Assembly: GCF_900104305.1 (NCBI RefSeq)
Contig: NZ_FNJC01000006.1
Location: forward strand, 1-64,000
Source of the DNA: Filomicrobium insigne
GTDB lineage: Bacteria; Pseudomonadota; Alphaproteobacteria; Rhizobiales; Hyphomicrobiaceae
Direction of reading: 5' to 3'
DNA length: 64,000 bases
This document shows positions 1 to 64,000 of the stretch, one piece after another. A program made the translations under genes and the position numbers. Under the pieces are notes generated by a model, which saw only the letters and a program-made list of their open reading frames with translations, was not told the origin of the DNA and ran no database searches. Numbering within the stretch: the stretch's first letter is position 1; each line of letters starts with the position of its first letter.

Positions 1-311
1 TTGATCGCCGCTTTACCGCGGAACCCAAAACGGGTGTTAGAGGTCTGCGGATCAACGACGTAGACGTTGTCCTCAAAACCATCGTCCCACCACATCACGG
101 CGGTCGTGACTTGGCCATAGACTTCCAGGCTTACCTTGCGGTTGCCCTTACGAGCCGTCGTTGCTTCAAGTTCTGCAACGCGCTCTTCAAGGTCTGCGCA
201 GCAGTCACCGCCGAGGTCGGCAGCGCTAGCTGGCGCCGTGTAAGCTGTAAGAGCCAGTAAGCTGGCACCGGCGACAAGACCGAGAGCCGTTGTTTTGATT
301 TTTTCCGTCAT
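1..311 (-). CDS. Rhizobial-type outer-membrane porin, N-terminal fragment cut by the window edge
   Basis: Only the first 103 codons are present; the gene runs off the left end. The ATG at 311-309 is preceded by a purine-rich GGGGAAAA stretch. The product starts with a signal peptide (two Lys, then a hydrophobic Ala/Leu/Gly core) ending near Ala-Ser-Ala-Ala. The mature start has Asp-Leu-Gly-Gly followed by a Cys-Cys pair, then a short acidic/basic coiled segment (LEERVAELEATTARKGNRKV) and the first beta strand (SLEVYGQVTTAVMWWDDG). This order is typical of the porin family of Hyphomicrobiales (Porin_2-like), general diffusion trimers of the outer membrane. The family call is firm; substrate and regulation cannot be told. 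It is divergent from eno. Confidence 0.85.
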   Translation of the reverse strand, partial: MTEKIKTTALGLVAGASLLALTAYTAPASAADLGGDCCADLEERVAELEATTARKGNRKVSLEVYGQVTTAVMWWDDGFEDNVYVVDPQTSNTRFGFRGKAAI

Positions 312-1979
<1,668 letters not shown>

Positions 1980-2009
1980 GCTGTCATAAATTAGGCTCGA
2001 AACAAGCAA

Positions 2010-2042
2010 AAGCCCCGCGCGTCGCTCCGACGAGCGGGGCTT
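2010..2042 (+). terminator. Strong stem-loop after eno
   Basis: A near-perfect two-part stem: AAGCCCCGC pairs with GCGGGGCTT, and the inner CGTCG pairs with CGACG around a CTC loop. The 3' flank on the plus strand (GTCATTTG) is only weakly T-rich. On the minus strand the hairpin is followed by TTTTGCTTGTTT, so it may work in both directions. It lies 31 bases after the eno stop. Confidence 0.75.
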
Positions 2043-2174
2043 GTCATTTGAAGATCATCATCTGCACCTAACCCCAGAGCGCATTTGCAAAAAAATTGGG
2101 TCTTGTTCACACGCTCTTAAGACAGCGGAGGCTATGACAAAGGGGTTCCCACTCCAAATCTTTTTCAGCGTATT

Positions 2175-2510
2175 GTGAGTTCGAACAAAGTGTCTCGTCG
2201 CACCTTCCAAGTAAGGCGGCCTAAGCTGTCGCAGGCTACGGTGTTGCTTGCCTGCCTGAGTTTCACAGCTTACTTCGCCCACCACGCGATCCACGGCCGA
2301 CACGGTCTCGAGGCTCGCTCCAGATTGATCGATCGCTCCACTCTGTTGGAGTTTGAGATCAAGAGTCTCGAGGCCGCCAGGTCGGCACTGGCTCGCGACG
2401 TGGCACTCCTCAATCAAAATCCGCCGCACCCAGATCTCGTCGAAGAGATTGCGCGCGGCGTACTGGGCTACGCCCATCCCTCAGACCGGATTATCGTGCT
2501 CCGCGAGTAA
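2175..2510 (+). CDS. ftsB: FtsB/DivIC-type septum formation initiator
   Basis: A 111-residue bitopic protein with a GTG start, a basic N-terminus (about 17 residues), one membrane segment (ATVLLACLSFTAYFAHHAI) and a periplasmic coiled-coil stretch rich in Leu, Glu and Arg, ending in the family-typical PDLVEEIARGVLGY followed by acidic/hydrophobic residues. FtsB bridges FtsL and FtsQ in the divisome. Identity rests on architecture and on its place directly after eno, which is conserved in Alphaproteobacteria; sequence conservation in this family is low. No strong ribosome-binding site is visible before the GTG. Alternative name: DivIC-like protein. Confidence 0.85.
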   Translation: MSSNKVSRRTFQVRRPKLSQATVLLACLSFTAYFAHHAIHGRHGLEARSRLIDRSTLLEFEIKSLEAARSALARDVALLNQNPPHPDLVEEIARGVLGYAHPSDRIIVLRE

Positions 2511-2719
2511 AGGTGACGCCTGTAAGCGCCACCTCCAACGCTATCAACGGCAATATCCTCAAGACTTCCCGCCCCTTTGTGCCGTTCAACTGGCGCAAAT
2601 TTTGAAACGGGGTTAGGCATCATTGTCCAATGGATCGCGGCAGCCCGGCATGGTCTGCTACGTTCCAAGACTGACATGTTTGAATGATGCGCGGCGACAT
2701 ACGCCGAGGAGTTGCCCAA

Positions 2720-3043
2720 ATGGATATCGACGACGACCTCCCCGAGGAACTCGACCTACCCGACGGCGTCGTCGAGGCGGATGAAGCTATCGAGGTCCTT
2801 CGTGCCTGGGTCGCTGACGGGGCGTTGCACGTTATCTTTGATCCCGAAACATTCCATGATGATGTATCCGAATGGGGCCGCCTCCTCGCCGACGTCGCTC
2901 AGCATGTCGCCAATGCCGTCGAGATGGACGGCCAAATGAACCGCTCCGACGCGCTGGCCCAGATGTATGATGCATTCGACCGCCACGTTCATTCAGACCA
3001 ACCAGGAACGACCGGTCGGATAAAAGGTCGCACGGAGCACTGA
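2720..3043 (+). CDS. DUF5076 domain protein
   Basis: About 107 residues, acidic and soluble. I chose the internal ATG at 2720 because GAGGAG lies about 10 bases upstream; an earlier ATG at 2684 in the same frame has no such site. The pattern LPDGVVEADEAIEVLRAWVA, then HVIFDPETF, then WGRLLADVAQHVANAVE matches what I know of DUF5076, a small domain usually encoded inside alphaproteobacterial pyruvate dehydrogenase clusters, between pdhB and pdhC. Its function is unknown. Here it sits 27 bases ahead of an E2-like gene but without E1 genes, so it looks like a retained part of that cluster. The family call is from memory of the pattern. Confidence 0.7.
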   Translation: MDIDDDLPEELDLPDGVVEADEAIEVLRAWVADGALHVIFDPETFHDDVSEWGRLLADVAQHVANAVEMDGQMNRSDALAQMYDAFDRHVHSDQPGTTGRIKGRTEH

Positions 3044-3070
3044 TACATCCGTTTCTGAGCCGGGATACCG

Positions 3071-4498
3071 ATGCCCATCCAGATCCTGCTGCCGGCACTA
3101 CCCCCACGGACGCCACCCGCGCGCTTAATGCGCTGGCGCGTGTCCGTCGGCCAGCAGATTGCTGTTGGTGACATCATTGCCGACATCGACACCGGACAAG
3201 CGACAATCGAGGTCGAATCCACTGTCTCAGGCCGCATAAAGCGCATTTTGGTGCCGGAGAACACGTGGGGCATGCCGCCTAACGTTGCCCTGGCGCTTCT
3301 TGATCCCGACGATAGCGGCGTTGAGAGCAGCGGCGAGCCGACTGACGAAGTTTGGCAACCTCTCGATGCGCCGAGACGCAGTGCGACCAAGCCTCAAAAT
3401 CAACAGACGCGAACACCCTCTCCCGAACCGAAACGGCAAGCCGCCCCCCAACGGGAACAGAGGGCCACGCAGCCACCGCAAGACACTCACTCGCGCTGCT
3501 CGAAGCATCTCGCTTCACCCCGGGCGCGCAGCTTGGCAAAAACCTACGCCATTGATCTGGACATGGTGTGCGGCTCAGGGCCTGGAGGCCGGATTGTTAG
3601 CCGGGATGTCGAAGCTGCGCTCAAAGCGAACCAAGACACGCCAAGCGAAAAGCCCGCACCGAAGAGGCGTCAAGTTGAACATAACAAGTCGCCAAGCGCC
3701 AATGAGACGGCGTGGGAAGCCGAGATCAGGCCCTCACTTGCGAGTCCAGCACCATCGCCGCCAAAAGTCAGAGAGATTCCTTCCTCTCCCGTGACACCAC
3801 ATATGGCCACGCGCGCCACCTTGCTTGAAAGAGCGGCACAGGAAATCCCGTGCGCGCGCCTCACGATTGACTGCATCGTGGATGGCTTGCCTCGCCTGCG
3901 ACGCGTCCATAGCGGTCAATCGGGAGATTTCGCCACTCTGCCCGCCGCGACTTCACCTGGCGTCGTTTTCGCAAAGGCGTTGGGCTTGGCGCTCTATGAT
4001 ATCCCAGCCGCGAACGTCACGTGGACACCAAAAGCGCTGCTGCATCATCAAACAGCAGACGTCGCCTTCGCAGTCCTTATTCCAGAACTGCAAGTCTCAC
4101 CGGTCATACGTAACGCCGACACGCTGACTTTGGATGAGATTGCCGAAACCGTAATCGACCTAACGCAGCGCGCCCACACCAATAATTTGGAGCAAGCTGA
4201 ACTAGAAGGTGCCGCCGCCGTTATTCTTGACCTCGGCGCCTATGGCGTACGCTCATTCGAACCCGTGGTCGAACCTCCACGCGCGCTCAGCTTAAGCCTC
4301 GGGGCAAAGGAACACCGGCCAATAGTAATTGACGGCCAAATCCGCAGCGCGTCGATAATCAACTGCACATTAACATGTGATGTTCGCGCGATACCGATCG
4401 CTGTCGCCGCCGAATTGCTCGCAACTATCAAGGCCTTAGTCGAAGAGCCCATGAGCATGCTCAGCCCTCCGATCGGCACTCCTCTCTTCAGTGTCTGA
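3071..4498 (+). CDS. Pyruvate dehydrogenase E2-like pseudoenzyme (lipoyl Lys and catalytic His/Asp lost)
   Basis: 475 residues with the full E2 layout. Residues 1-80 form a lipoyl-type domain; about 150-188 form a peripheral-subunit-binding domain (ASPRARSLAKTYAIDLDMVC, then GSGPGGRIVSRDVEAAL). A long Pro/Ser/Lys-rich linker follows, then from about 245 an acyltransferase-fold domain. The usual ETDKATMEVE lipoylation motif reads DTGQATIEVE, so the modified Lys is Gln43. The catalytic DHRAVDG reads DVRAIPI (residues 437-443), so His becomes Val438 and Asp becomes Pro442. The protein should therefore neither carry lipoate nor transfer acyl groups. The frame is intact and the fold-determining residues are kept, so it is not an obvious pseudogene. 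A scaffold or E3-binding-protein-like role is inference. E1 and E3 genes are absent from the window. Confidence 0.8.
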   Translation: MPIQILLPALPPRTPPARLMRWRVSVGQQIAVGDIIADIDTGQATIEVESTVSGRIKRILVPENTWGMPPNVALALLDPDDSGVESSGEPTDEVWQPLDAPRRSATKPQNQQTRTPSPEPKRQAAPQREQRATQPPQDTHSRCSKHLASPRARSLAKTYAIDLDMVCGSGPGGRIVSRDVEAALKANQDTPSEKPAPKRRQVEHNKSPSANETAWEAEIRPSLASPAPSPPKVREIPSSPVTPHMATRATLLERAAQEIPCARLTIDCIVDGLPRLRRVHSGQSGDFATLPAATSPGVVFAKALGLALYDIPAANVTWTPKALLHHQTADVAFAVLIPELQVSPVIRNADTLTLDEIAETVIDLTQRAHTNNLEQAELEGAAAVILDLGAYGVRSFEPVVEPPRALSLSLGAKEHRPIVIDGQIRSASIINCTLTCDVRAIPIAVAAELLATIKALVEEPMSMLSPPIGTPLFSV

Positions 4499-4659
4499 AT
4501 CGCAACGCCGCGCACCTATCCACACTTTACCACCTATCATCCGACGCAAGCCTACCGCAAGGTAGCTTTGAACCTTGAGGCGACTCACCTGCCATGCTTC
4601 AGATGCTGTAGCGGTCCGACGGGGAGTCGGTGACACATAACGGGACTTAGGGGTGATCT

Positions 4660-5103
4660 ATGTATCAAGGCAAACTCGTTTTAGGACTCCTGCTGGGTAG
4701 CGCACTAGCTCTCGGTGGTTGCGCCGCTGATGGTACCAGTTTGCTGACGACCGGATCGTTAGGCGGCAATGAAACCAAAGTTGCCGAGAGTGATCGCATC
4801 AGCCCCGAGTGCATGAAGCTCATGGCGAAGATCCAGGAGCTGCGCCAGGAAGGAACCCCGGATCGGGTTGAAAAGATTTCCAGTGGCAAAAGCTCGACGG
4901 TGAATATCAAGCGCTCAGCACTCGCGAAACTGACCGAGTTGGATAAGGCGAACAGCGAGTTTCAATTGAAGTGCTCGAAGCTCGCCCCGACAACCGCAGC
5001 CGCGGCGACACCAGCTCCGGCAGCCGGAGCGACGGCGGCGCCAGCCAAGCAAGCAGCTACGACCGCAACAAACACCCAGCAAGCTGCCGCTGCAGCTCAA
5101 TAA
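4660..5103 (+). CDS. Small lipoprotein with Cys-framed helical domain and Ala/Thr-rich tail
   Basis: 147 residues. The signal peptide ends in a lipobox (LALGGC) with lipid-modified Cys21, so it is anchored to a membrane, probably the outer one. The mature core runs from Cys51 to Cys105 and is predicted helical and charged, with the pattern C-x13-G-x-P-x2-VE-x4-G-K-S. The last 40 residues are Ala/Thr/Pro-rich and look disordered. The core matches the lipoprotein encoded at 5355-5660 residue for residue at the C, G, P, VE, G and S positions, so the two are paralogues. I do not recognise a named family. Its own strong terminator follows, and a 160-base gap precedes it, so it is probably monocistronic. 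Confidence 0.8.
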   Translation: MYQGKLVLGLLLGSALALGGCAADGTSLLTTGSLGGNETKVAESDRISPECMKLMAKIQELRQEGTPDRVEKISSGKSSTVNIKRSALAKLTELDKANSEFQLKCSKLAPTTAAAATPAPAAGATAAPAKQAATTATNTQQAAAAAQ

Positions 5104-5126
5104 CAACGCATCGGTTTTGATCGCAT

Positions 5127-5168
5127 CACATTGGCGGGCCGGATTCCTGGCCCGCCAATGTGCATTTT
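5127..5168 (+). terminator. Rho-independent terminator after the first lipoprotein gene
   Basis: A perfect 14-bp stem (CACATTGGCGGGCC with its complement) around the 8-base loop GGATTCCT, followed by CATTTTG. It begins 24 bases after the stop of the 4660-5103 gene. Confidence 0.9.
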
Positions 5169-5354
5169 GCCTCCGAATTGAGCGATTTCCGAGCGTCGGC
5201 AATCTCAATAAGTTCAGCAAAAAACACATCCACGAGCCAGCAGCACGCTTGCTGTGGTGCAACAAGGACACATCGTTGCCGCGAGCCCTTGCTAACCGGC
5301 TGCGGCTGTGATGAAACCGCTATTAATTACGGGACTTTCGAATCGGAGGGAGAC

Positions 5355-5660
5355 GTGTCGAAGTCTACTGCAGACACGCGTTTCATGAAATTTTTGGTCG
5401 TGGCCGCAGCAGCGATGCTGATTGCTGGTTGCGCCAATGAGGGTGGCAGTGGCTACGGCGATCCGGGTGCGAGAGCGTTACCGGCGGGTGAAAGCTGCAA
5501 ATCCATTCGTGCGGAACTCAACCGCATGGACGCACGCGGAATTCCGTCCAAGGTAGAAGCTGTAAATGCCGGACGCAGCGTCTCCTCAAAAGATCGCGAA
5601 CTCGCGAACCGCTATAACTCGCTTCTCAATAGTTATTTGGGTGCGCGCTGCCACGTGTAA
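5355..5660 (+). CDS. Small lipoprotein, paralogue of the upstream lipoprotein
   Basis: 101 residues from a GTG start chosen because GGAGGG lies 5 bases upstream; the open frame extends further up without a better site. The signal peptide ends in the lipobox LIAGC (Cys26). The mature part has Cys48 and Cys99 bracketing a charged, probably helical domain that shares the spacing C-x13-G-x-P-x2-VE-x4-G-[KR]-S with the preceding lipoprotein but lacks its Ala/Thr tail. The two Cys could form a disulfide in the periplasm. Function unknown. It is separated from its paralogue by a terminator, so it should have its own promoter. Confidence 0.8.
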   Translation: MSKSTADTRFMKFLVVAAAAMLIAGCANEGGSGYGDPGARALPAGESCKSIRAELNRMDARGIPSKVEAVNAGRSVSSKDRELANRYNSLLNSYLGARCHV

Positions 5661-5811
5661 GCGGCTCTGCGTCACCATGTTGTCTACGTCGGGTTGAAGC
5701 AATCAGAACGGGGGGCGTGATCAGCGTTCCCTCGTACTCATGAGATCTGTGCGTTAGTCTTCGGACGAGCCGGGACTTCAATTGATCAACTGGCAACGGG
5801 ATAATCGCGCA

Positions 5812-6066
5812 ATGGACCGCCGAACACAGCAACTTCTAATCTTCCTCCTGATCGGCATCCTCGCCGGTTGGCTTGCCTCTATTGTCGTCGGCGGGGGCGG
5901 GCTGATCCGATATCTCGTCACCGGTGTGATCGGCGCCTTCGTTGGCGGGTATCTCTTCGACGCGCTGGGTATCCGCCTCGGCATACGCAGTGCACTACTG
6001 AGCCAGATCATCACAGCGACGGTCGGCGCTATCGTCGTCGTACTTCTGGCCCGCCTGATCGCCTAA
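5812..6066 (+). CDS. GlsB/YeaQ/YmgE-family small membrane protein (first of two)
   Basis: 84 residues from the ATG at 5812; an in-frame TTG at 5782 is an alternative start. Three hydrophobic segments with the family pattern GWLAS-x3-GGGGLIR, then GVIGAFVGGYLF, and a terminal TVGAIVVVLLARLI. The family is annotated as transglycosylase-associated or general-stress membrane protein; its biochemistry is unsettled. It is followed 38 bases later by a paralogue with the same GGGGLIR and VVLLARLIA motifs, which implies tandem duplication. Confidence 0.85.
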   Translation: MDRRTQQLLIFLLIGILAGWLASIVVGGGGLIRYLVTGVIGAFVGGYLFDALGIRLGIRSALLSQIITATVGAIVVVLLARLIA

Positions 6067-6104
6067 CCTGCTTCAAACAAAATCGATTTAACTGGGGCGA
6101 TACC

Positions 6105-6395
6105 ATGGAAGACGCGCTCGTCTATCTCGACAACCCATGGGTTGTCATGGTGATCAACGGCCTGATTGCAGGCTGGTTGGCTGGTCTCCTGCTCGGCGGC
6201 GGGGGCCTGATCCGTAATTTGATCGTCGGCATCCTGGGCGCGCTTCTTGGCGGACTGTTGGTCCAGTTGGGCGTTATTGCTCTCCCACCCTCGGTCACCG
6301 ATGTAACCAGTCAAGTTCCGTTCGGAACGCAGATTCTGGTCTCGACCATTGGTGCGATCATCGTCGTTCTTCTAGCAAGGCTGATTGCGCGCTAA
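6105..6395 (+). CDS. GlsB/YeaQ/YmgE-family small membrane protein (second of two)
   Basis: 96 residues from the ATG at 6105, preceded by a GGGGCG stretch. Hydrophobic segments carry IAGWLAGLLLGGGGLIRNL, then GILGALLGGLLVQLG, a polar periplasmic or cytoplasmic loop of about 20 residues, and a final STIGAIIVVLLARLIAR. It is clearly a duplicate of the gene just upstream, with a longer loop before the last segment. Probably co-transcribed with it. Inner-membrane, role unknown; such genes often respond to envelope or general stress in relatives. Confidence 0.85.
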   Translation: MEDALVYLDNPWVVMVINGLIAGWLAGLLLGGGGLIRNLIVGILGALLGGLLVQLGVIALPPSVTDVTSQVPFGTQILVSTIGAIIVVLLARLIAR

Positions 6396-6496
6396 ACGGG
6401 GACGAGACTACGGCGGACGGAGGGGTTGATCGGAGGGCCTATTTAGCCACCTAATAGTGCGTCACAGCACACAACATAGGTTTGCCCCCGATCATC

Positions 6497-7498
6497 ATGG
6501 TTACTGTTATCGACAAGGTTTCGCCGCCGGAACGCCCGCGCCACCCGGAAAAGGCCCACCGGCCTGACACGGAACGCTTACCCAAACCGTCATGGATCCG
6601 GATCAAGGCACCCAGTTCGGACGCGTTCGTCAAGACGCGCGCCATAGTGCGCGAACACAACCTGCATACCGTCTGCGAGGAAGCTGGCTGCCCCAATATT
6701 GGTGAGTGCTGGACGAGCCGTCACGCTACCATGATGATCATGGGCGACACCTGCACGCGCGCCTGCGCATTCTGCAACGTGAAAACCGGCCTTCCTTTAC
6801 CGCTCGACAAGAACGAACCCGCACGCGTCGCCGATGCCGTTGCGCGCTTGGGGCTACGCCACGTCGTCATCACGTCCGTGGACCGAGACGATCTACCTGA
6901 CGGCGGCGCCCTTCATTTCGCTCACGTCATCGAAGCTATTCGCGCGGCAACACCCAGCACAACAATCGAGATCCTTACCCCGGATTTCCTGCGCAAGGAT
7001 GGCGCACTTGAAACGGTCGTGGCAGCCAAACCCGATGTGTTCAATCACAACCTGGAAACAGTCCCGAGCCTCTATTTACGTATCCGTCCAGGCGCGCGGT
7101 ACTTCCACTCTTTGCGCCTCCTTCAACGCGTCAAAGAACTCGACCCCTCTATGTTCACGAAGTCAGGGATCATGGTGGGACTGGGTGAAACACGCGAAGA
7201 AGTCCAACAGCTCATGGACGATCTACGCTCTGCGAATGTCGACTTTCTCACCATTGGCCAATATCTGCAGCCCACGCTGAAGCACGCAGAGGTGAAACGT
7301 TACGTGCACCCCGAAGAATTCCACAGTTATGAACGTATCGCTCTGACGAAAGGCTTCCTGATCGTTTCAGCAAGCCCCTTTACGCGTTCCAGCCACCACG
7401 CAGGTGAGGACTTCGCGCGTCTACGCGCTGCCCGCGAGGCTCAGCTGCAATCGCTCAACCAGCGACAAACAGCCGGTTGCCCAACGCCTGCACCCTGA
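6497..7498 (+). CDS. lipA: Lipoyl synthase
   Basis: Radical-SAM enzyme inserting two sulfurs at C6 and C8 of protein-bound octanoate, cytoplasmic. About 333 residues from the ATG at 6497; a TTG at 6482 is possible. Both iron-sulfur clusters are visible: the auxiliary [12 protein letters not shown] (C-x4-C-x5-C) and the radical-SAM CTRACAFC (C-x3-C-x2-C). The C-terminal RSS motif that ligates the auxiliary cluster is present as [10 protein letters not shown]. Its usual neighbour upstream is lpd of the pyruvate dehydrogenase cluster, which is missing here. All residues needed for activity are kept, so the cell lipoylates other proteins even though the nearby E2-like protein cannot be modified. 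Confidence 0.97.
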
Positions 7499-7570
7499 TA
7501 AGAACGGCGGGATCGTTACCGGAATAGGCTCGAAACTGAGCCAATCAAATTTACAAGCTCACGAAGGCCC

Positions 7571-8044
7571 ATGCCCAGCTTCTCGACTCGACATCGCATG
7601 TCCTGGACAGCCAAGCAGATGTTCGATCTGGTCGCTGACGTCGAAACCTATCCGCAGTTCGTTCCGTTATGTGAGAATCTCACCATCACGCGGCGGGACG
7701 AACACCCCGACCATACGATGCTCGTTGCTCGCATGGACGTCGGCTACAAGGCGATCCGGGAGAACATGACGACGCAGGTTTTGCTGGAGCCCAACGAGAA
7801 CCGCATCCTTGTCAAATACCTCCATGGCCCCTTCAAGCACCTCGAAAACCGCTGGAGTTTTCACGACGCGCCTGACGGCTGCGACGTAGATTTTTATATA
7901 ACCTACGAATTCAAATCGATGATGCTGCAGATGCTGATGGGCGCGTTATTCGATCAAGCATTTCGCAAATTCACTAAAGCTTTTGAAGAGCGGGCCCGCA
8001 AAGTGTACGGCCCATACGGCCTTGCCGCTTCAGCGAGCGGATGA
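7571..8044 (+). CDS. COQ10/RatA-type START-fold protein
   Basis: 157 residues, one SRPBCC/START-like domain (polyketide cyclase family 10), without signal peptide. The opening PSFSTRHRMSWTAKQMFDLV followed by DVETYPQFVPLC is typical, as is the terminal FDQAFRKFTKAFEERA helix. Members bind ubiquinone and help the respiratory chain; the Escherichia coli relative RatA was described as a translation inhibitor. GAAGG before the ATG supports the start. It directly follows lipA, an order common in Alphaproteobacteria. A ubiquinone-binding role is the likelier one. Confidence 0.85.
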   Translation: MPSFSTRHRMSWTAKQMFDLVADVETYPQFVPLCENLTITRRDEHPDHTMLVARMDVGYKAIRENMTTQVLLEPNENRILVKYLHGPFKHLENRWSFHDAPDGCDVDFYITYEFKSMMLQMLMGALFDQAFRKFTKAFEERARKVYGPYGLAASASG

Positions 8045-8073
8045 ACGCTCAATCCGCATCGGAACGACGGCGG

Positions 8074-8883
8074 CTACTGCAATTCGCGTTTTCTCGCCAT
8101 CCCAATGGCCTGCGCCAACCCAATCGTGTCATTGAGCTTGGCGCCATCTAAAATCGCGCCGGTAAAGTCAGCGCCCGCGACATCGGCTCCACTGAGATCG
8201 GCCCCGGAAAGATCCGCATCGCACAATCGTGCATCACGCAAGTTGGCTCCCCTCAGCTTCGCAAAGGCCAACATCGCGTGGCCGAGATTAGCACCGGTCA
8301 GGTTGGCGCCCGAAAGGTCGGCCGACCGCAAATCGCTACGCCAGATATTCTCGATAAAGCCTGTCCGGCCGAATGGTGCCAGAGTTGCTCCTGACATATT
8401 CGCCCCACGGAAGCTCGCGCCGTCAAAACGCCCGAACAGCTTCGCGTTCGTGAGATTCGCATCCGTGAAATCTGCAGCCTCCCCAGCACGAGGAACAAGC
8501 TCATTTGAGGTTGATGGCCGCAATAGACTGGCCTCGGAAAGGTTTGCGCGCACAAATCGGCTGGAGATGATCACAGTACGATCGAGACGAGCCCTGACCA
8601 GATCAACGCCACTGAGATCGGCGCCTGACAGATCCGCTCCAAACAGATCCGCTCCCGATAGTTTCGCGGCCTTAAAATTTAGCCCTGCGAGATCAAGCTG
8701 CGAAAGATCATGCCCGGCAAAGTCAACCGGAGTTCCTGCGTCGGCCGCAAAAAGCCTCTCGGTCATATCTCGCACGCTGAAGTCGGCAGCAAAGACGACG
8801 CCAGTTCCAGCGAGAAAAAGCCCCGCTGCGTAGCATCCAGCGATAGCTGAACCTCTAAAACCGCGAAACCAAGCAAGAGCCAT
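8074..8883 (-). CDS. Exported pentapeptide-repeat protein
   Basis: 269 residues. The N-terminus has a signal peptide (basic start, hydrophobic core, AGTGVVFAADF junction near residue 33). Most of the rest is tandem pentapeptide repeats of the A(D/N)LSG type in two blocks, about residues 60-115 and 140-255, separated by a non-repeat loop (LLRPSTSNELVPRAGEAA). Such repeats build a right-handed quadrilateral beta helix. Start supported by GGAG about 10 bases before the ATG. The downstream end converges on the COQ10-like gene. It lies 25 bases after cinA and is probably co-transcribed. Periplasmic location is inferred; no enzymatic motif seen, function unknown. Confidence 0.85.
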   Translation of the reverse strand: MALAWFRGFRGSAIAGCYAAGLFLAGTGVVFAADFSVRDMTERLFAADAGTPVDFAGHDLSQLDLAGLNFKAAKLSGADLFGADLSGADLSGVDLVRARLDRTVIISSRFVRANLSEASLLRPSTSNELVPRAGEAADFTDANLTNAKLFGRFDGASFRGANMSGATLAPFGRTGFIENIWRSDLRSADLSGANLTGANLGHAMLAFAKLRGANLRDARLCDADLSGADLSGADVAGADFTGAILDGAKLNDTIGLAQAIGMARKRELQ

Positions 8884-8908
8884 TTTCTTAAATCTCCGAC
8901 CTTTACCC

Positions 8909-9412
8909 TCAGGCGTCAGGATCAGCGATCATACCGCGAACGAGATCAAAAGCTGCTGCGACGGTTAGTTCACGCACTTGATTACGGCCGACATCACCGA
9001 AGCGCTTCTCTTCCACGATACACTCACGGTTCCTTCGTGCTGCCGCAAGATAAACAAGCCCTACTGGCTTCGTGGCGCTACCACCTCCCGGTCCCGCAAT
9101 CCCCGTCACAGCAACGCAGATATCCGCATGAGCATGGTCCAGACCACCAAGGGCCATCGCACGCGCCACATCCCTACTGACCGCCCCCTGCGTTGCGATG
9201 AGTGCAGGACTAACACCGAGCAACTCGCTCTTCGCCTCGTTGGAATAGGTAACGAACCCGCGCTCAAAAACTTCCGACGAGCCGGCAACGCTCGTAAATG
9301 CAGCCGCGATGAGCCCGCCTGTACAGCTTTCCGCCGAGGCAACTTTGAGATCTGCTGCGCGCAATTCGCCCACCAGGCGAACCGCATCCTTTATCATCAC
9401 GGCATTCAGCAT
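8909..9412 (-). CDS. CinA C-terminal-type nicotinamide-nucleotide amidohydrolase (PncC)
   Basis: 167 residues: a stand-alone CinA C-terminal domain without the N-terminal MoaB-like part. Family motifs seen are SAESCTGGLIAAAFTSVAGSS with the nucleophile region, VTYSNEAKSELLGV, and VAVTGIAGPGGGSATKPVGLV. The enzyme deamidates nicotinamide mononucleotide to nicotinate mononucleotide in pyridine nucleotide recycling. The start ATG at 9412 is used; an ATG five codons inside is equally possible. It precedes the pentapeptide-repeat gene in what looks like one transcript and follows the terminator of the MarR gene. Confidence 0.9.
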   Translation of the reverse strand: MLNAVMIKDAVRLVGELRAADLKVASAESCTGGLIAAAFTSVAGSSEVFERGFVTYSNEAKSELLGVSPALIATQGAVSRDVARAMALGGLDHAHADICVAVTGIAGPGGGSATKPVGLVYLAAARRNRECIVEEKRFGDVGRNQVRELTVAAAFDLVRGMIADPDA

Positions 9413-9455
9413 GGACAGAACCGATCTCCATTATCGCCCTACCCGACGCGATACG

Positions 9456-9486
9456 AAAAAAACGGCGCGCCAGATAAGCACGCCGT
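9456..9486 (-). terminator. Rho-independent terminator of the MarR gene
   Basis: Read on the minus strand: ACGGCG, a 13-base loop, CGCCGT, then a run of seven T. It lies about 55 bases after the stop of the MarR-family gene. Confidence 0.8.
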
Positions 9487-9541
9487 CTTATGCAATCACA
9501 ACTGCCAAACCTCGCCAACCCGGACGAGCATTCACCAAGTC

Positions 9542-10030
9542 TTAGGCCGCCACGAGCCGTTCGGCCTGAACCAGAAGCCCATCCAGGATATCGCGGCTCT
9601 CAGCGCCCATGGCCTTGGTTGCCCGTCGCTGAGCATCTGACCAAATGGGATAGGCGTCGCTCAAAACAGCCTGACCTTTTGGCGTCAGATGCAATCCGCG
9701 GCCACGACGTCCAGCCGGAGGATCCATAACGATATGGCCCAGCGCCAGTAGCCGCTTCAGGTTGCGCGACAGTGTTGATTTCTCGATGTCGAGTTCGTGG
9801 CCGATCTCCACGGCCGTGATACCATCGCGTGCAGCCAACTGCGCCAGCAACGTGTATTGGCTCGCCGTAATGCCCAAAGGCCGCATCGCATCGTCATAGA
9901 CGCGCGTCACGATGCGCGAAAGCTGACGCACGCGCGTTGCGAGACACGACGTAGCTGTGCTATCGGCGATTTCCTTAATCGATGGCTCCTGCATGACAGG
10001 ACGATCGACGGTTTCGGCCATCATATTCAT
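9542..10030 (-). CDS. MarR-family transcriptional regulator
   Basis: 162 residues from the ATG at 10030, chosen because GGGGGG lies 6 bases upstream; a longer TTG start at 10066 exists. A winged helix-turn-helix is clear: LGITASQYTLLAQLAARDGITAVEIG followed by the recognition region EIGHELDIEKSTLSRNLKRLLALG and the wing (DPPAGRRGRGLHLTPKGQAV). MarR proteins bind palindromic operators as dimers and often respond to phenolic ligands or oxidants. A Cys sits before the first helix (SCLATRV). No target gene is obvious: neighbours are ispDF upstream and cinA downstream, and this gene has its own terminator, so it may act only on itself or elsewhere. Confidence 0.9.
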   Translation of the reverse strand: MNMMAETVDRPVMQEPSIKEIADSTATSCLATRVRQLSRIVTRVYDDAMRPLGITASQYTLLAQLAARDGITAVEIGHELDIEKSTLSRNLKRLLALGHIVMDPPAGRRGRGLHLTPKGQAVLSDAYPIWSDAQRRATKAMGAESRDILDGLLVQAERLVAA

Positions 10031-10217
10031 CTGGGCCCCCCAAAAAGCCGGATTGTGTTCATACAACCCCTAATGGCGCGATTCTCTCCACAGGGCAATC
10101 AAAACCCCGTCACAATCGAACCTAAATCGTAGGGGGCGGCAACTCTGCGAAGCGCAAATCAATCAATGGGATGCTGAAGTGAGGCGAACCGGCAACGCCA
10201 CTCCGCCATCCAGTCCC

Positions 10218-11486
10218 CTAATACGGCAACAGAACCGTGGCGCTTGCCATTGCCGCGAGACCTTCGCCCCGACCGACAAAGCCAAGCCCCTCCATCGTCG
10301 TTGCCTTCACGCCGACATTCCGAATATCGATTTCGAGGATCGCAGCGATCGCCGCACGCATCGCATCTCGATGCGGACCGATCTTAGGTGTTTCTGCCAG
10401 CAACGTGACGTCAACGTTACTGATACGGCCCCCGCGTTCACGCGCCCGACGCGCCGCATCCTCAAGAAAGATATTTGATCGCGCCCCTTTCCACTGGATG
10501 TCACTTGGCGGGAAATGCGCGCCGATATCACCATCACCCAGGGCTCCAAGGAGCGCATCTGTGAGAGCATGAAGTCCAACGTCGGCGTCCGAGTGGCCAA
10601 CAAGACTGTGGCTATGTTCAATGCGCACCCCACACAGCCAAACATGGTCACCGTCGCCGAAGCGATGAACGTCGAAGCCCGTTCCAACGTGCGGGACAAG
10701 GTCACGATCTCTCGATGATAGAAGTCGATCAGCCAGAATGAGATCCTCCGCCGTTGTCAGCTTTCGATTTGCGCTGGAACCCTCAACTACAACGACATCC
10801 AGGCCCGCCCACTCAGCAATGGACGCATCGTCGGTAAAGCGGTTTTCACCCGAAGCCGCGGCCTTTCGATGGACGTCTAATATTTCAGCGAAGATGAAGC
10901 CCTGCGGAGTCTGTGCGCACCACAACTCCTCGCGGGGAATAGTGGCACCTATGCGCCCTCTGTCATCGACGTGCTTGAGCGTATCAGCCAAAGCGCTCGC
11001 CGCAATCGCTCCCCTCGCTCCTGCTTCGAGCGCGGAAATAACCCTATCAATGATCTTGGCATCGGCGAACGGTCTAGCGGCATCATGGATCAGCACGACG
11101 TCGGGGTGTTCCCCGGCCAGGGTTTCAAGCCCGGCAAGAACAGATTGCTGACGTGTGTCGCCACCGACGATGGGAGCGCGCAACTTCATCGAGCAATCCC
11201 GAGTAGCGCCGAGATACAAGTCCTGATCGTCAGGATGAATCACGACGGCGAGCAGATCGATTCGGGGATGAGCGTCGAACGTATCAATAGAGCGCCGAAG
11301 AACAGGAACACCGCCGACCAAGGCATATTGTTTCGGCGATCCGATCGTCCCGCCGGCTCGATGTCCCCGCCCCGCGGCGACGACCAATGCTGCAACCTTC
11401 AAAGTCTTAGCCTTTTTGCTGCGCCCAGACGCGCCTTCATACCTACCGACTGGGATTTCAGCAATTGCCCCGGCAAAAGCGTGCAT
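10218..11486 (-). CDS. ispDF: Bifunctional IspD/IspF isoprenoid enzyme
   Basis: Fusion of 2-C-methyl-D-erythritol 4-phosphate cytidylyltransferase and 2,4-cyclodiphosphate synthase (MEP pathway), a fusion typical of Alphaproteobacteria. IspD half: VAALVVAAGRGHRAGG, SPKQYALVGG and VLIHDAARPFAD. IspF half: GTGFDVHRFGDGD, HSDADVGLHALTDALLGALGDGDIGAHFPP, and a terminal EGLGFVGRGEGLAAMA. The start is uncertain: a TTG at 11534, the ATG at 11486 used here (422 residues), or a TTG just before Lys-Val-Ala-Ala-Leu-Val, which has AAAAGG upstream and would give the classical length. Divergent from dusB. Confidence 0.93.
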   Translation of the reverse strand: MHAFAGAIAEIPVGRYEGASGRSKKAKTLKVAALVVAAGRGHRAGGTIGSPKQYALVGGVPVLRRSIDTFDAHPRIDLLAVVIHPDDQDLYLGATRDCSMKLRAPIVGGDTRQQSVLAGLETLAGEHPDVVLIHDAARPFADAKIIDRVISALEAGARGAIAASALADTLKHVDDRGRIGATIPREELWCAQTPQGFIFAEILDVHRKAAASGENRFTDDASIAEWAGLDVVVVEGSSANRKLTTAEDLILADRLLSSRDRDLVPHVGTGFDVHRFGDGDHVWLCGVRIEHSHSLVGHSDADVGLHALTDALLGALGDGDIGAHFPPSDIQWKGARSNIFLEDAARRARERGGRISNVDVTLLAETPKIGPHRDAMRAAIAAILEIDIRNVGVKATTMEGLGFVGRGEGLAAMASATVLLPY

Positions 11487-11573
11487 GACGCACTTGCGAA
11501 AGAAATCTGCCTGCCCTAATCTGCACAATACCAAGGCATAAAAATTACATGCACAAAAAGTAGGCCAATCTGG

Positions 11574-12584
11574 ATGAGCATGATACCCGCCGGCCCCTTA
11601 ACTATCGGCCGACATACGTCAGAAAACGCCGTACTCCTCGCGCCAATGTCAGGGGTGACGGATCTGCCGTTCCGCCAGCTCGCCCACCGTTTAGGGGCAG
11701 GCTGGGTCGTATCCGAGATGGTCGCCAGCTCCGAACTTGTCGCACAGCGCTCTGACGTCCTGCGGCGTGCAACTGGCTCCGAGCTGACGCCGTTCGTTGT
11801 GCAGTTGGCCGGACGCGAAGCCCGTTGGATGTCCGAGGGCGCGAAAATTGCCTGCGATCTAGGCGCTGAGATTATCGATATCAACATGGGCTGCCCGGCG
11901 CGCGAAGTGACAGGCAAGCTGTCAGGCAGCGCCTTGATGCGGAACCCAGAACACGCGCTGGGCCTCATCGAAGCTGTCATCGAAGCTGTCGACGTCCCCG
12001 TCACGCTCAAAATGCGTTTGGGCTGGGATCAGGACACGATCAACGCGCCCGAACTCGCCCGCAAGGCCGAGAGCGCCGGAATACAGCTCGTCACAGTCCA
12101 CGGCCGCACCCGCTGCCAGTTTTTCAAGGGCAAGGCGAACTGGGCCAGGGTTGCCGAAGTCAAAACCGCCGTCAGCATTCCCGTCATTGTCAACGGCGAC
12201 ATTACGACGCCGGACGACGCGAAAACCGCCATGGAGCTCTCGGGCGCCGATGGCGTCATGATCGGGCGTGGAGGATATGGCGCTCCTTGGCAGCCCGGAC
12301 GTATTGCACGAAGCTTAGCCGCCGGACGCGATATGGGTCCGCCATCACTGCCCGAACAAAAACGCATCGCCTGTGAACACATAACCGCGATGCTGGCCCA
12401 CTATGGCGAAGCACTCGGCCTGCGCAATGGCCGCAAGCATATCGGCTGGTATCTTGAGACTAGCGGCCGATTAACCAGCGAGCTGAAATCCTGGCGACGG
12501 CGCTTGTGCACGGATGACAACCCCATTCGCGTCTTAAAGGGGCTCGCTGAATTCTATGATCACGCCGGCGAGGTCGCCGCATGA
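11574..12584 (+). CDS. dusB: tRNA-dihydrouridine synthase B
   Basis: 336 residues. FMN-dependent reduction of uridines in the tRNA D-loop. The TIM-barrel start [26 protein letters not shown], the catalytic-Cys block [46 protein letters not shown] and [14 protein letters not shown] identify the DusB group. The stop overlaps the ntrB start by 4 bases (ATGA). The dusB-ntrBC arrangement (called nifR3-ntrBC in older literature) is conserved in Alphaproteobacteria and places the nitrogen regulators under the dusB promoter. Confidence 0.96.
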
Positions 12585-13996
12585 TCGACAAGTCCGACAA
12601 CGCCGGCGGCAAATCAAAACGCAAGGCTCCCACGAAGAAGCCTGCAAAGAGCGCTGCAGCCCAGGGCAAGCCAAAAGCCGGAACCGCACCAAAAGCGAAA
12701 ACCGTGAAGCCCGAAGCCGAAGCGTCAAAGCCGACGTCCACGCCCATCACATCGACGCTGAAACCCGTCGAAACACAGATCCTTTCAACGCCCTCGGCAG
12801 AACCACCACCCTCGCGGCCTGCCTTCACGCTGGCGCCGGATTATCGCATCAAGCGGCGCCCGGGTCCGAACAAGCTTGCTTCAGCAGCCGAGATAAATGC
12901 ACGGTATCCGCTGACCCAGGAAGCCTTGCTGGCAGCGCTGCCACATCCAATCTTTGTCATTGCACACGACAACCAGTTCATCTTCGCGAATTCCGCCGCT
13001 GAGTCCTTTTTCTCGACGTCGGAAGCAATGCTACGTCGCGTACGTCTGGATGATCTGCTCGGCTTTGGCTGTCCGCTCATCGCGCTTGCTGAGCAAGTGC
13101 GCGAGACCGGCTCGACTCTGAACGAATACGAAGTCGAGGTTGTCACCCCACGCTTCTCCGGCCCCAAATTGGTCGATGTCTACGGCGGGCCCATCATCGA
13201 GGTGCCGGACGCCGTCGTCCTTATGCTGCAGCAGCGTTCCATGGCGCACATGATTGAACGCCAGCTCACACATCGCGCAGCGGCACGCTCGGTGTCGGGT
13301 ATGGCTGCCGTACTGGCCCACGAAATCAAGAATCCGTTGTCGGGAATTCGCGGTGCGGCACAGCTCCTGGAACAAAACCTCTCTGACGCCGACCGCGCAC
13401 TCAGCCAGCTCATCTGCGCCGAAACTGACCGCATCCGGAAACTCGTTGACCGCATGGAAGTGTTTGGCGACGAACGCCCCCTAGTCAAAGAACCAATCAA
13501 CATCCACGACGTACTCGACCACGTACGTCGCCTGTCCGAAAACGGCTTTGCTAAAGGCATCACCTTCGTCGAAGACTACGATCCTTCGCTTCCGCCCGTA
13601 CCAGGCAAACGCGATACGCTGATCCAGGCGCTTCTCAACCTCGTCAAAAACGCCGCCGAAGCCATACGCGATCGCGAGCACGGCCGCATCTCGATACAAA
13701 CCGCTTACCGTCCCGGCGTCCGCCTCTCGGTCCCCGGCACTGAAACGCGCGTCGCCCTGCCACTGATGATTCAGATCGAGGACAACGGACCTGGCGTTCC
13801 CGAATATCTCAGGCCGCACCTGTTCGATCCCTTCGTCACGACGAAGCCACAAGGAACCGGACTCGGCCTCGCCCTCGTCGCCAAGATTATCGGTGACCAC
13901 GGCGGCGTCATCGAATGTGACAGCGAACCCAACCGAACAATCTTCCGCATTCTGCTGCCCACCCACGACCAGCCGCGATTAGGCAAACCTGGCTGA
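12581..13996 (+). CDS. ntrB: Nitrogen regulation sensor kinase NtrB with Lys/Ala/Pro-rich N-terminal extension
   Basis: 471 residues; soluble histidine kinase/phosphatase acting on NtrC under control of PII. The first 95 or so residues are low complexity (Lys, Ala, Pro, Thr, Ser) and not part of the usual protein, which is roughly 360-400 residues long. A PAS-like domain follows ([20 protein letters not shown]), then the H box [20 protein letters not shown] with the phospho-His, the N box [10 protein letters not shown], and the G boxes [25 protein letters not shown]. The gene overlaps dusB by 4 bases and lies 20 bases from ntrC. The extension resembles basic histone-like tails; its role is unknown. 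Confidence 0.95.
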
Positions 13997-14016
13997 CAGC
14001 AAGAGAAAGGCAAAGC

Positions 14017-15459
14017 ATGGCTCGAGGTACGATCCTCATCGCAGACGACGACACGGCGATCCGCACCGTCCTTAATCAGGCCCTCGCTCGTGCAGGATAT
14101 TCACCGCGCGCCACTGGCAATGCTGCCACGCTGTGGCGCTGGGTATCTCAGGGCGAGGGCGACGTTGTCATCACCGACGTCGTGATGCCCGACGAAAACG
14201 CTTTCGACTTGATTCCAAGAGTTAAGAAAGTCCGGCCGGATCTGCCGATAATTGTCATGAGCGCCCAGAATACGCTGATGACCGCTCTGACAGCAGCCGA
14301 GAAGGGCGCCTTCGAATATTTGCCCAAGCCCTTCGATATCAACGAAGTCGTAGCCATCGTCGGCCGTGCACTGCATGAACCGGCGCGCAAGCCAGCACGC
14401 ACAGCAGCCGAGGGTGAGGGCGATGAACTCCCTCTGATCGGCCGCTCGCCGGCGATGCAGGAGATCTACCGTGTGTTGGCGCGTCTCACGCAGACCGACC
14501 TCACCGTTATGATCACCGGCGAGAGCGGGACAGGTAAGGAACTTGTCGCACGCGTCCTCCATGACTTCGGCCGACGGCGCCAAGGCCCGTTCGTCGCGTT
14601 GAACATGGCCGCCATTCCACGCGAACTGATCGAAAGCGAATTATTCGGTCACGAGAAGGGCGCCTTCACCGGCGCACAGGTGCGCACGCAAGGCCGCTTT
14701 GAACAGGCTGAAGGGGGAACGCTCTTCCTCGACGAGATCGGCGATATGCCGCTCGAAGCTCAGACCCGTCTTCTCCGCGTGCTCCAGCAAGGCGAGTACA
14801 CGACAGTCGGCGGCCGCACACCTATCCGCACCAACGTTCGCATTGTCGCCGCCACACACCGCGAGCTGCGCACCCAGATCCAACAGGGTCTCTTCCGCGA
14901 AGACCTCTATTATCGGCTCAATGTTGTACCCTTACGGCTGCCGCCACTGCGCGAGCGCGTCGAAGATATCGGCGACCTTGTCCGCCACTTCCTCCGCCAA
15001 GCGGCGCGGGAGGGACTTGGCCAACGCGCCATCGAAAGCGCAGCCATCGAGCGCCTGCGGCTCCATCCCTGGCCCGGCAACGTTCGCGAACTCGAAAACT
15101 TCGTCCGACGCCTTGTCGCTCTTTACACGCAGGACACGTTGTCCGCTGAAGTTATTGATCAGGAGCTTGCAACAGTACTGCCGCAGTCGACGGGGGACGT
15201 CGATGACCCGGCGAGCCTGGGCGAACTAACCGAGCGATATCTGCAGGGTTATTTTTCGGGCTTTGGAGGCGACTTGCCACCCGCAGGCCTCTATGACCGC
15301 GTGATCCGCGAGGTCGAACGCCCACTGCTCTCCGCCGCCCTCGCCGCAACCCGTGGCAATCAGATCCGTGCAGCCGAACTCTTAGGACTTAACCGGAACA
15401 CGCTGAGGGCCCGCATAAAAATGCTTGATATCAAGGTCTTCCGTTCTCCTCAGCCTTGA
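14017..15459 (+). CDS. ntrC: Nitrogen regulation response regulator NtrC
   Basis: 480 residues: receiver domain with phospho-acceptor Asp in [16 protein letters not shown], then a sigma-54 AAA+ domain with Walker [16 protein letters not shown], the sigma-54-contact loop [14 protein letters not shown], Walker [14 protein letters not shown], and [12 protein letters not shown] Fis-type helix-turn-helix closes the protein ([20 protein letters not shown]). It activates sigma-54 promoters of nitrogen assimilation genes when phosphorylated by NtrB. Follows ntrB with a purine-rich AAGAGAAAGG before the ATG. Confidence 0.97.
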
Positions 15460-15696
15460 TCTTGTCTGAGGAAAACAGCCCGAGGTAACAATATTTTTTG
15501 CCGCTCATCGCCCGTTTCCTGCCACACTTGTTGCGTGGATACTGCTTTTAGGCTCGCTTCCGTCGCGAGAATGTCACAGTTTTAGACCTACTTGTGACTG
15601 ACACGCGCCAGTGTTGCGTACCAGTCGGCAGAATTGATCGCGCCGTATGTGGAATCCAGGACGCCCGGAGCTAATCCGTGCGGGAAACGAGACGTA

Positions 15697-18084
15697 ATGC
15701 CCTCAATTGTTGAAACGCTCAGGACCCGTACGCATAGTGCTGCTGCATGGCTCAACAAGCACACCCAGCTTGTTGCGATGCGGCTCCGCACAATCCTGAA
15801 CCAGGTCGGTGACGATGAACAACCCGGTCTCGACCCTGGTAAGCTGATGGTCAGAGTCGGCTTGGTCACGGTTGTCCTATCGCTGATATCCGCGCTTCTG
15901 ACCTTTCTTATCCTGACCGGCCTCACACCCATTGTACCGCGCCCTGAGGTTGTCGTTGGCGCGCTATTTCTGAACGTCAGTCTGATCATTGCGATGATCA
16001 TCATCGTAGCCTCGCAAATCAGCGGGCTCGTGCGGGCATGGCGCGAAAAGGTGGCAGGAGCCCGCCTGCACATCCGGATCGTCGGACTGTTCTCTCTGAT
16101 CGCCGCGTTGCCTGCGATCCTTCTCGCCATCGCGGCGACTGTGAGTTTCGCCCGCTCGCTAGACAACTGGTTCTCGGACCGCGTTCGCGCAATCATCGAC
16201 AACTCAGTGGATGTCGCCCGCACGTACGTCGCTGAACACAGCCAGGTCATTCGCACCGACATCGTCAACATGACCCGCGACGTCAACGCGGCAGCTGATG
16301 AAGTCTCGAAGGATCCAAAAAGGCTGAAAGAAGTCATCCTGTCCCAGGCCGCCCTGCGAGACCTGCCGTCAGCATTCCTCATCGACAATGCCGGAAAACG
16401 CGAACTGACAGCCCTGGAAGACCAGAAACTACCATTCACATTACCCACCCCTGCGGCCATCCACGAAGCTGAGGCAGGGCAAATTCCACTCTCCGTATCG
16501 ATGCGCGATCACCGCATCTCAGCGATAGCAAAGCTCGATGCGTTCCCCGGAAAATATCTCTACGTCAGCCGCGGCATCAGCCCGACCGTCCTGCGCCATC
16601 TCGACCAAACGGAGCGCAATGCCGCCGAATACACGGCGTTGCGTCGCGCCCGCGGCGGCCTCAAATGGGCGCACGGTTTGATGTACTTGACGATCTCCAT
16701 GACAGCGCTGCTTGCTGCTATCTGGGCGGGCATGTGGTTCGCCGGACGCTTCGTCGCGCCCATCCGACGTTTGATTGCAGCGGCCCAGGAAGTCTCAACG
16801 GGGAACCTACAAGTCGCTCTGCCTGAAAAGCGCGGCGAAGGGGATCTGCGGCGTCTGTCTCAAACCTTCAACACCATGACGCGCGAACTCAAACATCAAC
16901 GCGACGCGCTTGTCACGGCCAACGAACAACTCGAAATCCGCCGCCGCTTTATGGAGGCCGTTCTTTCAGGCGTATCCGCCGGCGTCATCGGCCTGGACAG
17001 CCAAGACCGCATTACCCTGGTTTCGCGCTCCGCCTGCGAACTCCTTGGTGTCGAACAAGATGACCTTGTCGGCAAACCATTCACCGTCGCCTTGCCTGAA
17101 CTCGCACAGGTCCTGGAGAAGTCCAACGAACCTAATCTCAAAGCGCGACCGCAGGAGCAGATCTCAACCGTCGTTGAGGGCGAAGAACGCACATATGCAG
17201 TCAGGATCACTCATGAAAAGGCCGGAGACCAGGACGTCGGCTCTGTCGTCACGTTCGACGATGTAACCGAACTCGTTGTCGCCCAGCGCACGAGCGCTTG
17301 GGCTGATGTAGCCCGCCGCATTGCCCATGAGATCAAAAACCCACTAACGCCCATACAACTGTCGGCCGAGCGTCTTCGCCGTAAGTACGGAGAACGTATT
17401 GAGGGTGACCGTGAGACCTTCAACAAGCTGACGGAAACAATCGAACGTCAAGCCGGTCACATCAAAGGGATGGTCGACGAATTCGCAGCTTTCGCCCGGA
17501 TGCCTAAACCCGAAATGAACCCTACGGACGTACGGGATGCCGTCCAGGAGGCCGTTCTCTTGTTCCGGGAGGCGCATCCCAACATCGAGTACCCGCTGGA
17601 AATCCCACGCGCTCCAATCTCTAGTTTGCTGGACCGAAGGCTGATCTCTCAGGCCGTCACCAACCTCGTGAAGAACGCAACCGAGGCCATTGAAACCGCT
17701 GCTCAGTCAGGTGACAAACCTGCCGACTGGCATGGCCGCGTAACGACGCGCGTGCGCCCCGAAAGTGATCGCGTCCACATCGAGGTGATCGACAACGGTA
17801 CCGGGTTGCCACGCCAGAACCGCACGCGTTTGTTGGAGCCCTACGTCACGACGAAGGGCCACAAAGGCACGGGACTCGGCCTCGCTATGGTGCAGAAAAT
17901 CACTGAACAGCATGGTGGCACCCTGACACTCGAGGATGCCGCATGCGTAACCGGAGAAGACACCACAGGCGCCGTCGTCCGCATAACGCTACCGCTCCAG
18001 GAGAGCCCTCATAAAACCGCCGAAAGCGGCGGATCCCCCAATACAACCGATCAAACAGAATCCCCGGCGACGACAAGCGGCTGA
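15697..18084 (+). CDS. ntrY: Membrane sensor histidine kinase NtrY
   Basis: About 795 residues from the ATG at 15697; a TTG at 15634 in frame is less likely. Several N-terminal membrane segments (VGLVTVVLSLISALLTFLIL, a second near residue 90, a third near 145) and another near 350 flank a periplasmic region of about 180 residues. HAMP (APIRRLIAAAQEVSTGNLQV), PAS, the H box [21 protein letters not shown] box NLVKNATEAI and G box KGHKGTGLGLAM follow. NtrY pairs with NtrX in nitrogen, redox and envelope responses of Alphaproteobacteria. A 237-base gap after ntrC suggests its own promoter. The tail of about 30 residues is disordered. Confidence 0.95.
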   Translation: MPSIVETLRTRTHSAAAWLNKHTQLVAMRLRTILNQVGDDEQPGLDPGKLMVRVGLVTVVLSLISALLTFLILTGLTPIVPRPEVVVGALFLNVSLIIAMIIIVASQISGLVRAWREKVAGARLHIRIVGLFSLIAALPAILLAIAATVSFARSLDNWFSDRVRAIIDNSVDVARTYVAEHSQVIRTDIVNMTRDVNAAADEVSKDPKRLKEVILSQAALRDLPSAFLIDNAGKRELTALEDQKLPFTLPTPAAIHEAEAGQIPLSVSMRDHRISAIAKLDAFPGKYLYVSRGISPTVLRHLDQTERNAAEYTALRRARGGLKWAHGLMYLTISMTALLAAIWAGMWFAGRFVAPIRRLIAAAQEVSTGNLQVALPEKRGEGDLRRLSQTFNTMTRELKHQRDALVTANEQLEIRRRFMEAVLSGVSAGVIGLDSQDRITLVSRSACELLGVEQDDLVGKPFTVALPELAQVLEKSNEPNLKARPQEQISTVVEGEERTYAVRITHEKAGDQDVGSVVTFDDVTELVVAQRTSAWADVARRIAHEIKNPLTPIQLSAERLRRKYGERIEGDRETFNKLTETIERQAGHIKGMVDEFAAFARMPKPEMNPTDVRDAVQEAVLLFREAHPNIEYPLEIPRAPISSLLDRRLISQAVTNLVKNATEAIETAAQSGDKPADWHGRVTTRVRPESDRVHIEVIDNGTGLPRQNRTRLLEPYVTTKGHKGTGLGLAMVQKITEQHGGTLTLEDAACVTGEDTTGAVVRITLPLQESPHKTAESGGSPNTTDQTESPATTSG

Positions 18085-18122
18085 ACCGCAAACACGTCCC
18101 CTGCGACACTAAGGAGCCACCG

Positions 18123-19520
18123 ATGCCTGCTGATATTCTGATCGTCGACGATGAAGCCGACATTCGCGAATTGATTGCTGGAATCCTCGAAGACGAAGGT
18201 CACGCAACCCGCGTTGCACGTGACAGCGACGAGGCCCTGCGCTCCATTGAAGAGCGCCGTCCACAACTGATCATCCTCGACATTTGGCTACAAGGTAGCC
18301 GTCTCGATGGCCTCGAAGTTCTTTCCATCATCAAGCGCACTTATCCGGAACTGCCCGTGGTGATCATTTCCGGCCATGGCAATATTGAAACCGCGGTCAC
18401 TGCCATCAAGCGCGGTGCCTACGACTACATCGAAAAACCGTTTAAGGCAGACCGCCTGATCCTCGTCACCTTACGAGCGCTGGAAGCGTATCAGCTTCGC
18501 CGCGAGGTCAAGGAACTCCGCGAACGCTCCACAGTGTCAGCCGAAATGATCGGCAAATCGGTGGCCGTAAATCAGCTGCGCAATCAGCTTGAAAAAGTCG
18601 CGCCCACCAACAGTCGCATCATGATCCGTGGCGCGTCCGGGACCGGCAAAGAACTTTCAGCGCGCGTCATTCATATGAAGTCGCACCGTGCGGAAGGCCC
18701 GTTCGTCGTCCTCAACGCAGCGGCCATGGCACCCGAACGCGTCGAAGAAGAACTGTTCGGCACGGAGGACCGCGTCGGCGGCCCACGCAAGGTCGGTGCT
18801 CTCGAAGAAGCACACGGCGGCACGCTGTATATCGATGAAGTTGCCGATATGCCGCTCGAAACCCAGGGCAAGGTACTGCGCGTTCTCGTGGAACAGAAAT
18901 TCCTCCGTTTGGGCGGCTCACAGAAAGTTGCCGTAGACGTTCGCATTATCTCGTCGACGAGCCGCGATCTCGACCTCGAAATGCGCGAGGGGCGGTTCCG
19001 TGAAGACCTTTATCATCGCTTGAGCGTCGTGCCGCTCCGCGTGCCAAGTCTCGCCGAGCGCCGCGACGACATTCCCGAGCTGATCAACTATTTTATCGCC
19101 CAGCTCGCGCAGGCCTCCGGCCTTGCGCCACGGCGCATTGGTGAAGACGCCATTGCGGTTCTCCAGGCCCATGACTGGCCCGGGAACGTTCGCGAACTGA
19201 GAAACAACATTGAGCGTCTCATGATCCTCGCCGGCGGGGACCCGAACACCGTGATTACCTCCGATATGCTGCCGGAAGAAATTGGCTCTAACGTGCCCCT
19301 ACCCGTTAATGGCGGCGCTGAGCACCTAATGTCTTTGCCGCTGCGTGAGGCCCGCGAGATCTTCGAACGTGAATATCTGCTAGCCCAAATTAACCGGTTT
19401 GGCGGCAACATTTCACGAACGGCCGAGTTTGTTGGCATGGAAAGGTCCGCTCTACACCGCAAACTGCGCGCGCTGGGCGTATCCTCCGACCAGCGGAGCA
19501 GTGAAGCGCGCGCCAGCTGA
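18123..19520 (+). CDS. ntrX: Response regulator NtrX
   Basis: 465 residues. Receiver domain (ADILIVDDEADIRELIAGIL, phospho-Asp in LIILDIWLQGSRLDGLEVL, KPFKADRLI), AAA+ domain with Walker A GASGTGKELSARVIH, Walker B GGTLYIDEVADMP and [10 protein letters not shown], and a Fis-type helix-turn-helix (NISRTAEFVGMERSALHRKLRAL). Where NtrC has GAFTGA, this protein has a diverged segment (ELFGTEDRVGGPRKVGAL). That is known for NtrX proteins of Alphaproteobacteria, which need not activate sigma-54. AAGGAG precedes the ATG; 38 bases separate it from ntrY. Confidence 0.96.
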   Translation: MPADILIVDDEADIRELIAGILEDEGHATRVARDSDEALRSIEERRPQLIILDIWLQGSRLDGLEVLSIIKRTYPELPVVIISGHGNIETAVTAIKRGAYDYIEKPFKADRLILVTLRALEAYQLRREVKELRERSTVSAEMIGKSVAVNQLRNQLEKVAPTNSRIMIRGASGTGKELSARVIHMKSHRAEGPFVVLNAAAMAPERVEEELFGTEDRVGGPRKVGALEEAHGGTLYIDEVADMPLETQGKVLRVLVEQKFLRLGGSQKVAVDVRIISSTSRDLDLEMREGRFREDLYHRLSVVPLRVPSLAERRDDIPELINYFIAQLAQASGLAPRRIGEDAIAVLQAHDWPGNVRELRNNIERLMILAGGDPNTVITSDMLPEEIGSNVPLPVNGGAEHLMSLPLREAREIFEREYLLAQINRFGGNISRTAEFVGMERSALHRKLRALGVSSDQRSSEARAS

Positions 19521-19651
19521 CGTGAAACCCAGGCCGCAAAGAGGAGTTGACCGCAGCGCCTCAATCTGGCTGATCTTCGCCGTGTCGATGAATATTCGCA
19601 TCGCGGTAACAGCCGGTTGAGCTGCCCCGCTCGGGGCGGCCATGGAGCACC

Positions 19652-21028
19652 ATGAAAGTTATTATCTGCGGAGCAGGTCAGGTAGGCTCCGGCATCGCCG
19701 AGCGGCTATCTGTCGAGGGTAACGATGTTTCCATCATCGATGCCAGCCCGAAACTCGTTGAGCGCGCCAACGAAGCGCTCGAGGTAAGTGCCATCGCCGG
19801 CAATGCCGCGCACCCCGATGTCCTGGAGCGCGCTGGTGCCAATGACGCGGACATGCTGATCGCCGTCACCCTGCATGACGAAGTCAACATGGTCGCCTGC
19901 CAAGTCGCGCACACTCTTTTCGACATCCCGACCAAGATCGCTCGTGTACGCGCGCAGACGTATCTCGAGAAGCAATGGTCTCGCCTATTCGCCCGAGAAT
20001 CCATGGGCATCGACCACATCATTTCGCCTGAGATCGAGGTCGGCAATACGATCCTCCGCCGCCTTGAGCTGCCCGGTGCGTTTGAAACGGCAACGTTTGC
20101 CGACGGTAAAGTGACAATGGCCGGCATCTTCTGCGGCCCCGACTGCCCTGTCGTAGATACTCCGCTGAAGCAGCTGACGGAACTCTTCCCCGACCTGCCC
20201 GCCATCACAGTCGCTCTCGCACGCGACGGCAAACTCTTTACACCGCGTGGGCAAGACCAGATTGAGGAAGGCGACGAGGTCTACCTAATCGCCCCAACCG
20301 AACAGATTGCCCGCATCCTCAAGATATTTGGGCACGAGGAACGTCAAGCCCGACGTGTCGTTATCGCAGGAGGTGGCAACATTGGTTTCTACCTTGCCCA
20401 CTCAATAGAAACGCGCGATCCCAACCTTCGCGTCAAAGTCATCGAAAAACAACGTGAGCGCGCTTTCGAGATCGCCGAACAACTCGACCGTGCTGTCGTC
20501 CTTCATGGCTCCTCCTTGAGTGAAGACATGCTGCGAGAAGCCGACATCACATCCGCCGACACGCTCGTCGCCGTGACAAATGACGATCAGATCAATCTGC
20601 TTACTTCGGCGTTGGCAAAGCAGCTCGGATGCAAGTCAAGCCTTTGCTTGGTCAACAGTGCCGACTATTCAGGCATGATCCGCAGTCTCGGCATCGACGC
20701 GCAGATTGATCCCCGTGCGACTACGGTAAGCCGCATTCTCCAGTACGTGCGTCGGGGACGCATCCGCGGTGTTCATTCCATTCATAACGGGACAGGCGAA
20801 ATCATCGAAGCCGAAGTCCTCGAAACGGCTCCCATCTTGCATCATCCGCTGCGAGATGCTCCGATATCGGAGGGTGTGCGTATTGGTGCCGTTTTGCGCG
20901 ATGGTGAGGTCATAAAACCCAACGGCGCACTCGAATTGGAGGTCAAAGATCGGGTCGTACTGTTTGCCGGCGCCGACTATGTTCGCGAAGTCGAACAGAT
21001 GTTCCGTGTCAGCCCCGACTACTTCTGA
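19652..21028 (+). CDS. trkA: Trk potassium uptake regulatory protein TrkA
   Basis: 458 residues, two repeats of an NAD-binding RCK domain. The first Rossmann motif is VIICGAGQVGSGIAERL and the second VVIAGGGNIGFYLAHSIE; each is followed by a smaller ligand-binding RCK_C domain. It gates the TrkH or TrkG potassium channel from the cytoplasm; no channel gene is in the window. GGAG lies 5 bases before the ATG. Position after ntrX is conserved in the order. A GC-rich hairpin (GCCCC-GCTC-GGGGC) sits just before the ribosome-binding site at about 19624-19637 and could slow initiation. Confidence 0.96.
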   Translation: MKVIICGAGQVGSGIAERLSVEGNDVSIIDASPKLVERANEALEVSAIAGNAAHPDVLERAGANDADMLIAVTLHDEVNMVACQVAHTLFDIPTKIARVRAQTYLEKQWSRLFARESMGIDHIISPEIEVGNTILRRLELPGAFETATFADGKVTMAGIFCGPDCPVVDTPLKQLTELFPDLPAITVALARDGKLFTPRGQDQIEEGDEVYLIAPTEQIARILKIFGHEERQARRVVIAGGGNIGFYLAHSIETRDPNLRVKVIEKQRERAFEIAEQLDRAVVLHGSSLSEDMLREADITSADTLVAVTNDDQINLLTSALAKQLGCKSSLCLVNSADYSGMIRSLGIDAQIDPRATTVSRILQYVRRGRIRGVHSIHNGTGEIIEAEVLETAPILHHPLRDAPISEGVRIGAVLRDGEVIKPNGALELEVKDRVVLFAGADYVREVEQMFRVSPDYF

Positions 21029-21089
21029 GACTGAGAACCCGCTCGAGCGGCTATAAGGTCCGCGCGAATGCGTAAAGTTGAGTGCTGCA

Positions 21090-21995
21090 ATGACCCGTAT
21101 CATCTACGTCAACGGCCGCTACCTGCCCTACCACGACGCCAAGGTTCACGTCGAAGATCGAGGTTTCCAGCTTGCCGATGCTGTTTATGAAGTCATCGAA
21201 GTCAGCGATAACTCCTTAGTCGATGCAACTCGACATTTGACCCGATTGTGGCGCTCGCTATCTGAACTCTCCATCTCCCCACCAATGAGTGAACCCGCCC
21301 TGTGCCATGTTATGGGGCAAACCATACGCCGCAATCGCGTGCGCAATGGCTTGGTCTATTTGCAGGTGAGCCGCGGAGAAAGCCCTCGCGACTTTCTTTT
21401 CCCGGATCCCCCGGTCCCCCCAACGCTCGTCTGTCTGGCGCGTGCAACGATCCCAGCTCAAGTCGATCAACGAGCGGAAACAGGCATTCACATTATCACC
21501 ATGCCCGAAACGCGCTGGAAGCGTTGCGACATCAAAACAGTTATGTTGCTCCCGGCCTGTCTGGCAAAGCAACAAGCCCATGCACAATCAGCGAGTGAGG
21601 CTTGGTTCGTTGATGCAGAAGGTCTCATCACCGAAGGCGCTTCAAGTAACGCATGGATCGTCGACCGTAGCGGCCGATTACTAACGCGCCCGCTGGACAA
21701 CACCATCCTGCCCGGCATCACGCGTCGAACCGTAATGGATACGGCAGCCTCACTTGGCCTCGTTGTCGAAGAGAGCCCCTTCACCGTCGCCGAAGCGTTG
21801 GATGCTGCCGAGGCTTTCATAACATCAGCGACCAATACCGTAATGCCCGTCATTATGATCGATGGACAAAGGATCTCATCGGGGACACCCGGTCCCTTGT
21901 GCCGACAACTGCGCCGAAGTTTTGCCCGTGTAGCTGAGCATTCTCCGGTCGGTTATGTTCCCTCAAAGCTCGAAAACCAGGCATTCGCGCCCTAA
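21090..21995 (+). CDS. dat: Class IV PLP aminotransferase, probably D-amino-acid aminotransferase
   Basis: About 301 residues from the ATG at 21090; the open frame starts at a TTG four codons earlier. Class IV (branched-chain/D-amino-acid/lyase) fold: IIYVNGRYLPYHDAKVHVED with FQLADAVYE, the PLP lysine in KRCDIKTVMLLPACLAKQQA, EGASSNAWIVD and PLDNTILPGITR. Orthologues at this place between trkA and hfq are annotated as D-amino-acid transaminase, which interconverts D-alanine, D-glutamate and their keto acids for peptidoglycan. Substrate cannot be read from sequence; branched-chain or aminodeoxychorismate activity is possible. Confidence 0.82.
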   Translation: MTRIIYVNGRYLPYHDAKVHVEDRGFQLADAVYEVIEVSDNSLVDATRHLTRLWRSLSELSISPPMSEPALCHVMGQTIRRNRVRNGLVYLQVSRGESPRDFLFPDPPVPPTLVCLARATIPAQVDQRAETGIHIITMPETRWKRCDIKTVMLLPACLAKQQAHAQSASEAWFVDAEGLITEGASSNAWIVDRSGRLLTRPLDNTILPGITRRTVMDTAASLGLVVEESPFTVAEALDAAEAFITSATNTVMPVIMIDGQRISSGTPGPLCRQLRRSFARVAEHSPVGYVPSKLENQAFAP

Positions 21996-22138
21996 GTTCA
22001 CTCAACGAGCAAGAACATGCGAGGTCGCTGCTGAATTTATCAAATACCTGAGGTACAGTAGCTCCGTGCACAAGCACGTCACGACGGGCGCTTTTTTCAG
22101 CCCGATCCAAAAGACGAGAAAAGGCGGAAAGAAAAACT

Positions 22139-22393
22139 ATGCCGGCAGAGCGAGTCCAAAGCCTTCAGGACACATTCCTGAATTACGTACGTAAGAACAA
22201 AACTCCATTGACAATTTTCCTTATCAACGGCGTAAAGCTACAAGGCATCGTCACTTGGTTCGACAATTTTTGCGTGTTGTTGCGCCGCGATGGTCATTCC
22301 CAGCTTGTCTACAAACACGCTATTTCAACCATCATGCCGGGCCAGCCAGTACATTTGATGGATGTAGAATCCACTGAGACAACGACCGGGTAG
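22139..22393 (+). CDS. hfq: RNA chaperone Hfq
   Basis: 84 residues, Sm fold. Sm1: [23 protein letters not shown]; Sm2: [11 protein letters not shown] with the conserved YKHAISTI. The N-terminal [14 protein letters not shown] is standard. Forms a hexamer that pairs small RNAs with mRNAs. The C-terminal tail is short, as in most Alphaproteobacteria. Upstream gap of 143 bases probably contains its promoter. Just ahead of hflX, as is usual. Confidence 0.98.
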
Positions 22394-22432
22394 GTCCCCA
22401 TAGACGATCGCACATACAAGCCTGCCGACCCA

Positions 22433-23833
22433 ATGGCGACGCCGCCAACGAAGGCGCCGCTGTTGCTGCGTAAAACAGGTTCGGATCGCCCGAGCGCCAT
22501 CGTTCTTGTCCCCGTTCTGCCAACCCGCAGAACGGGGACGGACGTGTCTGTCCGCACGGACACATCACAAAACTCCGTACACTCACCGGAAGAACGTGCG
22601 ACGGAAGCACGTGGGCTCGCTGAAGCCATTGATCTGGATGTCAGGGAAACCCTGATCGTCCCTGTCGCGACCCCACGCCCGGCTACGCTCTTCGGCTCGG
22701 GCAAGGTCGAAGAGCTTCGCGAACTGATCGCTGAATCGGAAATAACCCTCGCGGTCATCGATCATGCCATCAGTCCGGTTCAGCAGCGCAATCTCGAACG
22801 CGCTTGGAATATTAAAGTCCTCGACCGAACCGGCCTCATCCTCGAGATCTTCGGCGCTCGTGCGCGAACCCGAGAAGGCCGCCTTCAGGTCGAACTGGCG
22901 CATCTGTCCTACCAGAAGGGCCGGCTCGTTCGCGCATGGACCCACCTTGAACGCCAACGTGGTGGCGGTGGAGGCGGCGCGAGCTTTCTCGGCGGTCCAG
23001 GTGAAGCCCAGATCGAACTCGACCGGCGCATGCTGCAGACACGCATCGACGCCATCCGTCGAGAATTGAACCAAGTCGTCAAGACACGTGCCCTTCATCG
23101 GAAAGGCCGGCGCAAAGTTCCTTATCCGATTGTTGCGATCGTTGGTTATACGAACGCAGGCAAATCGACCCTTTTCAATCGGATCACCGGCGCATCCGTG
23201 TTGGCCAAGGATCAGGTCTTCGCGACGCTCGATCCGACAATGCGCGAAGTTCGGTTGGCAAGCGGACGGCAGATCATTTTGTCGGATACGGTCGGCTTCA
23301 TTTCCGATCTACCTACAAGTCTCGTCGCCGCATTCCGCGCTACGCTGGAAGAAGTCATCGAAGCGGATCTCATCCTGCACGTGCGCGACATCAGCCACGC
23401 GGAAAGCGAACTTCAGCGTCAAGACGTAGAACGCGTTCTTGCCGATCTCGACATTGATCTCACGCCAACCGACCGGCCTATTCTTGAGGTCTGGAACAAG
23501 ATCGATCTCCTACCATCTGATGTGCGCGGCGTAACGGAAGCAACGGCCCAGCGCCAGGAAAACCGACCTGCCCTTGTTTCCGCGCAAACTGGTGAAGGCA
23601 TTGAGGATTTACTCGCCGCCATCGATACGCGCCTCGGGGCCGACGATACCTATCTGACACTCGTCGTGCCTGCCCGCGAAGGAAAACTGCTGAGCTGGCT
23701 GCATGACAACAGCGAGATCCTTGAACGCACCGTCGACGACAACGGTGAAACGACTCTACGTTTGAGGATTGCCGCAGAAAAGCGCGGCCGGCTCTTGGCG
23801 CAATTACAGCATTTGAGATTGCGCGTTCAGTAG
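22433..23833 (+). CDS. hflX: Ribosome-associated GTPase HflX
   Basis: 466 residues. N-terminal nucleotide-binding domain (PATLFGSGKVEELRELI), the Gly-rich linker GGGGGGASFLGGPGEAQIEL, then a GTPase domain: G1 GYTNAGKSTLF, the ATLDPT switch, G3 SDTVGFI, G4 NKIDL. HflX splits stalled ribosomes, notably under heat stress. Residues 26-48 (VLVPVLPTRRTGTDVSVRTD and after) look longer and less conserved than expected and are encoded by a cluster of perfect palindromes described separately. Weak ribosome-binding site; 39 bases after hfq. Confidence 0.96.
   Translation: MATPPTKAPLLLRKTGSDRPSAIVLVPVLPTRRTGTDVSVRTDTSQNSVHSPEERATEARGLAEAIDLDVRETLIVPVATPRPATLFGSGKVEELRELIAESEITLAVIDHAISPVQQRNLERAWNIKVLDRTGLILEIFGARARTREGRLQVELAHLSYQKGRLVRAWTHLERQRGGGGGGASFLGGPGEAQIELDRRMLQTRIDAIRRELNQVVKTRALHRKGRRKVPYPIVAIVGYTNAGKSTLFNRITGASVLAKDQVFATLDPTMREVRLASGRQIILSDTVGFISDLPTSLVAAFRATLEEVIEADLILHVRDISHAESELQRQDVERVLADLDIDLTPTDRPILEVWNKIDLLPSDVRGVTEATAQRQENRPALVSAQTGEGIEDLLAAIDTRLGADDTYLTLVVPAREGKLLSWLHDNSEILERTVDDNGETTLRLRIAAEKRGRLLAQLQHLRLRVQ
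22508..22563. repeat. Two adjacent palindromes inside the 5' part of hflX
   Basis: First element: a perfect 13-bp inverted repeat (GTCCCCGTTCTGC, loop CAACCC, then its complement) at 22508-22539. Second element: GTGTCT-loop-GGACAC at 22544-22563, with further GGAC/GTCC repeats between. Both lie within coding sequence for a poorly conserved stretch of HflX, so they may be a REP-like insertion kept in frame, or an mRNA hairpin near the start. Confidence 0.7.
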
Positions 23834-23871
23834 GCGAACTGTCGTAAACCTGGAGCCAACAGAGGCATTCC

Positions 23872-25110
23872 ATGGCCGATTCACGACAAGCCCATTGCTG
23901 TATTGTTGGTGGTGGTCCCGCCGGGATGGTCCTCGGGGTCGTGCTTGCGCGCGCTGGGCTCGACGTCATTGTGCTGGAAAAGCATAGCGACTTTCTCCGC
24001 GACTTCCGCGGAGACACAATTCATCCCTCGACACTGCAAGTGATCAAAGAACTTGGCTGGCTCGAAGAATTCCTGGCACTCCCTCATCAAAAGGTATCCG
24101 AGATCGGAGCGGACTACGCCGACCAATTTTTGCCCGTCGCTGATTTTTCAAAGCTCCCCGTTGCCTGCCCTTATATCGCTCTCATGCCGCAATGGGATTT
24201 TCTGAATTTCCTCGCTGAGAAGGGGCATCGCTATCCTGGCTTCGAACTTCATATGCAAACGGAAGCGATAAGTCTCATTCGCGAGGGAGATAATATCGTA
24301 GGCGTGCGAGCACGCACTCCTAACGGGGACCAAACGTTCCATGCCGATCTGGTGATCGCCGCGGATGGACGCGGCTCCCTTCTTCGCGAAAGCGCAGGAT
24401 TGAACGTTCGAGACCTTGGCGCTCCCATAGACGTTCTATGGTTTCGCGTTCCCCGTCACACGAGTGATCCTTCCCAGACTATGGCGAAGTTTGATCCCCC
24501 CCACATGGCCGTACTGCTCGACCGCGGAGACTATTGGCAATGCGCATATATCATCGCGAAGGGCAGCTTCGACGAACTCAAAAGCAAAGGACTGCACGAG
24601 TTCCACGCGAGCTTACGCGAGCTCTTACCCTTTGCAGCTGACCGAATCGACGGACTTGCCGACTGGAACGATGTGAAGCTTCTCAATGTGCGCCTCGATC
24701 GCCTCGAAACCTGGTGGACGAAAGGGCTGCTCTGCATAGGAGACGCGGCTCACGCGATGTCGCCCATTGGTGGCGTGGGGATCAACCTCGCGGTCCAGGA
24801 CGCAGTGGCTACGGCAAACATTCTGTTCGATCGGCTTAGCCGGCGGAACGTCCACAGCGAGAATTTGGCTGCGGTCCAAAAGCGTCGCATGTGGCCGACG
24901 AGGGTAACTCAAACCCTACAAGCCGCTGCTCATAACAGGCTCCTGACGCCGTTGCTTGCAGGTGAACTATCCGAATATCCGCCGCTCCCTCTGCGGCTCA
25001 TTTCCTCAACACCGCTTCTGCGGCGTCTAGCAGGCCGTCTCATCGGATTGGGTGTCCGTCCTGAACACATAAGCGCTGAAGTGCTCAAGCCCAGAGGAGC
25101 GCTGGCCTAA
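23872..25110 (+). CDS. FAD-dependent aromatic-ring hydroxylase-like oxidoreductase
   Basis: 412 residues, PF01494-type monooxygenase (UbiH/PHBH-like). FAD-binding GxGxxG is CCIVGGGPAGMVLGVVLARAG ending in a Glu-Lys (VIVLEKH); the DG motif reads VIAADGRGSLLRESAG; the second FAD motif is LCIGDAAHAMSPIGGVGINL with AVQDA. The last 60 residues form an extra helical segment. AGAGG lies before the ATG. It sits between hflX and mazG, which are adjacent in many relatives, so it is a lineage-specific insertion. Substrate unknown: quinone precursors, phenolic acids or halogenated compounds are possible. Not confidently any Ubi enzyme. Confidence 0.85.
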   Translation: MADSRQAHCCIVGGGPAGMVLGVVLARAGLDVIVLEKHSDFLRDFRGDTIHPSTLQVIKELGWLEEFLALPHQKVSEIGADYADQFLPVADFSKLPVACPYIALMPQWDFLNFLAEKGHRYPGFELHMQTEAISLIREGDNIVGVRARTPNGDQTFHADLVIAADGRGSLLRESAGLNVRDLGAPIDVLWFRVPRHTSDPSQTMAKFDPPHMAVLLDRGDYWQCAYIIAKGSFDELKSKGLHEFHASLRELLPFAADRIDGLADWNDVKLLNVRLDRLETWWTKGLLCIGDAAHAMSPIGGVGINLAVQDAVATANILFDRLSRRNVHSENLAAVQKRRMWPTRVTQTLQAAAHNRLLTPLLAGELSEYPPLPLRLISSTPLLRRLAGRLIGLGVRPEHISAEVLKPRGALA

Positions 25111-25125
25111 CCTCAGCCTCATCTC

Positions 25126-26007
25126 TCATCCAGTAGTCGGTTTGCGCTCCTGGTCCTTAGCCTCATCCCAAAGTGCATCCATCTCGATGAGATCACTACT
25201 GGATGGGCTCTTCCCGCGCTCCGCTAGTCTCTGTTCGATATACCTAAACCGTCGGCTGAATTTCTCGTTCGCTGCGCGAAGCGCATCCTCCGGATCGACA
25301 TTCAAATGCCGCGCGACATTCGCCATGACAAAAAGCAAGTCCCCGAATTCTTCGCGAACACGTTCGGGCAATTGCTCTTGTGAAGCTTCTCCCTCCCCTC
25401 GAGGATCGTGTGGCAACGCCACTTCCTCGAGCTCAGCGAGTTCCTCACGCATCTTATCGAACACCGGCTTAAGGCTCGGCCAGTCAAAGCCCACCTTCGC
25501 AGCTTTGCTCTGCAACTTCACCGCACGCAGAAGAGCCGGTAGCGGCAAGGGAACATCGGCCAAAAGACCACCCGTCTCGCCATTAGCGTCATCTCCCTTT
25601 GCTGCGGCCTTCTCCGCCTTCTCTGCAGCCTTGATCCGATCCCATGCACCCTTCTGCAGGCCCACGGCTCGCTCGGCAGGAGTTCCGAACACATGGGGAT
25701 GTCGCCGCAGCATCTTGCGAGTGATGCCGTCCGTCACATCATGAAAATCAAATGCACCAGCTTCCTCAGCCATACGCGCGTGATAGACAACCTGAAGCAA
25801 GAGGTCGCCGAGTTCTTCCCTGAGGTCTACGAGGTCTCCTCGTTCGATCGCATCCGCAACCTCGTACGCTTCTTCAAGCGTGTAGGGAGCAATCGAAGCA
25901 AAGTCCTGCTCGAGATCCCAAGCACATCCCGTTACGGGTGTCCGCAACGCCGCCATCACCACGAGCAGATCTCCGATCGTCTTCTTTCCGGCCTCGTCGT
26001 TATTCAC
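25126..26007 (-). CDS. mazG: Nucleoside triphosphate pyrophosphohydrolase MazG
   Basis: About 293 residues from the GTG at 26007, which has GGAG 5 bases upstream; the frame opens at a GTG four codons earlier. Two MazG domains: the first with LEEAYEVADAIERGDLVDL-REELGDLLLQVVYHARMA (EExxE and ExxD metal-binding helices), the second with FDKMREELAELEEV and VREEFGDLLFVMANVARHL. A Lys/Glu/Ala-rich linker about residues 125-165 is longer than usual. The enzyme hydrolyses NTPs or dNTPs to monophosphate and clears damaged nucleotides. It converges on the FAD hydroxylase gene with a 15-base gap. Confidence 0.95.
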   Translation of the reverse strand: MNNDEAGKKTIGDLLVVMAALRTPVTGCAWDLEQDFASIAPYTLEEAYEVADAIERGDLVDLREELGDLLLQVVYHARMAEEAGAFDFHDVTDGITRKMLRRHPHVFGTPAERAVGLQKGAWDRIKAAEKAEKAAAKGDDANGETGGLLADVPLPLPALLRAVKLQSKAAKVGFDWPSLKPVFDKMREELAELEEVALPHDPRGEGEASQEQLPERVREEFGDLLFVMANVARHLNVDPEDALRAANEKFSRRFRYIEQRLAERGKSPSSSDLIEMDALWDEAKDQERKPTTG

Positions 26008-26110
26008 AACAGCTCCCACGAAGTTAGTCTAAGAACACCTTGTGGATGTGCGGCTGGGTGTCAGCAGCATGTTCGGGCACAAGTCGGAAAACCTGCGCTA
26101 TGAGGCCGGT

Positions 26111-26848
26111 ATGATCGTCCTGAGGTTCATCGTCAACGTCGCTATACTGGCCTTCGAAATCGCCTTGGTCGCTGCGGCCGCTTGGCTGGGCTTGCATCAT
26201 CCGCTTACTTTTGCCGCCCTTACGGCCGGTCTGACACTCGCCTTTGGCTTAGTGCTGGAACATGCACGCCTGAGACACGAGTTACCGTTCTATTTTGGCA
26301 AAGGATTTTCTGGCCACGCTCTGTTCGCGCGACTGATGGCTTTTATCGATGCCATTGTGAAAGCATTGTTGGCAGGACTAATGGCGCTGATTACGTTTTC
26401 CGGAACGGATCCGGAACGCCTCTTCTGGGTCGCGATCTTTTTTGGCGTTTCCATCTTTGCTGGATCGAGTCTATTGCGACGCCTGTCGATCTCGCTCAAT
26501 GCACAACCTTCCCGCTGGGGTTATTTCCGTTTGGCAGCCCCTCTCGGGCTCCTCTTCTCGTTTGCCCTCTCCTTCCTTCCCACTAAGAGCTTTGCCGATA
26601 TCGGCATGACGATCGTATTCGACCTTCCCGCCAAACCGAGCATCTCTCAAGCCAGCGAGGTTCTCTTCGTCCTCAAGCAGAAGTTCGATGCCATGATCGT
26701 GCTGGCACTCTCAGGCTTCATGAGCCCCGAAGCTGCGCAACTTGCTGGAACGCTCGTCAGCGTGAATGTCCTGAGCGGCTTCGTCATCGCGATCTACGCT
26801 GTCCTCATCGCCGAGGCCGTTCGTTGGCTTGAAGAGGCCTCGCCCTGA
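26111..26848 (+). CDS. Unknown polytopic membrane protein
   Basis: About 245 residues from the ATG at 26111 (GAGG 5 bases upstream, directly followed by a hydrophobic segment); an ATG at 26069 and a GTG at 26042 are alternatives. Four to six hydrophobic segments: IVLRFIVNVAILAFEIALVA, LTFAALTAGLTLAFGLVL, a segment near FIDAIVKALLAGLMALITF, LFWVAIFFGVSIFAG, LGLLFSFALSFL and a last one near VLSGFVIAIYAVLIAEAV. No family motif recognised. It stands alone between divergent mazG and a convergent exported HExxH protein. Base composition is like its neighbours. Confidence 0.75.
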   Translation: MIVLRFIVNVAILAFEIALVAAAAWLGLHHPLTFAALTAGLTLAFGLVLEHARLRHELPFYFGKGFSGHALFARLMAFIDAIVKALLAGLMALITFSGTDPERLFWVAIFFGVSIFAGSSLLRRLSISLNAQPSRWGYFRLAAPLGLLFSFALSFLPTKSFADIGMTIVFDLPAKPSISQASEVLFVLKQKFDAMIVLALSGFMSPEAAQLAGTLVSVNVLSGFVIAIYAVLIAEAVRWLEEASP

Positions 26849-26902
26849 AGAAACAACCTCACGCTCTCATCGAGAGCTGAATTGGTTATCACAGTGGCAC
26901 AA

Positions 26903-27604
26903 TCATTCGAGTTCCTGTGAAAACACAACACGCCCTGCAACTATCTTGCTGAGCATCTCGCAAGACTGCCCATGTCGAAAGAGATGTCGGTGCGCGTTTG
27001 CTCCGAAGCGCAATGGCGCCATCGCTAGGTAGATGTCGTTGAACATCTCAACATCAAGCGATGTAGGCCTTTGAAAGGTCGACAGGAACAGATCACGAGT
27101 CTTTGTTGGCATCGAGTTTATCTGGACCGCATAGGCCACATACTCATGCGCTGCGATCGGAAGATTCCGATGCCCGATGTGCTCGCGAAAAACCGCATGC
27201 GCAACTTCGTGAACAACAAGGCTGTCGTATACATCGCGGAGAGGAAGCCGGCGATATGCAGAGCCAGGTAGAAGGATTGTCCGCATCGCCTCAAACGTCG
27301 AAATCTGGATGCGCCATCGTTTGGCATCGAACAGGGCGATAACCGGCAACCCAAACGGCTGAATGACCTCACTTAAGATCTCGACACGAAGCTTGCGCTT
27401 CTGCGGCAGTCCGCAATATTCGAAAAATGCGTTCGCACGCTTGGCAGACGCACATACCGCCCTACCCTCAACGTCAGAACTGCCAGAGACCTCAATCGGA
27501 ATCCCTGGACAGTCGAGGGCGAGCGCACGCACGCCAAGCGCATGAGCCACGCTCGCAAGCAGAAGAACCGTAAAGCCCAGGACATAACGCCGATTTCGTG
27601 CCAC
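26903..27604 (-). CDS. Exported protein with gluzincin-like HExxH motif, unknown family
   Basis: About 233 residues from the GTG at 27604, chosen for the GGGAGG 7 bases upstream; the frame opens at a GTG at 27640. Signal peptide: RNRRYVLGF followed by the hydrophobic VLLLASVAHALGVRALA. In the mature part VVHEVAHAVF gives HExxH, and a Glu follows 18 residues after the second His (AAHEYVAYA), matching HExxH-x17-E of gluzincin metallopeptidases. Four Cys (two near residues 32 and 51, one in EYCGLP, one near the C-terminus) suit the periplasm. It resembles small uncharacterised alphaproteobacterial peptidase-like proteins; the catalytic role is inferred from the motif only. Confidence 0.75.
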   Translation of the reverse strand: MARNRRYVLGFTVLLLASVAHALGVRALALDCPGIPIEVSGSSDVEGRAVCASAKRANAFFEYCGLPQKRKLRVEILSEVIQPFGLPVIALFDAKRWRIQISTFEAMRTILLPGSAYRRLPLRDVYDSLVVHEVAHAVFREHIGHRNLPIAAHEYVAYAVQINSMPTKTRDLFLSTFQRPTSLDVEMFNDIYLAMAPLRFGANAHRHLFRHGQSCEMLSKIVAGRVVFSQELE

Positions 27605-27791
27605 GTGCGAGCCTCCCGTATCAGCTCGTCTTCGTGACACTTAGCCGCCGGCGGGCCACTTCCCTATGATCTCGCTCAAGATAAAGCGCAGAAAGGTTAA
27701 TCCACGTTCCGGACAATCTCCGGCCATCGAGGCGAGAAATCCCCTTACGCACGAAAAACCGCTATTGTCGAGCAACCTCGAAACTCATTCG

Positions 27792-27807
27792 CATAATATA
27801 TATTATG
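27792..27807. promoter_or_regulatory. Perfect 16-bp AT-rich palindrome in intergenic region
   Basis: CATAATATATATTATG is perfectly self-complementary. It lies in the 300-base gap between the start of the exported HExxH gene (27604, minus) and the pepA terminator. With 188 bases to the GTG it could be part of that gene's control region, either as an operator or as an AT-rich promoter core. No regulator is implied. Confidence 0.35.
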
Positions 27808-27841
27808 GAAAATGGTGAAATATGAACGCAGCTTAACAGTG

Positions 27842-27887
27842 CGTTAAAAAAGTTGCTGGCGGACGGTGAAACCCCTCCCGCCAGCGA
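27842..27887 (-). terminator. Rho-independent terminator after pepA
   Basis: On the minus strand: GCTGGCGG, 15-base loop, CCGCCAGC, then AACTTTTTTAACGC. It begins about 20 bases after the pepA stop. Confidence 0.85.
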
Positions 27888-27904
27888 ACGATCAGATTGA
27901 GGCC

Positions 27905-29440
27905 TTAGCCCTCATGCTCATTGGCGACAAACCGATCGAGCAGACGCACACCCCAACCGGATGCCCAGCTCTGGTTGATCGCATTGCGCGAAGAATCCAT
28001 CGCCGTGCCCGCGAGGTCGATGTGCGCCCAAGGCGTGTCCTTGTCTTTGACAAAGCGCTGAATGAACTGTGCTGCGGTGCACGCCCCCGCCCAGCGACCG
28101 CCCAGGTTCTTCACATCCGCGTTTTTAGAGTCGATGAGCTTGTCGTAAGCCTTATCCAAGGGCATCCGCCAGATCTTCTCACCCGTCTCCTTGGACGCTT
28201 TGAGCAGGTTGTCCGCCAACGCATCATTGTTGGAATAGAGCCCCGCATATTCCTTACCCAGCGCGATCATGATGGCGCCAGTCAGCGTTGCAAGATCAAT
28301 CAAGAGCTTTGGCTTGAAGCGCTCCTGCGCATACCAGAGGACATCAGCCAGCACGAGCCGGCCTTCGGCGTCCGTGTTCAACACCTCGATGGTCTGACCG
28401 GACATCGAGCGCACGATGTCGCCCGGACGCTGAGCGGTGCCCGACGGCATATTCTCCACGCAGCCGATAATACCGACGGCGTTCACCTTGGCTTTGCGCG
28501 CACCCAAGGCGTACATCAGGCCAACGACGCAAGCCGCACCGCCCATGTCGCCCTTCATGTCTTCCATGCCCTGAGCGGGTTTGATGGAGATACCGCCCGT
28601 ATCGAAGACAACGCCCTTTCCGATGAACGCCACGGGCGGAGCATCCTTCTTGCCGCCCTGCCAACGCATCACGACAACCCGAGCCGGCCGCTCGCTGCCC
28701 TGAGCGACGCCGAGCAACGCGCCCATTTTCAGCTTTTTGAGATCGTCAACGTCGAGCACTTCGACTTTAACGCCCACATCCTCAAGAGCCTGCGCGCGAT
28801 CGGCAAACTCAACCGGGCCAAGCTCATTGGCTGGTTCATTGACGAGATCCCGCGCGAGATGCACACCCTCCGCAATTCCCTTTAGGCGAGCAAATGTCTT
28901 CTCCGCCTTCTTGGGCTCAGCACAATGAATGACGAGTTTTTCCAACCCGTTGGCCTGAGCGTCCTCGCCCTCGTCTTCCTTCGTTGCTTTGGACTGATAT
29001 TTGCGGAAGTTGTAGTGGCGCAACTGAGCACCGAATGCGAGGTTCGCAGCCAAATCGACGGCGCTGGGCTCATCGGCGTCGAGTTGTGCAACGATGCTTG
29101 CTGACTTGGCTTTACGCGACAGGATCTGCCCAGCTGCAGTTCCCCCCAGTAGCACCCAGTCATCTTCACGGGCATCGGCCGGATCACCAACACCGAGCAA
29201 AATGACCCGCGTCTCTTTAAGTCCGTGAGGCGCAAGCACTTCCACCGTCGTTTTGGCTTTTCCTGAGAAAGCTGCCGCCTTAGCCGCTTTTTCCAGACCG
29301 CCAGATGCGTCTTCGTTTGCCTCACGTCCGACCTCTGAGAAAACAAGATCACGGGCGACCAGGAAGCAGGTGACGTTCTCGCGGTCGGCTTTCAAGGGCG
29401 CAAACGTAATCTCGAACGCGGGTGCCTTTTTGGCGGGCAT
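27905..29440 (-). CDS. pepA: Leucyl aminopeptidase PepA
   Basis: 511 residues from the ATG at 29440 (GGAG about 8 bases upstream); the open frame runs 40 codons further up but that part is low complexity. Two-zinc M17 peptidase, hexameric, cytoplasmic. C-terminal catalytic domain: FIGKGVVFDTGGISIKP with the catalytic Lys and zinc ligands, MKGDMGGAACVVG, and the signature NTDAEGRLVLADVL. The N-terminal domain is alphaproteobacterial in type. In many relatives holC (DNA polymerase III chi) follows pepA; here a terminator and then an unrelated exported protein follow. Confidence 0.97.
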   Translation of the reverse strand: MPAKKAPAFEITFAPLKADRENVTCFLVARDLVFSEVGREANEDASGGLEKAAKAAAFSGKAKTTVEVLAPHGLKETRVILLGVGDPADAREDDWVLLGGTAAGQILSRKAKSASIVAQLDADEPSAVDLAANLAFGAQLRHYNFRKYQSKATKEDEGEDAQANGLEKLVIHCAEPKKAEKTFARLKGIAEGVHLARDLVNEPANELGPVEFADRAQALEDVGVKVEVLDVDDLKKLKMGALLGVAQGSERPARVVVMRWQGGKKDAPPVAFIGKGVVFDTGGISIKPAQGMEDMKGDMGGAACVVGLMYALGARKAKVNAVGIIGCVENMPSGTAQRPGDIVRSMSGQTIEVLNTDAEGRLVLADVLWYAQERFKPKLLIDLATLTGAIMIALGKEYAGLYSNNDALADNLLKASKETGEKIWRMPLDKAYDKLIDSKNADVKNLGGRWAGACTAAQFIQRFVKDKDTPWAHIDLAGTAMDSSRNAINQSWASGWGVRLLDRFVANEHEG

Positions 29441-29871
29441 TAGCTGGCTCCATTCAGGGTTTGACGAATTTGCAGCTTCAGAAGAAGACGCTGGGGCTTG
29501 CGGTCCGGATACATGGTCACTTACGCGAGATCCGTATTGGGCCGGTGAGGCGTGCGCCACGCCAAGCGTCGATTGGGCTCCGAAGGGATTAGAATAGCCG
29601 CAGATTAGTCACCCGCACGGCTCGATCAAGCCGCTAGCCGCCCGCCAAGTGATATTAACCTAGATTCTCAGCAATTTTGGCCGCTTTCCGGCTGAAATAA
29701 GCCCGGCGAGGACACTTATGAGCACACATTCAACAGCGCACGGACCACCAGCCGAATTTCCGCCACCGTGCTATGAGAGCGAACCAGCTTCCCGTTGATA
29801 GCATAGAGTCTCTCATAAGCAGGATCACGGAACTGCTCTACCCTGACGCCACAGCTAAAGCCAAAACATAG
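29441..29871. other. Divergent promoter region of pepA and lptF
   Basis: 431 bases without a firm gene. A 26-residue open frame at 29718-29798 has GAGGA 5 bases before its ATG and could be a leader peptide for lptF, but it has no other support. TATGAGAG at 29772-29779 is repeated inverted (CTCTCATA) at 29810-29817. No clear -35/-10 pair seen. Confidence 0.4.
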
Positions 29872-31104
29872 ATGTCAATCATCTCCAAATACGTATTTCG
29901 GCAAGCTGCGGGCGCGTTGCTGCTGATTCTGCTGTCGTTGGGCGGCATCGTCTGGATCGCATTGGCGCTCAAGCAGTTGAACGTCGTCACCTCGCAAGGC
30001 CAGGACGGCTGGTTATTGCTGAAAATGACGACGCTGGCCTTGCCCAACCTGCTGGCAATCATCGCACCGTTCGCGATGCTGATCGCTGTCATGCACACAC
30101 TGAACCGGCTGAACGGCGACAGTGAGTTGATCGTGCTGACGGCCTCCGGCGCTACTGTGTGGACAACTGCGAGGCCCCTCATCGCTCTCGCGTTGCTAGT
30201 TACGATGGCGGTCGGGTTCGTCAATCACATCGGCATGCCGTGGAGCCTCCGGCTGCTGCGTGAATACATCATCCAGGTCCGCACCGATCTGCTAACACAA
30301 GTTATTCAACCTGGACGCTTTTCTACCGCCGAAAAAGGCCTGACGTTCCATATCCGCGAACGCACCCCGAACGGCGATTTGCGTGGCCTGATCATCAACG
30401 ATACGCGCGACAAGAAGCTATCTCAGGCATATCTCGCCGAAGTCGGTCAGATCGTGAAACAGGAGTCGGGTGCGTTCCTCGTCATGACGGACGGCCACAT
30501 TCTGCGACGGGCTGAAGATAGCGACGCAGCTCAGATCATCGAATTTCAAAAATACGCCATCAATCTCGCTGCGCTCGACGAGAACGAGCCTTCTCACGTC
30601 GATTATAAGCCGCGCGAGCGCTATCTGGACGAGCTTCTCAATCCAGCGCCCGACGATAAAACCTACCACGCCCAACCAGGGCTCTTCCGCGCAGAGTTGC
30701 ACGAGCGCTTCGCGAACCCGCTATATCCCATCGCCTTCGTACTCATAGCCTTGGCTGCCGTAGGTCAGGCGAAATCAACACGACAGAACCGCACTGAGGG
30801 CGTAATCCTAGGTTTTGTTGCTGCCACCGGCGTCCGTATGGGCGGCCTCGCGGTCAACAATCTCGTAGCGCTAAATCCCGTCTTCATCCCGCTGCTCTAC
30901 GCACTTCCAATCCTCGCTTGTATTGCCGCGCTCGCTCTTGTCGTGCACAACGCCCGCCCACGCGCTGGACCTTCTCGCCTGGAGAGCCTACGAGACGTGG
31001 TGACCACCGCTATTGGCACTGTCATCACGAGCTTGCTGGGCCGCCTCCGCTTGGCACGACCGCAGCCGGCAGGCCCAGGCCCCGCAACATCTAGGAGCCG
31101 TTGA
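29872..31104 (+). CDS. lptF: LPS export ABC transporter permease LptF
   Basis: 410 residues. YjgP/YjgQ family: two N-terminal-half membrane segments and more in the second half around a periplasmic beta-jellyroll domain. Typical start ISKYVFRQAAGALLLILLSL, then NLLAIIAPFAMLIAVMHTLNRL with NGDSELIVLTASG. C-terminal segments include YPIAFVLIALAAVGQAKSTR and FIPLLYALPILACIAALALV, followed by an unusual Arg/Pro-rich tail. With LptG it forms the permease of LptB2FGC, which extracts LPS from the inner membrane. Its stop overlaps the TTG start of lptG. Confidence 0.95.
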   Translation: MSIISKYVFRQAAGALLLILLSLGGIVWIALALKQLNVVTSQGQDGWLLLKMTTLALPNLLAIIAPFAMLIAVMHTLNRLNGDSELIVLTASGATVWTTARPLIALALLVTMAVGFVNHIGMPWSLRLLREYIIQVRTDLLTQVIQPGRFSTAEKGLTFHIRERTPNGDLRGLIINDTRDKKLSQAYLAEVGQIVKQESGAFLVMTDGHILRRAEDSDAAQIIEFQKYAINLAALDENEPSHVDYKPRERYLDELLNPAPDDKTYHAQPGLFRAELHERFANPLYPIAFVLIALAAVGQAKSTRQNRTEGVILGFVAATGVRMGGLAVNNLVALNPVFIPLLYALPILACIAALALVVHNARPRAGPSRLESLRDVVTTAIGTVITSLLGRLRLARPQPAGPGPATSRSR

Positions 31105-32207
31105 TCATCGTGGGGATCGGAACCGCCACACTAAACTGGTACGTCGGACGCTGGTTCCTGACGACCATCCTCGGCACCTTTTTGTTGTGTAGCGCACTCA
31201 TCTTCATGATCGACTTTGTCGAGTTGCTTCGCCAAGCGGGAAAATACGGCAGCGTTCCCGCTTGGCTGTTGGCATGGATGGCGCTTCTCCGATTACCGGC
31301 GTACACCGAGTTCCTATTACCGTTTGCAATCATGACGGGATCCATCGCCGCCCTCCTGCAACTGAGCCGCAAAAGCGAACTCGCTGTGATGCGCGCCGGC
31401 GGCATGTCGGTCTGGCAATTCCTGCTGCCTGGTTTCATCGTGGCTGTCACGTTGGGCGTCTTTGCAACGACCCTCTACAATCCGTTGGCAGCCGCAGCGC
31501 GCGAAAAGGCGGAAGCGATTTTCGCGGACGCTTTTGGAAGAGACGTCAATCTCTTAAGAGCCAAATCGGGTGAATCATGGCTTCGTCAGAACGGCATTGA
31601 CGGACAATCCGTGATCAATGCCGTCCGGGCCTCAAATCAGGGGCTTACGCTGACCGGCGTCATCGTGTTCGTCTACGACAATGATGGCGGCTTCGTCGAA
31701 CGCATCGATGCAGCCCGCGCTGATCTCAAAGAAGGGTACTGGGAGCTTCGCGATGCGTGGGTCTCCGGCGTCGGGAGAGAGCCGCAAAAATACGATTTCT
31801 ACATGGTGTCCACATACCTTACACCGGATCGCGTTCAGGACGCTCTCGGAACGGCTATTTCCGTCTCCTTCTGGGAGCTCCCTGGCCTCATCGAAGTCGC
31901 TGAAAAAGCAAAACTTTCAGCCACAACCCTGCGCATTCAGTACGAACTCCTCCTGTCAAGGCCACTCTTGTGCTTTGCGATGGTGCTTTTGGCGGCGACT
32001 GTGTCGTTGCGGTCATTCCGATCAGGCGGCATCCAGACTATGGTCGTCACCGGAATGGTAGGGGGATTGGGTTTCTTCTTGCTTGCTGAAGTTTCACGAC
32101 AAATCGGCGCCGCGGGGTTAGTGCCGCCTTGGGCGGCAGTTTGGTTGCCGGTTGTTTTGGTGATCTTGGTTTCGTTGACGGTGCTCTTGCACCAGGAGGA
32201 CGGCTGA
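31101..32207 (+). CDS. lptG: LPS export ABC transporter permease LptG
   Basis: 368 residues, TTG start overlapping the lptF stop (TTGA), with AGGAG 5 bases upstream; a GTG three codons later is an alternative. Six expected membrane segments, four easily seen (ILGTFLLCSALIFMIDFVEL, LRLPAYTEFLLPFAIMTGS, the pair at residues 290-330, and PPWAAVWLPVVLVILVSL). The motif ELAVMRAGGMSVWQFLLPG is the coupling-helix region that contacts LptB. Partner of LptF; LptB, LptA and LptC genes are not in this window. Confidence 0.95.
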   Translation: MIIVGIGTATLNWYVGRWFLTTILGTFLLCSALIFMIDFVELLRQAGKYGSVPAWLLAWMALLRLPAYTEFLLPFAIMTGSIAALLQLSRKSELAVMRAGGMSVWQFLLPGFIVAVTLGVFATTLYNPLAAAAREKAEAIFADAFGRDVNLLRAKSGESWLRQNGIDGQSVINAVRASNQGLTLTGVIVFVYDNDGGFVERIDAARADLKEGYWELRDAWVSGVGREPQKYDFYMVSTYLTPDRVQDALGTAISVSFWELPGLIEVAEKAKLSATTLRIQYELLLSRPLLCFAMVLLAATVSLRSFRSGGIQTMVVTGMVGGLGFFLLAEVSRQIGAAGLVPPWAAVWLPVVLVILVSLTVLLHQEDG

Positions 32208-34754
32208 GTGATGCGTCGAGCGCGGAAACCGCAAAGCGTTTGCGGCAGGGGGCGCGCAGAGAAGGCAGACCGGCGGCTTTTCCGCGGTCCTGCTCGCTCG
32301 GCGATTCCCTCGGCATTCGTTGCGCCCATCCGTAACCGACTATCGGCATGTGCTGTGGCTCTAGCGGCCGCGACGGCGTTCGCTTGCCTGTCGTTCAGCC
32401 ACGAAGCCGCCGCTCAGAGCGATGGCTTCAAGAAACACGCGGCACCGGCACCGACGTTCGGTAATTCATCCAGCCTCATGCCATCGACCAAAATTGATCG
32501 CTCCCAGCCTTTGTATCTCCAGGGCGACCAGTTGGTTTATGACAATTCGGGCAACACGGTCATCGCCCGCGGCAACGTCGAGATCTACTATAACAACTAC
32601 ATCTTAACGGCCGACGAAGTTGCCTACGATCAGAGCGCAAACACGCTAACAGCGGTTGGCAATGTTGTGCTCAAAGAACCTAATGGCAACATAATCCGTG
32701 CCGACCGCTACACGCTAACCGATGATTTCCGCGATGGCTTTGTGCAGTCGCTCAGCGTCGTCGCAAAAGACGACACGCGCATCGCTGCTGCACGCGCGAC
32801 GCGCCGCGAAGGCAACATCACAGAATTCAACGAAGCCAAATTCACGCCGTGCCGGACAGACGGAGGATCGCCGCCGCTTTGGTGTATCTCCGCCCAAACG
32901 ATCATTCATGATCAGCAAGCGGCAACCATCACATACCAGGATGCTCAGTTTGAGATCTTTGGCCAACCGATCTTCTATCTGCCCTACTTCCAGCACGCAG
33001 ATCCATCGGTAAAGCGCCGCTCAGGCTTCCTGATGCCAACTTACGGAACTTCTTCCGACCTGGGCTTCATGACCTCGGTTCCGTACTATTTCGCCCTGGC
33101 ACCGAACTACGATTTCACATTCCATCCTCGGTACATGACCAAGCAGGGTGTGCTCTGGCAGGGTGATTTCCGCCATCGGTTGGCGAACGGTCAGTACAAT
33201 ATCAAGTTCGCAGCGATCGATCAGAACTGCGGCGATCTTCCCGACTCGATCCGCGCCGACCGGGGCAGGTGCGAAGATCTCGATGGATTCCGCGGCAGTC
33301 TCGAAACAAAAGGCCTGTTCTCGCTATCAAGCTGGTGGCGCGGCGGCTGGGATATCACTCTGGAAAGCGACGACTCCTTCCGGCGCTTCTATCAACTCGA
33401 CAGCATCCTGCTGACCGATCGCGTGAACCGCGTGTTCATGGAAGGTCAGTCAGACCGCAACTATTTCGGTGTGAACTTGTACCACTTCGGTGGCTTGACC
33501 TTTGAGGACACGCCTCAGTCGGAAAGCCGCGTTCACCCGATCATCGACCACAACTATGTCTTCGCCGACCCGATCCTTGGCGGTGAACTCAAAGTCGATA
33601 GCAACTTCCTCAGCTTCTCGCGCGGCGACTATCATGTCGACGGCACAAGCTCGCAGGACATGACGCGTGCCATTTCGGAAGTGACATGGCGTCGTAAGCT
33701 AATCGACAACCTCGGCATCACCTACACGCCATTCGCCAACCTGCGCGGCGATCTCTACCAGATCAACAACTACATTGATCCGATAACTGGTGAGGCGGTA
33801 GCCGATGAATCAATCGCGCGCGGCGTTGCCGCTGCGGGCGCCACCGTGTCGTACCCCTGGATCGCCAGCGGTTTCAACGCAACCCACACCGTCGAGCCGA
33901 TCGGTCAGATCATCGCGCGCACAGCCAGCGTGCCGCAGCGCGAGTTGCCTGATGAAGATGCCAAGAGCTTGGTGTTCGACGACACCACCCTATTCCTCTT
34001 CGACAAGTTCTCCGGCTATGACCGTGTCGAAACCGGTACGCGCGCCAACGTCGGCGTCCAGTATACGTTCCAGGCTAATACTGGGGGATATGCTCGGCTT
34101 CTCGCAGGTCAAAGCTTTCAACTCGCAGGCGACAACCCCTTCGCCAACCCTGGATACGTCGATCCAAACGCACCGCCTAGCGAGCGCAACCCCGTGTTCA
34201 ATCCGAATAGCGGCCTTGAGACCCGCGAGTCGGATTATGTGGTCGGGCTATACTTGGCACCAACGGATGCGTTCCGTTTGATCTCTCAAAGCCGCTTTGA
34301 CGACAATAACTTAGCGTTACGTCGTCAGGACGCTGCGCTTCTTGCCAGGTTTGGGCCGTTCTTTGGCGACGCCACCTACACATATGCGCCGGACACAGCC
34401 AACCTTAGTAACTATCCTCTTAGCGGCGGCTACAGCGACGACGACCAGCAAGACATTTCTGGCTCGCTGGGTGTGCAACTTACGGAAAATTGGAGCGTTC
34501 GCGGGCGCATTCGCTATGACATTGATGATGATTTCGTGCTGAGCGACGCAATTCAGCTGCGCTATGCCGACGAGTGCTTCGTACTGACCGCAACCTACGC
34601 CGAAAACTTCTACAACGATCCTCTGCGCGACATCGACACCGATCGCACACTATTCCTGCGCTTCGAACTCAAGCATCTTGGCGACTTCCAGTATAAGACC
34701 GACGCGCTCGACTACGTCATGGGCGATCAGCAGCCGCCGCATTCGCCGCAATAA
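32208..34754 (+). CDS. lptD: LPS-assembly protein LptD
   Basis: 848 residues from a GTG placed directly after the lptG stop, with AGGAGG 7 bases upstream; an ATG is the next codon. Signal peptide core LSACAVALAAATAFACLSF. Periplasmic LptA-like beta-jellyroll (LYLQGDQLVYDNSGNTVIAR and GNVEIYYNNYILTADEVAYD), then the conserved PIFYLPYF and FLMPTYGTSSDLGFM, followed by a large C-terminal beta-barrel of 26 expected strands. Five mature Cys are present (PCRTDG, LWCISA, NCGDL, GRCED, DECFV), available for the disulfides that activate LptD. It completes LPS delivery to the outer leaflet. The next gene is its probable chaperone surA. Confidence 0.96.
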   Translation: MMRRARKPQSVCGRGRAEKADRRLFRGPARSAIPSAFVAPIRNRLSACAVALAAATAFACLSFSHEAAAQSDGFKKHAAPAPTFGNSSSLMPSTKIDRSQPLYLQGDQLVYDNSGNTVIARGNVEIYYNNYILTADEVAYDQSANTLTAVGNVVLKEPNGNIIRADRYTLTDDFRDGFVQSLSVVAKDDTRIAAARATRREGNITEFNEAKFTPCRTDGGSPPLWCISAQTIIHDQQAATITYQDAQFEIFGQPIFYLPYFQHADPSVKRRSGFLMPTYGTSSDLGFMTSVPYYFALAPNYDFTFHPRYMTKQGVLWQGDFRHRLANGQYNIKFAAIDQNCGDLPDSIRADRGRCEDLDGFRGSLETKGLFSLSSWWRGGWDITLESDDSFRRFYQLDSILLTDRVNRVFMEGQSDRNYFGVNLYHFGGLTFEDTPQSESRVHPIIDHNYVFADPILGGELKVDSNFLSFSRGDYHVDGTSSQDMTRAISEVTWRRKLIDNLGITYTPFANLRGDLYQINNYIDPITGEAVADESIARGVAAAGATVSYPWIASGFNATHTVEPIGQIIARTASVPQRELPDEDAKSLVFDDTTLFLFDKFSGYDRVETGTRANVGVQYTFQANTGGYARLLAGQSFQLAGDNPFANPGYVDPNAPPSERNPVFNPNSGLETRESDYVVGLYLAPTDAFRLISQSRFDDNNLALRRQDAALLARFGPFFGDATYTYAPDTANLSNYPLSGGYSDDDQQDISGSLGVQLTENWSVRGRIRYDIDDDFVLSDAIQLRYADECFVLTATYAENFYNDPLRDIDTDRTLFLRFELKHLGDFQYKTDALDYVMGDQQPPHSPQ

Positions 34755-35037
34755 CGGTTGCATCTCGTATGCGTCGGCAGCACCTTAGCTTGCATAAGCT
34801 CTCATGAGCTTGGGGTTTGCGTCCCGGGCTATGATGGCGGGGAAACTCAGGCACAGCTCCACAGCTGACTGATGGCAACCCTTGGCCGTTCAAGCGCATA
34901 ATGCTATTTTGCTGCAGATCTTTCGCCATGCCCTCGCCGAGGTTGATGGTTAGTCTTCAACAATCTGCGGGATGACAGCCAACGGACAGAATAGGGCTGC
35001 GCCCTTACTTCGAGAGCTTAAAACAAGGCCAATTGCG

Positions 35038-36261
35038 ATGCCCCGATCCCGTCTCTTCTGCCCGCGCTTAGTCCGCTCGGCTCTTTGCAGCGTGATCGCC
35101 CTCGGAAGCTGGGCTGCCTTGACCTCCACAGTCAGCGCCGATCCCGCCGCTTTGGCGCGCGCATCTGGCGCCATGGCCAAGGCTCACGGAGCTGCGCTGG
35201 TACACGTCACCGCTAGTCGCACACAAGGCATCGCCGTTCTGGTCAACGACGAACCTATTACGAATTACGAAATCGAATTGCGCCAAAAGCTTCTGGCCAT
35301 GAATGTCGGCGGCCTACAAGAACGCGCGCAAGCAAATTTCAAAAAACTTGTCAAAGCTGAGAGCACGAACACGAAGCTCAAGGCTATCCTGGACACCACG
35401 ATCAAAGCAAATCAGGGCAAGTCTCGCGAAGAGATCCTGGCCATCTTCGAACAGAAGAAAAAGGACTTTGCCAAAGGTTTACAAGAACAGGCCGTCTCTA
35501 GCGCGCGTGCAAGCGTTCTGCCTGGGCTACGCAAAAAAGCCCTCGAAGAATTGATCGAGGAACGTCTAAAGCTCCAAGAAGCCAAACGGCTCAATGTTCT
35601 GGCTGAAGATGACGAGGTCAATAAAATCATCGCCGGCTTGGCTGAACGCAATAAAATGAATGAAAAGCAATTCGAGGCCCATATGAAGAAAATGGGTACC
35701 GATGTTTATACGATGCGCACGAGATTTCAGGCCATGATGTCCTGGCAAAACGTCGTGCGCCGCCAGTTTGGACATCAGATCGCAATTACGGACCGCGACC
35801 TGGACCGCGCCGTTTCCCAGGTTCAGGCTGAAGACCAGACCGAACTGAACCTTCAACGCATTGTGCTCATCGTGCCGGACAAGGTCGATCAAGCCGTCGT
35901 GGCACGGCGTCTGCGTGAAGCCAGCGCGCTACGCCAGAATTTCAAAGGCTGCTCCATGACGGGAACGCTCGCAAAATCCGAAGGCGCGACACGTTTCGAT
36001 AATATTGGCCCACGGGCCGCTTCAACCATCGCTGAACCGACGCGGACGCTGCTACTCAATGCGAGTGATGGGGAAATGCTCCCCGCCACAGTTGGGTCGG
36101 AAGGGATCGAGCTTTGGGTGCTATGCGGCCGCAAGGTAGTGGAAGCAAAGGAAACCCAGCGCGACGAAGCTGTAAAAGAATTGCGGCAGCAGGAATTCAA
36201 CGTGCTCGCTGAGCGTCACCTGAAGGACCTGCGTCAGGACGCGCACATCGAGTATCGCTAG
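35038..36261 (+). CDS. surA: SurA-type periplasmic chaperone / peptidyl-prolyl isomerase
   Basis: About 407 residues from the ATG at 35038, directly before a signal peptide (ALCSVIALGSWAALTSTVSA); an ATG 22 codons earlier would give an overlong n-region. The SurA N-terminal domain is recognised by GIAVLVNDEPITNYEIELR and ALEELIEERLKLQEAKRLNV. A 90-residue Lys/Glu-rich helical insertion lies between these. The C-terminal half (LNLQRIVLIVPD to the end) is a parvulin-like domain that is rather diverged, so isomerase activity is uncertain. Chaperones outer-membrane barrel proteins such as LptD upstream. Ends immediately before pdxA. Confidence 0.88.
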   Translation: MPRSRLFCPRLVRSALCSVIALGSWAALTSTVSADPAALARASGAMAKAHGAALVHVTASRTQGIAVLVNDEPITNYEIELRQKLLAMNVGGLQERAQANFKKLVKAESTNTKLKAILDTTIKANQGKSREEILAIFEQKKKDFAKGLQEQAVSSARASVLPGLRKKALEELIEERLKLQEAKRLNVLAEDDEVNKIIAGLAERNKMNEKQFEAHMKKMGTDVYTMRTRFQAMMSWQNVVRRQFGHQIAITDRDLDRAVSQVQAEDQTELNLQRIVLIVPDKVDQAVVARRLREASALRQNFKGCSMTGTLAKSEGATRFDNIGPRAASTIAEPTRTLLLNASDGEMLPATVGSEGIELWVLCGRKVVEAKETQRDEAVKELRQQEFNVLAERHLKDLRQDAHIEYR

Positions 36262-37359
36262 GTGATCAACGCACCGTCGCAAACAAATCATAGTGGACCC
36301 GCATCACCGGCTCCTCCCGTACTCACGATGGGAGATCCTGCCGGGATAGGCCCGGAGATCACATTGCTCGCTTATGAGCAACGATCCAAGCACGCTTTAC
36401 CTCCATTCGCGATCTATGCGGATCCCGCCATGCTTGAGGCCCGTGCGAGAGACATCGGGCTCATCACAAAATGCATAACGGTTGCAGATCCTGGTGAGGC
36501 AACGGACAGCTTTGAACGCGGCTTGCCAGTCATTCCAATAAGTCTCGCAAAACCAGCTGCACCCGGCGACCCTGATCCTGAAAACGCTCAAGCCGTCATC
36601 ACATCTATCGAGGCAGCGACCGCCGCTGTCTTTGCCGGTTCCGCGGCCGCGGTCGTAACCAATCCGATCGCAAAATCCGTGCTGTATGCCTCAGGTTTCA
36701 GCTATCCGGGCCACACCGAATTTCTCGCTTATCTCGCCGACTGCGCGAAACCCGGAAGCAAAACACATCCTGTCATGATGCTAGCTTGTGATGAGTTGCG
36801 CGTCGTACCAGTTACCATTCATATTCCGCTGTCGAACGTCCCTCAGGCATTGACCCAGGAACTCATTGTCGAAACGGTCAGGATCACAGCGGAAGCCCTG
36901 GAACGCTACTTTGAGATAGATTCACCCCGCATCCGTCTTGCCGGTCTCAATCCACACGCCGGAGAATCCGGAAGCATCGGCACAGAAGAACAATCGACAA
37001 TTAAGCCTGCCATCCACACCCTACGCGCACTGGGCATCAACGTGACTGGTCCAGCCCCCGCCGACACAATGTTTCACGAAGCAGCTCGGAAGACCTATGA
37101 TGTTGCCGTCGCGATGTATCACGACCAAGCCTTGATCCCCATCAAAACGTTGGCCTTCGATCGCGGCGTCAACGTAACGCTTGGCCTACCCTTCATCCGC
37201 ACATCTCCCGACCACGGAACCGCATTCGATATCGCCGGCCAAGGCCGCGCTTCACCCGAAAGCCTGATAGCAGCAATCCACATGGCGACCACAATGAAGT
37301 CCGCTGAAAACGCGTTCTTGGCTCAGCGTTCGCTTGAAGCCGCGGGACCTCACCGGTGA
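36262..37359 (+). CDS. pdxA: 4-hydroxythreonine-4-phosphate dehydrogenase
   Basis: 365 residues; GTG start abutting the surA stop. Pyridoxal phosphate synthesis (DXP-dependent route): NAD-dependent oxidation and decarboxylation. Motifs: [61 protein letters not shown] and [19 protein letters not shown] with [13 protein letters not shown]; the metal-ligand His and Asp positions are all there. N-terminal 15 residues are disordered. Stop overlaps the GTG of rsmA by 4 bases. Confidence 0.96.
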
Positions 37360-38276
37360 GCGAAAAATCCGCAAGAGCATCATCCCCACGCACATCAATG
37401 AACGCAGCGGCCCAAAGCGATAACCTGCCACCGCTGCGCGATGTCATCGAAAAACACGGCCTCATCGCAAAGAAAAGTCTGGGTCAGAACTTCATTCTGG
37501 ACCTGAACTTGACGCGGAGAATTGCCCGCGCCGCCGCCCCGCTTGAAAATTGTACCGTCGTGGAGGTCGGCCCCGGTCCGGGCGGATTGACCCGCGGCCT
37601 CCTGATGGAAGGAGCCCACCGCGTCGTCGCCGTTGAGCGTGACCATCGCTGCCTCGCAGCCCTTGCCGAAATCGCCGACAGATATCCCGGCCGTCTTGCC
37701 GTGCATGAGGGGGATGCGCTCAAAGTCAACTGGCAAAAACTTCTTGAAGACACTAATACTGACGAGACAATCATCGTTGCCAATCTTCCCTACGGAGTAG
37801 CAACTGCGCTTCTAACGAACTGGCTCGAAGCAGAACCTTGGCCACCTTGGTACAAGCGCATGGCCTTGATGTTTCAGAAAGAGGTCGCGGAGCGCATCGT
37901 TGCAGAACCGGGCACCAAGGCCTATGGCCGCCTTGCCGTCATTGCGCAATGGCGTACGCGCCCCCGTATCGTACTCAACCTCAAGCCGGAAGCCTTCACC
38001 CCGCCTCCCAAGGTGTCATCATCAGTCGTCTTCTTCGAACCTCGGCAGAACCCCACTCCCTCCTGCTCCCCACAAACGCTGGCCCGCGTCACAGCCGCAG
38101 CCTTCGGACAACGCCGTAAGATGTTACGTCAAAGCCTGAAGACACTGACACCCATGCCGGAGTTGCTCCTGCACAAGACCGGAATATCGCCCGAACTACG
38201 CGCTGAAGCATTGACCGTCGCACAATTTGCCGAGCTCGCGGCGGCCTTTGATGCCGGCGCGGGCCCCCCGCGCTGA
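37356..38276 (+). CDS. rsmA: 16S rRNA dimethyladenosine transferase RsmA (KsgA)
   Basis: 306 residues, GTG start overlapping pdxA (GTGA); an ATG 14 codons in is an alternative, and the family block begins only at [23 protein letters not shown]-binding motif [16 protein letters not shown], motif [16 protein letters not shown] (NLPY), and [10 protein letters not shown] near the C-terminal domain. Dimethylates two adjacent adenosines near the 3' end of 16S rRNA during small-subunit maturation. Last gene of the lptF-to-rsmA operon; it converges on gmk. Confidence 0.96.
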
Positions 38277-38310
38277 CACGCCTCGCACGCGCCGTCTAAA
38301 CCGCATCTAT

Positions 38311-38985
38311 TCACACGGCTTTGCCAAGATCCTTGTGCAGCTTCGCTACAAAATCAGGAAGCCCCTTCAAGCGCTGCCGGCGTGCACGCTCGGCTAATAG
38401 AATCGCACGCAGTTCTGCGAGGCTTTCCTCAACGTCGAAATTAACGATCACATAGTCGTATTCATCCCAGTGACTGATCTCATCAGCCGCCTGAGCCATG
38501 CGCTGGGCCACAACGCTAGCACTATCCTGATTGCGTCGCTCCAAACGCTCCGCAAGCGCAGCTGCCGTCGGTGGCAGGACAAACACGCGCACAACATCCT
38601 CGGCGATTTTTTCCGCGAGCTGGCGCGCACCCTGCCAATCGATGTCAAAGAGAACATCGTGCCCCGTTCGCAGCATGGCCTCGACGCTATCACGAGGCGT
38701 GCCGTAGAGATTGCCGAACACCTGAGCCCATTCGAGCAGCCGGCCGCCCTCGCGCATCTCCGTGAACGTGCTCTCGCTGACAAACCAATAGTCTTGTCCG
38801 TCAACCTCGCCAGGCCGAGGAGGCCGCGTCGTCACTGAAATCGACATCGAAAGCTGCGAGCCTTCGACGTCAAGCAGCCGTCGCGAAAGCGTTGTCTTGC
38901 CGGCGCCTGAGGGTGAGGACAACACCAACAGCAGGCCACGCCGTCCAAGTGATGCGTCTCCGGTTTGCGCAGGTCCCTCACTCAA
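38311..38985 (-). CDS. gmk: Guanylate kinase
   Basis: 224 residues from a TTG overlapping the yicC stop by 8 bases. P-loop LVLSSPSGAGKTTLSRRLL, GMP-binding SVTTRPPRPGEVDGQDYWFV and TEMREGGRLLEWAQVFGNLY-type lid, DIDWQGARQL Walker B. Phosphorylates GMP (and dGMP) to the diphosphate. Directly downstream of yicC, an order conserved widely. About 17 extra N-terminal residues precede the P-loop, compared with the enterobacterial enzyme. No closer start codon with better signals was found. Confidence 0.96.
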   Translation of the reverse strand: MSEGPAQTGDASLGRRGLLLVLSSPSGAGKTTLSRRLLDVEGSQLSMSISVTTRPPRPGEVDGQDYWFVSESTFTEMREGGRLLEWAQVFGNLYGTPRDSVEAMLRTGHDVLFDIDWQGARQLAEKIAEDVVRVFVLPPTAAALAERLERRNQDSASVVAQRMAQAADEISHWDEYDYVIVNFDVEESLAELRAILLAERARRQRLKGLPDFVAKLHKDLGKAV

Positions 38986-39865
38986 TGTTTTGCACCTGCT
39001 CGCGCATCTGATCGACGAGCACTTTCAAGGCAAGCCCTGCTTGAGTGATGCCTTCGTCGTTTGATTTCGAACACAACGTGTTGGCTTCCCGATTGAATTC
39101 CTGAGCCAGGAAATCCAGCTTACGACCAATGACACCGCCACTTCGCAAAAGATCTCGCGCAGCCGCCACATGCGAGCGCAAGCGCTTCAGCTCCTCTTCT
39201 ACATCCGACCGCGTCGCCAGAATAACCGCTTCCTGATGCAATCGCACTGGATCTAATGCTTGCCCCGTCTCGACAAGACGCGCGACCAGTTCCGTAAGTC
39301 GCTGCTTGACCACGTCCACCTTTCGCGACGGTGAACGCTCAACTTGATCGACAAGCGCTTCGATCTCATCGAGCTGCTGAGAAATAACTTGAGCAAGACG
39401 AGCCCCCTCGTCTCCGCGAGCTTGCGCCACTTGCGTCAAAGCCTCACCCAGCGTCGCAAACACTGCCGCTGTGCGGGCCGCAACCTCTTCTTCATCAACT
39501 GCGACCTCGCCGACCTCAAGAACACCTTTTATGCTCATAAGGTTAGCCACATCAGGCATGTCACCGCCGACCAATTCCTGCATGCGCCGGGAGGCCCTGA
39601 TAACCTGCGCCGCGACTTCTTCATTGAGCCTCACCTCAATGTCACTAGTCGGTCGCTGCATCGTTAGTGTTGCCGACACGTTGCCCCTGGTGAGAAGTTT
39701 AGAGATCGCTTCCCTAACCTTAGGCTCAAGCACTTCCAGCCCCGGCGCCAGACGAATACGCAAATCGAGCCCACGGCCGTTAACACTGCGTACTTCCCAG
39801 AACCAGGAAGAGTTGCCGTTACTGCCATCGGCCCGGGCGAACCCGGTCATACTGTTCAGGGTCAT
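38978..39865 (-). CDS. yicC: YicC/YloC-family endoribonuclease
   Basis: 295 residues. N-terminal MTGFARADG, the block SVNGRGLDLRIRLAPGLE, and the C-terminal DUF1732 region GRKLDFLAQEFNREANTLCS with KSNDEGITQAGLALKVLVDQ identify the family. YicC proteins are now described as oligomeric endoribonucleases affecting small-RNA stability. Function in this organism is by homology. Overlaps gmk by 8 bases; a 178-base gap separates it from mltG upstream. Confidence 0.93.
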   Translation of the reverse strand: MTLNSMTGFARADGSNGNSSWFWEVRSVNGRGLDLRIRLAPGLEVLEPKVREAISKLLTRGNVSATLTMQRPTSDIEVRLNEEVAAQVIRASRRMQELVGGDMPDVANLMSIKGVLEVGEVAVDEEEVAARTAAVFATLGEALTQVAQARGDEGARLAQVISQQLDEIEALVDQVERSPSRKVDVVKQRLTELVARLVETGQALDPVRLHQEAVILATRSDVEEELKRLRSHVAAARDLLRSGGVIGRKLDFLAQEFNREANTLCSKSNDEGITQAGLALKVLVDQMREQVQNIE

Positions 39866-40043
39866 GAGAAATTAGAGCCTGGTTATTGAGGATTGACGAT
39901 CAAGACAGGCACCGCCCTAAAAAACGGCTAAACCCGGCGGGAACTTATCCCCTTCCAACCGCTGCAACAAGCTCACGCCCCGCCGTACAAAAACTTTTAC
40001 ATGACAAATAATACGTATGCGCACCAATTCGGGACGCTGCGCC

Positions 40044-41357
40044 TCACCGCGGCTTGCGCACCGGAATAGGAACCGCGCCTGCAACCGGCAACGTCACAGC
40101 GGCGGTGCCGGGTTCAGCCGCAGCAGCTTGCGCGGCAACATTCGCATCGGCCTGATCCGATGCCTCAGCAGAATCCAAGCTATTAGCACCCTTCTCAGCG
40201 GCAGCGGCCTTCGCCTTCGCGCGGGCCTCACGCTCAATCTTCCGCCAGTCTGCGACAGCCTCGTTATGCTCTTGCAGAGTCTCGGAGAACGTATGCCCGC
40301 CAGTGCCATCAGCGACAAAATAAAGGTCTTTTGAATTTGATGGATTCAGCGCCGCTTTAATTGCATCGCGCCCTGGATTGCATATCGGCGTCGGTGGCAA
40401 TCCAGAAATATGATACGTGTTGTAGGCTGTTTTTTCTTTGATATCAGAGCGATAAATCGGTCGCCCCAAGCTACCCTGACCACCGACAATACCATAGATA
40501 ATTGTCGGATCTGACTGGAGCCGCATCCGTTTCCGCAAGCGATTGACAAACACTGCGGCCACACGATCGCGCTCATCTGGCTCACCAGTCTCCTTTTCGA
40601 TAATCGACGCGAGAATGACAGCCTCTTCAGGTGAAGAAATCGGCAGATCAGCCTGCCTTGTTTCCCATGCTTCCATGAGAACCCGACGTTGCTCCGCGCG
40701 CATGCGATCAACCAACGCTTGGCGATCCATTCCGCGCGAATAAGCATACGTATCCGGCAGCAGCGATCCTTCAGCAGGAATAGCGGTGATCTCACCGGTT
40801 AGGTTCGTATCTGCCCTGATCCGCTCAACGATCTGCTGACTGGTCAGCCCCTCTGGGATCGTAAGCTTGTATTCAATCGCCCGTCCTTCCGAAAGTTCGG
40901 AAAGAACAGCGCGCATGCTTGCCGCCTTCTCAATCTCAAACTCGCCGGCCTTCAGATCTAACCGCTCGCCATTCAGCACGTTGCGTACGAGGTGGTTGAT
41001 AATAAAGGTCCAACGGTTGGCGATGATCCCTTCGCGCTCCAGGCGGGTGGCAATCTCGATACGTCCCTCACCTCTCGGAATCACGATCGTACGCGACACC
41101 TCGAGCGGACCAGGGCTTTCAAACTGATGATTAAGCAGAAACATGGCGCCGACCAAAACCACCATCACGACAAGGAGGGTGGTCAAGACACCACTGATCA
41201 CACGCACAAATCCGCTCAATGAACTGCGGCCGCGGCGATGTTTACGTCCACGTGGACGCTCGGGAGCTCGTGAAGGTTCCAGCATTTCAGCAGGACTGCG
41301 AGGTCTGATTGATCGGCCGCTAGAGGGCAATTCCGGTTCCAGGCGACGCATGCTCAT
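40044..41357 (-). CDS. mltG: Endolytic murein transglycosylase MltG
   Basis: 437 residues from the ATG at 41357, with AAGGAGGG about 10 bases upstream; a TTG codon precedes it in frame. A basic, disordered cytoplasmic N-terminus (about 50 residues), one membrane segment (GVLTTLLVVMVVLVGAMFLL), then a LysM-like part and the YceG domain with LLPDTYAYSRGM, VILASIIEKETG including the catalytic Glu, RLQSDPTIIYGI and YNTYHISGLPPTPICNPG. The C-terminal 55 residues are Ala/Lys-rich and outside the domain. Cleaves nascent glycan strands and sets their length. Part of the fab cluster region; 267 bases after fabF. Confidence 0.95.
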   Translation of the reverse strand: MSMRRLEPELPSSGRSIRPRSPAEMLEPSRAPERPRGRKHRRGRSSLSGFVRVISGVLTTLLVVMVVLVGAMFLLNHQFESPGPLEVSRTIVIPRGEGRIEIATRLEREGIIANRWTFIINHLVRNVLNGERLDLKAGEFEIEKAASMRAVLSELSEGRAIEYKLTIPEGLTSQQIVERIRADTNLTGEITAIPAEGSLLPDTYAYSRGMDRQALVDRMRAEQRRVLMEAWETRQADLPISSPEEAVILASIIEKETGEPDERDRVAAVFVNRLRKRMRLQSDPTIIYGIVGGQGSLGRPIYRSDIKEKTAYNTYHISGLPPTPICNPGRDAIKAALNPSNSKDLYFVADGTGGHTFSETLQEHNEAVADWRKIEREARAKAKAAAAEKGANSLDSAEASDQADANVAAQAAAAEPGTAAVTLPVAGAVPIPVRKPR

Positions 41358-41624
41358 CAAACGCTACCCTCCTTCTAAAGGACCCGGAAAATCTCTACGA
41401 GCGGTATCCTGGTCAGGCTGGTCGGCCCCGAACATACGCCAACGAAATATCACTCTTTACGCATCACAGGAGCGAAACCTGCCAATCTGCGAAAAGATTG
41501 TTGCGAGGAACCTAGCGTCAAATATGGCAAAACGTCGAACAAACGCACCAAGACGCAAACAGTGTCCAGGACCTGTTACATCCTTGCCGACAACGACGAC
41601 ACGCTGACCTGCGCGAAGACGCAG

Positions 41625-42887
41625 TTACGCGACTCGGCGCAGGATCAGAGAAGCATTGGTACCGCCAAACCCGAAGGAGTTGGACAAAACTGTATTGATT
41701 TCGATCTTCTTGGCCTCATGCGCCGCGAGATCAATCGCAGTCTCAACCGATGGATTATCAAGGTTCAGCGTAGGCGGCGCGACGTTGTCACGAATGGCAA
41801 GCGTCGAGAAGATCGCCTCGACAGCACCCGCAGCCCCGAGCAAATGCCCGATGGCAGACTTTGTCGACGACATCGTTAGCTTAGCGGCCGTATTGCCAAA
41901 TAACCGCTCCACCGCACCAAGTTCGATCTCATCGCCCATAGGTGTCGATGTACCATGCGCGTTCACATAGTCGATATCCGACGCAGCCAGCCCTGACTTC
42001 TTCAAAGCCGCCTTCATGCACCGATACGCGCCATCTCCGTCTTCAGCCGGTGCCGTGATGTGATAGGCATCCCCCGACATGCCGTAACCAATGACTTCGG
42101 CGTAGATGTGTGCTCCGCGCGCCTGCGCATGTTCTAGCGTTTCGAGCACAACGATCCCGGCACCTTCACCCATCACGAACCCGTCGCGATCCTTATCATA
42201 GGGCCGCGAAGCTTTTTGAGGCGTATCGTTATACTGGGTCGAAAGCGCCCTGCAGGCCGCGAATCCGGCCATCGCAATGCGACAGATCGGGCTTTCCGTG
42301 CCTCCAGCAACCATGACCTCAGCATCGCCCAGCGCGATCAGGCGGGCCGCGTCACCGATTGCGTGCGCACCCGTCGAGCAAGCCGTGACGACTGCGTGAT
42401 TGGGGCCCTTCAATTGATGTCTGATCGACACATAGCCGGATGCCAGGTTGATCAAACGACCGGGAATGAAGAATGGGCTAACGCGCCGCGGCCCCTTTTC
42501 CTTGAGCAGGATCGACGTATCCGCGATCCCGGATAGCCCGCCGATACCTGAACCAATAAGAACGCCGGATTGCTCCTGCTTTTCTTTGGTATCCGCCTTA
42601 TATCCAGAATCGGCCAACGCCTGATCGGCAGCCGCCATAGCGTAGACGATAAAATCGTCTACCTTGCGCTGCTCTTTTGGCTCCATCCAATCGTCTGGAT
42701 TAAACAGACCATCTTCCGTGGAACCTCTGGGAACGAAGCAAGCAATCTGCGAGGAAATGTCCGAAACTTCGAATTCCTCGATACGGCGTGCGCCGTTCTT
42801 CCCCTGAAGCAAACGCGACCAGGACGCCTCCACACCACAGCCGAGCGGCGTGACTAAACCGAGTCCTGTAATGACAACGCGGCGCAT
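41625..42887 (-). CDS. fabF: 3-oxoacyl-ACP synthase II (FabF)
   Basis: 420 residues. Condenses malonyl-ACP with acyl-ACP in fatty-acid elongation. Thiolase fold with catalytic Cys in VVTACSTGAHAIGDA, His in VNAHGTSTPMGD, and Lys/His in KSAIGHLLGAAGAVEA; C-terminal NSFGFGGTNASLIL. Start MRRVVITGLGLVTPLG is canonical. The 236-base gap to acpP upstream may hold a promoter or processing site, but the genes point the same way. Confidence 0.97.
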   Translation of the reverse strand: MRRVVITGLGLVTPLGCGVEASWSRLLQGKNGARRIEEFEVSDISSQIACFVPRGSTEDGLFNPDDWMEPKEQRKVDDFIVYAMAAADQALADSGYKADTKEKQEQSGVLIGSGIGGLSGIADTSILLKEKGPRRVSPFFIPGRLINLASGYVSIRHQLKGPNHAVVTACSTGAHAIGDAARLIALGDAEVMVAGGTESPICRIAMAGFAACRALSTQYNDTPQKASRPYDKDRDGFVMGEGAGIVVLETLEHAQARGAHIYAEVIGYGMSGDAYHITAPAEDGDGAYRCMKAALKKSGLAASDIDYVNAHGTSTPMGDEIELGAVERLFGNTAAKLTMSSTKSAIGHLLGAAGAVEAIFSTLAIRDNVAPPTLNLDNPSVETAIDLAAHEAKKIEINTVLSNSFGFGGTNASLILRRVA

Positions 42888-43123
42888 ATTCGAATAACCC
42901 GATTGTCGTAAAATCTGCCGCTAAAACCGGCAGACAAATAGACCGATGCCGGTGCCCACGCAAATACCTATGAATGAATATACCCACCCGCTTAAAGCGA
43001 ATAGAGCGTGGCACAGGCGCCTTGTGGACGGCCTTGTAAGCTTAACGGGCGGGGAACCTCGCACACGAGCGGCGCACCCCACCCCGCTATAAAATCCGAC
43101 CGAAAAAACCCAATCGCGCCGTC

Positions 43124-43366
43124 TCAGGCTGCGCTTGCGTTCTTTTCCAGGAATTTAACGGCATCGCCGACCGTCAGAATGTGCTCTGCGGCATCATCAG
43201 GGATCTCGCAGCCGAATTCTTCCTCGAAGGCCATGACCAGTTCGACGGTATCCAGACTGTCAGCGCCCAAGTCGTCGATAAAGCTGGCGTTCTCGGTCAC
43301 CTTGTCGGCTTCCACGCCCAGATGCTCCACGACGATCTTCTTTACGCGCTCTGCGACATCGCTCAT
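43124..43366 (-). CDS. acpP: Acyl carrier protein
   Basis: 80 residues, very acidic. The 4'-phosphopantetheine attachment Ser lies in [18 protein letters not shown]. Begins [19 protein letters not shown] as usual in the class. AGAGGA precedes the ATG. Carries acyl chains for FabF, FabG and FabD, which flank it, and for lipid A synthesis. A 333-base gap upstream suggests an independent promoter, consistent with its high expression in other bacteria. Confidence 0.98.
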
Positions 43367-43699
43367 CTTAAATCCTCTTGTCCTATTAGCTCATCATTAG
43401 GCTTTGTAGCCCGGAATTCGTACTTTGGGCTGGGACATTGCTATCCTCGGTACGACCGCCCTGCAGAGCGCAACCCGTTCACACGCGGTCGTCTGGATCT
43501 TCAGACCTTCCAAAAACCCCTCGCGACCAACACGGTCTCAGCCCATCTGTCAAACCGCCAAGCGACGGCTCGGTATCACACTTCCCCTGTATTGGCCAGC
43601 GACACAAAGTCGACGACGGCAGGCCATTTCTAATTGCGAATTCGATGATCGCAACCCTTAAAAATCGCGACAAAATTCGCTGCAGTGCACGGTAGCGGT
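43367..43699. other. Intergenic region upstream of acpP
   Basis: 333 bases between fabG and acpP, no believable gene. It probably carries the acpP promoter on the minus strand. One weak candidate is TTGCGA (near 43652) and TAGAAA with a 16-base spacer. No rho-independent terminator for fabG is visible, so read-through from fabD-fabG into acpP is likely. Confidence 0.4.
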
Positions 43700-44443
43700 T
43701 TAGGGCATCGCCATGCCTCCATTGACATGCAACGTCTGTCCCGTCACGTAACCGCCCGCGTTGCTCGCGAGATAGAGCGCTGCCGCGGCTATATCACTTG
43801 GCTCACCGAATCGCTGCGCTGGGATCATCTTGGCGATTTCTTCAGTCTGTTTTTCGTTCAGCACATCTGTCATCGCCGTCTTGATAAACCCTGGCGCAAT
43901 ACAGTTAGCCGTAATACCGCGCGATGCAACCTCGCGAGCCATTGACTTCGTCATACCAATGACGCCGGCCTTTGAAGCCGCATAGTTTCCCTGTCCCGGG
44001 TTACCGAACACACCCGATACGGACGAGATATTGATGATCCGCCCATACCCGGTTTTGTTGCGCATCATATGACGTGCCCCGGCACGCATCAGCATGAATG
44101 TCGACGTCAGATTGACCGCGATGACGTCATCCCACTGCTCATCTTTCATGACCATGAAGAGATTGTCTCGCGTCAACCCTGCGTTGTTGACAAGAATATC
44201 GAGCCGCCCCATCGCTGCGATCGCGTCGTCAACCAATTTGGCAACACTCTCGCGATCCGCGAGATCGCAAGGAAGAACATGAACGCGATCACCGAGTTCC
44301 GCCGCTAAAGCCTCAAGTTTATCTTTCTGTCGCCCGGATATCCCCACCACGGCTCCAGCTTCGTGAAACGCGCGGGCTATAGCCCCGCCGATTCCACCTG
44401 TTGCTCCCGTCACAAGGGCAGTCTTGCCGGTAAGATCAAACAT
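43700..44443 (-). CDS. fabG: 3-oxoacyl-ACP reductase (FabG)
   Basis: 247 residues from the ATG at 44443; a GTG directly precedes it in frame. Classical SDR: TGXXXGIG as VTGATGGIGGAIARAF, NNAG as ILVNNAGLTRDNLF, catalytic Ser in INISSVSGVFGNPGQG, Tyr-x3-Lys as YAASKAGVIGMTKSM, and the terminal YVTGQTLHVNGGMAMP. NADPH-dependent reduction step of fatty-acid elongation. It lies between fabD (57 bases upstream) and acpP; the arrangement leaves little doubt about FabG over other SDRs. Confidence 0.96.
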   Translation of the reverse strand: MFDLTGKTALVTGATGGIGGAIARAFHEAGAVVGISGRQKDKLEALAAELGDRVHVLPCDLADRESVAKLVDDAIAAMGRLDILVNNAGLTRDNLFMVMKDEQWDDVIAVNLTSTFMLMRAGARHMMRNKTGYGRIINISSVSGVFGNPGQGNYAASKAGVIGMTKSMAREVASRGITANCIAPGFIKTAMTDVLNEKQTEEIAKMIPAQRFGEPSDIAAAALYLASNAGGYVTGQTLHVNGGMAMP

Positions 44444-44500
44444 CACGTCCTAATCGTCCTTTTTCGAAGTCTCGCAGCGCGTACACGAAGCGACCAATCC

Positions 44501-45448
44501 TTACAATCCAAGGGCAGTCCGCGCCGCCTCAATATCGGCAGGAGCACTGACGCTCATAGCCTTAATCGACTTGTCGATACGTCCACAGAGCCCCGCCAGC
44601 ACTTTTCCGGCACCGATCTCGTAGACTTCGGTGATTCCATTTTCTGCCATGTAGGTAACAGTCTCGCGCCACCGAACCGTGCCGGTGACCTGTTCGACAA
44701 GTAGATTGCGGATATCTGCAGGCTCATTGACTGGGCCGGCAAGCACATTGGCAATCAAAGGCACCATCGGAGGCTTGATGTCGACTTGCGCCAGCGCTTC
44801 GGCCATGGCATCCGCTGCGGGTTGCATCATCTCACAATGGAACGGAGCCGAAACCGGCAACGGCACTGCACGACGCACGCCGTGCTTCTTACCGATCTCC
44901 GCAACCCTGTCGATCGCACTTTTGTGGCCCGACAGAACGACTTGCATAGGCTCATTGTCGTTTGCCACTTGGCAAACATCACCTTGCGCAGCCTCCGCCG
45001 CAACGGTCTGCGCAACATCGAGCCCAACACCGAGAAGAGCGGCCATGGCGCCCTGGCCAACGGGAACAGCCGCCTGCATAGCGAGCCCCCTAAGACGCAA
45101 CAAACGCGCCGTATCCGCCAAACTGAAGGAGCCAGCAGCGGCTAAGGCACTGTATTCACCGAGAGAATGCCCTGCTACATAGCGAACCTTATCACGCAGA
45201 TTCAGGCCGAAGTCCTTCTCCAACACCCGCATGACAGCCATAGACACAGCCATAAGGGCAGGCTGGGCGTTTTGAGTAAGCGTCAGTGTTTCCTTCGGGC
45301 CCTCAAAGATGACCTGAGAGAGCTTCTCGCCAAGTGCCTCGTCCACCTCAGCAAAAACTTCCGCCGCCGATTTAAAGTTTTCGGCAAGTTCTCGTCCCAT
45401 TCCAACGTCTTGGCTGCCCTGGCCGGGAAATACGAATGCAACCGTCAC
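44501..45448 (-). CDS. fabD: Malonyl-CoA:ACP transacylase (FabD)
   Basis: About 315 residues from the GTG at 45448, chosen for AAGGAAG about 9 bases upstream and because it gives the usual TVAFVFPGQGSQ start; the open frame begins 11 codons earlier at 45481. Active-site Ser in GHSLGEYSALAAAG, PGQGSQ oxyanion Gln, and the catalytic His in LPVSAPFHCEMMQPA. Charges ACP with malonate. First gene of the fabD-fabG-acpP-fabF cluster; divergent from rpsF with a shared promoter region. Confidence 0.96.
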   Translation of the reverse strand: MTVAFVFPGQGSQDVGMGRELAENFKSAAEVFAEVDEALGEKLSQVIFEGPKETLTLTQNAQPALMAVSMAVMRVLEKDFGLNLRDKVRYVAGHSLGEYSALAAAGSFSLADTARLLRLRGLAMQAAVPVGQGAMAALLGVGLDVAQTVAAEAAQGDVCQVANDNEPMQVVLSGHKSAIDRVAEIGKKHGVRRAVPLPVSAPFHCEMMQPAADAMAEALAQVDIKPPMVPLIANVLAGPVNEPADIRNLLVEQVTGTVRWRETVTYMAENGITEVYEIGAGKVLAGLCGRIDKSIKAMSVSAPADIEAARTALGL

Positions 45449-45867
45449 AATAACGAGCTTCCTTCGGGCTGGGGCCATCACGGCCCTGTGAAATGTTTAA
45501 TATCCGGCCGCGCTTAAGGCATGCGCAGTCGTGATCTGTCAAGCTGCAGCCGCCCGCGGGTTCCTTCAAACCTGCCTCTAACGCCGACACCCCCGCCCGC
45601 CTCATAAAGACGAAAGGTCCGCTGGGCTGCAAAGCAAATTAGTTGATGTTTCTCCAAACCCATGTATAAACCGCCCCTCTACCAGCTCCGGCTGGAGGCT
45701 GAATGGGAACGCCGAGTATTTGGCGTGAGGTATTTGCCTGTTTCCCAGTGTCTCCGCTCTCGTGGGTTTCTCTGGTGGGCCTTTCACGCTCGCAAACGAG
45801 CGGCCAGGGCCTGCAAGGGGCTTTGCGCCGGGACTGACAACATAGAAACAGAAGGGCCAGAAGCGGT
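45449..45867. other. Divergent control region of fabD and rpsF, with a long rpsF leader
   Basis: 419 bases. A sigma-70-like promoter for rpsF (next entry) leaves a transcribed leader of about 190 bases. The leader contains possible helices: GGGAAC near 45709 with GTTTCCC near 45745, enclosing short stems GCC/GGC and AGG/CCT. This could be a folded regulatory domain, for example an S6:S18-binding leader as known in other bacteria, but I could not confirm the consensus. No protein gene seen. Confidence 0.4.
45643..45670 (+). promoter_or_regulatory. Predicted sigma-70 promoter of the rpsF operon
   Basis: -35 TTGATG (45643-45648), 16-base spacer, -10 TATAAA (45665-45670). Transcription would start near 45677, about 190 bases before the rpsF ATG. 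Confidence 0.55.
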
Positions 45868-46362
45868 ATGCCGCTATACGAGCATATTTTTCTTGCGCGC
45901 CAGGACGTATCAAACGCCCAGGTCGAGCAACTCACAAAAGAATTCTCCGACATCATCACTGAAGGCGGTGGAAAGATCGCCAAGTCGGAGTATTGGGGCC
46001 TCAAAGCCCTCGCCTACAAGATCAAAAAGAGCCGCAAAGCGCATTACACGCTGCTCAACATCGAAGCTCCCCATGACGTGGTCGCTGAGATGGAGCGCCG
46101 CATGGGGCTATCGACCGACATCATCCGCTTCATGACCATCCGCGTCGAAGAGCATGAAACCGAGCCATCCGTGATGATGCGCAAGTCTGACCGCGACGAT
46201 TCACGCGGTGGCCGCGGTGGCTTCCGCGGCCCACGTGGCGAAGGCGGCGGCTTCCGTGGCGGTGATCGGGGTGATCGCCCACCGCGCGGCGATCGTCCAG
46301 GCGGCCCGCGCGGCCCGCGCCCCCCTCGCGATGAACAAGCAAACTCTGGCTCGGAGGAATAA
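45868..46362 (+). CDS. rpsF: 30S ribosomal protein S6 with RGG/Pro-rich tail
   Basis: 164 residues. Residues 1-100 are a normal S6 ferredoxin-like fold ([40 protein letters not shown], and a C-terminal beta strand). After about residue 108 follows a low-complexity Arg/Gly/Asp/Pro tail with repeated RGG, RGD and RPP units (for example [18 protein letters not shown]) ending acidic. Alphaproteobacterial S6 proteins often carry charged tails, but the RGG character resembles RNA-binding domains. First gene of rpsF-rpsR-DUF2232-rplI; rpsR begins 3 bases after the stop. Confidence 0.97.
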
Positions 46363-46365
46363 GAA

Positions 46366-46605
46366 ATGGCTGCAGCAGGACCTCGCCGCCCGTTCCACCG
46401 TCGCCGCAAGACGTGCCCGTTTTCCGGCGAAAGCGCTCCAAAGATTGACTATAAGGACGTCCGTCTCCTCGGCCGTTACGTCTCCGAGCGCGGCAAAATC
46501 GTTCCGAGCCGCATTACCGCTGTCTCGGCAAAGAAACAGCGCGAACTGGCCAGAGCCATCAAACGCGCTCGCTTTCTGGGCCTTCTGCCCTACGTGATCA
46601 AGTAA
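46366..46605 (+). CDS. rpsR: 30S ribosomal protein S18
   Basis: 79 residues, highly basic. Contains [20 protein letters not shown], then [20 protein letters not shown] and the signature [20 protein letters not shown]. Binds S6 in the central domain of the small subunit. GGAGG-like purines within the rpsF 3' end serve as ribosome-binding site (CGGAGGAATAAG). Two small hairpins follow its stop. Confidence 0.98.
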
Positions 46606-46606
46606 G

Positions 46607-46648
46607 TCGGCTTATCAGCCGATAAACACCTGCAGGCGCTAAGCCTGC
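46607..46648 (+). other. Two consecutive small hairpins after rpsR
   Basis: TCGGCT-TATC-AGCCGA (46607-46622) starts one base after the rpsR stop, and GCAGGC-GCTAA-GCCTGC (46632-46648) follows, then AATTTAAAG. Two more inverted repeats (GGCGGC/GCCGCC, CCGCG/CCGCGG) lie before the next gene. They may stabilise the rpsF-rpsR message or attenuate transcription into the DUF2232 gene; a true terminator is not certain. Confidence 0.45.
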
Positions 46649-46733
46649 GAATTTAAAGCTACGGGTTGGGGCGGCGGTCATCCAAGATGTACAGCCGCCT
46701 CTAACCGCGTTTCAACCGCGGGACAGCTAAGCT

Positions 46734-47759
46734 GTGCAACTGATTCTCCTCTCTGGCATTGGCGCCGGACTGATTTCGGCAGTGACGTTCGCGTCCGCAA
46801 CTACCGGCTCGCCGCTGATCCAGTTCGTGCTTTTCCTTCTTACTCCGCTGCCGGTTTATCTTGCTGGCCTGAGCGTGAGCTGGGTTGCCGCATCGGTCGC
46901 CGGATTAGTCGGAGGGATAGCGCTCGCAGTCTTTACGACTCCGGTAATCGGCATTGTCTTTGCCGCATCGCAGTTGGCCCCCGCTGGGATACTCAGCTAC
47001 CTCTCCCAGCTTGCCCGCTCTGCAGGCCCCTCAGTCCCAGAACCAGCACCGAACCAGCCGCAAGCTCTCGAATGGTATCCTGTCGGTCGGCTCATCGTCT
47101 GGACAGCCTTGATCGCGATTGTGCTGTCGGTGGGCATGTTGATGCTCTTGGGCCAGGACGTGGACAGCCTAAAACGCGCACTCAGAGAGTTCATTCAGCG
47201 TGTCGTTGAACAGGGCATGCCCGATCAAGGCACAGTTAAGAGCGCCATATCGGATGCCGAGCTCGATACCATCACCGATATCAGCCTCAAATTGCTGCCC
47301 GCAATTACCGTGATGTCGATCATGGGAACGCTATTGTTCAATCTCTGGCTCGCGGGGCGCATCACGCTCGCCACCGGCCGCTTACGCCGCCCCTGGCCAG
47401 ACTTGGCGACGATCACATATCCTTCTGGAATACCTCTCCTCCTGGCCATATCGGTCATTGGAGCCGCCTACGCGCCTGGAATGCTGGGCCTTTTTTCCTC
47501 CGCAGCAGCCGGCGCGATTTACTTCGCCTATATCCTCCTTGGATTGGCGATCCTCCACTACATCACGCGCGGAAATGCGTGGCGTCCACTGATCCTATGG
47601 TCGGTGTATTTCGCCTTCCTCGTGCTCAACACGGGATTCTCATTGATCCTTGTCGTGATGGCACTGCTCGAACCTTTCTCACCGATACGGCGAGACTTTT
47701 TGAGGCCGCCCTCCCCCCCGAAAAAACCACCGGGCCAGAAAGGCGGACCTCCAACCTGA
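46734..47759 (+). CDS. DUF2232 polytopic membrane protein
   Basis: 341 residues, GTG start. About eight hydrophobic segments, among them QLILLSGIGAGLISAVTFAS, FVLFLLTPLPVYLAGLSVSW, IVWTALIAIVLSVGMLMLL, ITVMSIMGTLLFNLWLAG, and IPLLLAISVIGAAYAPGML. A charged helix (residues 145-180) separates the halves. The C-terminus is a Pro/Lys/Gly tail (PSPPKKPPGQKGG). The position between rpsR and rplI is typical of the DUF2232 (YybS-like) proteins of Alphaproteobacteria. Function unknown; related proteins resemble S components of transporters. Confidence 0.8.
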   Translation: MQLILLSGIGAGLISAVTFASATTGSPLIQFVLFLLTPLPVYLAGLSVSWVAASVAGLVGGIALAVFTTPVIGIVFAASQLAPAGILSYLSQLARSAGPSVPEPAPNQPQALEWYPVGRLIVWTALIAIVLSVGMLMLLGQDVDSLKRALREFIQRVVEQGMPDQGTVKSAISDAELDTITDISLKLLPAITVMSIMGTLLFNLWLAGRITLATGRLRRPWPDLATITYPSGIPLLLAISVIGAAYAPGMLGLFSSAAAGAIYFAYILLGLAILHYITRGNAWRPLILWSVYFAFLVLNTGFSLILVVMALLEPFSPIRRDFLRPPSPPKKPPGQKGGPPT

Positions 47760-47822
47760 CGCATAAAAAACCTGCAAGCACATCAAGCGATTGCCTACCC
47801 GGCAGATTCGAAGGAGTAGAAA

Positions 47823-48410
47823 ATGGAAGTCATTCTTTTACAGCGCATTGGACATCTCGGTCAGATGGGCGACGTCGTATCGGTTCGTGATGGATACGCC
47901 CGCAACTACCTGCTGCCGCAGAAGATGGCGCTACGCGCCAACAAGGAAAACCTGGCACAGTTCGAAGCCCAGCGCGTTCAGCTCGAAGCAAACAACCTTG
48001 AGCAAAAGAAAGAAGCTGAAGCCATCGGCGAAAAGCTCGCCGGCCAGTCTTTCATCGCGATCCGCCAAGCCGGCGACACCGGCCAGCTTTATGGCTCGGT
48101 CTCTCCGCGCGACATCTCAGACGTCATCACTGAAGGTGGTTTCACCATCGCGCGCCGTCAGGTCGTTCTCGAACGTCCCATCAAGGAACTCGGCCTTCAT
48201 GACGTGACGATTTCCTTGCACCCGGAAGTTTCTGTGCAGGTGATGATCAACGTTGCCAGAACACAGGACGAAGCTGAGCGCCAGGCTCAGGGTGAAGACG
48301 TCACCGTCATCAAGGACGAAGCAATTGAACTTGAGACGTTCGACCCTGACGCCGAAGAGCACGGTGGAAGCTACGACGCAGAAGAATCTTCCGAAGAAGC
48401 CCGCGAATAG
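47823..48410 (+). CDS. rplI: 50S ribosomal protein L9
   Basis: 195 residues. N-terminal domain with the signature [27 protein letters not shown] region (seen as [19 protein letters not shown]), a long central helix rich in Glu and Lys, and a C-terminal domain ([16 protein letters not shown]). About 45 residues longer than the E. coli protein owing to an acidic C-terminal tail that is usual in the class. GAAGGAG precedes the ATG. A strong terminator follows. Confidence 0.97.
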
Positions 48411-48442
48411 CCCTTGGCGCGCTCCAAGACTGTGCAGAAAAG

Positions 48443-48474
48443 AACGAGCGCCGACTTAGTCGGCGCTCGTTTTG
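48443..48474 (+). terminator. Rho-independent terminator of the rpsF-rplI operon
   Basis: A perfect 13-bp stem (AACGAGCGCCGAC and its complement) around a TTA loop, followed by TTG and more T. It lies 32 bases after the rplI stop. Confidence 0.93.
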
Positions 48475-48753
48475 ATTCAGAGTAATGATCTAGGGTCAGG
48501 ACCTATTAAACAGACTTCCACTATATCGTTAGGTTCCCCCAACAAGGACGTTCACTGAAATCATAGCGCCAACCGCGTTGCGTACGAGTGTGTGTTGACG
48601 CGGGAGCGGTCCTGTCCTTATCGTTATCACGTCTAAAACAGGTTAGGTTCGGGAAGGTTGGCCCGGCCCCCGCTTGGCGGGTCCTTCTGTCATCAAGGTG
48701 ACGGCCCAAGACTATCAAGGCGTACGCATGGTGCGGACGCCGATAGAATGGGC

Positions 48754-49182
48754 ATGGACATGAAACCACGTATTTCCGTTCTCACGCTTGGCGTCTCCAA
48801 TCTCGAAAACTCGCTTTCCTTTTATCGTGATGGGCTTGGTCTGCCGACTGAGGGCGTCATTGGGCGCGAATTCGAGCATGGCGCGGTCGCATTCTTCAAT
48901 CTCTCCGGTGGTCTGAAACTCGCCATCTGGGCGCAAGATGACCTTGCATATGACACGGGATTGCCCAAGCATCCGATTTGCACCACCGCTGGCAGCATCG
49001 GGCACAATGTTCTGCGCCGCGAGGATGTTGATGACATCATGCGCAAGGCCCAGCGTGCAGGGGCAGAGATTATCAAAGCACCACAGGATACCTTCTATGG
49101 CGGCTACGCAGGCTACTTTACTGATCCTGATGGACACCTATGGGAAGTAGTCTGGAATCCGCAGATGCTGCCGTCGGACTGA
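48754..49182 (+). CDS. VOC-family protein (glyoxalase/bleomycin-resistance fold)
   Basis: About 142 residues from the ATG at 48754 (ATGs at 48748 and 48760 are alternatives; ribosome-binding site weak). Two beta-alpha-beta-beta-beta modules: ISVLTLGVSNLENSLSFYRD with GLGLPTEG, and HNVLRREDVDDIMRKAQRAG ending in GYFTDPDGHLWEVVWNP. A metal-binding Glu is likely in the last strand (WEVVW). Substrate unknown. It lies between rplI and dnaB, which are neighbours in relatives, and next to a transposase remnant, so it was probably acquired. Confidence 0.85.
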   Translation: MDMKPRISVLTLGVSNLENSLSFYRDGLGLPTEGVIGREFEHGAVAFFNLSGGLKLAIWAQDDLAYDTGLPKHPICTTAGSIGHNVLRREDVDDIMRKAQRAGAEIIKAPQDTFYGGYAGYFTDPDGHLWEVVWNPQMLPSD

Positions 49183-49274
49183 TGCCACCGAAACATGCGC
49201 CCTGACTTTTTTGTCAGAAGGTCAAGGGCTGCATTGGCTTCACAGCGCGGCGAGGTCGAAGGCATCCTGCGAAC

Positions 49275-49418
49275 CATGATGTCAAGTTGTACCAAAACGG
49301 CATAGCGTCAAAAAACCTGGTCGCCCGGCTAAAGGACTGGCGTCGTGTCGCAACGCGTTATGACCGATGCGGCGAATTGTTTTTGTCGGCGGTCTACATC
49401 GCCGCAACGGTCATCTAG
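49275..49418 (+). pseudogene. IS5-family transposase, C-terminal remnant
   Basis: Reading from 49275, 47 codons to the stop at 49416 give a C-terminal piece with ARLKDWRRVATRYDRC followed by LFLSAVYIAATVI. This is the hallmark end of IS5-family (IS427-like) DDE transposases, where the Glu of the catalytic triad normally lies just before the RLKDWRR block. That Glu region (usually RIENMF or similar) reads ASKNLV, so it is decayed. No start and no upstream transposase domain remain. The surrounding 338-base gap holds nothing else that I recognise. Confidence 0.85.
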
Positions 49419-49520
49419 CTTCAGCAGCTCTGTGCATATCTTGGATAAGCCGCTGTTGACGCCAACCGCTCCTACGATTCGCGAAGGACGCCACGGGGAC
49501 GAGTCGAATACTCAAGGGGC

Positions 49521-51041
49521 ATGACACAGACAGCCCTCCTCCCGACTGACAAACTCCGCGCCGCTGCCGGTTCCGAGGAACCTGTGCACTTTCGCCAAGC
49601 GCCCCACAACATTGAAGCTGAGCAAGCCCTGCTCGGTGCGATTCTCATCAATAAGGAAGCGCTAGACCGTGTCTCGGGCTTTCTGGAACCTGCGCATTTC
49701 TACGATCCCCTCCATGCGCAGATCTTTGAGACAATGTCGAAGCTGATCCATGCGGGGAAAGAAGCCACCCCGATTACGCTCAAGACGTTCTTTGAAAACC
49801 TTGAGCCGATCGACGTTGATTTGACGGTTCCCCAATACCTCGTACGGTTAGCAGCCAATGCCACCACCGTAATCAATGCGCACGACTACGCACGCACCGT
49901 TTATGATCTCGCCATCCGCCGACAGCTGATTCTCATCGGCGAGGATATGGTCAATGTCGCTTTCGATAGCTCCGTCGATCAGACACCGACTAAGCAGATC
50001 GAAGAGGCCGAGGGCCGCCTCTACGAATTGGCCGAACCATCAAAATACGGCCAGGGTTTTCTGAATTTTTCGACCGCGCTCACCCAAGCCGTCGATATGG
50101 CCAACTCTGCGCGGATGCGCGGCGATCGGCTGTCCGGCTTGCCCTCTGGCCTTATCGATCTCGACGCCATGATGGGCGGCCTCCAGCCCTCCGACCTCAT
50201 CGTGCTCGCCGGCCGGCCGTCTATGGGCAAAACAGCGCTCGCCACCAATATCGCGACGAACGTCGCGAGCGCAAAGCGCTTACATCGCCTGCAAACCAAT
50301 CCCAATGCGCCCGTAGAGGACGCCGTAGTGGGTTTTTTCTCGCTGGAAATGTCGGCGGAACAGCTGGCCTCTCGTATTCTGTCCGAACAGGCTGAAATCC
50401 CTTCCAACAAGATTCGCCGCGGGCAGATCGACGAGGAAGAGATGAAGCGGCTGATCCAGGCGTCGCAAGCGCTATCGCAAGCCCCGCTGTTCATCGACCA
50501 GACCGGCGGCATCTCAATTGCGCAGTTGTCCTCACGAGCGAGAAAACTGAAGCGTCAACACGGCCTCGATCTGTTGATCGTCGACTATATCCAGCTGCTC
50601 TCTGGCTCCGCCGCCAAAGCTGCCGCAGGCCGTGTGCAGGAGGTCACGGAAATTACAACCGGCCTTAAAGCGCTCGCAAAAGAGTTGGAAGTACCAATCA
50701 TCGCCCTGTCGCAGCTCTCGCGTCAGGTCGAAACCCGCGAAGACAAACGCCCGCAACTTTCCGACCTTCGCGAATCGGGCTCGATCGAACAGGACGCCGA
50801 CGTGGTGTTATTTGTCTTCCGAGAAGAATACTATGTCCAACGGAGTGAACCGTCCGTCAGCGATGTCGAAGCTCATCTCAAGTGGCAAACCGAGTTAGAG
50901 GCTGTACAAGGAATTGGCGAAGTGATCATCGGCAAGCAACGACATGGTCCCACGGGCACGGTACGGCTGCAGTTCACCGGTGAATTCACGCGCTTTGACA
51001 ATCTCGATCGCCATCACCCATTGGCAGGAAAGACGGATTGA
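49521..51041 (+). CDS. dnaB: Replicative DNA helicase DnaB
   Basis: 506 residues. N-terminal helical domain (PHNIEAEQALLGAILINKEA), then a RecA-type hexameric helicase: Walker A VLAGRPSMGKTALATNIA, GFFSLEMSAEQLASRIL, DLLIVDYIQLLSG (Walker B), SQLSRQVETREDKRPQLSDL and LRESGSIEQDADVVLFVFRE. Unwinds DNA at the replication fork. An about 15-residue insertion after the Walker A helix (LHRLQTNPNAPVEDAVVGF) is common in Alphaproteobacteria. AAGGGGC before the ATG. Stop overlaps the alr start (TTGA). Confidence 0.97.
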   Translation: MTQTALLPTDKLRAAAGSEEPVHFRQAPHNIEAEQALLGAILINKEALDRVSGFLEPAHFYDPLHAQIFETMSKLIHAGKEATPITLKTFFENLEPIDVDLTVPQYLVRLAANATTVINAHDYARTVYDLAIRRQLILIGEDMVNVAFDSSVDQTPTKQIEEAEGRLYELAEPSKYGQGFLNFSTALTQAVDMANSARMRGDRLSGLPSGLIDLDAMMGGLQPSDLIVLAGRPSMGKTALATNIATNVASAKRLHRLQTNPNAPVEDAVVGFFSLEMSAEQLASRILSEQAEIPSNKIRRGQIDEEEMKRLIQASQALSQAPLFIDQTGGISIAQLSSRARKLKRQHGLDLLIVDYIQLLSGSAAKAAAGRVQEVTEITTGLKALAKELEVPIIALSQLSRQVETREDKRPQLSDLRESGSIEQDADVVLFVFREEYYVQRSEPSVSDVEAHLKWQTELEAVQGIGEVIIGKQRHGPTGTVRLQFTGEFTRFDNLDRHHPLAGKTD

Positions 51042-52216
51042 CGCGACTCTGGCCCGATCTAATGCCCTCAAACAGTAATGCGTTTTTCGCCGCAGCGCCT
51101 CCCGAGGCCCCCGGCATCCTTGCAATCGATCTGGACCAACTCGCTGCCAACTGGCAGGCCCTGCGTGATTACGTAGCGCCAGCGCAGTGCGCGGCTGTTG
51201 TGAAAGCAGATGCATACGGATTGGGAGCAGATCGCGTAATCCCAGCCCTCGCCGCCGCGGGCTGCCGCGTGTTTTTTGTCGCGACTTTGGCCGAAGCGCG
51301 TCAGGCACGGACGCTCGCCCCCCAAGGGAACATCCTCGTTCTCGATGGCATCACACCGGGCGCATCCGAAGCTTATACGCAGATCAACGCCTGGCCGGTC
51401 CTCTCAAGTCTGGCTGAAATCAAGGAGTGGGGCCAAGAGGGCGTCCAGCGCGGATCCCCTGCGCCCTGTGCGTTGCATATAGATACCGGGCTCAATCGGC
51501 TTGGGATGAGCGAGCCTGAGATTCGAGCGCTCGCCGGAGACACGCATCTGCTTGGCCGACTCGATATCCGCCTCGTGATGAGTCACTTGGCCTGTGCTGA
51601 TGAGCCCGACCATCCCAAAAACGCGAAGCAGCACGACGTCATGCGCCAACTTCGTCCGCTGCTGCCCAACGCCGCCACAAGCCTCGCCGCTTCTGACGGC
51701 ATCATGCTCGGGCCAAACTTCCATTTTGACTTGGTGCGTCCAGGCTACGCCCTGTACGGCGGCCAAGCCTCGAAAGGCAGGCCGGCGCCAGTCAAACCGG
51801 TTGTCCAATCCTTCGCGCGTGTTCTTCAGGTCCGCGACCTCGCTCCGGGGGCCACCGTTGGCTACTCAGCGAGCTACAGCGCCGAACAGCCACGCCGCAT
51901 CGCAGTGATCGCTGCTGGATATGCCGACGGATTTTTCCGTCACCTCAGCGCCGCTGCCGGCGAAACTGGGGGCTTCGTCGCCTTCTCAGGCAAACGCGCG
52001 CCTGTGGTGGGCCGTGTTTCGATGGACCTCATAACCACAGACGTCACCGCATTTAACGATCCGTCAGTCGTCCGCGGCGACTGGGCAGAAATCCTGGGCC
52101 CGACCATCACCCTTGAAGAGATGGGGGCCGCAGCAGGCACAATCGGCTACGAGACCCTCACGCGTCTCGGCCGCCGGTTCCATCGGGTCTACCTCGAGCG
52201 TGACGGAGACATCTAA
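51038..52216 (+). CDS. alr: Alanine racemase
   Basis: 392 residues from a TTG overlapping the dnaB stop; an ATG eight codons later is an alternative. PLP-Lys in AAVVKADAYGLGADRV, catalytic Tyr in GYSASYSAEQPRRIAVIAAG region, HIDTGLNRLGM, and GRVSMDLITTDV. Fold type III racemase that makes D-alanine for peptidoglycan. A Pro/Ala-rich N-terminus precedes the barrel. Seven bases before radA. Confidence 0.95.
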   Translation: MTRLWPDLMPSNSNAFFAAAPPEAPGILAIDLDQLAANWQALRDYVAPAQCAAVVKADAYGLGADRVIPALAAAGCRVFFVATLAEARQARTLAPQGNILVLDGITPGASEAYTQINAWPVLSSLAEIKEWGQEGVQRGSPAPCALHIDTGLNRLGMSEPEIRALAGDTHLLGRLDIRLVMSHLACADEPDHPKNAKQHDVMRQLRPLLPNAATSLAASDGIMLGPNFHFDLVRPGYALYGGQASKGRPAPVKPVVQSFARVLQVRDLAPGATVGYSASYSAEQPRRIAVIAAGYADGFFRHLSAAAGETGGFVAFSGKRAPVVGRVSMDLITTDVTAFNDPSVVRGDWAEILGPTITLEEMGAAAGTIGYETLTRLGRRFHRVYLERDGDI

Positions 52217-52222
52217 GCAGCC

Positions 52223-53599
52223 ATGGCACGTGCCGCCAAAACCGTCTTCGTTTGCCAGAACTGCGGCGCGACCGCCCCGCGCTGGGCGGGCAAATGCGCG
52301 TCATGCGAGGAATGGAATACGCTTGTTGAGGAAACTGATACCGGGCCCCCACCCGGCAGCGGTTTGACCAAAGCAAGCAAAGGCCGGGCGATCACCCTAG
52401 AGTCGCTCAAGGGCTCTTCCAAGCGGACCCCGCGAATCCCCACTGGCTTAGAGGAACTCGACCGCGTAACCGGTGGAGGCTTGGTTCCCGGCTCGGCATT
52501 GCTCATTGGCGGCGAGCCCGGCATCGGAAAATCGACGCTTCTGTTACAGCTCGCCTCAGCCATCGCGCAACGTGGTGGACGCAGCCTGTATTTCTCTGGC
52601 GAAGAAGCTATCGATCAGGTCAGGCTCCGCGCAGAACGCCTCGGACTCGCCGAAGCCCCGGTCGGACTAGCGGCGGAAACTCACCTTTCGACGATCCTGG
52701 CGACGTTGGATGCAGAACCTTCCGCGCAACTGATCGTCATCGATTCGATTCAGACGCTCTGGTCGGACACGCTCGAAGCAGCGCCCGGGACCGTCAGCCA
52801 AGTCCGCGCGGCAACCCAATCCCTTATTCGTCACGCCAAGCGCCACGGCGCCACACTACTCCTCGTCGGTCACGTCACAAAGGAAGGCCAAATCGCAGGC
52901 CCCAAAGTGATCGAACACATGGTCGATACCGTGTTGTACTTCGAAGGTGAGAGCGGCCACCCGTTCCGCATTCTGCGTGCGGTCAAGAATCGCTTCGGCC
53001 CGACCGACGAAATTGGCGTCTTTGAAATGGCTGGCGAAGGCCTCCGTCAGGTCAAGAACCCGTCGGAATTGTTCCTCGGTGACCGTGACGCCAGCGCGCC
53101 CGGCACAGCAGTCTTTGCCGGGATAGAAGGCACAAGACCCCTGCTGGTCGAGATACAAGCACTCGTCGCGCCCTCGGCGCTGGGAACCCCGCGCCGCGCC
53201 GTTGTCGGCTGGGACAGCAACAGGTTGTCGATGCTGCTCGCCGTTCTGGACGCACGGTGCGGTGTCTCGTTTGCGCAAAACGACGTTTATCTGAACGTCG
53301 CCGGAGGCCTTAAAATCACAGAACCCGCCGCCGACCTTGCTGCCGCAGCCGCGCTGCTATCGTCATTTTCCGGCAAACCCCTACCACCGGAAACCGTCTA
53401 TTTCGGTGAAATATCGCTGTCAGGCGCCGTCCGAGCCGCCGCCAACACCGCAGGACGTCTGAAAGAATCTCAAAAATTGGGATTTTCTAGTGCGGTCATC
53501 CCGGCCTTGGGTGAAATCGAAGCGACCGGCATTTCTCTGGACTTGAGCCGGCTCTCGCACCTCAAGATGCTTGCGGAAAGGGTTACGGCGTGCGACTGA
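52223..53599 (+). CDS. radA: DNA repair protein RadA
   Basis: 458 residues. N-terminal C4 zinc finger (CQNCGATAPRWAGKCASCEE), RecA-like ATPase with Walker A LIGGEPGIGKSTLLLQLA, the RadA-specific KNRFG motif (AVKNRFGPTDEIGVFEM), and a C-terminal Lon-protease-like domain (ALVAPSALGTPRRAVVGWD to AVIPALGEIE). Promotes branch migration in recombination repair. All features are intact. In an operon dnaB-alr-radA-cvpA. Confidence 0.97.
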   Translation: MARAAKTVFVCQNCGATAPRWAGKCASCEEWNTLVEETDTGPPPGSGLTKASKGRAITLESLKGSSKRTPRIPTGLEELDRVTGGGLVPGSALLIGGEPGIGKSTLLLQLASAIAQRGGRSLYFSGEEAIDQVRLRAERLGLAEAPVGLAAETHLSTILATLDAEPSAQLIVIDSIQTLWSDTLEAAPGTVSQVRAATQSLIRHAKRHGATLLLVGHVTKEGQIAGPKVIEHMVDTVLYFEGESGHPFRILRAVKNRFGPTDEIGVFEMAGEGLRQVKNPSELFLGDRDASAPGTAVFAGIEGTRPLLVEIQALVAPSALGTPRRAVVGWDSNRLSMLLAVLDARCGVSFAQNDVYLNVAGGLKITEPAADLAAAAALLSSFSGKPLPPETVYFGEISLSGAVRAAANTAGRLKESQKLGFSSAVIPALGEIEATGISLDLSRLSHLKMLAERVTACD

Positions 53600-53660
53600 G
53601 ACTAAACAGGGTTAAGCGGCACGTGGGCCGGAGTTCTAGGCCCAGTGGAGAGAAGCAAGA

Positions 53661-54260
53661 ATGATCGGGCCTTTGACGTACCTCGATGCCGGGGTAATCG
53701 CGATCGCCTTTATATCGGGGCTGCTCGCCCTTTATCGCGGACTCACGCGCGAACTTCTGGCCATCCTGTCGTGGATCATCGCGGCCGTTGCCGTTCTCTA
53801 CTTCATCCTGAATCACCGCCAATTCGCAACGGAAGTAGCCGAGCAGATGGGCGCTCAGCTCATCATCGCACAAGCCGTTATTGGCGTTCTGCTGTTCCTG
53901 ATCGTGCTGATCGTGGTCCATCTGGTTACCGCACGCATTTCCGACTCCATTCTCGATAGCCAAGTCGGCATGATTGACCGGATTCTTGGCTTCGTATTCG
54001 GCCTCGTACGGGGCTTTATCCTGGTAGTGATCCCGTTCATGCTGGCACTGCACTTCTACCCAAAAGAAGAGCAGCACCCGGACTGGCTCGCCAAGTCAAT
54101 CACCCGGCCCTACTTGCTCTCAACTGGGGAAGCTCTCCAGTCGATGCTCGTTGCCTATGTTGTACCGGTCATAGATCGCGCAACGAATAAGCAAGACGAA
54201 GCGTCGCACCAGCAAGACAGTTCCATCGAAATTCGGGGCGACGAAGCGCAAAAAGGCTAG
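53661..54260 (+). CDS. cvpA: CvpA-family membrane protein
   Basis: 199 residues. Four membrane segments typical of CvpA: TYLDAGVIAIAFISGLLALY, ELLAILSWIIAAVAVLYFIL, VIGVLLFLIVLIVVHLVTA, and ILGFVFGLVRGFILVVIPFM. The RGFILV and GLTRELLAILSW parts are conserved in the family. Cytoplasmic C-terminal tail charged and disordered. Named for colicin V production; recent work links CvpA to envelope homeostasis. Directly upstream of purF, an association conserved across proteobacteria. GAGAAGCAAGA precedes the ATG. Confidence 0.93.
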   Translation: MIGPLTYLDAGVIAIAFISGLLALYRGLTRELLAILSWIIAAVAVLYFILNHRQFATEVAEQMGAQLIIAQAVIGVLLFLIVLIVVHLVTARISDSILDSQVGMIDRILGFVFGLVRGFILVVIPFMLALHFYPKEEQHPDWLAKSITRPYLLSTGEALQSMLVAYVVPVIDRATNKQDEASHQQDSSIEIRGDEAQKG

Positions 54261-54426
54261 GTGCGCAGGCCTAGGGGCCTGTTGCAGTGCAAAAAAGAAC
54301 TGGAAAAGTACACAGTTTTTCATATATCCGTCACAGAAGCGGTGGCGCAGCCATGAGCGGGCTGGTACCTCAAGCCATTGTGACGATCAGTTTGTGCGGC
54401 AACGGATGCGATCGCGGGAGGCAGCC

Positions 54427-55923
54427 ATGACGTGCGACGACAACGTCGGAGCAGCGGAAACCCAATGGGATTCCGGATATTCTCGATACGGCGACGACAG
54501 ACTTCGCGAGGAATGCGGGGTCTTTGGAATTTTGGGACATCCTGATGCCGCCGCCTTGACGGCCCTCGGCCTCCATGCCCTCCAGCATCGCGGACAGGAG
54601 GCGGCCGGGATCGTCACCTACGACGGCCATCAATTCCATTCGGAGCGCCGCCTCGGTCTCGTCGGAGACAACTTTAACAAAGGCAGCGTCATCAAACGTT
54701 TGATGGGCTCCATGGCCGTAGGCCACAACCGCTACTCCACCACAGGCAACACCCTTATCCGCAACGTACAACCGCTTTTCGCCGATCTTGATACAGGCGG
54801 TTTCGCGCTAGCGCACAACGGCAACCTTACAAACGCTCTCACCTTGCGCCGAGACCTCATCTCCTCCGGCGCCATCTGCCAGTCCACCTCGGACAGCGAG
54901 GTCATTCTTCACCTCCTCGCCCGCTCGAACAAACGTCGTATCGTCGAACGTTTTGTCGATGCCATCCGCCAGATCGAAGGCGCTTACGCGCTGGTCTGCC
55001 TCACCAACGATATGATGATTGGCGCACGTGATCCCATCGGCATCCGGCCACTCATAATCGGCAAGATCGACGGTTGTTATGTTCTTGCCTCCGAGACCTG
55101 TGCCCTCGACATCGTCGGCGCTAAGTTCGTGCGCGAAGTCGAGAATGGCGAAGTCGTCGTCATCACCGAGGCCGGTCTGGAAAGCCACCGCCCGTTCCCG
55201 CGCCGTCCAGCGCGTCCCTGTATCTTCGAATACATCTACTTCGCACGACCTGACTCAATCGTCGGCGGGCGTTCTGTCTATGACATCCGCAAGCAGATGG
55301 GCGTGCAGTTGGCGATCGAATCTCCTGCGGATGCCGATATCATCGTCCCGATCCCGGATTCCGGCGTACCAGCCTCGATTGGGTACGCACAGCAATCAAA
55401 TCTGCCCTTCGAACTCGGCATAATTCGTAATCACTACGTCGGACGCACCTTCATTGAGCCAGAACAGCGAATTCGCGCACTGGGCGTGAAACTGAAACAC
55501 TCCGCCAATGCGTCGATTATCAGCGGCAAGAGCATTGTTCTCATCGACGACAGCGTCGTCCGCGGCACCACATCCAAGAAGATCGTGCAGCTGATGTACG
55601 AAGCCGGCGCGCGCGAAGTGCACATGCGCATCGCCTGCCCACCCATCACACATTCCGACTATTACGGCATCGACACGCCAAGCACTGAAGAGCTACTTGC
55701 AGCGAAATTCGATGTCGAAGGAATGCGCAAGTTCATGGGCGCCCATTCGCTCGCGTTCCTTTCGATCGACGGTATTTATCGCTCAGTCGGTTTCGAAGGC
55801 CGCGATCCAAACGCCCCGCAGTTCACGGACCACTGCTTGACGGGCGAATATCCAACGCCTCTGACAGATCAGACTGGCGATCCCGCCGCCCGCCAGCTAT
55901 CACTTCTCGCCGAAGTGAGCTGA
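54427..55923 (+). CDS. purF: Amidophosphoribosyltransferase
   Basis: 498 residues from the ATG at 54427 with GGGAGG 5 bases upstream; a GTG 11 codons earlier is possible. Ntn-hydrolase glutaminase domain with the nucleophile Cys in REECGVFGILGH (about residue 30, so a propeptide must be removed), HNRYSTTG, and the PRTase domain with VLIDDSVVRGTTSKKI. First committed step of purine synthesis. Four internal Cys late in the chain could carry an Fe-S cluster as in Bacillus, but I did not map all ligands. Possible small hairpin CAGGCC-TAGG-GGCCTG at about 54266-54281 upstream. Confidence 0.96.
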   Translation: MTCDDNVGAAETQWDSGYSRYGDDRLREECGVFGILGHPDAAALTALGLHALQHRGQEAAGIVTYDGHQFHSERRLGLVGDNFNKGSVIKRLMGSMAVGHNRYSTTGNTLIRNVQPLFADLDTGGFALAHNGNLTNALTLRRDLISSGAICQSTSDSEVILHLLARSNKRRIVERFVDAIRQIEGAYALVCLTNDMMIGARDPIGIRPLIIGKIDGCYVLASETCALDIVGAKFVREVENGEVVVITEAGLESHRPFPRRPARPCIFEYIYFARPDSIVGGRSVYDIRKQMGVQLAIESPADADIIVPIPDSGVPASIGYAQQSNLPFELGIIRNHYVGRTFIEPEQRIRALGVKLKHSANASIISGKSIVLIDDSVVRGTTSKKIVQLMYEAGAREVHMRIACPPITHSDYYGIDTPSTEELLAAKFDVEGMRKFMGAHSLAFLSIDGIYRSVGFEGRDPNAPQFTDHCLTGEYPTPLTDQTGDPAARQLSLLAEVS

Positions 55924-55983
55924 GCCCAAGCAGCCGAACGGCATAAGCCATCGGCTGCCACATCCATTACCACGGAACACTGC

Positions 55984-56754
55984 GTGACCAGCCAATCGGA
56001 AACACCCACGGACGGCGAACAGCCGAACCGCATAGCCCTCGTGACTGGCGCAACACGCGGCATCGGCCGTGCAGTCGCTATCGCCCTCGCGGCCGAAGGC
56101 TTGCATGTGATCATCACGGGTCGAGTGACTAGCGCGCTTGAGGAAACTGACGACGCCATACGCGCCGCTGGCGGAACAGCAACACTCATCCCCCTCAATC
56201 TGCAGCAAACCGAACGGATTGATGCGCTGGGCCCGACGCTTTATCAGCGCTTCGGACGCCTCGATGTCCTCATTGCCAATGCAGGCTTGCTCGGGCCGCT
56301 CTCTCCCTTGCCACATGTCACAATGGATGCCTGGGCGCGCGTGCTTGAACTGAACCTAACTGTGAACTGGCAGCTCATTCGCACGCTCGATCCGCTGTTG
56401 CGTCGCTCAGACGCTGGCCGGGCCGTGTTCGTAACGTCAGGCGCCGCTAAGGCGAAGAACGCGTACTGGGGCCCCTACGCCGTCTCCAAAGCCGGCTTGG
56501 AAGCTCTAGCGAAAACCTACGCGCGGGAAATGGTCAACACGAACGTACGTGTGAACCTCATCAATCCCGGTCCCATCCGCACCCAAATGCGCGCCAAGGC
56601 TTTTCCGGGTGAAGATCCTGCGACGCTCTATACGCCGGAGGACATCGCACCGCTGTTTGTTGAATTGGCGAGCCCAGAGTGCACGGCAAATGGTGAAATC
56701 TTCGACGGCCCCGGTTGGTTGCGCCAACACGTCGGCACCAAATCTTCAGCCTGA
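55984..56754 (+). CDS. Short-chain dehydrogenase/reductase
   Basis: 256 residues, GTG start. SDR motifs: cofactor VTGATRGIGRAVAIALAAEG, NAG as VLIANAGLLGPLSPL, catalytic Ser in FVTSGAAKAKNAYWG, YAVSKAG (Tyr-x3-Lys), and NPGPIRTQMRA. The terminal GEIFDGPGWL lacks the usual NGG. Orthologues follow purF in several Hyphomicrobiales and are annotated only as SDR. Substrate unknown. Its 3' end overlaps the convergent MBL gene by 9 bases. Confidence 0.92.
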   Translation: MTSQSETPTDGEQPNRIALVTGATRGIGRAVAIALAAEGLHVIITGRVTSALEETDDAIRAAGGTATLIPLNLQQTERIDALGPTLYQRFGRLDVLIANAGLLGPLSPLPHVTMDAWARVLELNLTVNWQLIRTLDPLLRRSDAGRAVFVTSGAAKAKNAYWGPYAVSKAGLEALAKTYAREMVNTNVRVNLINPGPIRTQMRAKAFPGEDPATLYTPEDIAPLFVELASPECTANGEIFDGPGWLRQHVGTKSSA

Positions 56755-57546
56755 AACCTCGAACACCATCCCATCGAAGGCCGGCTCTACGTTGTCCGGC
56801 AACGAGCGCTTGAGCGCGTCGTAATCGAGATCCGTTGTCATATGCGTGAGGATCGTGCGCTTTGGCTTGAGCCGCTCCGCCCATTCCAATGCACGGCGAA
56901 CGTGAAAATGGCTGGGGTGAGGATCGTACCGCAGCGCATCCACCACCCACACATCAAGATCTTCGAGCATTGGGATGGAAGCATCCGGAATATCGGACAC
57001 GTCAGGTGAATATCCGAACCTGCCGAAGCGGAAGCCGAGGCTCGGAATATCGCCATGCACCTGCGGAATGCAGAGGGCTTCGATCTTCCCGCCTTTCCCG
57101 TCAACAACGACTTTGCCTCCTGCCACGATGTCATGCGGATCGAGGATAGGCTGATAGCCGGAATCGGGCTTGGTCTCGAAGCAGTAGCCAAATCGAGACC
57201 TTAAGCTGTCGCGAGTGAGCGCATCGAAATAAACGTCCACGCGCTTTTTCATGGAATAGCAGACCATGCGCAGGTCATCGATCCCATGCGTATGGTCGGC
57301 ATGGTCGTGAGTGTAAAGAACTCCGTCGATCGATGAGACGCGCGCATCGATCAACTGTTCGCGCAGGTCCGGCGGCGTATCGACAAGTACGCTCGTGCGG
57401 CCTCGTTTACTGAACCGATCAACGAGGATCGCGCACCGCCTTCTGCGGTTTTTCGGATTGGAAGGCTCACACCGCCCCCAGTTCGGCCCGATGCGCGGCA
57501 CACCGCCTGACGGGCCGCACCCCATAATCGTAACCCGTATGCTCAT
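56746..57546 (-). CDS. Metallo-beta-lactamase-fold hydrolase (PhnP-like)
   Basis: 266 residues. HxHxDH as VLYTHDHADHTHGIDDLR, a GCGPSGGVPRIG start typical of the PhnP/RNase Z-like branch, further metal ligands in the His of CIPQVHGDIPSLG, the Asp of DLDVWVVDALR, and His in ILTHMTTDLD. Such proteins cleave cyclic phosphodiesters (phosphonate C-P lyase pathway), but no phn genes are here and orthologues regularly accompany tatD. ATG overlaps the tatD stop by 4 bases. Confidence 0.88.
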   Translation of the reverse strand: MSIRVTIMGCGPSGGVPRIGPNWGRCEPSNPKNRRRRCAILVDRFSKRGRTSVLVDTPPDLREQLIDARVSSIDGVLYTHDHADHTHGIDDLRMVCYSMKKRVDVYFDALTRDSLRSRFGYCFETKPDSGYQPILDPHDIVAGGKVVVDGKGGKIEALCIPQVHGDIPSLGFRFGRFGYSPDVSDIPDASIPMLEDLDVWVVDALRYDPHPSHFHVRRALEWAERLKPKRTILTHMTTDLDYDALKRSLPDNVEPAFDGMVFEVSG

Positions 57547-58379
57547 TGTGGAGGCGCACCCTTCAACAAAGAAGGATCGAGCTCCTCAGGAGGCTGCGCT
57601 TTGGTGTAAAGCCTGAAAAAATTCTCCGTTGTGGCCGCAGCGAGTTCCGTAAGAGTAATACCGCGCGCTTCAGCCACTGCCGCTGCGGTATGCACGACAT
57701 AAGCCGGCTCATTGGTTTTACCGCGATAAGGAACTGGCGCGAGATACGGAGCGTCCGTCTCAACAAGGATCCGGTCAAGCGGCAACTCTGCAGCTAGCGC
57801 CCGCAACGCCTCCGACTTCTTAAAGCTCACCACGCCCGAGAACGAGACGTACAGGCCAAGATCAACGGCCCGCATAGCCAAGTCGCGCCCACCGGTGAAG
57901 CAATGCAGAACGGCTGGAAACGCACCCTGTGCATGCTCATCCGCCAGGATTGTTGCTGTATCCTCATCAGCATCACGGGCATGAATCTCGAGCGGCAATC
58001 CCGTTTCGCGCGCCGCCCGAATATGCCGCCGAAACCCTTCTGCCTGCCCCTGTGCACTGGAGTGCTGATAGTAATAGTCGAGGCCCGCTTCGCCGATGGC
58101 CACGCACTTCGGATGTTGCGCTAAGCGGATGATGTCCTCGACCGGAATATCGAGTTCCTCATCCGCATTGTGCGGATGCGTTCCGACGGAGCAATAGACG
58201 TCCTTATACGTCTCGGCGATCACCCGAATGCGATCGAACTGACGAATGCGCGTCGAGATCGACACCATCGTGCCGACGCCCGCCGCTTTCGCGCGTCCGA
58301 TAACGCCGTCGAGATCTTCTGCAAACTGCGGGAAATCAAGATGGCAATGATGATCTACGAGCATCGCTGCGTTGGTCAC
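57543..58379 (-). CDS. tatD: TatD-family metal-dependent nuclease
   Basis: About 278 residues from the GTG at 58379, one base after the metG stop and with GGGG 5 bases upstream; the ATG at 58364 would also give a normal TatD start. TIM-barrel with metal ligands HCHLDF, CVAIGEAGLDYYY, EIHARDADEDT, LHCFTGG and VETDAPYLAPVPYRGKTNEP. TatD proteins are 3'-5' DNA exonucleases that help in oxidative damage repair. Co-transcribed with metG upstream and the MBL gene downstream. Confidence 0.94.
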   Translation of the reverse strand: MTNAAMLVDHHCHLDFPQFAEDLDGVIGRAKAAGVGTMVSISTRIRQFDRIRVIAETYKDVYCSVGTHPHNADEELDIPVEDIIRLAQHPKCVAIGEAGLDYYYQHSSAQGQAEGFRRHIRAARETGLPLEIHARDADEDTATILADEHAQGAFPAVLHCFTGGRDLAMRAVDLGLYVSFSGVVSFKKSEALRALAAELPLDRILVETDAPYLAPVPYRGKTNEPAYVVHTAAAVAEARGITLTELAAATTENFFRLYTKAQPPEELDPSLLKGAPPQ

Positions 58380-58380
58380 G

Positions 58381-60000
58381 TCAGCCCCGTTCCTTGTTCT
58401 TTTTGGACTTTCCATTACCGTCGGACGGCTTCTCCTGCCCCTCCCGCTTCGCCTGTTCCTCAGGACTCACATAGCGCGGGAACACACCTGCTGGCGGTGG
58501 CAACGATAATCCGGACGCAAGCCGGCCGCTCTCGCCCAATTGGCTGAAGCTCCGTTGATCTTCACCGAGCCCCAGTTGGTCAAGCAGTTTGGCGCACGAT
58601 TCCGGCATCGCCGGCTGCGCCAGGATAGCAACCTGCCGCACAACCTCGACCGTGACGTAAAGGATCGTCTCCATGCGCGCGAAATCAGATTTCTTCTTCG
58701 CCCATGGCTCTTGGCTGGCAAAATACCGGTTGGCCTCTGCAACGACTGCCCACACGGCGTCGAGGTATTTCTTTAGGCCCTGCAGCTCCATCGCTTCGCG
58801 AGCCTTCGCGTACATCCCGTCCGCCACCGAGAGAATAGCGCGATCCTCTTCCGTCAAAGCACCTGGTGTCGGCACCCGGCCCTCGCAGTTTTTCGCGATC
58901 ATGGACAGCGAACGCTGCGCCAGGTTGCCAAGGTCATTCGCCAGATCAGCGTTGGTCCGGTTGATGATCGCTTCTTCGCTGTAGCTCCCATCCTGCCCAA
59001 ACGCGACCTCGCGCAGCAGAAAATAGCGAAGCTGATCGAGGCCGAACGTAGAGACGAGATCGTGCGGATCGGCAACGTTGCCAACCGACTTCGACATCTT
59101 CTCACCTTTGTTCAGAACCATCCCGTGCGCAAAGACACGGCGTGGAGGCTCCACCCCAGCCGACATGAGAAACGCGGGCCAGTAGACCGCATGAAACCGC
59201 AGAATGTCTTTGCCGATGACATGCACGTTCGCCGGCCAGAACTTCCATTTAGGGTCTGCTTCATCAGGAAAACCAACGCCCGTGATGTAGTTGGTCAGCG
59301 CATCGACCCAGACATACATGACATGCTCGGGATGCCCGGGCACCGGCACACCCCAATTAAACGTTGTGCGCGAAATCGAGAGGTCTCTGAGCCCACCTTT
59401 GACAAAGCTCAAAACCTCATTCCGACGCTCAAGCGGAAGAATGAATTCGGGATTTGCTTCGTAATAAGCGAGGAGCCTATCCTGATAGGCCGACAGCCGG
59501 AAGAAGAAGGTTTCCTCCTCCACCCACTCAACCGGAGTGCCCTGCGGCGACAGCTTCGTACCGTCCTCTGTGACAGACAATTCGCCTTCATCGTAGTACG
59601 CCTCATCGCGCACCGAGTACCAGCCTGCATAGCGGCCAAGATAGATGTCGCCGTTCGCCTCCAACCGCCGCCACATCTCCTGGCTGGCGCGATGATGACG
59701 CTCTTCACGTGTCCGAATGAAATCGTCGTTGGAAATGTTCAACGCTTCGGCCATCGCACGAAACAACGGCGTGTTGCGGTCGGCAAGTTCCGCAGGCGTC
59801 ATGTTCTGGTTACGCGCCGTCTGCACCATCTTGATGCCGTGCTCGTCCGTCCCAGTCAGAAAATAGACTGGCCGCCCATCGAGCCGCTCAAAACGGGCAA
59901 TCGCGTCCGTTGCGATAGCCTCGTAGGCATGCCCAATATGCGGAGCGCCATTTGGGTAGGAAATCGCTGTCGTAATGTAAAATGGCGTGGCAGAGCCCAT
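58381..60000 (-). CDS. metG: Methionyl-tRNA synthetase
   Basis: 539 residues. Class I synthetase: HIGH as [23 protein letters not shown] as [15 protein letters not shown], and the anticodon-binding helical domain after about residue 380. The zinc-knuckle region is the short type without a four-Cys cluster, and the C-terminal tRNA-binding OB domain is absent, both as in other Alphaproteobacteria. The tail is Lys/Glu-rich. 84 bases after holB. Confidence 0.97.
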
Positions 60001-60083
60001 GAATTATCCTCTTGAGATCGAGCTGTATCGACCTGTTGCTGGTGGCCCATTCACCGCCACCCACTGAACGAAGCCCGATTGCC

Positions 60084-61196
60084 CTAGCGGCGTACCGTCT
60101 GCTCGATACGCAATATCGTATCGAGAATCAAAGCCTTCCGGTCCAGATTGAGCGCTAGCGCCTCGGCCCTTTCGCGCGTGATTGTTTCCCACAAGGCCGC
60201 CCAAGTGGCAAGTTGCCCGTCCTTAATCAGGCGCTGGGCCAGGGTGAGATCGCGATCGCTCCCCTCGCTTGTGGCCCCGGCACGAATTAGTCGGGCCAAA
60301 TAGTCCTGAAGTAAGTCAAAGAACAGCCCGAAACGCTGCTCAGCCGCCGGTGTTCCTAAGCTCTCTGCAAGATCATGGACCGCCCCCCAGGAAATCGTGG
60401 GCAGACCCGCAATCAAACTCTCGACCGAGCGGAACACCTCTAGGCCCTTGTCTCCTTCAAGCCCCAGAACACGGCGCACACTACCTTGACCGATTGCCAG
60501 TAACTGCGGCCATTGATCTGCATCTGGTTCACGTTGCTCTGCGCTCGCCAACGCCTGCCGCACGGCCGCCTGTAACGGCTCAGCCCCAAGCGGCTGCAAA
60601 TCGAGCCGCCGGCACCGAGAGCGGATTGTCGTCGGCAAGCGTCCAGGCTCTGAAGAAATAAGGAGAAAGACCGTGCGTTCTGGAGGCTCTTCCAGAGATT
60701 TCAAAATGGCGTTGGCCGCGTTGATGTTCAACTCGTCCGCTTGATCGACAATAACGACGCGCCAACCACCCGCCGAGCGATGCGAGAGAAATCCCCTCAG
60801 TCGGCGCACTTCATCGATTGGAATGCTAGCGGTGAACCGCTTCGTCTTAACGTCATAGACGCGCCGGATCACGAGCAAGCCCGGATGAGACAGCGCTGTC
60901 ACCTGTCGCGCTGCAATGCTTCCTGATCTGACACTCAAACCACCGGGCTCACGTTCTTCCGGCTCAGCCAACGCATAACGTGCGAACCGATAAGCTAACG
61001 TCGCCTTCCCGATACCCTGCGGCCCCGTGATTAGCCAACCGTGATGCAACTTGCCTTGGTTTAACGCCACGGCCAGTTCTTGCTGCGCGCCCTCATGGCC
61101 AAAAAGCAAAGCGGTCTCGCGCGGATGCGCGTAACCTTCCAGCCGATCCGCCTCCGGCAGATACTCAATATCTTGAACAACAGGGGCCCGCGCCAT
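60084..61196 (-). CDS. holB: DNA polymerase III delta-prime subunit
   Basis: 370 residues from the ATG at 61196, 4 bases after the tmk stop; a longer start at 61217 would overlap tmk. Clamp-loader fold: P-loop-like GPQGIGKATLAYRFARYAL (delta-prime is usually ATPase-dead), VVIVDQADELNINAANAILKSLEEPPERT, and SRC as TTIRSRCRRLDLQPL. No zinc-binding Cys quartet is apparent, as in other alphaproteobacterial HolB proteins. Part of tmk-holB-metG-tatD. Confidence 0.93.
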   Translation of the reverse strand: MARAPVVQDIEYLPEADRLEGYAHPRETALLFGHEGAQQELAVALNQGKLHHGWLITGPQGIGKATLAYRFARYALAEPEEREPGGLSVRSGSIAARQVTALSHPGLLVIRRVYDVKTKRFTASIPIDEVRRLRGFLSHRSAGGWRVVIVDQADELNINAANAILKSLEEPPERTVFLLISSEPGRLPTTIRSRCRRLDLQPLGAEPLQAAVRQALASAEQREPDADQWPQLLAIGQGSVRRVLGLEGDKGLEVFRSVESLIAGLPTISWGAVHDLAESLGTPAAEQRFGLFFDLLQDYLARLIRAGATSEGSDRDLTLAQRLIKDGQLATWAALWETITRERAEALALNLDRKALILDTILRIEQTVRR

Positions 61197-61200
61197 CGTC

Positions 61201-61830
61201 TTATCCGGCCGTCGCAATCAAACGTTCGGTAACGGCCTTCCACACGGCCTCAGCCACCTCGGCTTCCGGTTCGGCACCGTTCAGAACGACGCAACGGTCC
61301 TTCTCGGCCATTGCAAGGTCAAGAAACCCTTGTCGGACCTGTTCATGCTGCGCGAGACTCGCTGCATCAAAGCGCGTAAGGCCGCCGCGGGCCTGCGCAC
61401 GTTCCATACCCACCTTCGCCCCAACATCAAGGACCAATGTGAGATCGGGAAACCACGGCGTCACTGTCTGCTGCTCGATGGCACGGATAAAAGCCTTATC
61501 GATGCCGCCGATATCGCCCTGATACACCCGGCTTGAATCGATATAGCGATCACAGACCACCCACGTGCCAGCTCCCAGCGCTGGCGCAATGGTCACAGCG
61601 ATATGCTCCGCACGCGCCGCAGCGAAGAGCAAGAGTTCCGTCACCGCCGCTGCCGGTCGGTCGCTAAGCACAAGATCCCGAATCTTTTCTGCCAGCGGGG
61701 CGCCACCGGGCTCACGTGTTACAATTGTGCTGATATTAGCCGCACCGAGGCGTTCGGCCAGTTGACGCGCTTGCGTCGACTTGCCCGATCCTTCACCGCC
61801 CTCGAAGGTGATGAGCTTACCCGTTGTCAT
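61201..61830 (-). CDS. tmk: Thymidylate kinase
   Basis: 209 residues from the ATG at 61830 (GGGGCG upstream); the open frame begins 11 codons earlier. P-loop ITFEGGEGSGKSTQARQLA, DR-motif CDRYIDSSRVYQG and the lid region following it, with TREPGG. Phosphorylates dTMP. Followed by holB. Preceded by the D,D-carboxypeptidase gene with a 40-base gap, so all run together as one long minus-strand operon. Confidence 0.96.
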   Translation of the reverse strand: MTTGKLITFEGGEGSGKSTQARQLAERLGAANISTIVTREPGGAPLAEKIRDLVLSDRPAAAVTELLLFAAARAEHIAVTIAPALGAGTWVVCDRYIDSSRVYQGDIGGIDKAFIRAIEQQTVTPWFPDLTLVLDVGAKVGMERAQARGGLTRFDAASLAQHEQVRQGFLDLAMAEKDRCVVLNGAEPEAEVAEAVWKAVTERLIATAG

Positions 61831-61870
61831 CGCCCCATCCGGGGCGCCTTCATACGCCCGCACCCGCTGT

Positions 61871-63133
61871 TCACGTTCCTCCGATCAACTCGGAAGCTTG
61901 ATCGGCGACCCAGCGGAACGCCATCACGGCCAGCGAGTCAAGTCCACGCCATGCAATCGAGGCCTCATCGACATCCTCCGCCGCATACAAAGGCACTTCA
62001 TTGACGGTATTTGAAGCACTTGTGACCCGAAGAACCGCAACGCGATCCCCCTGTTTGATAGGGGGCTTGAGAGGGCCGGTATAGACAATTTCCGCCCTCA
62101 ACCGAGACGATTCTTCCGACTTCGGAATGAGAATCCCAATTGGTCCGTTGCCGGTGAGTGGCACGTAGTATTTCTCGCCACCCCAAACTCGAGCCGACCC
62201 AACAATCTCGCCAGAATCGAACAGCTTGTACTTCGAGAAATTTTGAAAGCCCCATCCTAAGAGCTTTTGCGCTTCGGACCGCCGCGCCGTACTGCTTGCT
62301 AATCCATGGACAACCACGATAAGGCGCCTGCCATCTTGAACCGCCGAACCCGCCAGACCGTATCCCGACTCTTTTAAATGCCCCGTCTTGAGGCCGTCTG
62401 CACCAATATCGAGAGACAAGAGCGGATTGCGGTTGAAGAACTTGTAAGGCTGCCGACGCCCTTCAGGCTGGTAGGGAAAACGCCGCTCGCCGAACCAACC
62501 ATAGTATTCGGGATAGGTCTTGATAAGAAACTGAGACAACAACGCGATCTCTCGGGCCGTCATCAACTGATCAGGATGAGGCAAGCCCGTCGGATTGCCG
62601 AACGTTGACTTCTTAAGGCCAATTTTCCGCGCTTCTTCCGTCATCAATTTTGCAAAGGCAGCTTCTGATCCGGACATGCCTTCCGCAATGACGATAGCGG
62701 CGTCATTGCCCGACTGGATGATCAGGCCCTTGAGCAGATCCTCAATGGTCACTTGAGAGTTCAGCGGCGCGAACATCGCGGACGTGCCAGACGGCGCCCC
62801 TCCCGTACGCCAAGCATGTTCGCTCACAGGAAATGTATCCGTGAGCGACAACCGCCCTTCCCTCAAGGCACGGAAAACCACCGCCGCGGTGACAAGCTTC
62901 GCCATACTAGCCGGCGGAGCCAGAACATCAGCATTGTGCTGGAAAAGAACTGCACCGCTGTCGGCGTCGATAAGAATTGCTTGCTTAGCAACTGTCCGAA
63001 ATTCACTGGCCGAAGAGCCAGTTGGCGCAACAGCAAGCAAACTAACGAAAAAAACAAATCCCAAAAAAACAAAGCGCGTCAAAATTTCTCCCCGCGAGGC
63101 GTCGACCGTGATTTTACAAGCAGATTTTGTCAT
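61871..63133 (-). CDS. dacC: D-alanyl-D-alanine carboxypeptidase (class C/S11 low-molecular-mass PBP)
   Basis: 420 residues. Signal peptide LTRFVFLGFVFFVSLLAV ending near GSSASEF. Penicillin-binding motifs: SxxK as APPASMAKLVTAAVV, SxN as IIQSGNDAAIVIAEG, KTG as ADGLKTGHLKESG. The C-terminal PBP5-type domain follows (residues 300-400) and the chain ends in a likely amphipathic anchor (LDSLAVMAFRWVADQASELI). Trims pentapeptides in the periplasm. GGGGAG before the ATG. The gene symbol is by family; dacA/dacF names are also used. Confidence 0.93.
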   Translation of the reverse strand: MTKSACKITVDASRGEILTRFVFLGFVFFVSLLAVAPTGSSASEFRTVAKQAILIDADSGAVLFQHNADVLAPPASMAKLVTAAVVFRALREGRLSLTDTFPVSEHAWRTGGAPSGTSAMFAPLNSQVTIEDLLKGLIIQSGNDAAIVIAEGMSGSEAAFAKLMTEEARKIGLKKSTFGNPTGLPHPDQLMTAREIALLSQFLIKTYPEYYGWFGERRFPYQPEGRRQPYKFFNRNPLLSLDIGADGLKTGHLKESGYGLAGSAVQDGRRLIVVVHGLASSTARRSEAQKLLGWGFQNFSKYKLFDSGEIVGSARVWGGEKYYVPLTGNGPIGILIPKSEESSRLRAEIVYTGPLKPPIKQGDRVAVLRVTSASNTVNEVPLYAAEDVDEASIAWRGLDSLAVMAFRWVADQASELIGGT

Positions 63134-63254
63134 CAGCCACTCCCCGCCGGCTGATCCAAATCGCTCGCGACTATCGGAATAATGGGCGACGGGGTCAACG
63201 CCGGCACCCCCGATAAACCCACGGCCTGGCGGCTCTACACGAAGATATGACTTT

Positions 63255-63971
63255 TTATGGCGCGCGTATCGTCATCAGCGAAGCCTGTTCTTGTTCATCG
63301 CTGCCATCGAGCGGTGCGGGACCGAGGTACTTGACATGGACCTTCGCAGTCCCCTTGTCGGCAAATCCGAGTTCCCGCGCGACCCGTGCCGAGACATCGA
63401 TTATGCGGCCTTTCTTGAATGGACCACGGTCGTTGACACGCACCACCACCGAACGGCCATTCGCCAAGTACGTTACGCGCACCAAAGACGGCAACGGCAG
63501 TGTTCTGTGCGCAGCCGTCAGAGCATTCAGATCGTAGATTTCGCCGTTCGCGGTCTTCTGCGCATGAAACTTATCGCCATACCAGGAGGCGATCCCTGTT
63601 TCTTCGTAGTCCGCATCGTGCTTCGGCGTGTACCAAATACCGGCAACTTGATAGCGCTTGCCAATCTTGTGATATCCGCCCCCTTTGCGCAGTTTGTGCC
63701 GCCGTTCGGCTCGCGCCTTCGATGTAAGGGTCTGACTGGCTTTCGCCGCGCTTTCAGAAGGCTTGTTGGTCTGGCTCGCATCGCTAAGGCTTGCGGTGAC
63801 GATGGGACGCTCACGGTTGACTTCCGTCGTCCAGGAAATTGGCGTTTGCGATATCTGAGGTTTTTCGGAACACCCCGTAAGAAAGTTGCACAGACCTGCA
63901 ATGACCAGCACTTCCATGAGCAAGACCCAACGTCGTCGCGCAGAACAGCTACGAAGACCGCAGCGCGCCAA
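63255..63971 (-). CDS. rlpA: RlpA-type septal-ring lytic transglycosylase / rare lipoprotein A
   Basis: 238 residues from a TTG at 63971 with AAGGG 10 bases upstream; the frame stays open to the window edge, so a longer start cannot be excluded. Basic n-region, hydrophobic segment and lipobox (CNFLTGC, lipidated Cys about residue 34). A disordered Ser/Lys linker precedes the double-psi beta-barrel: ETGIASWYGDKFHAQKTANG, AHRTLPLPSLVRV and VVVRVNDRGPFKKGRIIDVS, which include the catalytic Glu/Asp positions. No SPOR domain follows. Cleaves denuded glycan at division sites in Pseudomonas. Confidence 0.9.
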   Translation of the reverse strand: MARCGLRSCSARRRWVLLMEVLVIAGLCNFLTGCSEKPQISQTPISWTTEVNRERPIVTASLSDASQTNKPSESAAKASQTLTSKARAERRHKLRKGGGYHKIGKRYQVAGIWYTPKHDADYEETGIASWYGDKFHAQKTANGEIYDLNALTAAHRTLPLPSLVRVTYLANGRSVVVRVNDRGPFKKGRIIDVSARVARELGFADKGTAKVHVKYLGPAPLDGSDEQEQASLMTIRAP

Positions 63972-64000
63972 ACTGCCTGGACCCTTCTGGAATACCCCCG

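Follow-up and report, generated by a model that had tools for sequence, protein, structure and literature searches.

The animal E3-binding protein (E3BP; protein X, PDHX) bears lipoate, and the E2 and E1 that accompany it are active. PMC10156792 describes E3BP as a eukaryotic gene encoding a non-catalytic E2 that recruits dihydrolipoyl dehydrogenase (E3), counts an E3-specific subunit-binding domain and a fungal M3-like motif among its features, gives the reason for its inactivity as not known, and treats the peripheral-subunit-binding domain (PSBD) of bacterial E2 as unselective between E1 and E3. Among the matches listed from the open-licence PMC literature, which include PMC10156792 and PMC6067878, we found no report of a dead bacterial pyruvate dehydrogenase (PDH) E2. 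An original prediction had pointed to such a gene in the window (the whole 64,000-nucleotide stretch of DNA analysed here), describing a protein that aligns end to end with alphaproteobacterial PdhC, including lipoyl, subunit-binding and acyltransferase-type regions, and that has lost both its lipoate site and its catalytic residues. We refer to this protein as the window PdhC.

The open reading frame is complete, running over 475 codons from ATG to TGA with no stop or frameshift, and its product matches three Pfam domains in the lipoyl-PSBD-acyltransferase order of E2p enzymes: Biotin_lipoyl (residues 19-64; 29.8 bits, cut-off 22.1), E3_binding (residues 147-181; 47.3 bits, cut-off 23.7) and 2-oxoacid_dh (residues 240-464; 132.2 bits, cut-off 23). 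The best NCBIfam model is TIGR01349, at 250 bits under its cut-off of 445. The gene and its parts are as follows.

3071..4498, + strand: pdhC-type E2-like gene with catalytic residues lost (open reading frame, Pfam, alignment)
3071..3304, + strand: lipoyl-like domain, residues 1-78 (Pfam; pLDDT block means 88-97)
3197..3199, + strand: Gln43 codon CAA replacing the lipoylated Lys (DNA, alignment)
3503..3616, + strand: PSBD, residues 145-182, the best conserved domain (12/16 conserved columns)
3785..4462, + strand: acyltransferase-type domain, residues 239-464 (Pfam, predicted structure, structure matches)
4226..4228, + strand: Leu386 replacing Ser of SISNLG (DNA, alignment)
4382..4384, + strand: Val438 (GTT) replacing the catalytic His (DNA, alignment)
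4394..4396, + strand: Pro442 (CCG) replacing Asp of DHRxxDG (DNA, alignment)

The predicted losses are all present in the DNA. Where E2p enzymes read ETDKATMEVE around the lipoyl Lys, the window PdhC reads DTGQATIEVE, and the DHRxxDG motif that carries the catalytic His and Asp has become DVRAIPI. A fourth loss, beyond those predicted, is that of Ser386, which aligns with the second Ser of canonical SISNLG and is replaced by Leu (ILDLG). Ser558, His610 and Asn614 of the Azotobacter E2 are called catalytic in the title of 1dpb, and the motif suggests that position 386 is equivalent to Ser558. Elsewhere in the family, the lipoyl Lys is present in 25/25 PdhCs that have an in-frame lipoyl domain (29 others were aligned) and the catalytic His in all 29 others of the same alignment.

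Such intact orthologues had been proposed as a sign of sequencing error. This does not hold: 79 of the 162 columns that are invariant in 14 canonical PdhCs are altered in the window PdhC, so sequencing error is excluded. More generally, an assembly artefact has nothing in its favour but the odd sequence itself, whereas an identity of ~35-40% to full-length family PdhCs cannot arise from error, the 475-codon frame is open, and the 3.85 Mb genome, in 10 contigs, is listed as 100% complete. A different alternative is that the protein continues to catalyse or to carry lipoate by means of other residues. Its domain folds are predicted to be intact, but the site Lys, His, Asp and Ser are all replaced and an E1-beta partner is missing, and we give this idea hardly any credence.

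The surroundings of the gene are those of a PDH operon from which other members have gone.

693..1979, + strand: eno, left anchor of the slot (similarity, synteny)
2160..2510, + strand: ftsB/DivIC-like gene, start approximate (Pfam, synteny)
2720..3043, + strand: DUF5076 gene, separated by 27 nt from the E2-like gene that follows (Pfam, synteny)
4660..5103, + strand: lp1, putative lipoprotein (from its start sequence), conserved right neighbour (synteny)
5127..5162, + strand: terminator-like hairpin of 16 pairs after lp1
5355..5660, + strand: lp2, second small putative lipoprotein, conserved (synteny)
6482..7498, + strand: lipA-like gene, right anchor (similarity, synteny), which we take to be lipA (lipoyl synthase)

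In relatives whose cluster is intact the order is eno-ftsB-pdhA-pdhB-(DUF5076)-pdhC-lp1-lp2-lpd-glsB-glsB-lipA-ratA, with some genes missing from some reference stretches, and in the window it is eno-ftsB-DUF5076-E2-lp1-lp2-glsB-glsB-lipA-ratA. The window PdhC thus occupies the ancestral pdhC slot, and pdhA, pdhB and lpd are absent from the operon; in an intact cluster (L180 of genome G091) DUF5076 likewise lies between pdhB and pdhC. The gene is a real but disabled pdhC that, judging by synteny, was inherited vertically. Its position exactly between DUF5076 and lp1 makes horizontal transfer into the slot unlikely, and an origin by either artefact or transfer seems to us very improbable. Stretches beyond eno were read at 47 loci, window included; 20 of these show only eno, or eno and ftsB, and are uninformative on the cluster. 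Among the loci read, pdhC without pdhA and pdhB occurs in the window only. A signal scan found no promoter-like site.

In all five congeners with the cluster found (L040-L044), lp1 directly follows DUF5076 and there is no E2 gene. The sole eno match of congeners G001 and G003 is 44% identical, congener G007 (67% complete) has no eno match, and DUF5076 was not matched in these three genomes. E2 matches in G001 and G003 were rejected as slot genes: they are short and E2-like and adjoin an E1-beta-like gene, and we read them as of the acetoin type. DUF5076 itself has outlasted pdhABC in g1, g10 and g22 (window 2720-3043; L180, L187, L218, L199) and probably does not depend on the slot PDH for its function.

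The original prediction had also raised the matter of a second, normal PDH cluster, and the genome encodes one. AceE (889 aa; PF17831), AceF (436 aa; above the TIGR01348 cut-off) and an Lpd of 595 aa (N-terminal lipoyl domain; above the TIGR01350 cut-off) are contiguous in an AceE-AceF-lipoyl-Lpd operon, which would serve as the pyruvate dehydrogenase. The genome has two E2 genes besides the window gene, SucB (L001) and AceF (L002), both with intact motifs, and a second Lpd adjoins sucB. A strong AceE match is found in 9/9 genomes of the window's genus. In one of them, G002, there are two AceE matches (G002:C1:284386 and 4395566) with identical scores, each beside an E2 match of identical score, which suggests a recent operon duplication or an assembly overlap. 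PdhB (E1-beta) is absent from the window genome, because PF02779 matches at three places only and NCBIfam assigns these to transketolase, DXS and 2-oxoglutarate dehydrogenase E1. With no PdhB left, the protein is unlikely to tether E1 as its ancestor did, one of the roles that had been floated for it; E3 may still be bound through its PSBD.

The window PdhC is strongly diverged. Identity among the 14 canonical family PdhCs is 55.5-78.8%, against 33.9-38.6% between them and the window PdhC. In 103 family genomes full-length matches are ~35-40% identical and short partial ones reach 45%. At the order level a match at 1e-40 is present in 337 of 397 genomes, full-length proteins among the matches listed being ~32-41% identical, and of 453 matching plasmid records the ten listed are ~30-33% identical. 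The family and order genomes hold no close relative among the matches listed, and a search of 84,980 GTDB species by peptide patterns, which may miss near records, confirmed none. The terminal branch of the window PdhC measures 9.26 (median 0.31) and 6.89 (median 0.34) in two trees. In a tree of eno, ftsB, lipA and ratA the window's end branch is 0.26 (median 0.14); the acceleration is thus specific to the pdhC gene, its neighbours' branch being ordinary. AU tests rejected none of three groupings for the placement of the protein (p 0.246, 0.246, 0.308). An additional E2 found in g5 and G015 genomes (L222-L226) has the lipoyl Lys and DHRVVDG intact and was taken as a different paralogue.

The open frame and preserved PSBD had been put forward as arguments for selection, and this argument stands in part: it holds against plain neutral decay and agrees with the dN/dS of relatives, but the substitution pattern of the window PdhC itself is flat over site classes. 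In neutral simulations matched for invariant-site loss, the mean number of stops was 7.6 and 0/560 runs were stop-free. An earlier simulation gave a minimum of 1 stop without mutation bias, and a mean of 5.5 with a minimum of 0 under a GC-favouring bias. The domains of the window PdhC carry a single 3-residue deletion, which leaves the frame open. Synonymous preference is +0.056, as against -0.098 under neutral choice (sd 0.024; maximum of 1000, -0.026). Prolines introduced into helices and strands number 2.2 against a neutral 6.5 (sd 2.6; fraction 0.037), and the altered invariant sites have a mean BLOSUM score of -0.39 against a neutral -0.74 (sd 0.17), which makes them somewhat more conservative. 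The PSBD keeps 12/16 conserved columns, as predicted, whereas the lipoyl-like and acyltransferase-type domains together keep 84/185 (Fisher p 0.035). G093 and G077 tend the same way (p 0.013 and 0.055, respectively); the combined PSBD p of 0.0017 is not relied upon, since these proteins share ancestry.

Set against this, values over the site classes are 0.510, 0.587, 0.615 and 0.559 for the window PdhC and 0.505, 0.545, 0.571 and 0.612 for neutral simulations, so that every class of column (invariant, two-state, three-state, variable) is kept at the neutral rate. Hydrophobic invariant sites that changed are still hydrophobic in 16/31 cases, no excess over the neutral 0.45 (sd 0.08). Active-site columns are not singled out (10/28 kept against 50/112, p 0.52), which lends no support to a loss specific to the active site. 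As in a pseudogene, site-specific constraint has been lost; stops and frameshifts, the other mark of a pseudogene, are absent. The evidence for selection on the window PdhC itself is thus mixed. Judged from the sequence, its old E2 constraints are gone and its reading frame is kept, a combination to be expected of a binding protein without catalysis, of a new recruit, or of a gene whose frame polarity keeps open.

The last of these would be a dying gene without protein function, in which residues drift and stops are selected against only because message left untranslated here would have a polar effect on lp1 downstream. The site-class pattern, as flat as that of neutral simulations, and the very long branch are what such a gene would give; the slots of five congeners lack the E2 gene; and the gene starts 27 nt after DUF5076, with the strong + strand terminator-like hairpin lying beyond lp1 and none listed between the two genes E2 and lp1. 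A dying gene sits less well with the kept codon preference, the shortage of prolines in secondary structure, the more conservative changes at invariant sites and the better-kept PSBD, and the disabled PdhA and PdhB of g11 and g20 have dN/dS of 0.15-0.29, values that keeping a frame open does not by itself produce. We regard it as a plausible account, though clearly short of an even chance. Recruitment to a role unrelated to E3 or PDH, after release of the E2 constraints, could also explain why the old site constraints are gone while the frame and codon use remain, and why a long branch goes with an ordinary rate in the neighbours (0.26, median 0.14). We identified no new motif in the protein, however, and found no close relative in the searched genomes that might reveal a new constraint, and we think such a recruitment unlikely.

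The reading that we tentatively favour, at not quite even confidence, is that the window PdhC is an inherited non-catalytic E2 remnant that is retained, if at all, for binding, with E3 the likely partner. The vertically inherited pdhC of the ancestral alphaproteobacterial operon would have been left behind after pdhA, pdhB and lpd were lost. The protein would still be made with an E2 fold, comprising a lipoyl-like domain, a PSBD and a trimer-forming core. Its surviving activity would be binding, most likely of E3 through the PSBD, a proposal that rests on 16 columns, and it might then tether or sequester E3 without catalysing anything itself, possibly while associated with AceF cores. A structure prediction, which had been recommended as a check, is in keeping with this reading: an AF2 model built from an alignment of 55 has a pLDDT of at least 90 for 280/475 residues and is E2-like, and the matches listed by Foldseek are E2 proteins or cores, with the human E3BP model 6h60 at rank 50. 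As the AF2 alignment consists of canonical E2s, the confidence is partly borrowed; the model indicates that an E2 fold is compatible with the sequence and is no independent proof of folding.

Beyond the original prediction, which did not extend to the loss of pdhA, pdhB and lpd or to the AceE-AceF operon, we found disabled PDH subunits in related genomes. Four family genomes carry in the pdhC slot a PdhC without the lipoyl Lys. G075 and G078 read ETATATMEVE and retain DHRAVDG; the catalytic His is lost as well in G093 (ETATATMEVE, DQRAIDA) and G077 (ETENETIEIE, DRRLVDG), and also in a partial PdhC copy of G092 (DQRIVDG). The exchange of DK for AT in the lipoyl hairpin (ETATAT) is seen in the PdhC of G093 (L181) and of G075 and G078 (L186, L221) and in the PdhB of G068 (L211). 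The PdhCs of G093 and G075/G078 do not group together in the tree, and this recurrence suggests convergence or exchange.

Among 23 aligned PdhB copies, the lipoyl Lys is present in 11 (G091, G075, G078 and eight reference clusters, not all of which adjoin eno) and missing from 12 (G093, G077, G076, six of g11, two of g20, and G022), the latter all lying in the slot (12/12). The slot contains pdhA and pdhB but not pdhC in G076, g11, g20 and G022; in g11 (L082, L192, L193, L209, L210, L211), a genus that presumably includes cultured species, lpd is missing as well. E1 residues, whose roles we take from the human enzyme, are also affected: in 6/6 g11 genomes the His of FCHLY in PdhA has become Pro, with the GDG Asp retained, and the E1-beta His has become Asp, and the GDG Asp is replaced by Lys or Gln in g20 and by Ala in G076. 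In g14 and g15, PdhA stands without pdhB or pdhC in 4/5 loci, and the three copies aligned are 24-30% identical. The His of RGH is kept in 24/24 aligned PdhAs; those of L196, L215 and L197 (g14, g15) keep it though the GDG Asp is gone. AceE (PF17831) is present in G091, G093, G075, G076, g11 and g20. G077, G078 and G022 have an altered slot PDH too but no PF17831 match, and the idea that an AceEF takeover explains all cases does not extend to them.

The intermediate states hint at an order of events. In G075 and G078 (L186, L221) the PdhC Lys is lost from a cluster with an intact PdhA and a PdhB that retains the lipoyl Lys, so the PDH of these genomes possibly runs on the E1-borne lipoyl domain alone. 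In G039 (g9; L229 3955-6441) PdhC has 343 aa and no lipoyl domain and starts 30 nt after a pdhB whose product keeps the lipoyl Lys; it is a natural E2 lacking a lipoyl domain, and other g9 matches start near residue 140. Because G075, G078 and G039 keep the PdhB Lys only, a PdhB-borne lipoyl domain seems to make the PdhC-borne one dispensable. The PdhC lipoyl Lys or lipoyl domain would have been lost first, with the PdhB Lys still present (G075, G078, G039), the PdhB Lys and the E2 His next (G093, G077), and the genes themselves last. Inactivation occurred more than once, because G093 is sister to the intact G091 (support 97/88 in the PdhC tree and 100/96 in the eno+ftsB+lipA+ratA tree) and g13 is mixed for the PdhB Lys, which is kept in G075 and G078 and lost in G076 and G077.

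Some of these subunits are under purifying selection. NG86 dN/dS over 15 pairs of the six g11 genomes is 0.149-0.237 for PdhA and 0.178-0.291 for PdhB, compared with 0.068-0.164 for eno and 0.174-0.453 for lp1; these pairs share branches and are non-independent, and many dS values are near 1. The losses are common to all six genomes, so by parsimony the values describe evolution after the loss, and the disabled PdhA and PdhB of the six g11 genomes are under purifying selection. The g20 pair gives 0.165 and 0.201 for PdhA and PdhB. Rows for 'pdhC' in g11 and g20 were dropped, as they represent PdhB picked up via its lipoyl domain. For PdhC, the G075/G078 pair has a dN/dS of 0.112 (dS 0.57), which is no sign of selection on a dead E2 because the complex may work via the PdhB lipoyl domain, and the G075/G077 pair one of 0.308 (dS 1.58, near saturation).

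The larger result is the repeated retention of disabled PDH subunits among related bacteria, in some cases clearly under purifying selection. It is a real, though not an even, possibility that the native PDH operon of the family repeatedly became a non-catalytic 'pseudo-PDH' under purifying selection, with a structural or regulatory role, and that in the window gene its E2 has been reduced furthest, perhaps to something like a bacterial E3BP. Members of the family grade from intact PdhABC, by way of a PdhC lacking the Lys beside a lipoyl-bearing PdhB and then clusters with no usual lipoyl Lys, to solitary remnants, a natural series in which the g11 E1 subunits under purifying selection make non-catalytic use of PDH parts directly testable.

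Compared with alphaproteobacterial PdhC (E2p), the window PdhC has the same end-to-end alignment, domain order and gene position, but at 33.9-38.6% identity it has lost the lipoyl Lys and the active-site Ser, His and Asp. With eukaryotic E3BP, whose model 6h60_A it matches at 4.9e-27, it shares the E2-like domain order, a retained PSBD and, by sequence, an inactive acyltransferase-type domain, the first and last being features of E3BP in PMC10156792. It differs from E3BP in having neither a lipoyl Lys nor a cognate E1-beta, and in an origin that the pdhC-slot synteny places within a bacterial family instead of the eukaryotic lineage given for E3BP in that paper; on its sequence we class it neither as E3BP nor as a working E2. 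Nearest to it are the disabled PdhC, PdhB and PdhA of its relatives (G075, G078, G077, G093, G076, g11, g20, G022), which share the slot, the loss of the lipoyl Lys and mostly that of the catalytic residues too, whereas these relatives, unlike the window genome, keep pdhA and pdhB.
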